Below the pieces are notes generated by a model. That model was not told the origin of the DNA. It saw only the letters and a program-made list of their open reading frames with translations, and did not search any database. This document shows positions 1-64,000 of a stretch of DNA of 64,000 nt, in pieces. Location of the stretch: the NCBI RefSeq assembly GCF_000189635.1, contig NW_002476417.1, forward strand, positions 558,001 to 622,000, read 5' to 3'. A program made the translations under genes and the position numbers. The stretch's first letter is position 1. Each line of letters begins with the position of its first letter. Source of the stretch: Tetrahymena thermophila SB210. Its lineage: Eukaryota; Ciliophora; Oligohymenophorea; Hymenostomatida; Tetrahymenidae.

Positions 1-905
1 ATATTTGTTTTTCTATCTCACTAAAACAATCTTTTCATTTTAAAATTAATTATTTTTATGTAAATTATAAAAATGTTACATTGGCAGAACAGGTTTCAAT
101 TTATCTAAAATTTCGAAATAACTCTTATTATAGATAGCACTTCCACAAATTTAAAGGAAAGTTTCTTTTGGGTGATGTAGAAAAAAATATATTATCCTTA
201 GTTTATATCTAAATATTTATACCATAACTTAATTAAATTAACAAAAATTGTGGTAAGAAATAGTTTAATTTCCAAATGATTGATTAATATACTTTTAAAT
301 TAATATATTCAAATAATTCATGGAATTTAAACGTATTAATTTACTGTAATATTGATATGTATTACAAATAAATAGAAATTAGGTCAAAAACATTAAAACT
401 TAGTAAGATAATATATACTCATATACAAAAATTATAAATCAATTTATTAATCATGATCCACAGTTCCTTTCAAAACAAATTTTGTCTTAGAGCATTTTGA
501 TACTAATTTGAATATCATTTTTTAAAATTTTAATAAAATAAAAAGATATGAATTGTTATTCTATATATAATAAGAAGAAATAATGGTTTTTTAAAGTAGA
601 GCAATCATAATATAATACTCATCTATTATTTAAAGTTCTTTGAAAATTTTTAAAATGGATATAAATAGATAATTATGTTTTCATATTATTATAATGAGGG
701 TAAAAACTAAATAATATTCTTCTATAAAAATTGAATTTAAAGATTTTAAAATATCTTCTCTTTTCTGATTTTTTTGCTAAGCATTTTTTCAAGATCCCTG
801 CATATTTCTAATTTTTAGTTTTTTTTCACTTTATTATTTGAAAGATAAAATAAAAGAAATAATAAATACAAAAACAAAAATAGATCTAAATTAAATAAAA
901 GCAAG
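1..905. other. Upstream AT-rich spacer
   Basis: No long TGA-free frame with protein-like composition was seen on either strand. The last 80 or so bases (from about 824) closely match the bases just before the next family gene (from about 7799), so the promoter-proximal part was copied along with the gene. Nothing else is recognisable. Confidence 0.5.
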
Positions 906-3520
906 ATGATTTTTATAAAACTTGCTATAATTTGTACCCATTTTTTTTTCATATTAAAATGTCAAATTAGTTATACTGACTAAGTTCCAATAGTCTATTT
1001 TCAATAAAATATTTGGCTTTTTAAATTTGGAGATGGTACTTATTAAGGCTCATAAACTATTGATTATTCAGCCAACTCATTTTAATAGATTCCAATTGTA
1101 ATACTAGGAATTTAATTTTACAATAATTAGTGGAATCCTTCCACAGGAGTAGATTTTGTACTTTCAGCAGCAGATATAACAAAAACTAGTTGTACAGTTT
1201 AAACAGCTCGTAATAATAATAGTATATTAGCTGGTATTTCTGCTAGTGCCTTAGTTATAGATACTTCATAATTTCCTTTTTTTATTAAAAGTGATTAATA
1301 AATTTAAAATATAAAATTTACAAATTATGTTTATTAAAAGGTTTATAGCTTTTCAACTAATATATAAAATCAAAGTAATAAATTTGTTTCTGTTATATTG
1401 ACAGGTTGGAAATCAGCTTATGATTCTTCTAATAAAGTTTTCGCTCTAACTATTTAAGTGGTTGGCATAACAGATTCTGGATATACTATTTAGATATCAA
1501 CAGCTCAAGATTCATAATAAATAATTAATGTATATTTTACTGTATTAGAATACATTTAAAATCCTCCAACCAGTATATATGGAATAGTTTCAAATTATGA
1601 TAAACAATACTAATAACCAACAACTTAAAATTGTTTCTTCAATGATTAGTGTTCTAATTCTTAAAGATTCTTTCCTGTCTAATTTAATGTTTTGATACAA
1701 AACTCTCCACCCTCAGGAAATTATCAGAATTTTTTTGTTTCTTTAAACTAACTTTACTTCAATACAGTATAAGATGACTAAGCTTTAAGAATTACTATCA
1801 TAAATAAGCCTATTTCATCAAATAAAATATAGTATCAATACTCAGTTTGGGATGGTGCTTAATGTTTAGGAGCTACATCAACAGCCATATACTTCTATAA
1901 GAAAACTTGTCCAAGTAATTAATTGATAAATATTAACTCTAATAGTTGTTCATCAGTTTGCTTGATTTAAGATCCTTCAAATAGCTCTATATGCTTAGAT
2001 TGTCCTTCTGGATAATATTTTTTATAAGATTAAAATATATGCTAAGCAACTTAACCAAATGGTTATTCTTGCTCAGTACCGAGCGCATAATCTAATTTTA
2101 ACGTTTGCTAAAATTGTAACATTTCTAATTGCAAGTTATGTTCATAAATTTCTAATTAATTTACTTGCACTTAATGTGTAAGTTAGTATTTTTTATACAA
2201 TAACTAATGCTAATAAACATAACCTTCAAATACATTTTGCGATATTTAAAGTTTTATTTGTAGTAAATGTTTAGATGAAAGTTGTTTAACTTGTAGCGAC
2301 CCTAGTTAATCATCTCCTTAGTGCTTAACTTGTGATACTAAATAAAACTAAATTTTATATAAAGGAAAATGTTATTCTCAAAGTTCTCCTCCTAATAACA
2401 CGTTTTGTGATTGGAGTAAATTATAATGCATTTTATGCAATGATAGCAACTGTCTTTCTTGCAGTGACCCTGCTAAGACACCATAAATTTGCAATAAGTG
2501 CGTACCAAACTAATCTTTGATTTTATTTTAAGGTAAATGTTATAACTAGAATAACCCTCCTCCTAACACCTATTGTGATTGGACAAAATTGAGATGTTCT
2601 TTATGTGTTGATAGTAAATGTCTTACTTGCTCTGATCCTAGCTTATCACCTTAATAATGCTTAAAATGTGATGCAAGCTAAAAATAGGTTCTTTATCAGG
2701 GTGAATGTTACAATTAGTAGAACCAACCATCAAACACATTTTGTGATTGGAATACATTATAATGTAGCAATTGTAATGATTCTAAATGCCTCTTTTGTAG
2801 TGATCCTAATTTACCTCCTTAATTATGTTTATAATGTGATGTTAGCTTATAAAAGTAAATACTATATTAGGGTAAATGCTTTAGCTAAAGTGATCCTCCT
2901 CCCTAAAACGCATTTTGTAATTGGGACAAATTATAATGTTCTAAGTGTGCTGATAACATATGTCTTACTTGTAGTGATCCTAGTAAACCACCTTAAAAAT
3001 GTTTATCATGTGATACTAGTTAAAAGTAAATTCTTTATTAGGGTAAATGCTTTAACAAGAATAATCCTCCATCAAATACTTATTGTGATTGGAATAAATT
3101 AAATTGTACTTAATGTACAGATCCTAGTTGCTTATATTGTAGCGATACTACATAATCTCCATAAAAATGCTTATCATGTGATGCTAGCAAAAAGATGGTT
3201 CTCTTCTAGGATAAGTGCTATTCTTAAAGTTCTCCTCCTCAAAATGCTTTTTGTGATTGGAATAAATTATTATGTACTTAATGTAATGATTCTAGTTGTC
3301 TAAAGTGTAGTGATCCTAATTTACCTCCTTAATTATGCTTATTATGTGATGCTAGTAAAAACATGGTTTTATTCTAGGATAAGTGCTACCCTTAAAGCTC
3401 TCCTCCTCCAAATACTTTTTGTGATTGGAATAAATTATTATGTACTTAATGTAATGATTCTAGATGTCTCTTTTGCAGTGATTCTAATTCCCCACCATAG
3501 ATTTGTTTATCATGTTAAAT
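824..3520 (+). repeat. Segmental duplication, copy 1 (5' part of surface gene)
   Basis: This stretch matches 7799-10330 at high identity by eye, starting about 80 bases before the ATG and ending inside the last cysteine repeats. Copy 1 has one more cysteine repeat than copy 2. Beyond it the two genes are no longer alignable at DNA level. Confidence 0.8.
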
Positions 3521-5015
3521 TAACTCAAACTATATTTTAAAAGAAGGAAAGTGCATATAAAATTGTTAATAGATATATATCAAAGAAAATGAAGAATGCT
3601 CCTAAAATTAAATTATAGAGATATAAGAAACATATTAACTTAGCAAAGATCCAAATTATCAAAAATACTAAAATTTAGTAGTAGGGTCATCTGTTTTAGC
3701 TATTACATCTCTAGGTATCAATTTTTCAAAATAATTTTTAACTATTCAAAAGGTTAACTTTATTTTAGTTATAAATATTATGTTTGACCAATCATTGTAT
3801 TCCTTCCTAAAATCCATTTAAGGACAAAATTTGATAAATCAACTTGTAGAGATTAATTTTTTAAACAAAATATTTTAAGAATCTTAAAATAGCTTAGATA
3901 ATTAAAAACTAACATTAAAAATTGGTTAAACTAGTATTATTTATAATGCAGGAGGAATGATTACATTCATGCTTATTAGTTTGTTAATTATTACTCCAGC
4001 ATTTTTTTTTAGTAATAAGTTATCACTTTAAAATAATATTTAAAGTATAGATAATGAACCTAAAATAAAAGAAAAAATAATTAGATAATACAAAATTATT
4101 TCTTTAAACATAATTAATTTCTTTAACGATTTGATCTTTCAAATAGGATTCTTTGAAATATCTCTTCAAATAATAAATTTAGTTTAAAGTTAGTTTGAGA
4201 TTGAATTCATTGCTATTAAATTTATATTAATTATTATTATTGGGATATATTTACTAGCAATTTTTGTAATATACTATTTTATATTAAACAAAGAAGAGAA
4301 TATTTCAAAAAATGGCAAGAAGGATAACCAAAAAACATTTTAATAAGCATTTTATACTATTTTATTAAATGAATAAATAGAATAAAAATTTTTTTAAAGA
4401 AATTTTAAGCTATTTTAAATAATAATTGAAAATATACTTACCCCTATTTTTATAGTAGCATTTTACAAATCATTTCAAGCACAAACATTAGTATGCACTA
4501 TAATATAATTAATACTCTTAGTGATATCTTTAAAATTTAGACCTTTTTAAGATTTGTTAGACAATATTTAACTAATCTTAGATTCTTTTCTTTGGATGAT
4601 AATATTTTGCTTATTATTTGCATTAGGTATTAAAACTGATTTGCTATTTGCTTATTATGAATAAAAATAAAATATTTTACCAGATATAGATAAAATTAGT
4701 ATTTGTATTATTATTATTTTAGAAATTATTCTCTTCTTGAGACCACTTATCTAAATATTTAAATTGATAAAAATGGTACCAACTTTGATTAAAAAGATTA
4801 AACTATACTTGAATGAAAAGAAATAGAAAAATAAAGTAGACTCTTTAGGCTAGTAATATCTAGAACTGATTGAAAAAAATTAAAATTACAGCAAGTAAAA
4901 TGTTTAGTACTGTAATTAAAATAAAATATTATATAAATTACAATTAAATTAGTAATAAATTTAATCAAACAAATTGATGAAAAATAATATATTATTAAGT
5001 ATAAATTAAATGTGA
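906..5015 (+). CDS. Lectin/cysteine-repeat surface protein with a divergent multi-pass membrane module (chimeric member)
   Basis: Intronless frame of 1369 residues, ending at TGA, with TAA/TAG as Gln. Residues 1-20 form a signal peptide (MIFIKLAIICTHFFF). Two H-type-lectin-like beta modules follow (about 60-120 and 160-225), the second with the VILTGWKS motif. Eight Cys repeats of the FCDW-CxxC-CLTCSDP type run to about residue 880. From about residue 880 the sequence leaves its neighbour at 7880 and continues in frame into a different hydrophobic module (about 920-1330) with several membrane helices, and lacks the family tail motif. The membrane module is still distantly like the others: a long helix, then a block ending near KFRPFQDLLDN that resembles KYKPHLVCFRD in the paralogue. 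Likely a plasma-membrane receptor or adhesion protein; ligand unknown. The start was chosen because the bases before it and the signal peptide match those of the paralogue. Confidence 0.8.
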
Positions 5016-7879
5016 TTTAATATTGAGAAGATTTAACAAAAGACTTATTTAGAAGAGAATTAAGAAATATACTTGATAAAATATAAAGAAATAAAAAAAT
5101 AAAGTATAGTCTTTAAAAATTAAACTTAGTAAAAAAAGAATATTAAAATTGAAATTAATAAAAAATATATGTATTATTGTAAATTTTATAAATTAATAAA
5201 TTCTAATAAAAGGTGATAAAAAAAATAATTTAACCAATTCATCATTTTTTATAAAAAATATTTTCATTTTTGCAAGATTTAAATTTAAATTTGATTTAAA
5301 GAATTTACAAGATTTATCATTTAATAAAATTATTAATAATTTATTAGACCGTTTGTAAAATAATATTTTGTTAGTTTGAAATCAATTATTAGTTGAAATA
5401 TAAATAAATACTTTTTAATTTAATTAAATTAAATTTAAAAAAAAAAGTTTTCAAGTTAGTTTTTGAAAATGGTAAATGAAAAAAAAAATTAAATTTATAA
5501 ATAAAACATCCAACCTTTAATTAGTTTTATTGATTTTACATACCATTTTTTATATCTTATAGAAAATCAAATTTATTTTTTAACAAAATTTTTCATTAAT
5601 TTAAATATTTTATAAATAATTGAAAACTAGAACTTAGTTTTTTTAAAATTACTATTTGCTAATAGTATAACTTACGAATTCTTCTGATACTGTAAACAAA
5701 AATGCACAAATTAATCAAAAATTACCAAATGAGTAAGGTGTACATCACTCAGAAGACATACTAGAAATCATTATGGTTAAATGATCTTTAACTAATAAGC
5801 TAAAGTTCTCTAGCTATTATTCATATTGTATTATTTCCACCACTATTTAATAATACAATTTTGTGGGAGTATATTAGATGAAAGATAATTGTTCAGTTCA
5901 TAAATCAGTGGCTCATTGTTATTATTTTAATTTTAAAAAGAAAACTTATTAATAATAAAATTTCTATCTTGCATATTCATTTCATTTTTTGGTTTTTCAT
6001 TATTATCTAAGTTATATTTTTATCTATATATCTCAAACATATTTTTTATTTATTCTATAATGTTTTGTTTATAAGAAAAATATTCATTTATTAGAATATA
6101 TTTCAATTTGGATCAAAGACAGAGCAAATATCATAAACACCCCATTAATATTAATTATTTTAGTAAGTTTTTATCTCATGATACAGCTCTCAAAGTTTCG
6201 ATTCTAAATCTTGTTATCTTTCATATTTTATTCAAAATTGGACATCATTTGGTCAAGACTATGAAATTTATGAAGAATTTAGAGTGAAATTGGCTTTGAA
6301 AAAGTTGAAGCTATTTCTATAGCTAAATGGAATGGCTAAAACAATTCTTAAAATAGTAATAAAATTTTCCAATCATTTATTAAAATTACAAATTTATTTC
6401 CTAATCTATCCGTTGTAGATAAGAAGCATTTTATTGAATATTCTAATTAAATTGCTCTTTGTATTATCAAAAATTTATTGTTCCATCTAGTGGGAACATC
6501 TAATATAGGTTTTAGTTATGAATGTTTTAGATAAATACAATAAATTTTTTATTTGATACCCTCTTTTATGTATTCTATTAAAATTATAATGAAATAAATA
6601 TCTACTTCTTTAATATATATTATATTAAAAAATAGATTTTCTTTTGAATAAATATAAATAAGAATTTTACTATTATTTAAATAAAATCTTAAGAATTAAA
6701 TAAGTTGTGTTTATTAATTATAAATTTTATATTTTTGATTCATTTTTATTTTAAATTAAATTTTTTTTTGTCTTTAAATTTAACCTTTTTTTCTAAAATT
6801 TAAGAAAATTTCAAAAAAATATTTTTTCAAATTAAAAAATTAAGAATTCAAACAACAAATTAAAAAATACTATTTATATTTATAAGATAAACATTTTAAG
6901 AAAAGTCAATGATTTTTGAAGAAAAGAACATTGATATATATTTTTAATATTGTGTTTGTAAAATAAAAATTTGATTCCAAACCAAAAGCATTTACACTTT
7001 TTAGAAATAAAATATAAAAATTAGTGAAAGAAATGATATAATTTGATTAAAAAATTTATCTATAACCTAAATTTCAAAATTTTATTAATACCATAAAAGA
7101 TTATAAATTGATCTTCTTTCAAATCAAACAAAATTGATTTTTTCAGGACTAAAAATTAGATAAATAAATAAGATTATAATAATTGTGGTTGCTTTTCCTA
7201 TTTGAACTTACCATTTCTAATTTTCTGTCTTTCATATTTGTTATCTTACAATAGATTATAATAATATTTCTAATTTAAATTTTTTAAATTAAAAAAAAAT
7301 AAATTCAAGAGTAAAATTATTACATTAAGAATATCTGAAATATTTAACTTTATTCAAATTTGTTTGCTTAAAATGTAAATTCTTTAATAGTTATAGTTAT
7401 TCTGCCAGACTGCTTATTTTTTACTTATAAAAAACCCATTAATAATATTAATTAAAAATTAAAATAATTTTTTTAATTATAATTTAAAATTTAAAAAAAA
7501 TAGTTTCTATTTGTAATGCAAAATACTAATTTTTTGTTTTATCATGTCAACCTTACAATTTAATGATTTCAAATTTATTACTTCTATTTCTTTTTATCAA
7601 TTTCAGACTTATATTGAGAAAATGTGGAAAAAAATTAATGAGCTATTCATTAAATCAAAAAAATTGATTTGATATATTTTTTTTATCAAATTACTAATAA
7701 ATTAAATTGTAAATAAATATTGTTTATTTTTGCAATTATTGGGAACATTAAATCTGGTTTTGCAATTAGAGTATCTTATTTATAAATTTTAATACTTCTT
7801 CACTTTATTATTTGAAAGATAAAATAAAAGAAATAATAAATATAAAAACAAAAAAATATCAGAATTAAATACCAACAAG
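5016..7879. other. Intergenic spacer with a possible gene remnant
   Basis: Mostly AT-rich spacer. Two overlapping TGA-free stretches on the + strand (about 5880-6262 and 6270-6720) have a more varied codon composition than the surroundings, with protein-like strings such as IWIKDRANIINTPL and SEIGFEKVEAISIAKWNG. They lie in different frames and resemble no family I recognise. In DNA this AT-rich with one stop codon, frames of this length can arise by chance, so this is only a weak hint of a dead gene. Confidence 0.3.
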
Positions 7880-10330
7880 ATGATTTTAATAAAACTTGCT
7901 ATAATTTGTACCCATTTGCTATTCATATTAAAATGCTAAATTACTTATTCTGACTAAGTTCCAATAGTCTATTTTCAATAATATATTTGGCTTTATTAAA
8001 ATGGAAATACAAATTATTAAGGCTCATAAACCATTGATTATTCAGCCTAGTCATTTTTATAAATTCCAATTGTAATACTAGGAATTGAATTTTACAATAA
8101 TTTTTGGAATCCTTCAGGAGTAGATTTTTTACTTTCAGCAACACAAATAACAAAAACTGGTTGTAAAGTTTAAACAGCTCGTAATAATGGTAGCTAATTA
8201 GTTGGTATTTCTGTTAGTGCTTTAGTTATAGATACTTCATAATTTCCTTTTTTTAATAAAAATGATTAATAAATATAAAATATACAATTTACAAATTATA
8301 TTTATTAAAAGGTATATAGCTTTTCATCTAATATTCAAAATCAAAGTAATAAATGTGTTTCTGTTATATTGACAGGTTGGAAATCAGCAGCTTATGATTC
8401 TTCTAATAAAGTTTTCGCTTTAACTATTTAAGTGGTTAAAATAACAGATTCTGGATATACTATTTAGATATCAACAGCTCAAGATTCATAATAAATAATT
8501 AATGTATATTTTACTGTATTAGAATACATCTAAAATCCTCCAACCAGTATATATGGAATAGTTTCAAATTATGATACTCAATACTAATAACCAACAACTT
8601 AAAATTGTTTCATCAACGCTAACAATTAGTGTTCTAACGATTAAAGATTCTTTCCTGTCTTATTTAATGTTTTAATACAAAACTCTCCACCCTCAGGAAA
8701 TTATCAGAATTTTTTTGTTTCTTTAAACCAACTTTACTTCAATACAGTATAAGACGGCTAAGATTTAAGAATTAGTATCATAAATTAGCCGCTTTCATCA
8801 AGTAAAATATAGTATCAATACTCAGTTTGGGATGGTGCTTAATGTTTAGGAGCTACATCAACAGCCATATACTTCTATAAGAAAACTTGTCCAAGTAATT
8901 AATTGATAAATATTAACTCTAATAGTTGTTCTTCAGTTTGCTAGATTTAAGATCCTTCAAATAGCTCTATATGCTTAGATTGTCCTTCTGGATAATATTT
9001 TTTATAAGATTAAAATATATGCTAAGCAACTTAACCAAATGGTTATTCTTGCTCAGTACCTAGCTCATAATTTAATTTTAACGTTTGCTAAAATTGTAAA
9101 ATTTCTAATTGCAAATTATGTTCATAGAATTCTAATTAATTTACTTGCACTTAGTGTGTAAGTTAGTATTTTTTATACAATAACTAATGCTAATAAACAT
9201 AACCTTCAAATACATTTTGTGATAGTTAAAGTCTTATTTGTAGTAAATGCTTAGATCCAGGTTGTTTAACTTGTAGCGACCCAAGTTAATCATCTTCTTA
9301 GTGCTTAACTTGTGATACTAAATAAAACTAAGTTTTATATTAAGGAAAATGTTATTCTCAAAGTTCTCCTCCTAATAACACATTTTGTGATTGGAGTAAA
9401 TTAGAATGCATTCTATGCAATGATAACAACTGTCTTTCTTGCAGTGACCCTGCTAAGACACCTTAAATATGCAATAAATGTGTACCAAACTAATTTTTGA
9501 TTTTATTTTATGGTAAATGTTATAACTAGAATAACCCTCCTCCTAACACCTATTGTGATTGGACAAAATTGAAATGTTCTTAATGTGCTGATAGTAAATG
9601 TCTTACTTGCTCTGATCCTAGTTTATCACCTTAATAATGCTTAAAATGTGATGTAAGCTAAAAATATGTCCTTTATTAAGGTGAATGTTACAATTAGTAG
9701 AACCAACCATCAAACACATTTTGTGATTGGAATACATTATAATGTAGCAAATGTAATGATTCTAGATGTCTCTTTTGCAGTGATCCTAATTTACCTCCTT
9801 AATTATGTTTATAATGTGATACTAGCTTATAAAAGTTAATACTATATTAGGGTAAATGCTTTAGCTAAAGTGATCCTCCTCCCTAAAACACATTCTGTGA
9901 TTGGGACAAATTATAATGTTTTAAGTGTGCTGATAACATATGTCTTACTTGTAGTGATCCTAGTAAACCACCTTAAAAATGCTTATCATGTGATACTAGT
10001 TAAAAGTAAATTCTTTATTAGGGTAAATGCTATAACAAGAATAATCCTCCACCAAATACTTATTGTGATTGGAATACATTAAATTGTACTTAATGTACAG
10101 ATCCTAGTTGTTTATATTGTAGCGATACTACATAATCTCCATAAAAATGCTTATCATGTGATGCTAGCAAAAAGATGGTTCTCTTCTAGGATAAATGCTA
10201 TTCTTAAAGTTCTCCTCCACAAAATGCTTTTTGTGATTGGAATACATTATAATGTACTTAATGTAATGATCCTAGTTGTCTAAAGTGTAGTGATCCTAAT
10301 TTACCTCCTTAATTATGTTTATAATGTGAC
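7799..10330 (+). repeat. Segmental duplication, copy 2 (5' part of surface gene)
   Basis: Partner of 824-3520. Homology begins about 80 bases before the ATG and ends within the cysteine-repeat region, where this gene goes on to its own conserved juxtamembrane and membrane module. Differences are scattered single bases and small codon-sized insertions or deletions, so both frames stay open. Confidence 0.8.
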
Positions 10331-11830
10331 TAAAGTAAAGCTAAAATTCTTATTTAAGGGAAATGCTATTGTGGAATCGGGTATTATCTAGATGATAAAA
10401 ATAATTGTAACTAATAATGCGTTCAAAGTTGTTTATTTTGTTTAAACAACAATTCTTGTGATAAATATTCAGATAATCGCACTTACTCAGATAATCAATG
10501 TAATTACTCATGTTCTTAATGCTTAATCCCTGATAAAAACTATGGTTGTACTACATGTAGTTCTGCAACTCGGTAATTAGAAAAAATAACAGGTTCATGC
10601 TTTTGTAAAAATGGGTATAGTGATATAGGAAAACCTGATTGTTAAGATAATAATGCTCTAAAGCCTTCTTAATAAATCCAAACTACAAGTGATAATATTT
10701 TATAAGGCTTGTTTATTTTATATTTACCATAAATATTCATTAATATTCATCCATTTACAGATTACTTTATCTTTTAGATGCAATCTTTGGGAAATCTTTA
10801 CTTCGTAAACTAAAATAATACTTAAATTTTATATAAATCATTTGTCATCTTAAATTTTATAAATATCTACTACTAGTCATCATCATCAAGTACAGAAAAT
10901 GTAGAATTTATGCTGGGAATAAAATATAAATTAATTATTGACAGAATGATCTCTCAGAATTTAATTTTGCTTGCAGTTTTATTGGTGTTATTGTGCATTT
11001 TTGCTGCAATTGTTTTGATACTTAAGTTTAAAATAAATTCTTCTTTTATAGTTAATAATTTTCTTTGGAATATATAGCTGAAGTTGATCAGGATATCAAG
11101 TAACTACTTTTTAGCTAATATTTTTCTAAATATAAACTACTTTTCAGATATGGATTATACTTCATTTATATTGCTAGGAATTTTAACTCCAATTTATTTC
11201 ATAAATCTGTTCATAAACTTCATAAAATCTAAAAATATTGATCAAATAAGCTTCTCATTTTTACACGATAATTTAGATATCAATAAAACTTTTAATCAAT
11301 ATTTTTGGTTTATGGTTGAAATCAAAAAGTTTTTACTCGTGATATGCTTATCTTTTGCTCCTTTAAAATATTATTTGTACATACTTGCAAGCTCATCTTT
11401 CTTGTCAGCGTTGGTGCTTATTAAATACAAACCTCATCTTGTTTGCTTCAGAGATTCTATTTATTTAGTAGTAAGCGAATTAATAGCAATAATCCTTTGT
11501 ATTTTTCCATTACTATTAATATAAATAGATGATTATCAGCAATAATGTAATATAATTAATATAGCTAATATTTCGCTGATAATTTATGAAATATTTTAAT
11601 TTATTGTTACATTAGAATATCTGATTCGAAAAATTAGCATTTACAGAAACAATTTAAATAGACGTAAATTAATTAATAGCATTAATAAACCTATCGTAGT
11701 AGATATGGCATTAGAAATAAACATTGAAAACTTAGATGATATATTAAATACTTCTAGAAGATCTAATCAACTTTTAAATCATAGATTCTAAGCTAAATCT
11801 AAAAGTAAAAGTATTAATGATAAGTATTGA
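7880..11830 (+). CDS. Lectin/cysteine-repeat multi-pass membrane protein, second family gene
   Basis: Intronless frame of 1316 residues ending at TGA. Signal peptide at 1-20, two H-type-lectin-like modules (about 60-225), seven FCDW/YCDW cysteine repeats (about 370-820), then a juxtamembrane Cys block with the conserved CYCGIGYYLD and GSCFCKNGY strings. From about residue 940 comes a membrane module: FILYLPQIFINIHPF, a helix near 1028-1050 (LILLAVLLVLLCIF), FLWNIQLKLIRISSNYF, and three or more further helices. The cytosolic tail carries NKPIVVDMALEINIENL. The architecture points to a plasma-membrane receptor whose extracellular part binds a carbohydrate or protein ligand. The membrane part has a general TRP-like or receptor-like layout, but I see no pore or catalytic motif that would fix the function. 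The extracellular half is nearly identical to that of the gene at 906. Confidence 0.85.
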
Positions 11831-14447
11831 ATACCAAATTCATTTTATAATATAAAAATTAAAAAATAAATATTTTACAGCTCAATTCAGTTTTATGAAA
11901 TAATTTAGAGAATTCATTTTTAAATCCTGAATTTTATTTTGTTTTTTAAATATTTATATTTAACATAAAAAATATTTCTTCAGTGGAATGAAATTTATTC
12001 TTTTGAAAATATTACAATAATTTATCTTTTTAAAAATTAAAAATAATTTTAACAATTTAAATATAGTGCAAATAAAACTTTTTAGAGTAGATTTTAAAAC
12101 ACAAAATAATAATTTGTAATAATTGTAAAGTCACCTTAATATTACTTTTTTATATAAAATAAATAATATGCATGAATAAGGATTCTTAATTTACTTATTT
12201 TTGTGATTTTCAAAATACAAACATGAATACAAAATAAATTCTTTAGAAAGGTAGCAAGTAGACTGTATTTTCTGTTCTAAGATATACTAACACTCAATTG
12301 ATCAAAAAAAAATATATTTACAGTACTTAAATATTTGGTAATAGATTGATAACAAATTATATTCAAACGAATTACATTTGATTTTGGTTGAAGTAATTTT
12401 TTATATTTTTAGATATTTATTTACTTGATAAAAAAATTTTATTTTGATTTAATATATATACATATTCAAGCTTTCATACACAATATCTTTCCTTAGAAAG
12501 ATAGTAACCTTCCACTAATTTTTTATTAGTTTTTAATATTATTGAGTAATGAACACTTTATTTTAAATATAGAGTCTGCTTCAAATATTATTTTTTATGG
12601 ATTTTATTAATTTTTTTTTTTCTTCAGTAGATGATCGAGCGAGAAATCTTCTATAATCAAAAGAAGAACCAATAATTATTCTGGTTTTGTTGTATTTGAT
12701 TATATAGTGTAAGCACAAAAAAAATTTTTTTATTTACTTTAGAAATAAGTGAACAGGAGTCAATCTATATTTGATTTTGATTTCATCAGTACACAATTAT
12801 AAGGCAAATCTTCAGAATTTTATCAATTAAGATTATTAAGCAGAATTACAATAATTCACATTATTATTTCCTTTTTTTTAGGAATAAACTTTAATTTAGA
12901 TATTTAGATTAGAAAAATCTGTAACCTACAAAAACATTTGAATGTTTTTAAATCAAAGAAAATTTAACTTTAATAAATCTTTTAATCAGATTAATTATTT
13001 AGTTTACAGTAAAACGAAATATCATACTTTAGGAATTGTAAAGTAAAATTTAGATTAGTATCATTAAATTTTGATTGAGTAATACTCTATAACCATCACA
13101 TAATTTAAAGCATTTAAATATCTTTTTTAATATATTAATATTAATATGCTATCAATAAAATTGAATACATAGTATTTTGGATTAGAGTAGTCTAAAATAT
13201 TTTAAGAATCTCTCTAAAAAATCATATTAAAATTTTGCTTAGAAAATTAATGAATGACTATTAATTAATCAAGCTATGATCGAATTATTAAATATAAAAT
13301 ATTCTATTAATTAAAGATAGCAGCTGATTACTAAAGTATAATCCGACTTTAGATTTTTGTTATTAGATATTTAGTTAATGTAAAAATATCTAAAATTTCT
13401 TTCATTAAATTGTATTTGGTAATGTTGATATTTTAACAAATTAGTTAAAACATATATTTATTATTCTTTAAGCTTAAAATAGTTGGACTTGTAAAGAATT
13501 TGCGGGATTTATTTATATTTGTGAAATATTAATTATTTTTTATGTAAACTAAAATTTGATTTAGTGTAATGCCATTCATTATTAGTCATATAATTTAAAT
13601 TTTGCCAATATTTAATAAATTATTGATAAAAAACGATTAACTTTTTAACCATACAATAAAAATCTATGAAGGATTTATGAACACTTTGTATTTTATATTA
13701 ATTGAGGTTTTCCTTTGTTTATCAAATAAAAATACTTTTTAAACTATTTCTGTTACATGCTTAATATATAATGGATCAATATTTTATAAAAAAAATATAT
13801 TTCTATTTCTATTTAATTGTACAATAAGTAATAAATACTTTCATTAAAACTAATTTTTAGTTTTAAATTTAATATTTATATATTATATATAATCCAATTG
13901 CAAAATATATTTTAGCTTGAATTTGAGTTGTATAATGAAGATTATCTATTAATTAATCACTAACCTTAAAAAAGTATAGTTCCTTTCATAGACTAGCAGC
14001 CTCAACAAGTAAAAGGTATAAATAGTTAGTTGATTAATATGAAGTAGCTACTGAATATTGAAATAATTTAACTCCTTGTTATCATAAAAATACAAAAAAT
14101 TAATTTGAAAATGTAAATTTTCATAATTGATTAAAATTCATTTGAAAGAAAGCATTTATTTCTCAAGAAAATGCTTGTTTATTATTATTTGATTATTTAA
14201 TAAATACTTTTATTTTCCTATTTTTAAATATATTGAACAATAAAATATTCTCAATTAAAATATTATTTAATTAAATAAAAATGATTTTACCATTAATATT
14301 ATAGAGTTATTAATTTTCCCTTAAAAGTAGAACTTATTTTATCAAAATTTGTTAATTACTGTTTAATTTAGAACTAAAAAATACATCTACATATTAAATT
14401 AAAAAGCAAAATTAAAAGGAAGATAAGCGTAAATATAGCATAGAAAA
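11831..14447. other. Intergenic spacer
   Basis: About 2.6 kb of AT-rich sequence with homopolymer runs. I found no coherent coding frame, repeat array or structured RNA. The 3' flank presumably holds the transcript end of the previous gene and the 5' flank the old promoter of the decayed copy at 14448. Confidence 0.45.
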
Positions 14448-17212
14448 ATGAAATTCTTCAGATTACCTCAATTTTATATAATGTCTCTTAATTTTTGCTT
14501 GAGTTTATGTTATAAATTTCAATACAAACTATTTTTGATAATCAAGTTCCATTTGTTTAGTTTTATCAAGCAATATAGCTAAAATTATAAGGAACTTAAA
14601 TGCCATAGTAAAAGACAATAGTCTTCTATTCAAAAGGCTTTAAAAACCTCCTAAAGTAGTAAAGTAGTAGGAGGGATTGGATTATATAATAAGAGTTAGG
14701 ATTTATTTGATAAAGGTATATTCTTTGAGCTAAGTTCTTCACCCCTCAGTTACAGAGATGTCATTTAATTCATTAAATCTGATAATGAATCAAGTTACTT
14801 AAATGGAATTTCAGTGAATGTTTTTGTTATAGATATTACATAATTTCCTTTTATTTAGATAATAGATTTGAAGTATTTGAAATCATTTCAAATTATGTCT
14901 ATTTCTTAAAAGCTGCTACTAATCTAAATTGTTTATGAGACAAAAACTCACCTATAAGAAATTGTAAAGTAGATTTTAAGGTAGTTAATATGAAAATTGA
15001 TTCTACCTAAAAAATTATTAAAATTTTTTTGCTTTTATTAATTAATTTGATTTAAAATTACTAAAGAAATATAAGATCTTAGAATTAAATTAAATGATTT
15101 TAAATTTAAAACAGCTTTAACATTTTGAATGGAACTGTCTGAAATGGATCTTCTTTGAGGTGCTCTGTTTTTTTTATAGAAAAACTTGTCAAATAAATTA
15201 ATAAATATATTTATATTAGTGGGAATAATTGTTTTAAATTTTAATTTTAAAAATTCTCAAAATATCTAATAATGTCTAGAGGATTCCTCCTCAGGATTAA
15301 CCTTCTGCTAGATAAGTGTGTTTACTAATCTTAATAGCCAGCAGAAAATATTTGCAATAAAATAATTCTTTTTAAAATTTTAATATAAACAACTGTAAGA
15401 TTATGCAAAACTCAGGAAAAGTACCCATACTTTATCTGATTTGGTTACGTTAAAATATAAACCCTGTACAGTATCAAAAATTTAAAACTCTTATAGTGAT
15501 CTTGATTCATTTATTTAAGAATGCTAAAGCTGTATTATTAATTAAATTCTTTACAGTGGTTAGTGCTAAGTGAAATAAAATCATCATAAAGATATTATTG
15601 TGGTTGAATTAATCATTTAATTTTAAATGCAAAAAATTTTCTGAAAAAAATTGCTGAATTTATGATGATAAGAGTTAATGCTTAGTTTGCTAGAATAAGT
15701 CTATTGCTTACAATTTTTAATCTTATTCTAAATAAAGCCTTCTTAGTAATACCTACAGTGAATTGAATAAATTCATATATCCAAAAATGCAAGAATGATA
15801 ATTGTATGAACTGTAATAATCTTGATTAAAAACTACATTGTTTAAGCTGCTAAAGATAATAAACCTATCTTAACTTATAAATATTCGGATGATAAAATTA
15901 ATTAAAACTAAAATTTAAATTTTTCATATTCTAAATGCTATATCCAAAACAATGATTATGGTTACCAATAATGTAGTTCGAATACTTATTAGCTTTAAAA
16001 ATAACTGGTTCACGAGCTTGTAAAACTGAGTATTCTGAGGTAGGCGTAATTGATAGCTAAAGTGACAATACAAAACAATAAAACTAAACAATGAAATGCA
16101 AAATAAAAATAGCAAAATAGCTCAACGTTAGTTTTAATAAACATACATCCAACTAAATATTATTTCATTTTTTAAATTCAATCTTAAGGAAATCTTTATT
16201 TTGTTAATAAAATAGTACGTACAGTGATATCAAATATATCTTTTAAAATATTGAATTTTTTAATATTTACTATTTACTCCCTCATAATCTTAAGAAACTA
16301 ATTTCAAAATGGTGTTTGACATCAAATTTTAATTAATTATTGATAAATAAATATCCTAAAATTTACTTTTACTACCTATAATTATCTCTTCATTTACAGT
16401 ATTTTCCTCAAAAGTATTTCTATTTCGGTCAAAAATAACTTCTAAATTTATTGTTACTACTTTTCTTTAGAGTTGTTAATTAAAGTTAGTCAGGATATCA
16501 TCGAGTAATAATTTTCTAATAAAATTATTTCTAAATATAAAGAATTTCTCTGACTAACTATATACATTTTTTATTCTTTTGGAATTAGTAGTATCAATTT
16601 ATATATTAAATCTAGTAATTTATTTTTTAAAATCTAAAAATATTGATTAATAAAACATTTAATTTCTATTTCATGATTTAGAGAACAAAAGATATTTTAA
16701 CAGATGCTTTTCGGTGATTCTAGAAATTCAGAAAATAAATATTTTTATCTCTAGCTCCATATCAAGTTTATCATTATATTTTCTTAGGTATATTTTTTGT
16801 ATTTGGAATAGCTCTCATTACATTTTAACCTCATTTATTTTAAGGATTACGTATTCTTAGTTATTAATGAATTACTTATATTTTTTCTATCTCTATTTCC
16901 AATTTTTATGCAGCATATAAGCGATTTCTCTTCTATCTGCATAATAACTAGCTTATCAAAGATAGAAATTCTAAATTATGGTAGACTTCAATTTTTAATA
17001 AATCTTGAATTATCTTAAGAAAATATATTAAGAAATGGAGGAAAAAATCAGCCTTTTTATCAAATCAAAAGTTTAATAAATCTATTGTAGTTGATATTTC
17101 ATTAGAAATCAACATAGATAAATTAGAATTATTTAAATCAATCTAGTATGGTATAATCTTAATTTAAGACTAAATCAATATCAAAAAATAAATATAAAGT
17201 AATCATTACTGA
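14448..17212 (+). pseudogene. Decayed member of the lectin/cysteine-repeat surface family
   Basis: The parts appear in family order but in changing frames. A signal-like start (MKFFRLPQFYIMSLNF) is followed by a lectin piece (IFDNQVPFV, then PPKVV...GGIGLYNKSQDLFDKG) split by frame changes, a KTCQ block, a much reduced cysteine region, an IHPTKYYFIFQIQSQGNLYFVN juxtamembrane piece, and membrane helices with SKNIDQQNIQF. The end keeps NKSIVVDISLEINIDKL and stops at a TGA near 17210. Total length is about 2.8 kb against 3.6-4.3 kb for intact members. The second lectin module and most cysteine repeats are gone. Several frame breaks make it non-coding as a whole; a short product cannot be excluded. 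Confidence 0.75.
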
Positions 17213-18691
17213 ATTAGGTATCATTTTAATATTTTAGTAATAAAATGAATTTTATTTTTTATGAAATAATATTTAAATTTGAAATAAATAGATCAAGTAT
17301 TTGTTTTTTTCGATAATATTCTAGCTAATTATGTAATTTAAATCAAAGATTTTAAAACTATTTCTTATTTTAAAGGAGTAAAAAAATTAGCTCATTTTTT
17401 GAATAAAATTAGATTCTGATAATTAATATGATTTCACATTTTTGCGAGATAAAAATATAAATTGGTGAAATTATATATATTAGAACTTATTTTAAACAAC
17501 AATCTAATATTTGCAAAAAAATATTAATTTTATCAAATTAAAAAAGTATATCTTAGTCATATACTTGTATGCTAATGATAAATATTATGAAGATTTGTGG
17601 AATATACTTAAATAATATATTTATCAAAAAGAAAGTATCTTGCTAAATTTATAAAAAGACCCTAATTTTCATAAGTAAAAAGTGGAATTATAAAGGAGTC
17701 ATAAATACTAAATTGATTTTGAAAAAAAGATAACGAAAATTAAGTTTTTAATCATTTAACCTACAATATATTTTATTTTTATTTGTTAAAATATAAATTG
17801 ATTTATTAAATAAAAAGCCTAAAAAAATAAAAGTATGATATTGACTTATATTAAAATGTATCTAAGATACAAAGATAAAACATCGATTTTCGAAACACTA
17901 TTAATAATTAACAATATCAGAAAAATTAAAATTTAAATCTGATTAATATTTAATTGTAAAGTTTTGTATTAATTAGAAATAATTGGGAAGTATATATAAC
18001 CTAATTTTTTAACTCTTTAATTACCATCAAAATAAGGCAAAATATAAATTTACAATTTAATCAATCTGAACTAATAGATCACAAGCAAAAGTCTGAATTT
18101 AACTAGAAAAAGTTGGAAAAAATTTGTTTAGAAACTAAATTCCATTTAATGATTTGAAAAATATCACATTCATTTTAAATACTTTTATTTTGAAAAAATT
18201 TACATACAAAACCACTAAATACTACTATTTTTTAAAGAAAATTATAAAAATAGCTGAAATATACACTTAATATCATAGTTAAACTAACCTTGTGAAATAA
18301 TAATGTACTTATTTATCATAATTATCTTCGCTTATAAGATATTACTATTTATAAAAATTCTATGATTTACTCACCATCACAAACTCAAAATAGATAAAAA
18401 CAATAAATTTTAGATTACAATTTAATGATTTTTAATAAATTGATATAGAGTTAAGCTAACCTTTTAGCCTTCAATTTCATAATTAGGGGTTTAAATTTAG
18501 AAATTCTTTGGGTTTACCTATAATTTACAATATATTTTAATTTTACTTTGATTAATGTTACACAAACAATATGCATATAGTTATACCAAATCTGAGCATT
18601 TTAAATTATATTTGCATCTTGCTTAAATTGGTAAATATATATTTAAGCAAATTTATCAAAAGAAAAAGAAATTAAATAAGTAAACTCAAAA
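17213..18691. other. Intergenic spacer
   Basis: About 1.5 kb of AT-rich DNA. No coding signal, repeat or RNA gene was recognised; presumably it contains the promoter of the gene starting at 18692. Confidence 0.45.
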
Positions 18692-21600
18692 ATGAAAATT
18701 AATAACTTAACTCTCTTCAAGTGTTTCCCTCTTTTTTTCTTTAATTTCTTCATTCTTTTAAAATGCTAAATTACTTTTTCAGATTAAGTTCCTTTTGTCT
18801 ATTATCAATAAAATATTTAGCTATATAAGCTTAATGATCATACCTTATAAGGATAAAGCACTATTGATTATTCAAGCAAATCATTTAAAAATATTCCAAC
18901 TGTAATTGTAGGAATTGACTTTTACAATAACTTCTGGAATGTACCTGACGGAGTAAATTTTAATATTTCTTCAAGCTAAGTAACATAAAATGGCTGTATA
19001 ATATAAGCATCTAGGCTTGAGAATAGTAACTTAGTGGGTATTTCAGCAAGTGCATTAGTTATAGATATATCATAATATCCTTTTTTTTATGTAACAAATA
19101 TTGAAAAAAATAATATTCAATTTACAAATTTTGAGTATTCAGAATATTTTAGTTTCTCATCGCAACTTCAAAATTAAGGTTAGAAAAATGTCTCTGTTGT
19201 ATTGACTGGGTGGAAATCAAGTTATGATTATTCAAATAAATTTTTTGCTCTTACTGTTGAGGCAACTAATATAACTGACTCGGGGTATACAATTAAAATA
19301 TCTACAGCTAATTAAGCTCAGACTATAATTAATGTATATTTTACTGTTTTAGAATATATTTAAAATCCTCTTAGTATTTATGGAATAGTCTCATAATATG
19401 ATACTCTCTACAAATAATAAACAATTATTAAATGCTTTTACACAACAAGTTGTCAGAACTAATAAAGATATTTTCCTGTCAAATTCGATGTTTTTATGCA
19501 AGTTTAAAAAACCAGTTATACAGATTTTTTTGTTTCTATTAACTAATTTTATTTCAATACAGAAAATTCTTCTTAAGATTTAAGGATAAGTATAGAAAAC
19601 TAATCATTTTCTTCAAACACTATTTAGTATTCTTACTATATTTGGGATGGTGCTAAATGCTAAGGGACTACATCAACAGCCTTATAATTTTACAAGAAAA
19701 CTTGTCCTTAAGGTTAATATCTAAGTACAAATGGTAATGATTGTTTAACTACTTGTTTAATATACCTATAGAATAACTAAATATGCTTAGATTGTTCTTC
19801 TGGATAGTATTTTCTTTAGGATTAAAATATTTGCTCTACCACACAGCCAACTGGATACTTCTGTAGTACACAAGATCCAAAATATACCTTTTAAGTTTGC
19901 TAAATATGCAATATCCCTAATTGCAAAGAATGCAACAGTGCTTTTTAATGTACTTTATGCACAGATTCATACTACTTATTTAATGGCAAGTGTTTTTAAG
20001 ATTAGCCTCCTAATACCTATTGTGATCCTTAAAAATTAATATGTAGTAAATGTTTAGATAATAATTGCTTAACTTGCAGTGATCCTAGCTAAACATCTTC
20101 TTAATGTTTAAAGTGTGATGATAAAAAGACCCAAATTTTATACCAAAATAAATGTTATACTCAAGATTCTCCTCCTAGTAATACTTTTTGTGATTGGAAG
20201 ATTTTAAAATGTATTTAATGTACTGATGTTAGCTGCCTATCTTGTAGCGATCCTACTTAACCCTCTTCAAAATGTTTATCTTGTGATTAAAGCTAGAAAT
20301 TAATTCTCTACGAAGATAAATGTTTCAGCTAAAGCTAACCTCCTCCAAACACTTTTTGTGATTGGAATAAATTAACATGCTCTAAATGTAGCGATACTAG
20401 TTGTCTTTCTTGTAGTGATCCTATAACATCCCCTTAAGTTTGTTTATCATGTGATGAAAGCTTGAAATAAATCCTTTATTAATGCAAATGCTACAGTTAA
20501 AGTAACCCTCCACCTAACACTTTTTGTGATTGGATTTAATTAAAGTGCTCTTAATGTGGTGACAAAAACTGCCTTACTTGCAAAGAAACTATTTAAGAGT
20601 GTTTATAATGCATTGATAGTTAAAGTTAGATTTTATACCAAGGTAAATGTTATACTCAAAGTTCACCACCTAAAAATACTTTTTGTGATTGGAAATAAAT
20701 GAAATGCACTTAATGTGCAGATTCTAACTGTCTTACTTGTAGTGATCCTAATTTGCCTGAGTAATAATGCTTATAATGTGCTGATAGCCAAAACTAGATT
20801 TTATACGAAGGTTAGTGTTATATTCAAAGTTCTCCACCTAAAAATACTTTCTGCGATTGGAAATAAATGAAATGCACTTAATGTGCAGATTCTAACTGTC
20901 TTACTTGTAGTGATCCTAGTATCTTTCCCTAAGTATGTATATCATGTGATTAATCTAAATAGAAGTTAGCTTTTTTCTAAGGGAAATGTTTTACATAAAA
21001 TTCTCGACCTGATAATACTTTTTGTGATTGGGATAATTTAAAATGCTTCTAATGCCTAGATAATAACTGTCTTTCTTGTAGTAATCCTTCTGAACCTCCA
21101 TAAATATGTAAATCTTGTGATATAACTAAACAATAAATCCTTTATGAAGGTAAATGTTTCAGTTAAAGCAACCCTCCTTCTAACACTTTTTGCGATTGGA
21201 GCAATTAATAATGTTTTAAATGTAAGGATAATGACTGTCTTGCTTGTACTGATCCTAGTTAATCTCCTTAGTAATGCTTATCATGTATTGACAGTAAAAA
21301 TTCTATTTTATATTAGGGTAAATGCTACACATAAAACAACCCTCCTACAAATACCTTTTGTAATTGGAGTAAACTAAAATGTAGTTAATGCAATAATTCT
21401 AGTTGTCAAACATGTAGCGATCCTAATTATCCTCCATAAATATGTTTATCATGTGATCTTAGCAAAAACAAGATCACTTTTTAAGGAAAATGCTACTGTG
21501 GAATTGGGTTATATCTAGATTAAAATAACAATTGCAGCTAAAAATGTGCTTAAGGTTGTTTACTTTGTTTAAACAGCTACTCTTGTGACAAGTATTCTGA

Positions 21601-22945
21601 TAATGAAGTTTACTCAGGTAATAAATGTGACTATTCTTGTTCATAATGTACTATCCCAAACAAGAATTATGGATGTACAGAATGTAGTTCTAAAACTCGC
21701 TAACTAGAAAAAATAACGGGGTCATGCTTTTGTAAAGATGGATATACTAATGTAGGGATTCCTGATTGCTAAGATGATAATGCTCTAAAACCTTAATAAT
21801 AAATTTAAACTGCAAGTGACGGTGTTTTATAAGCTGTGTTTATTTTATACTTGCCATAATTATTTATAAACATTCACCCATTTACAGATTACTTCATCTT
21901 CTAAATGTAGTCATTAGGAAATCTCTACTTCGTAAACTAAAACTAAACTGAGATTTTGTACAAATCGTTTGCGACATTAAATTTTGTAAATATCTATTAT
22001 TAGTCATCAGAAGCAAATCTAGAAAATGTAGAATTTATGATCGGAATTAAATACAAATTAATTATTGATAAACTTGTTTCGCAGAATTTAATTTTGCTTT
22101 TAATAGTTCTGGTAATATTTTGCATTTTTTCAGGAATAGTTTTCATACTTAGAAATAAAATAAATTCATCTTTTATAGTGAATAACTTTCTTTGGAATAT
22201 TTAACTGAAGCTATTAAGGATATCAAGTAACTACTATTTTGCAAATTTATTTTTAAACATAAGCCATTTTTCTTCAATGGATTAAGTTTCTTATATTTTG
22301 TTAGGAATCATAACACCAGTTTACCTAATAAATTTTTTTATTATTTTCAATAAATCAAAAAATATTGATCAAACTAATTACTTGTTTTTGCACCACAATT
22401 TGGATGTGAATAAAAATTTCAACAAATACTTTTGGCTGATGCTTGAAGTCAAAAAAGTAATATTAATAATCTCCCTATCTTTTTCTCCTATTAAATACTA
22501 TCTCTACCTACTTTTAAGTTCTTCATTATTATCAGCATTGGTTCTTACTAAATATAAACCTTATCTTGATTGCTTGAGAGATTCTATATATTTAATGATT
22601 GGTGAATTAATAATGATAATACTGTGCATTTTTCCTTTACTAATAATTTAAATAGATGATTACTCCTTGACTTGCAAAATAACAAATATAGCCAATATCA
22701 CAATAATGATTTATGTGATATTTTAGTTTATTATAACTTCAGAATATGTAATCAGAAAGATAAAAGTTTATAGAAGCAACTTACTAAGACATAGATTAAC
22801 TAATAGTATTAATAAACCAATAGTAGTAGATATGGCCTTAGAAATAAATATTGAAAACTTAGAAAATATACTAAATACTTCAAGAGCATCAAGTACATTC
22901 TTAAAAAACCAATATGTTAAAAAGCAATCAAAAAAAATAAAATGA
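18692..22945 (+). CDS. Lectin/cysteine-repeat multi-pass membrane protein, longest member
   Basis: Intronless frame of 1417 residues, read without any internal TGA. A signal peptide (1-25, FFFNFFILLKC) leads into two H-type-lectin-like modules: TVIVGIDFYNNFW and VSVVLTGWKSSYDYSNKFF...VYFTVLEY. Nine cysteine repeats follow, two of them (around 20660-20770 and 20830-20940) almost identical in DNA, a sign of recent internal duplication. The juxtamembrane Cys block (CYCGIGLYLDQNNNC, GSCFCKDGY) precedes the membrane module from about residue 1045. Helices include LILLLIVLVIFCIFSGIVF and the C-terminal pair ending ELIMIILCIFPLLII. The tail motif NKPIVVDMALEINIENL lies near the end. Start: the ATG directly before the hydrophobic signal, no other in-frame ATG close by. 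Role inferred as a surface receptor; no enzyme motif seen. Confidence 0.88.
20030..21480 (+). repeat. Tandem cysteine-repeat array inside the 18692 gene
   Basis: Nine units of roughly 50-52 codons, each with GKCYTQ...PPxNTFCDW...KCxQCxDxxCLTCSDP...QCLxCD. The spacing of Cys pairs is regular and the units differ mainly in the Q/P-rich linkers. The sister genes at 906, 7880, 26257 and 32863 carry about 8, 7, 6 and 4-5 units, so copy number varies within the family. Confidence 0.8.
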
Positions 22946-23769
22946 AAATATTTGAAAATAATTTTTTACATTTAAATAAATAAGATGGGAATATTAAAGT
23001 TAATTTATATATTTTAAAACTTATTTTAATTGCTAATATTAATTTATTAAAAAAAGATTTTCAAAATTATTTTAAATTTACCAAAATTAATAAATTGTAA
23101 AAATATTTTTTTATCTATTTTGAAATTTCAATAAGTTAACTTTATCATAATATTATAATTATTTTAATTTAATTTTTATTTTTACATTAATAATTAAAAA
23201 ATAATCAAAATTTTTACATAATAATCATCTAAAATTATTAAACTTGCAATTATTTTACTCTCAAAATCAAAATATTAATTAAAAAAATTTATTAACTTTA
23301 ATAATTTTAATTAAAAATTATATGCACATTATAATTATATCATTCTCAGCTAAAGTAAATAGATAAATTAATTGTTCATATTATTAGATCAAAAATTTAG
23401 AAGATTTTATTGTAAGGTAAAAGATGTATTGCATATAGAGTTTTTCATACAAAATCAATATCATAATCATTAAGAATGTGAAAAATATTATTATTCAAAA
23501 ATTTAAAAATAATTTAATAGAAATTTGTAATTGAGAATTCCAGATTTTACATGAGTTTTTGATGAAAAATTAATGAAAAATATAGATAATTAATTAGGAT
23601 TTTTATAATTTTTCAAAAGTAGATTATGAATTCAATAGAACTTACCTTTAAGGCTTATAATTCTTCTATCCTATTTTAAAAATCTTAAATAAAAAATTAA
23701 ATTCCTATAATTCTATTTGATTCCATATTCTATTATGATAAATTTCAATTTTTCTTAATTTCTTTGTTA
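22946..23769. other. Intergenic spacer
   Basis: AT-rich 3' flank of the preceding gene. No gene-like frame or repeat was recognised before the transposase relic that begins near 23770. Confidence 0.4.
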
Positions 23770-24350
23770 TTATTTTTTCGACTCTTTTTTTGATGATATC
23801 TCAGATAAAATTTATGAATTGAGATCTGGGATATTAGGAGGATGGTTAAAGTTTCAATTGCATTTCTTGTTAAAAATTTGTTTGCTTATCCACTTTTCTG
23901 TGAAGGCACGTTATCGTGTATTAGGTAATAATCATTGAATTTCTTTTTTTTTATTGTTCTTAAAAATCTTATAGTAATCATCAGCAAAAGATATTAAATT
24001 TAATTTAACAATATCCTTCTTAATTAAGGCTAAAACCTTGATCTTAGATATACATTACAGATTTACCAAATTAAGAAATAGCACCATATACCATGAAACA
24101 AAATTTTGCTTTAGGTTTTACTTTAAAATTTTAATCATCTTCATTTGCCAGTTGTCTAGAGTATTACAATAAAACTAAAAGTAGCTTTCATCTATAAATA
24201 TTTATTAAATCATCAATCTTCTTTACTAATATATTCTATGCTTAATCAAATCTTTTATTGACATGATTCTAATATAGTTATTGAATTTAAATGCTGATAC
24301 TCAAAATATCTATGTATAAATGATGTAAAAAATTATTCAAAATTTGTCCG
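23770..24350 (-). mobile_element. Decayed Tc1/mariner-type transposase (DDE region)
   Basis: On the minus strand the order of motifs fits a Tc1/mariner catalytic domain. A first-Asp block FIDESYFQFYCNTLDNWQ (coding about 24202-24150) is followed by KFCFMVYGAISQFGKS (about 24110-24060, the usual 'mVwGaIs..G' block). A second-Asp block LIHDNVPSQKSGQANKFL comes next (about 23930-23875), then HPPNIPDLNSQ, the counterpart of PPYSPDLNPIE (about 23850-23815). These blocks lie in different frames, so the gene is broken by at least two frame changes. The motif upstream toward 24690 is unusually GC-rich for this window and may be the N-terminal HTH part, but I cannot read it clearly. Terminal inverted repeats were not found. 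It is an old, inactive copy. Confidence 0.65.
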
Positions 24351-24479
24351 ACTTAAAATTTTAGATGAGGAACCAGAAGATACTATAGAACTTTGATAAA
24401 GAAAAAAATTAGATAACTTCGTAAAGTATGACTGAAGAATTAGGAGTAACAAAACTTGCTATCATAAATAAAAGCTTTG

Positions 24480-24690
24480 AGAGTCATTTACTTCAATATT
24501 TGGAAATTTTAGACTCATTTACCTAAAAATAATCAGCTGTATGCTTTTGATCTTAGCAGCACTCCCAGAATCACATGATTCTCTATTATCCTCGGAATCA
24601 GATGAAAACTATTGCTAGTACTGTATTTCCTCACAAATTCGGACCTCTGTTTTCTGTAGATTCGCCAAATTCGAGAAGAAAAAACCCATA
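24480..24690. other. GC-richer block beside the transposase relic
   Basis: This block is distinctly richer in G and C than the flanks (for example CCTCGGAATC and GGACCTCTG). It lies just upstream of the transposase relic in transposon orientation. On the minus strand a string like HTADYFQVNESKISKY could be the end of a helix-turn-helix, interrupted by TGA codons. It is probably the 5' part of the same dead element. Confidence 0.35.
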
Positions 24691-26256
24691 AAAATTAAAT
24701 TGAGTCAAAAAAGATTTAATAAATATTTAACTGGAAGAAACACAATAATTTAATATATTTAGTTTTGCTAAATATTAATTTTGCCAATAAATAAGACAAA
24801 TTTTAGAGAATTAACCTATTTCAACAAAATAAATTTTAATATTTTAATTCATTAAATATTTTATAAAAATTTTATGAAATTAAAAATGAAATAGTTACAT
24901 ACTATATAAGTTTTCTATTTAAATTCTTTATTAATAAATCTACTTATTTATATTCTAAGTTCTATGAATTTATAAGCAATTATTAATCAGCACTACTTAT
25001 TGATATTTTATTTAGTTTTTAAATTTAATTGTTTAAATTCTTGAGAGCGTTTATTTCATTTTAATTTAATTTTTAAAATCTATTCAACTATATCAAAAAT
25101 ATACTACTCACATTATGATAAATTTGTTTATTTTCTTTATCTTATCAAAAGAAATTTAAGAGCAAATGCTTGTAATTTTAATAAAAGTTTAGAATTTATT
25201 TTTTTATTTTGTAATTAAGAATTGTAAATAATATTTCGCTTTTTTTTGTTTACGTAGGTAAATCCAAACCAAATTGATTTCATTCATATCTATCGAATTC
25301 ATACCATTAAATTATTATTATATCACTAAATTACTAAAAATATACTAAGATTATTTAAATAATTTGTGGTTTTTATTCATAAATGTATTTTTTATTTTAT
25401 ATTTCTAAAAAAGAAAAAGAAATTGTAAATGCTTTTTTTGCTATTTAAGATTGACCAATAAAATACATTTTAAATTCATAACTTTAATAAGTATTTATTA
25501 TTTATATAAATTATCAATTTAATTTTGAGACCTTAAAAAATCATTAAAAAAATAATAAGATACAAAACAATATAATTAATATGTGGTATCTTATTACTTA
25601 TTTACAAATTACTACGTCCTAGATTGATACTATTAATTAGATGACGTATTTTTAATTTAATTAATTTTTGACCTTTAAAAAATATAAAGTTAACTTGTTT
25701 TTCAATACATCTATCAATAAAATCTAAATCCTTTTTCCATTTATTTTTTTGATTCATGCTCACAAAGAATACCAAATTTTTATTTGTATTATAAATGCTT
25801 TAAATCTTTAAACAAAAATATTACGCAATTATTATTAATTTATAATAAAATTATATATTAATAGTGTTATATAGCTATTCTTCTAAAATTGTTGATTATT
25901 TTTATTTAGTTTAAATAAAAGCGATAAATTAATTATTTTAAAATTAAAAAATAAATAAAGGAAATATGTATATATAATTTCTTAATAATTTCATATTTTT
26001 ATAATGAAAAAAAGTTTTTTAAATTATTTGTGGAGATTAATTTTATTGATATAATAAGAAATGAATAATAAATAATCTAATTCTTACATTATTTTATAAG
26101 TTGTAGACCAAGATAAATTAAGAGATTTATTAGAATACTTTCAATTTTTTGAAAAGATAATTTATTTAAACAAACAATAAAAAAAATATAAAACAAGCAT
26201 TAAAACTCCATCCTAAATTTTCTGAAGTAATACACAAAAAGTAAAGTGTAAAATCA
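24691..26256. other. Intergenic spacer
   Basis: Plain AT-rich DNA of about 1.6 kb between the transposon relic and the next surface-protein gene. No feature was recognised. Confidence 0.4.
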
Positions 26257-29200
26257 ATGAAACTAGATATAAAAACATCTTTTATTATTAAAATAACTAT
26301 TTTGATTCATATCTTATGCGACTTTAATTCCTATTCATAAATGATTTATGACGATTAAGTCCCATTTGTTTTTTACAAATCAAATATATTCCTAAAAAAA
26401 TATGGAGATCAATCAATTAAACAGTAATAGAAAATAGATTACTCATCAAAAAATTTTTAAAGTGAGCCTAAAGTAATTTTAGGCATTGGATATTACAACA
26501 ACAAATGGAATCCAGAAATGCCAATTCTATTTGAGCTCTCATCTTCAGATATTACAAATACTAATTGTAATATTAAATTAATTTCTGATAATACTAAAAG
26601 CTTTTTATATGGTATTTAAGCTAATTTTTTTGCAATAGATACTTTACAATATCCTTTCATATAAGTTATACATGAATAAAAAAAAGATATTATATTTGAT
26701 AATCAGTATTAATTTTAAGAAACAAAAAAATTCTCAACAGAGCTCTTAGGTAATAAAGAAGCTATTGTAGTAATAAAGGGTTGGAAATCCTCTCCTAAAA
26801 GCTCTTTAAACGATAGTTTTATCTTAACTGTTTTTATTACAAAGGTAGATGATTAAAGTTATAATATTACAATTTCTACTAGTTAATATTCATAATAGAT
26901 TATTGATGTATATTATACTATTATTGAATATACTGTTAATTCACCTAGTATTTATGGTGTTATTGCAAATTATAATGACACTTATAAAGCTCCTACAGAT
27001 TAAAAGTGTTTTTAATAAATATGCAATAATCAATAAAGATTTTTTACAGTTAATTTTAAGGTAAAAAATATGTAAATTATTTCAAAATAACCTTATAGTA
27101 ATTTTTTTACTTCTATTAACTAATTTGAATTTATTACAAAGTAGCTTGATAGTAAAGATGGATCAGATCCTAGAATTTAATTAGTTAATTTCAAATTTGA
27201 AAATGATATAATAAAATATGACTTTAATGTTTGGGATAAAACTATTTGTAAAGGTTCTACTTCTACTTCTTTATTTTTTTTCAAAAAATCTTGCCAAAAC
27301 AACCAATATATTGATTTAAATACAGATACTTGTATAAGTAATTGCAGCTCTAAATCTGATTAGATATGTTTAAATTGCGCTTCATAGCAATACTTATTAT
27401 TAGATAAATAGATTTGCCAATCTTAAAAGCCAATAGGTTATTACTGTAAATTAATAGATTAATTTTATTAATGCTAAAATTGCAATATAAATAATTGTTA
27501 AGAATGTGATAATTAACTTTATTGTATATAATGTATTAACTAATTTTACTTTTTTAATAATTAATGTACATAAACTTAACCTCCGAATACTTATTGTGAT
27601 AACACTTTGAATTGTAAAAATTGCAATGATCCAAGCTGCTTCACTTGTAATAACCCTAATTAATTTCCTTAAAAATGTTTATCCTGCTATCCTACTTAGA
27701 TTCTTTACAATGATAAATGCTATAGCAAAGAAAATCCTCCAATTAATACATATTGCGATTGGGTTAAACAAAATTGTTAAAAATGCTAAGATGATAGTTG
27801 TTAGATTTGCTCCGACCCATAAATATAGGCTTAATAATGTTTAAGTTGCTAGAATGAATAGATTCTTTACAATGGTAAATGCTACACCAAAAATAATCCT
27901 CCTGACAATACATACTGCGATTTCGTTAATTTAAAATGTTTTAAATGTAAAGATTCAAAATGCTTAACTTGTAGTGAGCCTCATTAGTCGACTTAAGTAT
28001 GTTTAACTTGTTAAGTTAACTAAATTTTATACAATGGTAAATGCTACACCAAAGATAATCCTCCAGACAATACATACTGCGATTTGAATAATTTCAAATG
28101 TTTTAAATGCAAAGATTCAAAATGCTTGACTTGTAGTGATCCTAATTCATCTATATAAGAATGTTTAACTTGTTAAGTTAACTAAATTTTATACAATGGT
28201 AAATGCTACACCAAAGATAATTCTCCTAATAATACTTTTTGTGATTGGGTTAATTTGAAGTGTATATAATGCTAAGATAATAACTGTTTAACTTGCAGTG
28301 ACCCTAGTGTAGCACCATAATATTGTTTAAGCTGTTAAGATAAATAGATTCTTTACTAAGGCAAATGTTATACAAAAAATAACCCTCCAAATAATACTTA
28401 TTGTGATTGGGATACTTTGAAGTGTTTACAGTGTAAAAATGTTAATTGTTTAACATGTAATAACCCAAATTAGCAAGAATAATATTGCTTAAGCTGCCCA
28501 AAATAATTTCCTTACCTATTTTAAGGTAGATGTTACTGTGGGAATGGATTTTTTGGTACAAATTGCTAATAAAATTGTATTTCTAGTTGTATTTTATGTG
28601 AAGATAATCTTTCTTGTGATAAATATTCAGATTAACATATTTATTAAAATTAAGATTGTCATTTTTCATGTTCAAAATGCTATATCCCTAATAAAAGCTA
28701 TGGTTGCAAAGAATGCAGTTCAAATACTCGATTGCTTTAGAAAATAACTGGTTCATGTTTTTGCAAATCTGGTTTTACAGACATAGGGTAAGCTGAATGT
28801 TATGATGAAAATTCTTTAAAGCCTAATCAAGAAGTTTCGAACGCTAATAATAAAATAATTTAGATCTTATTTTTGATGAATTTGCCTTAACTATTTATAA
28901 ATATACACCCATATGCAGACTTTTTTATTTTTTAGATGCAACAACTAGGAAATCTTTATTTTGTAAATTAAAATAGCACAATAACGCCATTTAAATCTAT
29001 TGCAGCATTAAACTTTTTTAACATTTACTATGAATAATATTAAGTTTAAGACAAAAATGTTGAAACGGTGTTTGGTATTAAATTTAAACTAATCGTTGAT
29101 AAATTTGTATCCTAAAATTTGCTCCTGCTCACTATAACTATCGTTTTGCTTACTTTGCTTTCAATTGTAGTTATAATTTTTAGATCAAAAATTACTTCTA

Positions 29201-29982
29201 CTTTTATTATCAATAATTTTCTCTGGAATTATTAGCTAAAGTTGATCAGAATTTCAAGCAATTATTTTCTTACAAATTTATTTTTAAATTTGAGTAACTT
29301 CAAAGAAATGACTATGCTTTCATTTATTATTTTAGGAATACTGTCATTGATTTATTTTTTGAATTTAATAATTTGTTTTTAAAAGTCTAGGTGTGTTAAT
29401 TTGTAAAACTTTAAATTCTTATACGATAATTTAAACACTAATAATATCTTCAACAGATACTTTTGGATGATACTAGAAATCAAGAAGATAGTATGTGTCA
29501 TATTATTATCTTTAATTCCATTTGAAGTTTACATTTATATTTTTATGAGTAGTTGCTTTTTATTAGGAGTTATTTTTGCTTAATTTAAACCTCATTAGAA
29601 TAGAAAAAGGGATTATTTTATCTTAATCATCAGTGATTTATTTGTAACTTGCCTTTCTATTTTCCCAATAATTTTGAAGAGAGTGAATGACTATCCAACT
29701 ATCTGTTAATTAACAAATTTAACAAATATATTAGTGATAATATATGGAGTATTTTAAATGGTAGTATTTCTTGAATATAATATTAGAAAGTTTATTAATT
29801 ATAGAAAACAAAAGCAAAAGTAAAAATTAAGTTAGAAATTTAGCAGACCTCTTGAAGTTAACATGGCTTTTGAAATCAATATTGATAATTTATATACCAT
29901 CTTAAATTAATCTAAATAAATTTCATCATACTTCAAGAAAAGATCACCTTCAAAAACTAAATTAACAAAAAGTATTTATTGA
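26257..29982 (+). CDS. Lectin/cysteine-repeat multi-pass membrane protein, fourth intact member
   Basis: Intronless frame of 1241 residues with no internal TGA. The signal region is MKLDIKTSFIIKITILIHILC. The two lectin-like modules carry PKVILGIGYYNNKW and AIVVIKGWKSSPKSS. Six cysteine repeats follow; two adjacent units (about 27870-28040 and 28040-28200) are nearly the same in DNA. The juxtamembrane part has CYCGNGFFGTNC, EGF-like in spacing, and GSCFCKSGF. The membrane module starts near residue 867 (FLMNLPQLFINIHPY), with a helix LLLTITIVLLTLLSIVVIIF and FLWNYQLKLIRISSNYF. The tail has SRPLEVNMAFEINIDNL, a diverged form of the family motif. It groups with the gene at 32863 rather than with those at 7880 and 18692, by the lectin and juxtamembrane sequences. 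Predicted to sit at the cell surface; ligand and signal unknown. Confidence 0.85.
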
Positions 29983-32060
29983 ATTTAGCAAAATAAAACA
30001 GTAATAATAGAAATCTAAAATGAAATATAAAATCATAAAATGATGAACATTTTTATTAAAATAGCAATTTATTTTAGTTGTATAAATATATTTATTTGGA
30101 TACTATTAGTTTATTAAGTTTTTGTTTCATTTTTTTTGATATTAATAATATATACTATATGTGTATTAATACAAAAGGTTCTAGTTTTATTTTAAAAATT
30201 GATTAAACTAAATTCACCAAAAAGGATGAATTTTTTTAAAAAAAATTATTTTTTTTCATCCTCTTAAACATCAGTACCCACAGTAGTTATATTAATTTAA
30301 ACCAATGTGTTTAAAAATATTTATTATATTAATATTTAATTTTCTTTTTCTTGTTAAGAAGTTAGGAAGTAGATTTTAAATTTTTTTTATTTGTAGTTGA
30401 AAAATAAATTAATTTTTTTTATTTTCATAAATACTTCTTTGAATATTGTTTAAAAAAAATATTTTTTATAATCTTTTAATAGAATATATAGATGCTTGCT
30501 ATTATTTTTCAATTTTTAATATTTATCTTACTTCTAATTTAATATTTTTGAGTTATGTATTATTTTATCAATCATTTATCTTTCAAATTGAAAATTTCCG
30601 CAGTTTATTTAATTAAAATCTATCTGATTAAATTATTTTTGTGGCTTGAAATTAGATATGCAAGTGTAAACTTAATGCAATAATTTTTATTTGCTTTGTA
30701 AAATAGTCATAAAATTTAGAAATGATTTTTTTATGTTTTGGATGACAAAACTTTAATTTCTATTTTTCTTTTAATTTAAGTGTGTAGATAATTTACTTAG
30801 CTTTAACAAAACTTAGATTCATTTTTATCTAACTTCGATTTATTATTTTTTTAGATAAGCAAAGCATTGTAACTTGTAAGATATTTGCATGTATTTTAAT
30901 AAAAGAAAATATATTCTAAATTGTACTTAACATCTTAATATCATACTAATTAATTATTTTTAGATTACAGTCAAACTATCATACTTTTTGGAAAAAAATC
31001 AATATGTTAGAAAGTATGAGTAAATATAAATATATTATGATGCGTTACAAATGATTCCAGTAACTACTATTTGAGTACTTAAATTTCTAATTTAGGATAT
31101 TCTAAAAACAAATTCTATCTTAAAATTTATTTTCATAATAATTTCTTACTGTAAAATTATAAAAATGGAAAAATTTCAATAATAAATAAATATCCTTTAA
31201 AATTTGAAGAAAAATAAATAAAAGAATAAAGCTAATAGTTAATTTTGTTTTTTTCTTAGATTGCTAATAAAATGTTCTATTGCTGATTAAGTCAAATTCA
31301 TAATAAAAGTTTTGTCTTCTCCTTAGACTTTGTTTTAATGGTTAAAAATTATTTAATCATTAATTTTATTTTAAGTTATTGACTTAAAAAAAATAAACCT
31401 TTATATTTGAGAATAGAAAACTGTAAATTAATAGTATAAATTTATTAATAACCGATAAAGTAAGTTTTCAGTTACATAGTGGAAGAAACAAAAATCATTT
31501 TTTCCTAATTTTATGTTTTATTTAGGATTAGAAAATTTGAAAATGTTAATTTTTTCATTAGTTTATTAGAATTGCCCCCCATTTTAAGAATTCTGATAAA
31601 TCTTGAAATTACTTTCTATTTTATTTTAAGTATAATTAAATTATGAGGAAAATTAAAATTGTTTGGTTAATGTAAATTTCAAGAGGAAAATTTGATTTTT
31701 TTAATAAATATACTCTTCAAATTTATGGTGTAAATTTAATTTTTTTTATTTTTATTTATTTTAAGAAATCTAACTAAACAAAATGAAATGCTCAGATTGA
31801 AATAGATTTTAAATTATCTTACATCAAGAAAGATTAATATAAGTAATTTTTAAGCTATTGTAAGCTTAAATTTTTGTGTTTATTTCTTCAAAATTAATCA
31901 AAAAAAAAAAATTAATTGTATTACATGAATGAAAAAGTAATTAAAATTTCACACTCATAAATAAAAGCCTACTAATATTACTAAGATTTTATGTGATTTA
32001 AACAAATATTTTTTTCTAGTACAGGATTTAGTTATTCAAAATAATAGTATAAATTTATAA
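29983..32060. other. Intergenic spacer
   Basis: About 2 kb of AT-rich sequence. No coding frame, structured RNA or repeat was recognised. Confidence 0.4.
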
Positions 32061-32686
32061 GATGAAGGTAAAGATGATAGGGTCTGTATACAATACTATA
32101 ATTTAGTTTCCTATTAAGAAAGGTTAATTGTTTCAAGATAATTTTAAATTCAAAGCTTGAGTTTAAAAAAATTTCCTTATGTTTTTATGGGGATCTATTT
32201 TGAGGTTCTCTTCCTTGAATAAAAGAAATAATACTACAGATAGATCATGCTTTATTGATATATTACAATATTTTATTAATTTGAGAAGTAATAAATCTGG
32301 TGAAAAATTAATTATCCACCTCTATAACAGAAAATGATTCATATATGGGTATTAATACATTTGAATAATTAGAGAGATTAAAAAATAATCAATCATCTTA
32401 GATTTCTAATGATTATAGCATTTCCTAAATTTTTAAAATCATAAGAAAATTGAACGATTTTCGTTTGAAGGATGTGTTAAAATATAAATAATTAAAAAAA
32501 AGAAGTATAGTACAAATAAATCAATTGCTTATCTTTTTTATTTATATGTTGCTTTAATAATATTATTATTTCGAATATTTTTTTATCACGATTTTTGTAC
32601 TTTTTTAATTCTGCTTAATAATTAGATAATAGTTCATGAGAGAATTTTAATATTTTTCTAAAAATGCTGAATCTAACAAAATTTGA
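32061..32686 (+). pseudogene. Possible 3' remnant of an unrecognised gene
   Basis: A frame starting near 32040 reads INLQDEGKDDRVCIQYYN and on to about 32250. A second frame, open from 32285 to a TGA at 32684-32686, reads TSITENDSYMGINTF, then KLNDFRLKDVLKYKQLKKR, a hydrophobic stretch, and RQQFMREFQYFSKN at its end. The composition is protein-like, and a basic region followed by a hydrophobic segment suggests the C-terminus of a membrane protein. The two frames are not joined by an obvious intron and no start is visible. It may be a dead fragment or the last exons of a poorly modelled gene. Family not recognised. Confidence 0.35.
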
Positions 32687-32862
32687 TAAGCTAATTTTTT
32701 TATCAATGAAATAAATAAAATATAAAACAGTATTATAATTATTAAATAATTCAAAGAATTCATTCTAATTTTTGGTGATAAAAAGAGAAAAGTCAGTTTT
32801 TACTTAACATTAAGCTAACTGTAGTAATATTAAAAAAAACTAGCACAACACACTTTGAATAA

Positions 32863-35800
32863 ATGAATAATAATTTTAAGGTTTCACGATTTATTAAATT
32901 CTTTCTAGTGATTTTCACCTATCAAGTTAATAATATATGTGCTCAAATACAATATGATGATTAAGTTCCATTTATTTACTATTAATAATCAATCAAACTT
33001 AGATTTTATAAGGAAGATAATCCATAGTTTTAAGTAATTGATTTCTCTTCAAAATAGTTTAAAAAACCTCCTTTAGTAATTGTAGGAGTCGGTTTTTATA
33101 ATAACAAATGGGATCCAGATAAACAAATTTTATTTGAACTTGTTGCTTCATCTATAACAAACACTTAATGTAATATAACACTAATTTCTGATTAAAGCAC
33201 AAGCTATTTAACAGGCATTAAAGTTAACATATTAGCTATTGATACTTCTTAATTTCCTTTTGTAAATGTTATAAATTAAAATTAACAAAATATTAATTTT
33301 GACAATTACTAATTTTAAGAAAAGAGGTCATACTCTTCTACCCTCTAAGGTACTAAGAATGTTATGGTAGTAGTTAGAGGCTGGAAATCTTCTGCTAAAG
33401 ATTCTACAATGAATAGTTTTAGTTTAACAGTTTTTGCTACAAATGTAGATAATTAAAATTATATTATTACAATTACTACAAGTTAATTATCTCTAACTAT
33501 ATTTGATGTATATTATACAATAATCGAATATGTTGTTAATCCTCCTAGTTAATATGGGATTATTTCAAACTATGACAATAAATACTAAAACCCTACTAAT
33601 GAAGCATGTTTTTCTTCACAAAATTGTACAAATTATAAGAGATATTTTCCTGTATATTTTAAAATAGTTAAAATTTAAATTACATAATAACAAAATTATA
33701 GTAATTTTTATACTTCTATAAACTAATATTAGTTTAGTACTTTTAAATTTGAATAAGATCCTAGGCTAGAATTAACTAATTATACACTTAATTCAGATAC
33801 AATAACATATAGTTATCATACTTGGGATTCATCAATATGCACAGGATCTACTTCAAGTTTTCTATTCTTTTATAGAAAAGTATGTTAGAATAACTAAGAT
33901 ATTGATATAACTGGAAATATTTGTATAAATAAATGCAATATTAAAAATCCTTTAAATGATTAACAATGCTTAGATTGTTCTTCAGGATAATATTTTTTGT
34001 AAGATAAATAACTTTGCTAAACTGAAATACCAGTGGGCTATGAGTGCACTCAAATAGATTAATTTTATAAATGTTAAAATTGCAAAATAGATAATTGTTA
34101 AATTTGTAAAGAAGGAAATCCTAGTCAATTTAATTGCACTTAATGCATAAACACATTTTACTTATTTAATAATTAATGCTTTTCTAAGTAACCTGATAAT
34201 ACAATATGTAATGATAATTTAATTTGCTAAGATTGCAGTGAAAAAACTTGCTTAACATGTATTTTATCTTAAGAATAAAACTTGTAATGCTAAACATGCT
34301 ATGATTAATAGATACCTTATTAAGGTAAATGCTACAAAAAAGATAATCCTCCAAATAATACTTATTGTGATTGGTCTAAGCTGATCTGTTTGCCATGTAC
34401 AGATTTAAGCTGCAAAATTTGCAGTAATCCTAATTCAATTCCTTAACAATGCCTAAGTTGCTAGGATAATCAATTTTTATATGATGGCAAATGCTATTCA
34501 TAAAATAACCCTCCAAATAATACTTATTGTGATTAGGCTACTTTAAAATGCTAAAAATGCAATGATATTAACTGTGCGACTTGCAGTGATCCTTCTAAGA
34601 GTCCTTAATAATGTTTAAGCTGTTCGAATAATTAAATCATTTTCAACGGCCAATGTTACACAAAAGAAAACCCTCCAAATAACACTTATTGTGACTGGAT
34701 TAATTTAAAATGCTAACCATGCAATGATATTAACTGTGCGACTTGCAGTGATCCTTCTAAGGGTCTTTAGAAATGTTTAAGTTGTGTGAATAAATCAATT
34801 CTTTTCAACGGTTAATGTTACACAAAAGATAACCCTCCAAATAACACTTATTGCGATTGGGTAAGTTTAAAATGTTAACTATGTAATGATATTAACTGTC
34901 TGACTTGCAGTGATCCTAATTAATAAAATTAATATTGCTTATCTTGCTAAAAAGAATTACAATACTTATTTAATGGAAAGTGTTACTGTGGAAATGGAAA
35001 ATTTGGTATTGGATGTAAATAAAATTGCATTCAAAGTTGCATATTATGTTAAGATTAATCTTCATGCGATAAATATTCATAAGAACGTATTTATTAAAAG
35101 GAGGATTGCCATTTTTCATGTTCAAAATGTTACATACCACATAAAGATTATGCTTGTCAAGAATGTAGTTCAGATACTCGCTAAATATAACAATTGACAA
35201 GCTCGTGTTCTTGTAAAGAAGGATATATAGAGAGTGGAGTAGCTGAGTGTAAAATTGAATAAACACTATAACCAAACAATAACTTTTAAAGTTCTAGTAA
35301 TTAAATAATATAGGCGCTATTTATAGTATATTTACCATAATTATTTATAAACATACATCCATATGCAGATTATTTTATCTTTTAAATGCAGTCATTAGGA
35401 AACCTTTATTTTCTTAACTAAAACTCTACAATTGTACCATTCAAATCATTCACTATCCTAAATTTCTTAAATATTTACTATAAATCATCAAATATAACGT
35501 CCTCTGCTTATGAAGTAGTCTTTGGTGTTAAATATAAATTAATCATTGATAAAATAATTTCATATAATTTGATACTAGTAGCTATAGTTCTATTACTATT
35601 TACAGTGTTCTCCTTAATAGTATATTTAATTAGATCAAAAATTACTTCTATATTTATAATCAACACTTTTCTTTGGAATTGCTAAATAAAGCTGATAAGA
35701 ATATTCAGTAATTACTTCCTTATAAATTTATTTTTAAATATCAGCAATATCTCTGAGATGGAGTCTCTATCTTTTATTATTTTAGGTATATTGGGTTCAA

Positions 35801-36435
35801 TTTATCTTTTTAATTTAGTAATTTGCTTTTAAAAGTCAAGGCACGTTAATGAGTAAATTTATAAATTCTTATATGATAATTTAAACACTAGCAATATCTT
35901 TAATTAGTACTTCTGGACGATATTAGAAATTAAGAAAATAGTCTGTGTAGTATGCTTATCTCTTGCTCCTTTGTAAATTTATTATTATATTTTCCTAAGT
36001 ATTTCTTTTCTTTTTAGCTTAGTTCTTATTAAATTCAAACCACATTTGAATTAGTTAAGGGATTTAGTTTTCTTAATTATTAGTGAGTTATTTGTCTTTT
36101 GCCTCTCTATATTCTCATTACTAATGGAGAAAATAAATAATTATTCAACAATTTTTAGCCTTACAAACACTGTAAATGTAATAATTATAATTTATGCAGT
36201 ATTTTAGCTAATAATAACTATAGAATTTCTTATAAGAAAACTAATTCTATTCAGAAGATAAAAATCCAAGTTGTTATCGAGTTAAAACTTTAATAAACCA
36301 TTTGTTGTTGATATGGCGCTTGAGATTAACTTAGATAAATTAGATGATATCTTAAATAATAAAAGATTGACTTCTAGCCACTTTAAAAATAAATCACCTA
36401 GGTCTAGAAATATATTAAAAAACAACATTTATTGA
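32863..36435 (+). CDS. Lectin/cysteine-repeat multi-pass membrane protein, shortest intact member
   Basis: Intronless frame of 1190 residues without internal TGA. Signal peptide near 1-25 (FIKFFLVIFTYQVNNICA). Lectin-like modules carry LVIVGVGFYNNKW and VMVVVRGWKSSAKDS. There are four clear YCDW/YCDQ cysteine repeats plus a more diverged first one; the third and fourth share the long DNA string for CNDINCATCSDPSK. The juxtamembrane block CYCGNGKFGIGC and the GYIESGVAEC string precede a membrane module from about residue 816 (AIFIVYLPQLFINIHPY). It has at least five hydrophobic helices, FLWNCQIKLIRIFSNYF, and SRHVNEQIYKF between helices. The tail NKPFVVDMALEINLDKL matches the family. It is the closest relative of the gene at 26257. 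Function inferred as a surface receptor. Confidence 0.86.
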
Positions 36436-37169
36436 GTAGAACAAATACAAACTAAAAATAAAAATTTATTTTTCATTAAAATTAAATAAATAAAAGATTA
36501 AATTAATAAATTAAAGTGCATCATTGTATTTTATTTATCTTTTTATATTACATATTTATTTTTTTTTTAAATTTACCAACTTTAATATTAAACAGTAGAA
36601 TATATTCAAAATAAAAGAAGTCAATTTATAAAATAATATAAATTAAGGTAGATAAAATAATTTATAGAAGAGTTTTGATATTGAAGTTTAGATTATACTA
36701 ATCAAAATAAAATACTGAATGTATTAATTTTAATTACTAAAGAAAAACTTATTTTTTAATTATTTGCAAATAAAGCTCTTATTTTTTGTAATAAAATGTT
36801 TTCAATATAAATTTTATTCAAAAAAATATCTAATTATAAATGTATACGATTTAAATTACATTTTAAAGGAATAAAACACATTTCTTTTGATTTTTAAAGA
36901 CATTTTTACAACTTGTTACAACTTAATATGAAAAAGAAGATTTATGGAAGACTTTGAGAATATTTAGGGAAATTGTTAACTTTAAGTTAATAAATGTAAT
37001 GATTAATTGATTTTAAGTTGATAGCTTTTCAATAAATTTAGAGTAAACATCAATAAATTGATTGCCTAGAATTTTTTTATTTCATTATTTTTAAAAAGAT
37101 TTGTCTTGTTATGGATATTAATAATAATTTATAAAAATAAAAAACATTAGATAATTCATAAATAATAAA

Positions 37170-38060
37170 ATGGCTTTAAAACTCGCAAAAACTGTTCCAT
37201 TAAATGATGGAACTAATTTCCCAATTTTTGGATTAGGTACTTGGGAATCCAGAAACTAATAAGAAATGACCAACTTAATCAGATCTGCTTTGGATTTAGG
37301 ATATCGTCACATTGACACTGCCATTGTTTATGATAACTAAAAGATGATTGGAGATGCTCTAAAAACTATTTTTAGTGAAGGTAAATACAAGAGAGAAGAT
37401 TTATACATTGTTAGTAAGATCTTCCCTTTTAAGACTTGGGACACTGAATAAAAGATAAAATAAACATTAGAAGAATTACAAATCGAATACCTTGACTTAT
37501 TCCTTTTACATTGGACTTTTACTAGTCCCTCTAAAACCTTTGAAATTAATCATAAACCCGTCCATGTTATTTGGGCTGAATTAGAGCAAGTCTAATAAAA
37601 AGGATTGACAAAATCAATTGGTGTTTCTAACTTTAACGTCTAAAGTTTACTTGACTTATGGAGCTATGCTAAGGTAAAGCCAGTAGTTAACTAAATTGAA
37701 CTTCATGTTTTCTTGCAACAAAAAAGATTAGTAGAATTCTGTCAAAAAATTAATGTCCATGTTACTGCTTATTCTCCTCTTGCTAGATTTAATGAAATTG
37801 TCTAAAATAAAGTTTTGATAGAATTGGCATAGAAACACAATTCTACCGTTTCCTAAATTTTGCTTTCTTTCCTTTTATCTCAAGGTATTTCTGTCATTCC
37901 TAAGACTGAAAAGGTAAACAGATTAAAAGAAAACTTTGATTCTTAAGATATCTAGCTTTCTGAAGAAGAAATCAAAGCACTTAAAGACTTAGACACTAAC
38001 ACTAGAGTTTGGTAACCTGCTGACTTAGATTTCTTTGGAAACATTCCTATTTTCGATTGA
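37170..38060 (+). CDS. Aldo/keto reductase
   Basis: Single-exon gene, 296 residues, a usual length for the superfamily. It should catalyse NADPH-dependent reduction of an aldehyde or ketone in the cytosol. The complete catalytic tetrad is visible: Asp49 and Tyr54 in [13 protein letters not shown], Lys83 in IVSKIFP, His114 in LFLLHWT. Other family blocks are FPIFGLGTW (residues 17-25), [30 protein letters not shown] and the cofactor-binding [14 protein letters not shown] near the C-terminus. No targeting signal is seen. Substrate cannot be told from the sequence. Its twin at 42505 has about 20-25 amino-acid changes spread over the protein. Confidence 0.93.
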
Positions 38061-39780
38061 AAATAAAATAATTACAATACTTTAATAAATAAATATGCTT
38101 TATTTTCTTAAAAATTCATTGTTCTTGTATTATTTCATTGAAGAAATATAAAATTAATTAATCTCTTTACTTCTATTTGAATTTGGTAAGAAATAATCCA
38201 ACTAACTAATAATCTGCTAAAAATTTAAAATTTTTTCTTTTTTTTTAAAATTTAATATTTTCATAAAAACATTTTTTTTGAATATTATTTTAAGTAAAAA
38301 ATAGCAAAGTGAATGTAATAAAAATACTTTAAAATAAAGATTATTTTTAATAATTTCTTTTTTATTATTTATTTTTACAATCTATCTCGAGGTTACATTT
38401 TAATTATTACTAATTTTATAAAATCAACTAATAATAAAATATTGAATGTAATATAATTGTTTTGACTATTTATAGAACATAAAATTCATAACTTTTATCA
38501 TTTATAATTGAATGATTTGATGGTAAGGATCTTGAATTAAAACAGAAAATACATCAACTCAACATTATTCAAATTATTAAAAAATAATTTTTACTTTATT
38601 CTTAAAAATATTTATGATTACTTATTCATTTTATAAATTAAAACATTTAAATAATAGAGAATTAATTTTATATGTAATTAATTTTCTTAGTAGGCAATTG
38701 TTAAGAGACTCCCCTATCCACTATTAGCAAACTTAGCTTATTACCTTTATTTGATTGATTTAAATATATAATACATTTACATCATTAGGGTTTAGAAATT
38801 TCTAATTACAAATTGAATGAAGATTCTAAACTCCAAAAATAGATTATCATGAATTCTACATAATTAAGTTATTAATATGTTAAAAAAACTAATTAAATAA
38901 TGAATATTAAATTTTCGGTAAAGAAATAATAAATGAAATCATATTTTACCAATAAATTGATGAGGATAATAATATAATTAAAAATGGAAGACTTTGAAAA
39001 GATTTTCTATCAACGAAATAAGTAAAAGTTTGAGATTTAGTATTTAATTGCTATTTTTAGGAATTAATGTAAAAACTGATATTTTATCTATATGTTATTT
39101 ACAAATTAAATAAGTGGGGAATGAAATAATTAATTAATAAATAATTTATAAATCTCTATTTTGAAGTTAAATAAATTTAAATAAAAGATATAATAATTAT
39201 TCTTCTATCTTATTTATCTATTACTTAAAAACACCACCTAAAATAGTTAATCTATTTTTTTTCTTATCAAGTACGAGTCTATCATTCTTACTAAAAGAGA
39301 TATTGTGGTTAAATTTCTTTTCTATAACGTTTTAAAACAACGATAGTGATAATTTAAAAATTAATATTTTATTATCAAGTTCATTATATAAATTTAAAGG
39401 TGATATTAACCAAAGAAAAATAAATATTTATTCTAAAATAAAATTTTATCAATAATTTAGATCAAACAAAAATTAAAAGTGTTTTTTTAAGGGATTTTTC
39501 TCAAATATTTTTCATTAAAAAATAAATTTTTAAAAAATGAGATTTAATAATTAATTTCTTTTGACTAGTTAATATGTTTTTAATGTATGAATGAACGAAT
39601 GATACTATTAATAGTTTATCTATTTTACTTTCTTTATAAATATGATTCTATTATTACAAGGATAATTGCTTAGAAGAAGATTTTTCTATATTAGAAGAAT
39701 CTTTTAAATTAACAAAACCTAAATGATTTAAAATTTAATATCAAATAAATTAATTCAAAGCTTTCTGATATTAAATCAAA
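38061..39780. other. Spacer between reductase and TerD gene, unit 1
   Basis: About 1.7 kb, AT-rich. The last 600 bases resemble the 43740-44112 spacer in unit 2, including ATAATTATTCTTCTATCTTA, and a proximal GAAGAAGATTTT block about 110 bases before each ATG that likely belongs to the promoter. A short string at about 38982 (ATGGAAGACTTTGA) repeats the one upstream of both reductases. The extra kilobase compared with unit 2 has no recognisable content. Confidence 0.45.
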
Positions 39781-41442
39781 ATGGAAAATAATCATAATAA
39801 ATAATCATAAGTTTTAAAGTTGAAATCTTACGAAGTAAGATTGTAATGGAGCTGTCATGACTCACAAGATTAGTAAGACATTGATTTAGATTTATAGTGC
39901 TTAATATTGGATGACCTCTCTTAAATTGAGGATGTAGTTTACTACAATTAAAAAAGTTCTACTTTAGCAGATATTAAACTCTCAGAAGATTAAAGAGGTA
40001 CTACTGAAGAAAAATAAAATGAAATGCTTAAAATTAACCTCTCAGATTGCTAATATGGAATTAAATACTTAGCTATTTTAGTTTGCTCTCATGATGGCAT
40101 TACTCTTAGTAAGCTGAAAACTGGAGTTTTAGAAGTACTTGAAAATAATAAACCTATTTTGACTTCCTCTATTTGTGGTGAAGAACAAATTGTTTCCTAT
40201 TTGCCATGTATATTCTCAAAGCAATATGATGGTACTTGGATTCTCAATAAAACAAAAGCAGTGGATAAAGTTGGAAAAACCTTCATTGAATGTGAATCAA
40301 TAGTAAAATAAGGCTTATTATCATGTGGATTCGACGAGGGTCTCTTTTAAGAAGCTAAAAATTGGTGTGGTAACAAAACATTCGATCTAAAAAAAGATGA
40401 TGTTTTAGTTATTCCTAATACTATTATGAATAATGAAGTATTTGTTGGTCTTGGCTGGGATACCAGATGCGATATAGATTCTTCCATAGTAACATTTGAT
40501 TAATAAGGAAATATGATAGAAAATATCTACTTTGGAAAACTAAAAAGTGATAACTAGTCTATCATCCATCATGGAGATAATTTAACAGGAGTAGGAGATG
40601 GTGACGATGAAGTAATTACTATCAATCTTAAATAAGTAGATTAGAGAGTAGATACAATTTGGTCTGTAATTACAATATATTCTTAAGGAAAGAATTTTAG
40701 TGATGTCTCTGGTACTTTTTGTAGATTGGTAGATAAAAAAACTAATAAAGAGTTTTGTAGATATAATCTTTCTGATAAATCTTCTAGTTATTCTACTCAT
40801 AACGGATGTATTATGGCATGTATTAAGAGGTATAAGAACAATGTCTGGGCTATTTAACCAAAAGGCTTCTTGACATAAGGTAAAAGATATTCAAGTGAAG
40901 TAGCACCAATAATTAAAAACATTTTAAGTGGTAATCTAAGCTAAATAGTAATTATGAATGAAGAGGAAAAGTAGTTAAAGCCTTAATAATAATAAGAATA
41001 AAAATAAATAATATCTCAATCATAATAATTATAATAATCATAATTGTATAAATAAAATGAAAGTAGTAATAAAATATTTTTAGTTTCTTAAATGAGTTTT
41101 TAAGCATAAAACTAAAAAAATATGAATCCTTACATTAATGTTAGTTTAAATTAAAAGTAAGTACTAAAAACTATAGTAAAATAAAATGAAGCAAACCCTA
41201 ACTGGTCTGAAAAAATCTAATTGACTTTAAAAGAAGGAGATATTATTGACTTTAAAATATATAGTTATAATACATTTTGCTTTGATACTTTTTTAGGTTA
41301 GTCAAAAATAAGAATAAGTAAAGACATCCTTGATAAGAATAATGAAGAAAGTTATGAGAACTAGTTAATGGATTCTCACCAAAATTTAAATTACTAAAGT
41401 TAGATAAAATTTAAATTATAAAGTATTCCATAAAAATCTTGA
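39781..41442 (+). CDS. TerD-TerD-C2 protein, copy 1
   Basis: Single-exon gene of 553 residues. Two TerD-type domains are followed by a Gln-rich linker and a C2-like domain. Domain 1 (about 17-175) has DIDLDLQCLILD and VVYYNQKSS but lacks the acidic calcium motif (SEDQRGTTEEKQNE instead). Domain 2 (about 218-360) is canonical, with GLGWDTRCDIDSSI and HHGDNLTGVGDGDDEVI near residues 263-280, the acidic loop TerD proteins use to bind calcium. The linker (about 390-440) is mostly Gln from TAA/TAG. The C2-like part (about 447-553) shows NPYINVSLN, NPNWSEKI and CFDTFLGQSKI; some of the usual C2 Asp residues are missing. No signal peptide, so cytosolic. TerD proteins are known from bacterial stress-resistance loci and some protists; a calcium-dependent, possibly membrane-associated role is inferred. 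Confidence 0.88.
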
Positions 41443-42504
41443 TTGATAATCAGAAAAACTGAAAATGATTTATTGAAATGTATTATAACTGAATTTTTTA
41501 TTTATTAAAAATTTAAAAATTTAAAAAATAAATATTTAAATCTTTAATTTTCAAATACATACATACATACCTATATTAATTAGTATACTTACAACATATT
41601 CCATCAGCTGACTGAATATTGTTAATTACAGTATTTTTTTTAAGTTTAATTTTTTTAGCTTATTTTTGTAAGAATTGGTTATAAATAATAGTATTTAGCT
41701 AGCTAGTTTTTAATTTAAAATTTTAGATTTCTCAGTATTTTTTATTAAAGTGTAGAAAATACTTAAAATATAAATGAATATTATTTATTTTATAAATTCT
41801 AATTTTTTTCATTTTAATTTTTTATATTTTATTTTTTAAATTTGAATAAATTTATCTAATATTTAAATTATCAAATAAAACTTAATTTAACATATTTGTT
41901 CTATTATCAAACAAAGAGTTTTTTGCTTTTTTTCAAATATTTATTAAACTTTAAATTAAAAAATATTTAATAGAAGAATTTTGATATTGAAGAATAATTA
42001 TTTTAGAATTTATATTGTAGAAAATAAAATGACTAAACGAATAAATAAAATTATTTTTAAATATTAATAAAAGTTTTAGAAATTTGTAAATAAAATTTTA
42101 TTATTTGTTATTCAATATTTTATCTATTTTCAATTTATATTTTATTCAATAAAAATTTAATGATAATTTCTTAAGTTTTGAATACCTTTAAAAGAATAAA
42201 ACTCACTTATTTTGATTTTTAAAGATTATTTTTAGTATTTGCTAAAATTTAATATGAAAAAGAAGATTTATGGAAGACTTTGAGAATTTTTAGAGAAATT
42301 TTTAACTTTAAGTTATTCAAAGTAATGATTTATTAATTTTAAGCTAATATCTTTACAATCAATTAAAACGAAATATCAGTAAATAGACTATCTGGAAATG
42401 TTCTCTCTTTTCTAACATTATTTTAAAAAAGATTTGTCTTGATTAAGATCTGAATAATAATTTATAAAAAATAAAAACCTTAGATATTTCATATATTAAA
42501 AAAA
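41443..42504. other. Spacer across the duplication junction
   Basis: Contains the 3' flank of the first TerD gene, a short CATACATACATAC microsatellite near 41565, the junction of duplication units near 41960, and the upstream region of the second reductase. No gene seen. Confidence 0.5.
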
Positions 42505-43395
42505 ATGGCTTTAAAACTCGCAAAAACTGTTTTATTAAACGATGGTACTAAATTCCCAATTTTCGGATTAGGTACTTGGTAATCTACAAACTAATAAGAA
42601 ATGACCAACTTAATCAGATCTGCTTTGGATTTAGGTTATCGTCACATTGACACTGCTATTGCTTATGATAACTAAAAGATGATTGGAGATGCTCTAAAAA
42701 CTATTTTTAGTGAAGGCAAATACAAGAGAGAAGATTTATACATTGTTAGTAAGATCTTCCCTTATAAGAATTGGAACACAGAATAAAAGATAAAATAAAC
42801 ATTAGAAGAATTACAAATCGACCATCTTGACTTATTCCTTTTGCATTGGACTTTTGCTGGTCCCTCTAAAACCTTTGAAATTAATCATAAACCTGTCCAT
42901 GTTATTTGGGCCGAATTAGAGCAAGTCTAATAAAAGGGATTGACAAAATCAATTGGTGTTTCTAACTTTAACGTCTAAAGTTTACTTGACTTATGGAGTT
43001 ATGCTAAGGTAAAGCCAGTAGCTAACCAAGTTGAACTTCATGTTTTCTTGCAACAAAAAAGATTAGTAGAATTCTGTCAAAGAATAAATGTCCATGTCAC
43101 TGCTTATTCTCCTCTTGCTAGGTTTAATGAAATCGTTTAAAATAAAACCTTGACTGAATTGGCATAGAAGCATAATGCTACCGTTTCATAAATCTTGCTT
43201 TCTTTCCTTTTATCTCAAGGTATTTCTGTCATTCCTAAGACTGAAAAGGTTAACAGATTAAAAGAAAACTTTGATTCTTAAGATATCTAGCTTTCTGAAG
43301 AAGAAATCAAAACACTTAAAGGCTTAGACACTAACACTAGAGTTGTTTAACCTGCTGACATAGATTTCTTTGGAAACGTTCCTATTTTTGATTGA
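42505..43395 (+). CDS. Aldo/keto reductase, second copy
   Basis: Single-exon gene, 296 residues, the same length as the copy at 37170. The tetrad is intact: Asp49, Tyr54 ([13 protein letters not shown]), Lys83 (VSKIFPY), His114 (LLHWTF). It also keeps SIGVSNFNV and [10 protein letters not shown]. Differences from copy 1 include Gln for Glu after FGLGTW, Val53 to Ala beside the catalytic Tyr, FAGPSK for FTSPSK in the substrate loop, and VVQPADID for VWQPADLD near the C-terminus. The last two lie in parts of the fold that shape the substrate pocket, so specificity could differ. No frame damage; it should be an active NAD(P)H-dependent oxidoreductase. Confidence 0.93.
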
Positions 43396-44112
43396 AAATA
43401 AAATAATTATAATATTTTTTAAAAATATGTGTGTAATTTTCTTAATAAATTCAATGTTCTTGTATTTACTTTTGAAGAAATATAAAATGAATTAATCCTT
43501 TTACTTCTATATGAATTTGGTATAAAAGAATTTGAATAATAACCACCATAAAAATTGTTTTTTAATAAACAATATCTTTTAAAATTTTATAGTGTCTTAA
43601 TATATATTTTTTTTGAATATGATTTTTAAATATTAATTAATTTAGTGAATGAAATAAAATACTTAATAATAGAGATTAGCAAAAATAATTTCATTTTTTT
43701 TAGAATAGATAATTAATTTTAAAAACAATGTTTTAAAAATGAGAGATAATAATTATTCTTCTATCTTAATTATCTTTTATTAATAAATATCACCAAAAAT
43801 AGCTAATCTATACTATTTTCTTATTAAGTATCAGTATATAATTCATAATAAAAGAGATACTATTAAATTTATTTTTATCAAAAATTTTAAAACAACGAAA
43901 AAATCAAATTAATTTCTTACCACTGATTAATGAATTAATGGTGGTATTCATAGTTTATCTATTTTACTTTCTTTACAAATATGTTTCTATTTTTACAAGG
44001 ATAATGATTTAGAAGAAGATTTTAGTATCAGATGATCCTTTTAAATTAATAAAACCTAAAGGATTTAAAGTTTAATATTAATAAAAATCCAAATTTTTAA
44101 ATATTAAATAAG
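43396..44112. other. Spacer between reductase and TerD gene, unit 2
   Basis: About 0.7 kb. It aligns with the last part of the 38061-39780 spacer, including the proximal AGAAGAAGATTTTAG block and AATAAAACCTAAAGGATTT shortly before the ATG. These conserved bases are the best candidates for the TerD promoter in both units. Confidence 0.45.
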
Positions 44113-45876
44113 ATGGAATAATATCAAAATAAAAACTCACAAGCTTTAAAGTTGAATTCTTATGAAGTAAGATTGTAATGGAGCTGCAATGATTCACAAG
44201 ATTATTTACACGTTGATTTACATCTGTGGAGCTTAATATTGGATGACCTCTCTTAAATAGTGGGTTGGGTTGACTAAAGATAAAAAAGCTCTACTTTATT
44301 AGATGTCAAGTTTTCAGAAAATTAAAGAGAAACTATCGAAGAAAAATAAAATCAAATGCTTAAAATTAACCTTTCAGATTGCTAATACGGAATCAAATAC
44401 TTAGCAATTATGCCATATTCAACTCAACCCCTCTCTCTTTATAAGCTGAAAACTGCATTTTTAGAAGTGCTTGAAAATAACAAACCTATTTTGAAAATCA
44501 ATCTTTGGGAAGAAGAGCAATTTTTTTGCTATTTGTCATGTATCTTCTCAAAACAATATGATGGTACTTGGATTCTCTATCAGACAAAAGTACTGGATAT
44601 ATTTGGAAAGATATTTCTTGAATGCGAACAAATAGTGAAATAAGGGTTATTATAATGTGGATTTGACTATGGGCTCTTTTAAGAAGCGTAGAAATGGTCT
44701 GGTAAAAAAACCTTCAACCTAAAAAATGATGATTTTTTAGTAATTCCAAATACTATTTTAAATAGTGAAGTAATTTTTGATCTTGGCTGGGATACCAGAT
44801 GCGAAAAAGATTCTTCCATAATAGCATTTGATTAGGAAGGAAATATGATAGAAAATATCTACTCTACAAAAGTGAATAGTGAAATCTAGTCTAATGTCCT
44901 TCATGGAGATAATTAGACAGCAATAGGAGATAGTGAGGATGAAGTAATAACTATCAATTTTAAATAAGTAGATTAGAGAGTAGATACAATTTGGTTTGTA
45001 ATTACAATATATTCTAAAGGAATGAATTTTAGTGATGTCTCTGGTACTTATTTTAGATTGGTAGATAAAAAAACTAATAAAGAGTTTTGTAGATATAATC
45101 TTTCTGAAAAATCTTCAAATTATTCTACTCATAACGGATGTATTATGGCATGTATTAAAAGGTATTAAAAAAATGTCTGGGCTATTTAACCAAAAGGCTT
45201 CTTGACATAAGGTCAAAGATTTTCAAGCGAAGTAGCGCCAATAATTAAAAACATTTTAAGTGGTAATCTTAGCGAAATAGTAATTATAAATGAAGGGGAA
45301 AACTAACTTAAGACTGAAAATTAATAAGTAGAAAAATAAATGATACCTCAATAATAATTATAATAATCATTAAAAGCATATGAAAACAACATTACAATAA
45401 TTGAAGACTCTGAAATGGAATAATAGTAAGAAGAAAAATCACAAATATAATATTAACTTTTATTGTAAAATGAATATGAAAGTAACAATAAAATATTTTT
45501 AGTTTCTTAAATGAGTTTATTATTGTAAAACTAAAAAAATATGAATCCTTATATTACTGTTAGTTTAAATTAAAAGTAGGTACTTAAAACAATAGTAAAA
45601 AAAAATGAATTAAACCCTAATTGGTCTGAAAAAATTTAATTGACTTTAAAAGAAGGAGATATTTTAAACTTTAAAGTACACAGTAATAAAAAATTTTACT
45701 TTGATACTTTTTTAGGTTAATCAAAAATTATAATAACCAAAGATATCCTTGACAAGAATAATGAATAAAATTATGAGTACTAATTAATGGATTCTCAAAA
45801 CAACTTAAATTCAAATTACTAAATTTAGATTAAATTTAAATTATAAAGTATTCAATAATAATCTTAGTAATGCTGA
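44113..45876 (+). CDS. TerD-TerD-C2 protein, copy 2, with altered calcium loops
   Basis: Single-exon gene of 587 residues, the longest of the six, due to a longer Gln/Glu-rich linker. The same order of domains is present and the frame is open. The second TerD domain, canonical in the other copies, has changed at its metal site: the usual HHGDNLTGxGxGDDE reads LHGDNQTAIGDSEDE, and DIDSSI reads EKDSSI after GWDTRC. Domain 1 is also more diverged (HVDLHLWSLILDDL). The C2-like part keeps NPYITVSLN and YFDTFLGQSKI. Compared with its duplication partner at 39781 it has many replacement changes, while the neighbouring reductase pair is conserved. It may be losing calcium binding, gaining another role, or starting to decay. 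Confidence 0.82.
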
Positions 45877-47103
45877 AAATAATTTATTAAAATGTATTAT
45901 CATCAAAAAGATTCTTATTTATTAAAAATTTTTTACTATATAAATAATTTTATGTTAAATTTTCTAATTTACTCTAAATTGTGATAAGTTAACATAACAG
46001 TATATCAACCAACACTAATTTTAGTTATTGAGAGTACTTTGATAATATTAACGTCAAAACAAATAGCTTAAATTAATTAGAAATTCTACAAAAAATAATT
46101 TTTTATATTTCTATATTGGAAATTTAAAATAATTAAAGCATCTATAAAAATTCATAATTATTTTTAATTATTGTTAATTAATGTCTTAATTCAACAATAA
46201 AATGTCCTTTTTTTTAAACAGTTTCAATTAAGTATATTTTTAATAAATCTATAAGTGGGAAGGGAGTGGTGCAAATTAATCAAAATATACATATATCTAT
46301 ATTAATTATTATACTTTTCAATCAATATAATCCACTTACTTACTGATTATTGCTAATTGCAGTATTTTTTAAGTTGAGTTTTAAATTATTTATTTAGAAA
46401 ATAATTATATTACAAATTTTTTTTCACAATTTTTTTAGTAAAAAATAAATTGAGGATTTTTCTTAAAATTTATAAATAGTATGTATTTAGTATTTATGAA
46501 AAAAAAATAATAATAATTATGGTTTAATGATCTATTTAAAATTATAAATTTTATTTTAACAACAATAAAAAAGGCTAAAATGCCCAAAATTTATTATATT
46601 AATCCAGTTTATAACTTATTAATGAAAGTGCTCTTTATTTAATTAAATATTTGAATTATTAATTTTATTTAAGTTATGTTTATCTTTTTGAAATCAAGTT
46701 TTTATGAACAAAAATTTACTTTTTTTATAAAAAAATCAAATGAGTCAGTGTTAATTTTATAAATTACGTTTCCCTTAAAATATTATTTTTTTATGCGCTT
46801 TTTTTAAGGAAATACTAAATTAAAATAAATAAATATGAGAAAAATTAGTTTTACTCTATTTCAGATATTGGTAAGCAAATATGTTCCCTGATATAATTTA
46901 ATACAATTAGATTGGTGAATCTATTATATAACCTATTAAAATATTAACTAATTAACTATCTATTATAAAAAATTATTAACTTTTCTATATTTATTGATAG
47001 ATAGTTATATCCGTTTAAATAAATAATTAACTAACTAACTACACAAGTTGAATTTTTTAATACTAAATAAAAACTGTAAAAATTTCTAATATATCAAATA
47101 AAA
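45877..47103. other. Intergenic spacer
   Basis: About 1.2 kb. The first part continues duplication unit 2 (the block near 46300 matches one near 41580). A short G-rich string, GGGAAGGGAGTGGTG near 46258, and AACTAACTAACTA near 47028 are the only notable bases. No gene seen. Confidence 0.45.
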
Positions 47104-48723
47104 ATGGAATTTAATATTTAAAAAGAAATACAAATTTTAGAATCAAAATCTTTTGAAGTAAGATTGTAATGGAGAAGCTAAGACTATTAAGACTCTCAAG
47201 ATATTGATTTAGATCTATAATGCTTAATACTGGATGACCTTTCTTAAATAGAAGATGTTGTTTATTATAACAAGAAAAGTTCTTCTATTGCTGATGTTAA
47301 ACTTTCAGATGATTAGAGAGGCAATTATTAATAAAATTAAAATGAAATTCTTAGAATAAATCTTTCTGATTGCAAATATGGTATTAAATACCTTGTTATT
47401 TTAATATGCTCTCATGATGGAATTACTCTCAATAATTTGAAAACAGGTATTATAGAAGTAGTAGAGGATGATAAGGTAATACTTATTTAATCTATTTGTT
47501 GCGAAGAGCGTATTGTTTCATTTTTACCTTGCATATTTTAAAAATAATTTAATGGAGTTTGGCTTCTTCATTAAACAAAAGCAGTTGATAAGGTGGGAAA
47601 AACATTTATAGAATGTGAGTAAATAGTAAAATAAGGATTATTGTAATGTGGATTCGACGAAGGGCTATTTTAAGAAGCAAAAAATTGGAATGGCAATAAA
47701 ACTTTCAACCTTAAAAAAGAAGACTTTTTAATTATAAATGATAGAATTGCAAATAATGAAATTTATATTGGTCTCGGTTGGGATACTGAATGCGATATTG
47801 ACTCTTCTATTCTTACTTTTGACAAGTAAGGAAATATATTAGAGAATATTTATTTTGGTAATCTTAAAAGTTAAAATTAATCAATAATACATCATGGAGA
47901 TAATTTGACAGGAGAAGGAGAAGGTGACGATGAAGTATTAACCATCAAGCTAAAATAAATAGACTAAAGAGTAGATACTATTTGGTCTGTAATTACTATT
48001 TATTCTTAAAATAAGGCTTTTAATGAAGTTTCTGGAGCTTTTTGTAGATTAGTAGATAAGAAAACCAATAAAGAGTTTTGTAGATATAATCTTTCTAGTG
48101 AATCTATAAATAACTCTTCACATAATGGTTGCATTATGGCTTGCATTAAAAGATATAAAAACGATTGCTGGGCTATTTAACCAAAAGGATTCTTGACATA
48201 GGGCAAAAGGTATTCTAGTGAAGTGGTGCCCATAATTAAAAATATTTTAAACAATAACCTCAGCTAAATTCTAATTATAAAAGAAGAATAAGACAAAAAA
48301 CAAAAATAATAAAAATAAATATCATAACCGAATAACACATTCTAAATATCTTAAATATATGCAACTAATCTATCAGCATAAAGGTAGGGTTAAAAGATAG
48401 ACCCTTATTTGATAGTTTACCTAAACAAAACTAAAGTGCTTTAATCTACTGTACTTAATAATCCATAAATAATAAGTTGGCCTGAAAAAATATAATTAAA
48501 CTTAAAAGAAGGAGATGTTCTACTTTTTGAAATATATGATTATTACAAATTTTTTTTTGATAGTTTCTTAGGCTAATCAAAATTAAGAATTACAAAAGAA
48601 ATTTTAGAGAAAAATAATCAACAGAGCTATGAAATTTTTATAAAAGATTCTCAGTAAAAATCAAACCCTAATTATTGTGGCTAGATTAAATTTAATTTAT
48701 TTAATATCCAATTCAATTCTTGA
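47104..48723 (+). CDS. TerD-TerD-C2 protein, copy 3
   Basis: Single-exon gene of 539 residues, TGA stop. Domain 1 begins at SFEVRLQWRSQDYQDSQDIDLDL. Domain 2 has IGLGWDTECDIDSSILTFD and an intact acidic loop HHGDNLTGEGEGDDE, the form nearest the general TerD consensus. KKTNKEFCRYNLS and CWAIQPKGFLTQG close the domain. The linker is Lys/Gln-rich and shorter than in copies 1 and 2. The C2-like part is more diverged (DPYLIVYLNKTK, FFFDSFLGQSKL). It has no reductase partner. By sequence it is between the older pair (39781, 44113) and the younger array (49183, 51916, 54338), and it lies physically between them. Confidence 0.88.
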
Positions 48724-48960
48724 AAAAAAAAAAATTAAAAACAAAGTTCAATTTTATTAAATTTATTATTTTATTTAGCTAATAACAAAAACTATTAAAC
48801 TTTTATAAAAACCATAAATACCTTCTTATCTCTAAATAAAATATTTGATTAATATCTTATATATAAATATTTAATTTATTTATGTGTAAATAAATATAAC
48901 TACCTCTATCAAAATTGAATTAAATAAATTATTTATTTAATTTTTTTTCACATATAAGGA

Positions 48961-49048
48961 ATTAAGATTGTATTTAAACCTCAATTGAATTAGTAATCTT
49001 ATTTTATGTTATATAAGGCAGTAAGGATAAATTGTGAATTGATTTTAC
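48961..49048 (+). promoter_or_regulatory. Conserved upstream block of the TerD array, copy 4
   Basis: This block (ATTAAGATTG, then TTGAATTAGTAATCTTATTT, then AAGGATAAATT) lies about 220 to 135 bases before the ATG. It recurs at nearly the same distance before the genes at 51916 and 54338, while other spacer bases have drifted. It includes an ATTAAGATT and AATCTTAT pair that can base-pair as an inverted repeat. Confidence 0.45.
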
Positions 49049-49086
49049 ATGATTTATTATTTGTGATAAAATTGTTAATTAAGTTT

Positions 49087-49100
49087 TTTCTATATAGAAA
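49087..49100. promoter_or_regulatory. Promoter-proximal palindrome, TerD copy 4
   Basis: TTTCTATATAGAAA is a perfect palindrome 96 bases before the ATG, followed by GATCTTC. The counterparts at 51819 (TTTCTATATTGAAA) and 54241 (TTTCTATAAAGAAA) sit 97 bases before their ATGs. A dimeric factor site or part of a core promoter is possible; GAA/TTC arms recall heat-shock elements, but the spacing is not standard. Confidence 0.4.
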
Positions 49101-49182
49101 GATCTTCCTTCTTAAAATATCATTTTGAATAATTAAAAATCGTATAAATATTAAATCAAATTATACTTACTATTAAATTAAA

Positions 49183-50766
49183 ATGGAATTAAGTAATACT
49201 AAATAAACGTTAACTTTAAGTTAGAAATCTTATGAAATAAGATTGAAGTGGAGCAATCATGACTCTTAAGATTAATAAAATATTGATTTAGATTTACAGT
49301 GCATAATTATGGATGATATCTCATAAATAGAAGATGTTGTTTACTATAATTAGTAAATCTCAACTATTGCAGATGTTAAACTCTAAGGAGATTAAAGAGG
49401 AACAGATCAAAAAGCTTAAAAAGAGATAATAAAAATAAACTTATCTAATTGTAGTTATGGTATTAAATACTTAGCTATTTTAGTTTCCTCTCATGATGGA
49501 ATTCCACTCAATAAACTTTAATCTGCTGACTTGGAAGTAGTAGATAATGATAAGTCTATATTAAGCGTCTCAATTACAAATGAAGAATCGGCTCTCTCTT
49601 ATTTGCCATGTATTTTTGAAAAATAGTTTGACGGTACTTGGGTACTTCATTAAACTAAAGTATTTGATAAAGTAGGAAAAACGTTTATTGAATGCGAAAA
49701 AATAGTAAAATAAGGGTTATTATAATCTGGTTTTGACGAAGGAATCTTTTTAGAAGCAAAAAGTTGGTAGGGTAATAAAACGTTCAATTTAAAAAAGGAG
49801 GATGTCTTAATTATCCCAGATAATATTGCAGATAATGAAATATTTGTTGGTCTTGGTTGGGATACCAAGTGTGACATAGATTCTTCGATTCTAACTTTTG
49901 ACAAGGAAGGAAATATGATAGAAAATATATATTTTGGAAATCTGAGAAGTAACAACTAATCTATTATCCATCATGGAGATAATTTAACAGGAGTAGGAGA
50001 AGGTGATGACGAAGTGATAAGTATCCGTCTTAAACAAATAGATTAAAAAGTGGAAACAATTTGGTCTTGTATTACTGTGTATACTTAAGGAAAATCTTTT
50101 AGTGACATTTCTGGAGCCTTTTGTAGATTAGTAGATAAAAACTCGAAGAAAGAATTTTGTAGATACAACATATCTAATAAATCTTCTAAGCACTCTGAAT
50201 ACAATGGCTGTATTTTAGTTTGCATAAAGAGATACAAAAATAATTGTTGGGCCATTCAACCAAAAGGGTTCTTGATGAAAAAAACAAATCGCTCAAGTGA
50301 AGTTGCACCAAAAATTTATAGTATTTTAAATAACGATCTTAGTGATATAAAAATTTTGAAATAATAGGATAATCATTAGCCAAAATAATAATCAAACATA
50401 AATAAAAAATTATATTTATCATAAATACAGGGAATCAATTTATTAGGATCCAACTCAAAGAAAATAAAACCTTACATTATCATCTTTTAAAATAAAATAA
50501 AAATACTATAAACTTCTGTAGTAAATATAAAAGATGTTACTTGTTGGTCTGATTCATTATATCTATATTTAATAGAAGGAGATACTTTATTTTTTAAAGT
50601 ATATGGCAAAAATGTTTGTTGCTTTGATACTTTTTTAGGATAGTCTTAATTTAAAATTACTAGAGAGATTCTAGAAATAAAAGATGAATAAAACTATAAA
50701 ATTTAAATAACAAATTCTCAATCAAATTAAAATTTGTAAGGTTAGCTTTAGTTTAATCTAAAATGA
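49183..50766 (+). CDS. TerD-TerD-C2 protein, copy 4
   Basis: Single-exon gene of 527 residues. Domain 1 starts with SYEIRLKWSNHDSQD and has DIDLDLQCIIMDD. Domain 2 holds GLGWDTKCDIDSSILTFDKEG and HHGDNLTGVGEGDDE with all acidic residues in place. KSFSDISGAFCRLVDKN and KNNCWAIQPKGFL follow. The linker is short and no longer Gln-rich. The C2-like end has KPYIIIFQNK and CCFDTFLGQSQF. The protein ends a few codons earlier than copies 5 and 6 because the penultimate CAA-TCT block is preceded by TGA here. It belongs to the young three-gene array and keeps the conserved upstream block. Confidence 0.88.
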
Positions 50767-51915
50767 CAATCTTGAAAAAAAACAGTTAAATGATTATTTA
50801 ATTTATTGAGATTTGTATTATAATTTAAATGTATCTATGTCTTTTAAATTCTATAAAAAACCTTTGAATTATTTTTTTTAATATTATTAAAATTCAAAAA
50901 GATAGAAATTAATTGAAGTAGTTTTTCAATAATATAAATTTATTTGTAAAATATGCCATTTTCAAATAATTTTTATATTTCCAGTTAATTAGTAATTTAA
51001 ATATAATCTTCAATTTTTGTGTTGAAAATTTAATTAATAATAAACGCCTAATTAAAATCTAGTGGTTTTGATATTACTGAATTTAAAATTAAATATAAAT
51101 ATATTTGAAATTGTTAATTCTAATCCATTTTTTTAAATTATTTTTATTTATGATAAATTTTGGTGTTTGTTATTATTAAAATATGTCTTATAAGCAATGA
51201 AGGAATTAGAGTCTGTATTATTCGAAATCTATATTTTTTTATATGAAATACTATTAGGGTTTTTAATGCTTTCCATAAATTTTACATTTTTTTTATTCAA
51301 AATTACTGTTTTTTTTTGCAAATATTTTAAAATAGTCTATTATATTTCAATACATTGAAAATTTCTAAATTACTTATCCAAAGTGAATGAGGAAAATAAA
51401 ATCAATTGATATCAATATTTTAAAATTTAATATCTAAATCTATATATCGAAATAAATTTGATCTATAATTATGAATACTTTTAAATTTATCACACTAAAT
51501 TAATTTTATTGTTGAAAGTCAAATAAGTTTTTCTATTATAATTTTTTTTGATATTTCTAAAGAATAAATAAATATTAAGTTGAAATATAGGTTAATACTT
51601 TTTAATATGATAATATTAAATTTAAAAAATGTTTCAAAATAGGTTTGGAATATGGCATTGATTTTTATGGTCAATAAATAATATTTTTGCTTTGAATGGA
51701 ATTAAGATTGTTTTAAACTTTAATTGAATTAGTAATCTTATTTTATGTTATATAGGGCAGTAAGGATAAATTATTAATCGATTTTACTTTATTTGTGAAA
51801 AAAGCACTAATTAAATTTTTTCTATATTGAAAGAACTTCATTCTTTAAAAATAATTTGAATAATTAAAAAATCGAAAAAAATATTAAATCAAATTATACT
51901 TACTATTAAATTAAA
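50767..51915. other. Spacer between TerD copies 4 and 5
   Basis: About 1.15 kb of AT-rich sequence. The part before 51700 shows nothing; the last 215 bases carry the conserved upstream block and palindrome. Confidence 0.45.
51701..51832 (+). promoter_or_regulatory. Conserved upstream block and palindrome, TerD copy 5
   Basis: Bases 51701-51788 match the 48961 block almost base for base. TTTCTATATTGAAA at 51819-51832 matches the 49087 palindrome with one arm changed. Distances to the ATG (215-128 and 97) are the same as in the other two genes. Confidence 0.45.
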
Positions 51916-53523
51916 ATGGAATTAACGAAAACTAAATAAGCATTAACTTTAAGCTAGAAATCTTATGAAGTAAGATTGAAGTGGAGCAATCATGACTCTT
52001 AAGATTAGTAAAATAATGATTTAGATTTACAGTGCATCATTATGGATGATCTCTCATAAATAGAGGATGTTGTTTACTATAATTAGTAAATCTCAACTAT
52101 TGCAGATGTTAAACTCTAAGGAGATTAAAGAGGAACAGATCAAAAAGCTTAAAAAGAGATAATAAAAATAAACTTATCTAATTGTAGTTATGGTATTAAA
52201 TACTTAGCTATTTTAATTTCCTCTCATGATGGAATTACACTTAACAAACTTAAATCAGCTGATTTAGAAGTAGTGGAAAATGATAAGTCTATATTAAGCG
52301 TTTCAATTACGAATGAAGAATAGGCCCTCTCTTATTTGCCATGTATTTTTGAAAAATAGTTTGATGGTACTTGGGTACTTCATTAAACTAAAGTATTTGA
52401 TAAAGTAGGAAAAACATTTATTGAGTGTGAAAAAATAGTAAAATAAGGGTTACTATAATCTGGTTTTGATGAAGGAATCTTGTTAGAAGCAAAAAATTGG
52501 AAGGGTAATAAAGCTTTCAATTTAAAAAAGGATGATGTTTTAATTATCCCAGATAATATCGCAGATAATGAAATATTTGTTGGTCTTGGTTGGGATACCA
52601 AATGTGACATAGATTCTTCGATTCTAACTTTTGACAAGGAAGGAAATATGATAGAAAATATATATTTTGGAAATCTGAGAAGTAACAACTAATCTATTAT
52701 CCATCATGGAGATAATTTAACAGGAGTAGGAGAAGGCGATGATGAAGTGATAAGTATCCATCTTAAACAGGTAGATTAAAAAGTGGAAACAATTTGGTCT
52801 TGTATTACTGTATTTACTTAAGGAAAATCTTTTAGTGATATCTCTGGAGCTTTTTGTAGATTGGTAGATAAAAATTCGAAGAAAGAATTTTGTAGATACA
52901 ACATATCTAATAAATCTTCTAAGCACTCTGAATACAATGGTTGTATTTTAGTTTGCATTAAGAGATACAAAAATAATTGTTGGGCCATTCAACCAAAAGG
53001 GTTCTTGATGAAAGGAACAAGTCGCTCGAGTGAACTTCCACCAAAAATTTATAGTATTTTAAACAACGATCTTAGTGATATAGAAATTCTGAAAGAAGAG
53101 AATCATCATTAGCCAAAATAATAATAAGCATAATCAAACTTTGGTAAAAAATTCTATTTATCATAAATAAAGGGAGTTAATTTATTAGGATCAAACTCTA
53201 AAAAAATAAATCCTTACATAATTATCTTTTAAAATGAAATGAAAATACTTAAAACTTCTGTAGTAAATATAAAAGATGTTACTTGTTGGTCTGAATCATT
53301 ATAACTGTATCTAAAAGAAGGAGATACTATATATTTTAAAGTATATGGCAAAAATGTTTGCTGTTTTGATACTTTTTTAGGATAGTCTTAATTTAAAATT
53401 ACAAGAGAGATTCTAGAAATAAAAGATGAATAAAATTACAACATTTAAGTCACAGATTCTCAACAAAAATATAATTAAAATTTGTAAAGTTAGTTTTAAT
53501 TTAATCTAATATAACAATCTTGA
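51916..53523 (+). CDS. TerD-TerD-C2 protein, copy 5
   Basis: Single-exon gene of 535 residues, very close to copy 4 and copy 6. Domain 1 is YEVRLKWSNHDSQDQQNNDLDL, so one acidic residue of the usual DIDLDL strand is replaced. Domain 2 is canonical: IFVGLGWDTKCDIDSSILTFD and HHGDNLTGVGEGDDE. The linker is short with a His/Gln patch (ENHHQPKQQQQAQSN). The C2-like part has NPYIIIFQNEMK and CCFDTFLGQSQF. The frame is open throughout and the end matches copy 6 (NLIQQS then TGA). Cytosolic, with an inferred calcium-linked role. Confidence 0.88.
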
Positions 53524-53779
53524 AAAAAAACAATTAAATAACTATTTTATATACTAAGATTTGTATAATGATTTAAATGTTTGTAAGTCTTTTAAATTCT
53601 ATAAAAACCTTAGAATAATTTTCTTATTCATTAAAAAAATTCAAAAAGATAATTCAATTAGTTTTTCTATTTTTTATAATAAATAAATTATAATTTTATT
53701 TGTAAAATCTGACAAATTCTAATAATTTTCATATATTTATTTTGTTCATCAGTAATTTAAATACTGTAAAGGTTTATAT

Positions 53780-53905
53780 ATTAAGGCCGGTTTTAAAAAA
53801 ATGAAAATGTGGTTTAATTAAGGCCGTTCAAAAATTTGGTGCCTAATAAAGATTTTTAAAAATTAGTGTCTAATAAAAATATTAAGGACACTGTTTCTGG
53901 CTTAT
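53780..53905. repeat. Small GGCC-containing repeat
   Basis: ATTAAGGCCG occurs at 53780-53789 and 53817-53826, and ATTAAGGACA at 53880. Between them TTTGGTGCCTAATAAAGATT and ATTAGTGTCTAATAAA form a second short repeat pair. GGCC is rare in this window. The block is absent from the spacers before copies 4 and 5, so it looks inserted. Confidence 0.5.
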
Positions 53906-54120
53906 CCCATTAATTTTACTATTTATAATCAAATAACTTTTTCTATTATTTTTTGAAATTTCATTTCTAAAGAATAAATAAATATAAGTAAATACTTTTT
54001 AAATACTTTTTAATATAATTACATGAAGTTTTATATAATTAAAAAAAGTTATCGACACATGCTTAGGATATTGCATGGATTTTTATGGTCAAATAAAAAG
54101 TATTTTTTAGTATGATAAGG

Positions 54121-54254
54121 ATTTAAGAGTGCTTTTAAATTTCAGTTGAATTAGTATTCCTATTTTATGTTATTTTAAACATTATGGATAAATTGTGAAT
54201 AGATTTTACATTATTTGTGATAAAAATACTAATTAAGTTTTTTCTATAAAGAAA
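54121..54254 (+). promoter_or_regulatory. Conserved upstream block and palindrome, TerD copy 6
   Basis: Bases 54121-54209 are the most diverged copy of the upstream block, still with TTGAATTAGTATTCCTATTT and GGATAAATTGTGAATAGATT. TTTCTATAAAGAAA at 54241-54254 is the palindrome, 97 bases before the ATG, followed by GATCTTCTTTC. Confidence 0.4.
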
Positions 54255-54337
54255 GATCTTCTTTCTTAAAATATCATTTTGAGTAGTTAAAAAATCATAT
54301 AAATATTAAATCAAATTATACTTACTATTAAATTAAA

Positions 54338-55924
54338 ATGGAATTAAGTAACACTAAATAAATATTAACTTTAAGCTAGAAATCTTATGAAGTAAGATTG
54401 AAGTGGAGCAACTATGAATCTTAAGATTATTAAAAGATTGATTTGGATTTATAGTGCATCATTATGGATGATCTCTCATAAATAGTAGATGTAGTTTACT
54501 ATAATTAGTAAATCTCTACTTTTGTAGATGTTAAACTCTCAGGAGATTAAAGAGGAACAGATCAAAAAGCTTAAAATGAGATGATGAAAATAAACTTATC
54601 TAATTGTATCTATGGTATCAAATATCTAGCTATTTTAATTTCATCTCACGATGGAATTCCACTAAACAAACTTTAATCTGCTGATTTAGAAGTAGTAGAA
54701 AACAATAAGTCTATATTAAGCGTTTCAATTACGAATGAAGAAATGGCCCTCTCTTATTTGCCGTGTATTTTTGAAAAATAGTTTGATGGTACTTGGGTAC
54801 TTCATTAAACTAAAGTATTTGATAAAGTAGGAAAAACATTTATTGAGTGTGAAAAAATAGTAAAATTAGGGTTATTATAATCTGGTTTTGATGAAGGAAT
54901 CTTTTTAGAAGCAAAAAGTTGGTAGGGTAATAAAACGTTCAATTTAAGAAAGGAGGATGTCTTAGTTATCCCAGATAATATTGCAGATAATGAAATATTT
55001 GTTGGTCTTGGTTGGGATACAAAGATTGACATAGATTCTTCGATACTAACTTTTGACAAGGAAGGAAATATGATAGAAAATATATACTTTAGAAATCTGA
55101 AAAGTAAAAACAAATCTATTATCCATCATGGAGATAATTTAACAGGCATAGGAGAAGGCGATGATGAAGTGATAAGTATCCATCTTAAACAGGTAGATTA
55201 AAAAGTGGAAACAATTTGGTCTTGTATTACTGTATTTACTTAAGGAAAATCTTTTAGTGACATCTCTGGAGCTTTTTGTAGATTGGTAGATAAAAGATCA
55301 AAGAAAGAATTTTGTAGATACAACATATCTAATAAATCCTCTAAGCACTCTAAATACAATGGTTGTATTTTAGTTTGCATTAAGAGATACAAAAATAATT
55401 GTTGGGCCATTCAACCAAAAGGGTTCTTGTTGAAAGGAACACGTCGCTCGAGTGAAGTTGAACCAAAAATTTATAGTATTTTAAACAACGATCTTAATGA
55501 TATAGAAATTCTGAAAGAAGAGGATCCTAATTAATCAAACTTTAATAAAAAATTCTATTTATCATAAATAGAGGGAGTTAATTTATAAGGATCAAACTCA
55601 AAGAAAATAAATCCTTACATTATTATCTTTTAAAATGAAAAAAAAATACTATAAACTTCAGTTGTCAATATATAAGATGTTACTTGTTGGTCTGACTCAT
55701 TATAACTGTATTTAACAGAAGGAGATATTATATATTTTAAAGTATATATCTATAATTTTTGTTGCTTTGATACTTTTTTAGGATAGTCTTAATTTAAAAT
55801 TACAAGAGAGATTCTAGAAATAAAAGGTGAATAAAACTATAACATTTAAGTTACAGATTCTCAACAAAAATAAAATTAAAATTTGTAAGGTTAGCTTTAA
55901 TTTAATCTAAAATAACAATCTTGA
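54338..55924 (+). CDS. TerD-TerD-C2 protein, copy 6
   Basis: Single-exon gene of 528 residues. Domain 1 reads YEVRLKWSNYESQDYQKIDLDL. Domain 2 has GLGWDTKIDIDSSILTFD (the usual Cys after GWDTK is Ile here) and an intact HHGDNLTGIGEGDDE loop. The linker is the shortest of the six, the His/Gln patch of copy 5 being gone. The C2-like part has NPYIIIFQNEKK and CCFDTFLGQSQF, and the end matches copy 5. Many silent differences from copies 4 and 5 but few replacements suggest selection to keep the protein. Confidence 0.88.
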
Positions 55925-57094
55925 AAAATACAGTTAAATAATTATTAATAATTTATTAAGATTTATATTATGAATTAAATGTATTTCTTTTTAATAAAAA
56001 GTCTTTGAATTTTATTAAAATTTAAAAGTTAGTAATTAAATTCCTCTCTACCATATAATTTTTAGTATTTACATATTAAAATTAAATATTTCTTGATTTT
56101 TTTAATGAATTTTTGGATCATTTAATTTATAATATAAATTTTCTTAATAGAATTTGTTAATGTTTAGTTTATTAATATTGCAAAGCTTAACGTTAATTTT
56201 AATAAAGACTTTTGATTAAATTTCTGTTTAAATTACATAAAAAATTCATTTCTTTTGAGGGTGATTTAGATTATTTAGTCTATAGTTTAAGTATTAGATA
56301 GTTTTTTATATTTGATATTAATATGTAAATTATGTCTAAATTAAAAATATAGAAATTTGATGCATTAAAAATTATCAAATGTTTGGTTTTAAAATAAAAT
56401 TCAATTTAAAAATCAATAATTTTATAATATCTAAAAATAGAATAAAATTATTTGGATTAAATTTAAAAAACAAAATAGTATGCAAACATAATATAGTAAA
56501 AATGATATTAGATAGTCAGATAACTTAAGAGAAACAATTTTATTAATCCATAAAAATAATTTTCATAAATCTAATAAAAATCAAAGTATAATTGTTGAGG
56601 AGAAAATACAAGATATTCTTCAATTAGCTTTTTTAAGACTAAAGTTAAATAAACTTAAACAAATAATAAGCTCTATCTATTTTTTCATAAATAATTATTA
56701 GCTTTTTTATTTTCTAAATTAGAAATTACTAATCCCATTAAATTCAAAAACTTACTTCATCTTTATTTAAAAATAAAACTTTATCCTTATCATCATAATC
56801 CTAATTAATCGATCTATCATTCAATCTCAATTTTGTATTGCTAAAAAGTAAGTAGTATTCATAAATTTTAAAGTTCATCATTAAAGTTATAAGGATAACT
56901 ATTAATGTTTTTAAATTTTATATTTTATTTAAAAAATCAATCAAGTATCATTAAGTGCTTTTGTAAATTTATTAAGTAATAATAATTTAAAAAATTTAAT
57001 GAAAAATAATTTAAACTTGTTAAGCATAAATTTTACATATTTCCTTAAAATTTGATTAATAAATAAGTAGAAGTAAAAATAGAATCACTTAGAA
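55925..57094. other. Spacer before the sensor gene
   Basis: About 1.2 kb. It contains a truncated copy of the 3' part of the minus-strand gene at 62030 (see 56511-56902) and otherwise AT-rich DNA. Confidence 0.5.
56511..56902 (-). pseudogene. Truncated 3' copy of the minus-strand gene at 62030
   Basis: This matches 61925-62293 over its whole length, starting at a shared AGTCAGATAAC. On the minus strand it keeps recognisable pieces of the C-terminal part (QYKIEIE, QDYDDKDKVLFLNKDE) against QYKIVIDFNDDYDEDKS in the intact gene, but TGA codons break it. No 5' part is present. The two copies flank the sensor gene as direct repeats about 5.4 kb apart. Confidence 0.6.
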
Positions 57095-60000
57095 ATGAAA
57101 TATTTAATTATTAGACTTCTTTTAACTGTTTCTTTACCAATAGTTATAGGAGTTGCATTTGTCCTAACTTCTTTTTATAATCTCTTGTGGAGCGCTCTTG
57201 ATTAATGGTAAGAATGATATAAAATTGGTTGCTAATTTTTTAATCATTATTATTATTTTATGTCTAATTAATCTGAGTTAATAAAATCACAAAAATGTTT
57301 TCTTTTTTGATAAAAATAGGCAATTAGATAGTGAAATTTGGATAAAGAATACGTAAGAGAAAATACTTTACAACTCTGCATTTTCGTCTTAGATTTTATT
57401 GGAATATAGCTATAATTAGGTATATTTAAGCAAAAAATAAATAAAATACATAATCTATAACTTACCTTTTTGGAATATAAATAGTTCTAACTGCATATGG
57501 TTGTGAAGAAAAAATTGTTAAAATTATATTAGAATGGCTCTATGATTTGTACATTCTTACTTTTAAGTTATTTATATTTTTATTATTTAAAAAAAAAAAG
57601 ATAACACTAAAACTAATTATACCTTTTGTTCCTATAGAGAATTTATGTTTAACTAGTGTCCTTAAAATGTTTACAAACAAATAAATTAGAGCGTATTTTA
57701 TGCGGAACTTTATTATGTAAGATCAGGTTTTAAATTTAATCTTATCACACCAGAGTAGTAATACTTTATAAAAATGGTAAAAAAAAATAAAATTTTATTT
57801 ATTATTTATTTAAAAAAATTTCTTTTTAAATAAGAATGAGGATATTTCATTTTATGGAAGGGCTGCTTTTTTAGTTACATAAACAGAAGGTTTGATTTAA
57901 ATTAGCCAATTTTTTAATTCAGATAATACTTCAGTTTAAGCAGTAACTCCATCTGTGTATCTAAACTTTCATTTAATAATGCATTTTATTTAAAATATTA
58001 TTATTTTTGAAATAGCTTATATAATTATACTAGTGGTAGCTATTAGAAATGTAAAGGAAATAACTATACTGAGCCATATGATGCAAGATGTCGATTTTGG
58101 TTTAAATATGCAGCGCAAAATGATGGTAGAAAAATTTAATTTTAATTTTTTGAAACAAAAAGTTAACTAAAAAAATTATTAGAAAAATAGAATTTTGCAT
58201 TAATTTCAAAAAATAAATTAGAAAATTTGAAGAATAATTTAATAAAAATAAATAAATAAATATCTTTAAAATCAAGAATAAAATATTTTTATATTAAAAA
58301 AAGGAATCTTTATTTTTTAACCGTATAATGATCCATTCACTGGAGCTTTATAGTCAATTATTTCTACATCCATTTATTATTAGGAATCATTTTATTCGGT
58401 TGACTCTATAATTTTCTAAATGTAATATTTGGTCTAATTATTTAATTCAAGCATAAGCCAACATTCTTATTCTGTATTATTCCATGAGTTTAATTAAACG
58501 GTACAAATATTTTATTAGTTAATTATTTCATATTCTAACTGCCTTTTTTTATTTAAAAAAATAAAAAGATTTTATACCATCCATTACTTGTTTTTTATTA
58601 AGTTAGTACGTTTGCTGATGTTGAATTTTTTAATATAAATCAATTTTGTAATAATTCTTAAATCTAAATGAATTAATGTAACTATCAAAAAGAATAGTTT
58701 TCTTAATAAGTAGATAGTACTATAGATTTTATTAAATCAGATAATTATTCTATTGAAAACTAAATTAATTTATCATAGCTTTACTAATATTGGGAAAGGT
58801 TTGGATAAAAATAGTAATTTTTTTCATTTTTGTTAGCCTTAATTTCTCTTTCTTAGATTATTAATTTTTAGTTTTGTAATAAATTACTAAATTTTTTGAT
58901 AAAAAAGTTTATTTTTGTTATTGAAATTATCAATAAGAATATATATTTAATGAATATACATTTTTTATTTTATTAGGGTAAGTGTCATTTTCCCTATTAA
59001 GAGTAAACTTAAAGGACTTAATAACTAATATCCTTATTCATATGCAATTACTATGATAGCTAAAGTGATTACAGATGATAGTGAAAAACTGTACCTTTTT
59101 AATTTAATGAATACTAATTTAATTAAAGTATACTTGCTAATTGAGTTTGCTGTTCTTAGTTCCATAATTATAATTTTTATAACTAACTATGGATTTTTTT
59201 TAATTTTGTAGATAAAATAACCTATAGAACTTCTTATTGATTTTTTATAAAAAAGTTATAATGAACAATTATTATGTTAAATGTCAAAAAGTGTGTTAGA
59301 AAAAAAACAGATTTTAGAAAAAAAAATGAAAAACAATAAATAAGTATTTTAATAAATAATCCAAAAGAATAAGAGTATTTAATTAAAACATAGTAACATG
59401 GTACAAAATAGTCCCAAAAAAACAAATATGTCTATATAGTCATAGCCAGACTAAAGTTTATTCAGTAGGGAAGATGATTCTTTAGAACAGTTTTAATAAC
59501 ATTCAAACTAACATTTTTTTAAAAATAAGTTAGGAAAAATAAGCAACGACTAATTTAAAAGCCATTTTAATTAATTTAAAAGATAATCAAGCATAAGATT
59601 TGATATTTAATAACGTAATGATTAGTAAATTTCTAGGAGAAGAATTAATTCTAATTCAGAAAAAATTGTTGAACAAAGTTTAAATTCAAAGAGAGCTAAT
59701 ATTTTAGATTAAAGCGATTCAGCTAACAAAAATGATATGACGATCAGTATTTCAAACATGTTTAGATCTAAAGTGTAAAGTATCAATATTTCTTATTAAA
59801 ATCAAAAAATCGACGAAAGGCAATAAGAGGATAAAGATAAGATCTTATAAGGGTTAAAACCTTTATTTTATGAGATGAGAATCATAAAGAAAGTATTTCG
59901 AGATTTAGAAAGTCTTGTTAATTATTAGATAGATGCGCATAATTAAAACTAACAAGATATAATGAATACTTTGTTTCACTTTAGTAAGGCGAAATCTACA

Positions 60001-61596
60001 TTTTTACAGTTGAACAATATGACTGGCTTGAGTAGATGCTATCATAATTTAGGGATTATACACACTCTATAAAGTAAATTTATTTAAGCTTAAGAATATT
60101 TTGAATCTGCTATTAATTTAAGTTTAGAAGCATTTGGTATTGATTAGTAAAGTCTCAAAAACTAAAAAATTTTAGATTAATTAAAATAGGGTGCAGATAA
60201 TTATATTTAAATACTCTTTAAATAATTACTTTCAAAAGCATATTCTATGAAGTAAGAAGCTCTTTAGCTAATTTATCACGAGGATAACTAATAGGATATT
60301 TATAATGATATTTATTAAAATTACTCTTGTTTTTATGAATAAAATACAGTAAAATAGTTGTAAAATTATTCTCATAAAATTATACAACTATTAACCTAAT
60401 CCTTAAAATCATTTTAACCTGTGTAAAAATTAGCTTTTAATAATGAGCAAAGTTTTTCTGAAATTCTAAAAATCTTTGTGTTTCAAGAGATATTAGAAAT
60501 AATGATCTACTTAAAATAAGATGAAAATACTTAATCTAAGTTATTCACTTTAGTTAAAGAATTATTATTTACAGCAGAAGAAAAAATTTTAAATAATAAC
60601 AATTTATTTAGAGATGCAGCTTTTTACAGAAATTAATAAGTTCTATAAATCCAAAAGACTAAATTATATTTTTTATAGGGCTTAAAGCAATATTTTTAGA
60701 GTAATTTTTCTCAATCATTTGAATAATTTACATTGTGTTTAGAAGAAGGTACTCATTATGATCCCTCTTTAAGAAAGAAATCACTATTTCATATAAACTA
60801 CTTAATTAAATACATAAAAGAATCACCACAATAAGTTCTAATGAATGAAGAAATTTGTCTTGAGTTAGAAAATAATATAAGCTTAGATTTTACTATTCTT
60901 TTATAATTAGATTGCTATTTAGAATATCATAGCTTTACAAAATATCTGATAGATATTTAATAATTAAATGTATTTAGAATAAGTGATAGAATTTAGATTT
61001 TGATTTACCATTCCAGATTAGATTCTTTTATGCCTTTTACTATCATTAACAAATAGTAAGATTTAAATCTAGTTATAGACTCCTTAATAAACTTAAATAA
61101 ATTTATTATTTAAGACTAAGACTATTAAAAAAAATAACTTAATTTGCAAGAAGCGATCCATTTAGCTCTATATAAGATTTTAGAATTTAATGTTTAAGAA
61201 ATAATTTAACCGTAATAATTATATTTGTTAAAAAATGAAAGGAATATACCTGAAATAAAAAAAAGACTTTCACAAAATTAAGATAAAAACTAATAAAATT
61301 ATGAAGGTAAAAAAGATAATATAATACTTCTATTCTCCAAAGAAGAGGAATGCACCAAATAACTGATAGATTTAAAACTACATGCTTTATATAATTTTTA
61401 CTAACTAAAAAAGCCTATTGTTTATCATTTAAAGTAGTTTAATTTTGATTTTAAAAGCTCAGATGATTTAAAATCTGAATATTTTTCTTACTAATCATTT
61501 TTGGATGAAGCTCAATTTACATCTAAATTAAATTTATTAAGAAACGAAAAGAAATACAATATACATTAAGAATTTCTCGCTATCCTTCTTAATTGA
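57095..61596 (+). CDS. Cache-like/TPR/von Willebrand A transmembrane protein, eight exons
   Basis: Proposed exons are 57095-57207, 57320-57502, 57638-57776, 57835-57956, 58016-58125, 58304-58500, 58569-58798 and 58977-61596, totalling 3714 bases and 1237 residues. Introns are 53-178 bases class, GT...AG; the second (donor GTGAAG) is the least certain. The N-terminal helix is LLLTVSLPIVIGVAFVLTSFY. The extracellular part has YGRAAF, EPYDARCRFWFKYA, QPYNDPFTGAL and ILYHPLL, a pattern of ciliate Cache-like sensor regions. A second helix lies near residue 405-430. The cytosolic part has a Ser/Asn/Gln-rich region, FYEMRIIKKVFRDLESLVNYQIDA, TPR-like GLSRCYHNLGIIHTLQSKF, and a von Willebrand A fold from about 1000 (DFTILLQLDCYL, RISDRIQILIYHS) with a degenerate metal site. 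Role inferred: a ligand sensor that signals to cytosolic partners. Confidence 0.75.
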
Positions 61597-62029
61597 AATT
61601 TATTTATGTTTTTGTTTATTATCTTCTATAATAAATTATATTAAATTTAATAAGATGACATTTCTGTATTCAGCTTTTCCTGCATTTATATTAGTAATGA
61701 TTTTTTCTCTCTCTCTAAATCTTAATTATTTTCTTTATATTTGATTTCAAAAGAATTCCCAAATTAATCAAAATAAATATAGAAACCTTTTTTAAAATTT
61801 TGAGAGTAAAAATATTTTTTTTATGTAAATAAATTTTTAAAAAATAATTTAAAAAGCAAAATAATTTTTACATCTTATCTGTTTAATAATTAGTAAATAT
61901 TGCAATATATAAATAGGAATATAGGTAGTCAGATAACATAAAAGAAACAATTTTTTTATCTTTTAAATTAGGTTTCAAATATCAAATAAATCAAAGTAGA
62001 TTTATCTAGGAGAAAATGTAAGATATTCT
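61597..62029. other. Spacer between convergent genes
   Basis: The 3' ends of the + sensor gene and the - gene face each other here. The repeat shared with 56511-56902 begins at about 61925. No other content seen. Confidence 0.5.
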
Positions 62030-62293
62030 TCAATTTGCTATTTTAAGACTAAAATTTAATAAATTTAAGCAAAAAATAAGCTATATTTTTTTATAAATTA
62101 TTTTTAGTTTGTCTGTTTTCTAAACTTAAAATTGCAAATCCAATTAATTTCGCAAGTATCATCTTGATTTAAAATAAAATTTAAACTTTTATCTTCATCA
62201 TAATCATCATTAAAATCTATCACAATTTTATATTGCGAAAAAGAGTCTTTCATAAAATATTAAAGAATATCTTTATAGTGATTAGGATAATTA
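61925..62293. repeat. Direct repeat partner of 56511-56902
   Basis: Contains the last 88 or so codons and 3' flank of the minus-strand gene. The partner copy lies on the other side of the sensor gene in the same orientation. Confidence 0.6.
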
Positions 62294-63699
62294 AAAAATA
62301 GTATACTTAGATCTAAATAAATAGTCTTTTCTCTATTAATGGATATTATCAAATCTTTTATTTTATTATATTTTGGATTCTTGTCATTCATTTTACCAGA
62401 GTATCTCTTTTTTTTTCGTATAAAATATATTTATGAATGCTATTCAGTGGTAATTAGCGTTTTTAAAATTTCTTTAATTAAAATTTCATTAATAATCTTA
62501 AATTTGATTTCAAAAGAATTATTATTATCTTAAGAGTTTTATGTAATTAATTGCTTAATTTGATTTAAAGAGTTTTATTATTTTTTACCAATTTTTATTA
62601 CAGTAAATGTAGGCAATTACTTAAGAAATTAATAGAGCCATTAAATAATATCAACTGATAATGGAATTAATAATAAAATGTAAATATTTATAAGTTTACT
62701 GCTATAAGTACTAAAATTTTGGTTATTTTCAGTTGTAAAAAAACTTAAAAGGATAACAAATAGCATTTATAGAATAATAAATAAGTTATTATGTAACTAA
62801 ATTTATCTTGTTCTCGATTTTTAATCTATATTCTTAAAGTTACTAAAACAAATAAAGTTAAGCATAATCATTATGATTAAACAAACTTAATCTTAAAAAA
62901 TTTTCTAAATATAATTTACTTAATTTTTTCTCATATGTTAATTTGAAGCATTTCCGTATAGTTTTATTATAAATAGAAGAACCAAGAGCAATAATGAATA
63001 CTTAAATAGTTGAATGATAGATAATTAAAAAAATAGCTTTAATAAACAATTTTAAATTAAGAACATTCTAAATAAATTTTTTAAACTATCCATTTAAGTG
63101 TCTTTTTTAGTTTTCATACATATTTATACTCTCAGGGTAATTACTAGGTGAGATAATTATTCAGCTAGAATCATTACTATATGCTAATCTTCATACATTA
63201 TCAGCAGTTTGAATATAATTAATGATATAAATTTCAAAACAAATTTAATAAGGTATTAAGTATCATTAAAAGAATCTTCATTTAGCATGCCTAAAATTAA
63301 CTTTATTGTATCTTACTCATAATTTAATTTTAGTTATCTGTAAAATATTATTGAATTAACTAGATAATTGGCTAGTTGCAACAAAATTAATACTTTGATT
63401 GAGAAATATTATTTATTCTATTATAAAATAAATATACTCTGAATAAAAGCTATTTATGAAGGAATACTGAGGAAACAAACCAATTTTTCTAAAATTCTAT
63501 TTTATTTGTTTTTTTCTGATTTCATTTTTTTAGATAAACTTTTTTATTCTTTGAGTTAATAAAGATTATTTTATTTCTTATTTAAACAATTTATTATTAA
63601 ATAATTGTTAAATTCAAATCTTTAAATACAATATACTTAAATATAGAAAAGAGCCACTAAGGATTTTATCAAATTACCCTATAAATGTATTTATATCAT
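62030..63699 (-). CDS. Unrecognised hydrophobic protein, two exons
   Basis: Read on the minus strand: exon 1 63699-63197, intron 63196-63144 (53 bases, GTATGA...CTAG), exon 2 63143-62030, giving 1617 bases and 538 residues. The intron joins two long frames and removes two TGA codons, so it is well supported, though not proven. The first in-frame ATG after an upstream TGA (63733-63735) is used; an earlier exon is possible. Hydrophobic segments include LVALFYIQVYCI, VCFLSIPSQIAFIQSIFIL, IKAIFLIIYHSTIQVFIIALG and INIYILLLIPLSVDIIQ. The C-terminal part is soluble, with basic YFIRKKKRYSGKMNDKNPK and acidic IDFNDDYDEDKS, then CEINWICNFKFRK. I recognise no family. The composition and length suggest a real membrane protein. 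Confidence 0.55.
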
Positions 63700-64000
63700 T
63701 TAATTAATTATTTTTACATAAATTATTTACTAATATCAATTTAAAGGATTTTTAAAAAGTGAATTACTTTAAAATATAAATAAAAATGATCAATATGAAG
63801 ATTGGGAAGATAATCAATCAATTTGATGAGTGTATTGCCTAAGTGGTTTATATTTGTGTTAAGCATAAATATATACATACATAGATATATACATACAAAT
63901 TACAATATTTTATTTGAGGCATAAATTCTAAGCTTAAGATAGCTCTATAATTCTTAAAAGGAATTTGTTAAGGAATACTGAATAAATATAGCTGTTCCTG
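63700..64000. other. Upstream region at the window end
   Basis: AT-rich sequence with an ATATATACATACATAG-type microsatellite near 63867-63895. It may hold the promoter or a first exon of the minus-strand gene. TGA codons close all minus-strand frames soon after 63735. Confidence 0.4.

What the first reader, a model, noticed from the sequence alone, without database searches (positions are those of the whole stretch)
39781..55924. Six tandem TerD-TerD-C2 genes in a eukaryote
TerD is best known from bacterial stress and tellurite-resistance operons. Here it appears as a double domain fused to a C2-like domain and amplified in tandem. In every copy the first TerD domain has lost the acidic loop while the second (except copy 2) keeps GDNLTGxGxGDDE. 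This implies a built-in division: one calcium-binding unit and one structural or partner-binding unit, tied to a possible membrane-binding end.
Basis: partly seen in the sequence, partly recalled or inferred. Interest (0 to 1): 0.75.

Follow-up and report, generated by a model that had tools for sequence, protein, structure and literature searches.

The report
Six TerD–TerD–C2 genes in a ciliate
A ciliate-like genome segment carries six related genes whose protein joins two copies of a bacterial-type calcium-binding domain (TerD) to a C2 domain, probably as a calcium-responsive scaffold inside the cell; the parts are known, the combination and its likeness to a flagellar protein are the interesting bit.

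Summary
Six uninterrupted + strand genes (39781-55924), open only in the ciliate code, encode TerD–TerD–C2 proteins of 527-587 aa. Pfam finds the second TerD in 6 of 6, the first in 5 of 6 (not copy 2), and C2 in 6 of 6 (two clear the cut-off only when cut out). AlphaFold and Foldseek confirm a TerD fold for the first domain of copy 4. Corrections: an aldo-keto reductase gene, duplicated together with copies 1 and 2, interrupts the run; the first TerD lost only the second half of the acidic motif (5 of 6 keep DxD); C2 lost most calcium positions (1 of 5 kept in five copies, 3 of 5 in copy 3). So TerD2 is the only near-intact calcium site. Weak-plus-canonical TerD pairs already exist in bacteria, so that division is not new. 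Copy 2 evolves under relaxed constraint. Unexpected lead: TerD1 matches a chain of a Chlamydomonas radial-spoke structure (E 1.3e-6), and TerD profiles hit RSP1 of that entry. With published TerD proteins at the trypanosome flagellum attachment zone and Toxoplasma apex, this hints at a cytoskeletal or ciliary role. Function is untested.

The parts
39781..41442 (+). Copy 1, TerD-TerD-C2, 553 aa (about TerD1 39805-40275, TerD2 40378-40956, C2 41068-41424)
40573..40611 (+). Copy 1 TerD2 acidic loop GDNLTGVGDGDDE (putative Ca2+ site)
44113..45876 (+). Copy 2, 587 aa; diverged (TerD1 44137-44607 not recognised by Pfam; TerD2 44710-45288 with altered loop; C2 match from 45526)
47104..48723 (+). Copy 3, 539 aa (about TerD1 47128-47598, TerD2 47701-48279, C2 match from 48340)
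49183..50766 (+). Copy 4, 527 aa (about TerD1 49207-49677, TerD2 49780-50358, C2 match from 50407)
51916..53523 (+). Copy 5, 535 aa (about TerD1 51940-52410, TerD2 52513-53091, C2 match from 53161)
54338..55924 (+). Copy 6, 528 aa (about TerD1 54362-54832, TerD2 54935-55513, C2 match from 55559, seen only in the cut-out part)
37062..38060 (+). Aldo-keto reductase gene 1 (open frame; start codon not determined), in duplicated segment 1 (about 36.8-41.65 kb)
42454..43395 (+). Aldo-keto reductase gene 2 (open frame; start codon not determined), in duplicated segment 2 (about 42.1-46.4 kb)

Best explanation
A small, tandemly expanded family of probably cytosolic ciliate proteins built from two TerD beta-sandwiches and a C2 domain. 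Shown by sequence and predicted fold: the architecture, purifying selection over whole genes, and the motif differences between domains. Inferred: TerD2 binds Ca2+ through DxD plus GDNxTGxGxGDDE loops, as in bacterial TerD; TerD1 and C2, which have lost most of those acidic positions, act as calcium-independent docking units. The protein would be a calcium-responsive scaffold, most likely on cortical or ciliary cytoskeleton, because the eukaryotic TerD proteins whose position I could find (T. brucei FAZ28/FAZ30, two Toxoplasma apex proteins, and by fold a Chlamydomonas radial-spoke chain, taken to be RSP1) sit on such structures. The gene number reflects tandem duplication, with copy 2 decaying or changing role.
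For: Pfam TerD and C2 matches. AlphaFold of TerD1 of copy 4: pLDDT 85.4, pTM 0.85. Foldseek of it against PDB gives 7 chains with E<=0.001: 2kxt, 3ibz, 2qz7 A and B, 2qng (TerD or TerD-like entries), 9a6r_B (title names only GLPD-SCP2; counted as TerD-type by its match) and 7jtk_A of Chlamydomonas radial spoke 1 (E 1.3e-6, TMq 0.65); the next hit is E 0.011. The full copy 1 model ranks 7jtk_A first, E 1.1e-14, but rmsd 20.8. A TerD profile matches 'Flagellar radial spoke protein 1' (814 aa; 7jrj, 7jtk, 8glv) at E 2.6e-5; its 48-residue fragment alone hits Pfam TerD at E 3.7e-4, 20.4 bits, below the 25.3 cut-off. TerD2 motif as in 2kxt, whose entry title names calcium-binding properties. Highest 19-residue Kyte-Doolittle mean 1.41 in 6 proteins, so no transmembrane segment expected (the usual limit of about 1.6 is recalled). 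Whole-gene pairwise dN/dS 0.17-0.50 in 15 of 15 pairs. Published: TerD in FAZ28 and FAZ30 (PMC10953051, passage seen); TerD in two Toxoplasma apex proteins (PMC7951837, table passage seen).
Against: No localisation, expression or binding data for these proteins. Domain arrangement in the full model is uncertain (pTM 0.45). That 7jtk_A is RSP1 is inferred, not stated by the tool; single RSP1 stretches are weak (E 0.021, 83 and 2e4), and copy 1 alone or the six-protein profile does not find RSP1. Tetrahymena Rsp1 is 221 aa, and the Tetrahymena radial-spoke paper was not among the four papers that hold both TerD and Tetrahymena (PMC12399478; its supplements not seen), so spoke membership is not supported. 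Ca2+ binding of TerD2 rests on motif conservation; the stretch before its first acidic loop is six residues shorter than in 2kxt and 3ibz. Within TerD2 copies 1 and 2 differ at dN/dS 0.68 and the linker exceeds 1 in most pairs. Dictyostelium cytosolic TerD proteins (recalled) would not fit a cytoskeletal rule.
Confidence: 0.45

Rival explanations
1. Cytosolic stress or metal-handling protein: the family works like the bacterial Ter system, buffering or sensing metals and oxidants, and was amplified for dosage.
For: TerD2 fits a bacterial TerD profile at 105-147 bits; tandem amplification and co-duplication with an aldo-keto reductase, an enzyme class often tied to detoxification (general knowledge).
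Against: No other ter-type gene among the 13 stretches scored as coding, though the score was trained on these genes and TerB/TerC were not searched for; bacterial Ter function is recalled to need such partners. Eukaryotic TerD proteins with a published position found here are cytoskeletal (PMC10953051, PMC7951837).
Confidence: 0.25
2. Membrane-traffic or lipid-binding adaptor: the C2 domain docks to phospholipid without Ca2+ and the TerD pair recruits cargo or regulators.
For: C2 domain in 6 of 6; sequence matches include plant CAR4 (AT3G17980) and PKC eta and epsilon C2 domains; the full model also matches C2 chains such as 3jzy, E 4.7e-4.
Against: Ca2+ positions mostly gone; no lipid-binding patch was tested; C2 is the least conserved domain between subgroups (dN 0.33-0.41 against 0.13-0.26 for TerD2). 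The C2 Foldseek matches lie near noise: botulinum binding-domain chains appear at similar E-values.
Confidence: 0.25
3. Partly decaying duplicate family: only some copies matter; the array is ordinary ciliate tandem duplication without special function.
For: Copy 2 carries 56 private changes at columns invariant in the other five, against 7, 33, 7, 3 and 6 in copies 1, 3, 4, 5, 6; 54 of the 56 lie at residue 353 or before. Rough copy 2 branch dN/dS is 0.5-1.1 depending on the outgroup copy, against 0.1-0.4 for copy 1 (my arithmetic). Another tandem family lies beside the array.
Against: All six reading frames are open and whole-gene pairwise dN/dS is 0.50 or less in 15 of 15 pairs.
Confidence: 0.2

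Closest known systems
Bacterial TerD (KP-TerD 2kxt, S. coelicolor TerD 3ibz; Pfam PF02342)
   Same: TerD2 of copy 1 is 41% and 40% identical over the aligned core, with the same GDNxTGxGxGDDE loop and DxD
   Different: These are single-domain chains; here TerD is doubled, fused to C2, in a eukaryote-type gene, with six residues fewer before the first acidic loop
Bacterial two-TerD proteins (actinobacterial, and TerA-like; the TerA label is recalled)
   Same: Weak N-terminal plus strong C-terminal TerD in 14 of 20 two-TerD ORFs
   Different: No C2 search was made in them; ciliate TerD1 fits plain TerD (40-52 bits, five copies) better than the TerA-type (11-18) or weak-domain (23-29) profiles
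Chlamydomonas radial spoke protein RSP1
   Same: A TerD-type fold detected by Foldseek in 7jtk_A and by profile in RSP1
   Different: RSP1 is a MORN-domain spoke-head protein (PMC12399478, passage); the six ciliate proteins show no MORN hit in Pfam; Tetrahymena Rsp1 is only 221 aa (same passage)
T. brucei FAZ28/FAZ30 and Toxoplasma apex TerD proteins
   Same: Eukaryotic proteins with TerD domains at cytoskeletal structures (PMC10953051, PMC7951837, passages)
   Different: Their sequences and domain order were not available here for comparison
C2 domains (CAR4, PKC)
   Same: Pfam C2 and sequence matches
   Different: Four of five Ca2+ aspartates missing in five copies, two of five in copy 3

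Membership tests
TerD domain family (PF02342), second domain | Profile match above curated cut-off | tested here: met
   6 of 6, 80.3-147.5 bits for the whole protein, best stretch in the second domain, cut-off 25.3
TerD domain family (PF02342), first domain | Profile match above curated cut-off | tested here: met
   5 of 6 met; copy 2 not met
TerD domain family (PF02342), first domain | TerD beta-sandwich fold | tested here: met
   Copy 4 only: model pLDDT 85.4, TMq 0.71-0.81 to six TerD-type chains
Calcium-binding TerD | Both acidic loops (DxD and GDNxTGxGxGDDE) | tested here: inconclusive
   TerD2: both present in 5 of 6, with a six-residue shortening before the first; TerD1: first only, 5 of 6; copy 2 altered in both domains
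Calcium-binding TerD | Measured Ca2+ binding | not testable with these tools
   needs protein
C2 domain (PF00168) | Profile match above cut-off | tested here: met
   4 of 6 as whole proteins; copies 4 and 6 only when the C-terminal part is scanned alone
Calcium-dependent C2 | Five aspartate ligands (positions taken from CAR4; their role is recalled) | tested here: not met
   1 of 5 in five copies, 3 of 5 in copy 3
RSP1 / radial spoke head protein | MORN repeats | tested here: not met
   No MORN match at E<=1 in 6 of 6 proteins
RSP1 / radial spoke head protein | Presence in axonemal radial spokes | not testable with these tools
   needs proteomics or tagging
Bacterial ter stress system | Linked ter partner genes | tested here: inconclusive
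   None among the 13 stretches scored as coding, seven of the others being lectin/furin-like or aldo-keto reductase; the score was trained on the array and TerB/TerC were not searched for

The most novel reading that the evidence does not exclude
Eukaryotes took up TerD as a calcium-responsive building block of flagella and related cell-cortex structures: the TerD part of Chlamydomonas RSP1, the trypanosome attachment-zone TerD proteins, the apicomplexan apex TerD proteins and this ciliate TerD-TerD-C2 family would share one ancestry and one job, sensing Ca2+ to adjust ciliary or cortical mechanics. The linked aldo-keto reductase would then echo Chlamydomonas RSP5 (an aldo-keto reductase-like spoke protein, recalled), although Tetrahymena spokes are reported to lack RSP5 (PMC12399478).
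Probability: 0.15. Interest if true: 0.65.

Novelty: new variant of a known kind. Interest (0 to 1): 0.36.

Why it matters
TerD function is unclear even in bacteria (recalled). A eukaryotic family with one near-intact and one altered TerD domain in the same protein, in six natural versions and in what looks like a genetically tractable kind of organism, would let the calcium site be tested directly. The TerD fold in a radial-spoke chain gives a concrete hypothesis: TerD as a cytoskeletal calcium module in eukaryotes.

Tried and rejected
Rejected: that TerD1 is not a TerD domain (by profile in copies 1 and 3-6, by fold in copy 4). Rejected: that TerD1 is a TerA-type domain; its DLDL plus GDxR look suggested it, but the plain TerD profile scores higher. 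Rejected as far as looked: compensating frameshifts as the cause of the odd stretches in copy 2; the two DNA stretches of copies 1 and 2 that I laid side by side (codons 1-150 and 211-290) stay in register and differ by scattered substitutions. Corrected on re-check: I first read copy 2 as neutral; with copies 3, 4, 5 or 6 as outgroup the rough branch dN/dS is about 1.1, 0.5, 0.6, 0.6, so relaxed constraint is all that can be said.

Inconclusive: domain phylogeny. TerD1 and TerD2 of the six copies each form one group (SH-aLRT 100 each), so the internal duplication is older than the gene expansion, but TerD1 hangs on a branch of length 3.33 and cannot be placed. On the shared columns, holding TerD1 and TerD2 together is not rejected (p-AU 0.736; that tree had the higher likelihood and the free search missed it). 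Whether TerD duplication came before C2 fusion cannot be told: all six have both.

Led nowhere: viral-contig scans with the six-protein alignment and with copy 6 found no relative; with the TerD1 alignment 18 viral loci matched and were not studied. BFVD fold search: best hit is a Rhizobium phage TerD-like protein, the other better hits are mostly unnamed, and a Tetraselmis virus protein is at E 2.1e-5. NCBIfam gave only weak matches to a RING/SCO0854 family, 17.0 and 20.8 bits against a 600 cut-off. tRNA (bacterial code) and Rfam scans empty. Papers: ten searches; no listed title or abstract start describes a TerD-C2 protein; lists were capped (20 of 330; 15 of 17). Only passages were seen of PMC3710099 and PMC3536430, of no use here. 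The library holds open-licence papers only. No eukaryotic genome collection was available, so close relatives could not be sought and the species is not identified.
Full report
What was checked. Under the ciliate code (TAA/TAG = Gln, TGA the only stop) the stretch 39781-55924 holds six + strand genes of 553, 587, 539, 527, 535 and 528 codons. In the standard code only short open stretches are listed there, the longest 118 aa on either strand. The window is 17-30% GC in 2-kb steps. This fits an oligohymenophorean ciliate such as Tetrahymena (general knowledge); the species was not identified because no eukaryotic collection was at hand.

Domains. Pfam on whole proteins: TerD in 6 of 6 (80.3-147.5 bits, cut-off 25.3), best stretch always the second domain; C2 in 5 of 6, of which copy 4 is below cut-off. 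Scanning parts alone: TerD in the first 180 residues of 5 of 6 (not copy 2); C2 in copies 4 and 6 at 23.5 and 26.7 bits against 22. AlphaFold of full copy 1 gave mean pLDDT 75.6 and pTM 0.45, with poorly modelled stretches at 186-204 and 394-427 among others, so the domains are credible and their arrangement is not. TerD1 of copy 4 alone gave pLDDT 85.4 and pTM 0.85.

Calcium motifs. Bacterial TerD has an acidic DxDxS loop and a GDNxTGxGxGDDE loop; the 2kxt entry title names calcium-binding properties. That both loops bind Ca2+ is recalled from the KP-TerD work, whose paper was not read. TerD2 keeps the second loop in 5 of 6, with CDIDSS or IDIDSS for the first; the stretch before it is six residues shorter than in 2kxt and 3ibz. 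TerD1 keeps (I/N)DLDLQ in 5 of 6 and has EDQRGTTEEKQNE, DDQRGNYQQNQNE or GDQRGTDQKAQ(K/N)E in place of the second loop; copy 2 has VDLHLW and ENQRETIEEKQNQ there, and CEKDSS and GDNQTAIGDSEDE in TerD2. In the C2 domain, of five aspartates of plant CAR4 taken as Ca2+ ligands (recalled), one is kept in five copies and three in copy 3. So at most one near-intact calcium site per protein is expected, in TerD2.

History of the array. The six genes fall into copies 1-2, copy 3 and copies 4-6. Synonymous divergence is 0.15-0.21 within 4-6, 0.28 between 1 and 2, and 0.83-1.27 between groups; whole-gene dN/dS is 0.17-0.50 in 15 pairs; by region it is higher in places (0.68 for TerD2 of copies 1 and 2, above 1 in most linker pairs). 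Copies 1 and 2 lie in a duplicated segment that also holds an aldo-keto reductase gene: DNA of about 36.8-41.65 kb and 42.1-46.4 kb aligns in blocks at 79-87% identity, plus one 33-base block at 91%, and the two reductases have dS 0.175 and dN 0.038. Copy 2 has 56 private changes at columns invariant in the other five, against 7, 33, 7, 3 and 6 in copies 1, 3, 4, 5, 6; 54 of the 56 lie at residue 353 or before. From the pairwise values the copy 2 branch has a rough dN/dS of 1.1, 0.5, 0.6 or 0.6 with copy 3, 4, 5 or 6 as outgroup, and copy 1 about 0.1, 0.4, 0.3 and 0.3: relaxed constraint or a changed role in copy 2, not proven neutrality.

Bacterial comparison. In them 201 TerD domains were found in 181 ORFs, 20 ORFs having two; 14 of the 20 have a weak N-terminal and a strong C-terminal domain, the other 6 have two weak ones. 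Doubled TerD with one canonical half is thus a layout bacteria have too. The scan pattern selects canonical domains, and close relatives are over-represented. In the tree of 94 domains, TerD1 and TerD2 of the six genes each group at SH-aLRT 100, so TerD duplication predates the array; placement of TerD1 is unreliable, and a common origin of TerD1 and TerD2 is not rejected.

The radial-spoke lead. With TerD1 alone, Foldseek returned seven PDB chains at E<=0.001: six TerD-type chains (9a6r_B, titled only GLPD-SCP2, counted among them) and 7jtk_A of a Chlamydomonas radial spoke 1 structure (E 1.3e-6, probability 1.0, TMq 0.65); the next best is E 0.011. With the full model 7jtk_A is first (E 1.1e-14, 502 columns) but rmsd is 20.8, so only domain-level likeness counts; that list also holds two botulinum chains at E<=0.001 with probability 0.25, which I take as noise. 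A sequence profile of TerD1 plus bacterial TerD hits 'Flagellar radial spoke protein 1' (814 aa, in 7jrj, 7jtk, 8glv) at E 2.6e-5 for the whole sequence; its three single stretches have E 83, 0.021 and 2e4. A broader profile gives E 4.8e-4; the six-protein profile does not find it among 19 matches, nor does copy 1 alone among 22. The matched 48-residue piece scores 20.4 bits for Pfam TerD, under the cut-off, and a second 38-residue piece hits nothing. That 7jtk_A is RSP1 is my inference. One paper states that Chlamydomonas RSP1 (814 aa) is about four times larger than Tetrahymena Rsp1 (221 aa) and that Tetrahymena spokes lack RSP5 (PMC12399478; passages, outline and section 11 seen). Another notes RSP5 as an extra Chlamydomonas head-neck subunit (PMC10774353, passages). 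So the ciliate genes are not RSP1 orthologues by architecture, and a spoke location is unsupported.

Other eukaryotic TerD proteins in print. T. brucei FAZ28 and FAZ30 (PMC10953051, passage) and two Toxoplasma proteins listed at the apex (PMC7951837, table passage). No listed paper title or abstract start describes a TerD-C2 protein; subscription papers, including the main comparative study of Ter systems (recalled, asked for and not held), could not be checked, so the architecture may already be known or automatically annotated elsewhere.

Reading. Best supported: probably cytosolic calcium-responsive scaffold with one calcium site (TerD2) and two calcium-independent docking modules (TerD1, C2), placed at cortex or cilia by analogy. 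Architecture, selection and motif state are shown; calcium binding, docking and place are inferred. The finding is real and moderately interesting; its strongest novelty is the TerD-type fold in a radial-spoke chain, which lies outside the window.

Noticed in passing
window 735-36435: Five large + strand open frames in a row (1218-1449 codons): 3 of 5 reach the Pfam cut-off for H-type lectin, 1 of 5 for a furin-like cysteine-rich repeat (two more below cut-off): another tandem family next to the TerD array.
   Followed up: partly
window 37062-38060 and 42454-43395: Two closely similar aldo-keto reductase genes, each in a duplicated segment that also holds a TerD-TerD-C2 gene. Chlamydomonas RSP5 is recalled to be aldo-keto reductase-like; likely coincidence.
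   Followed up: partly
window 44113-45171: Copy 2 diverges asymmetrically: 54 of its 56 private changes lie in the first 353 residues while the rest stays close to the other copies.
   Followed up: partly
PDB 7jtk chain A, outside the window: A chain of Chlamydomonas radial spoke 1, probably RSP1, has a TerD-type fold by Foldseek, and TerD profiles match RSP1; no paper in the searched library holds both 'radial spoke' and 'TerD'.
   Followed up: partly
window 46408-46500: Weak tblastn match (48% over 31 aa, E 0.045) to the C2 end of copy 3, upstream of copy 3; possible remnant of a lost copy or chance.
   Followed up: no
L081-L098: Eighteen viral contigs encode relatives of the TerD1 query; BFVD also lists a 1248-residue Tetraselmis virus protein with a partial match, E 2.1e-5.
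   Followed up: no
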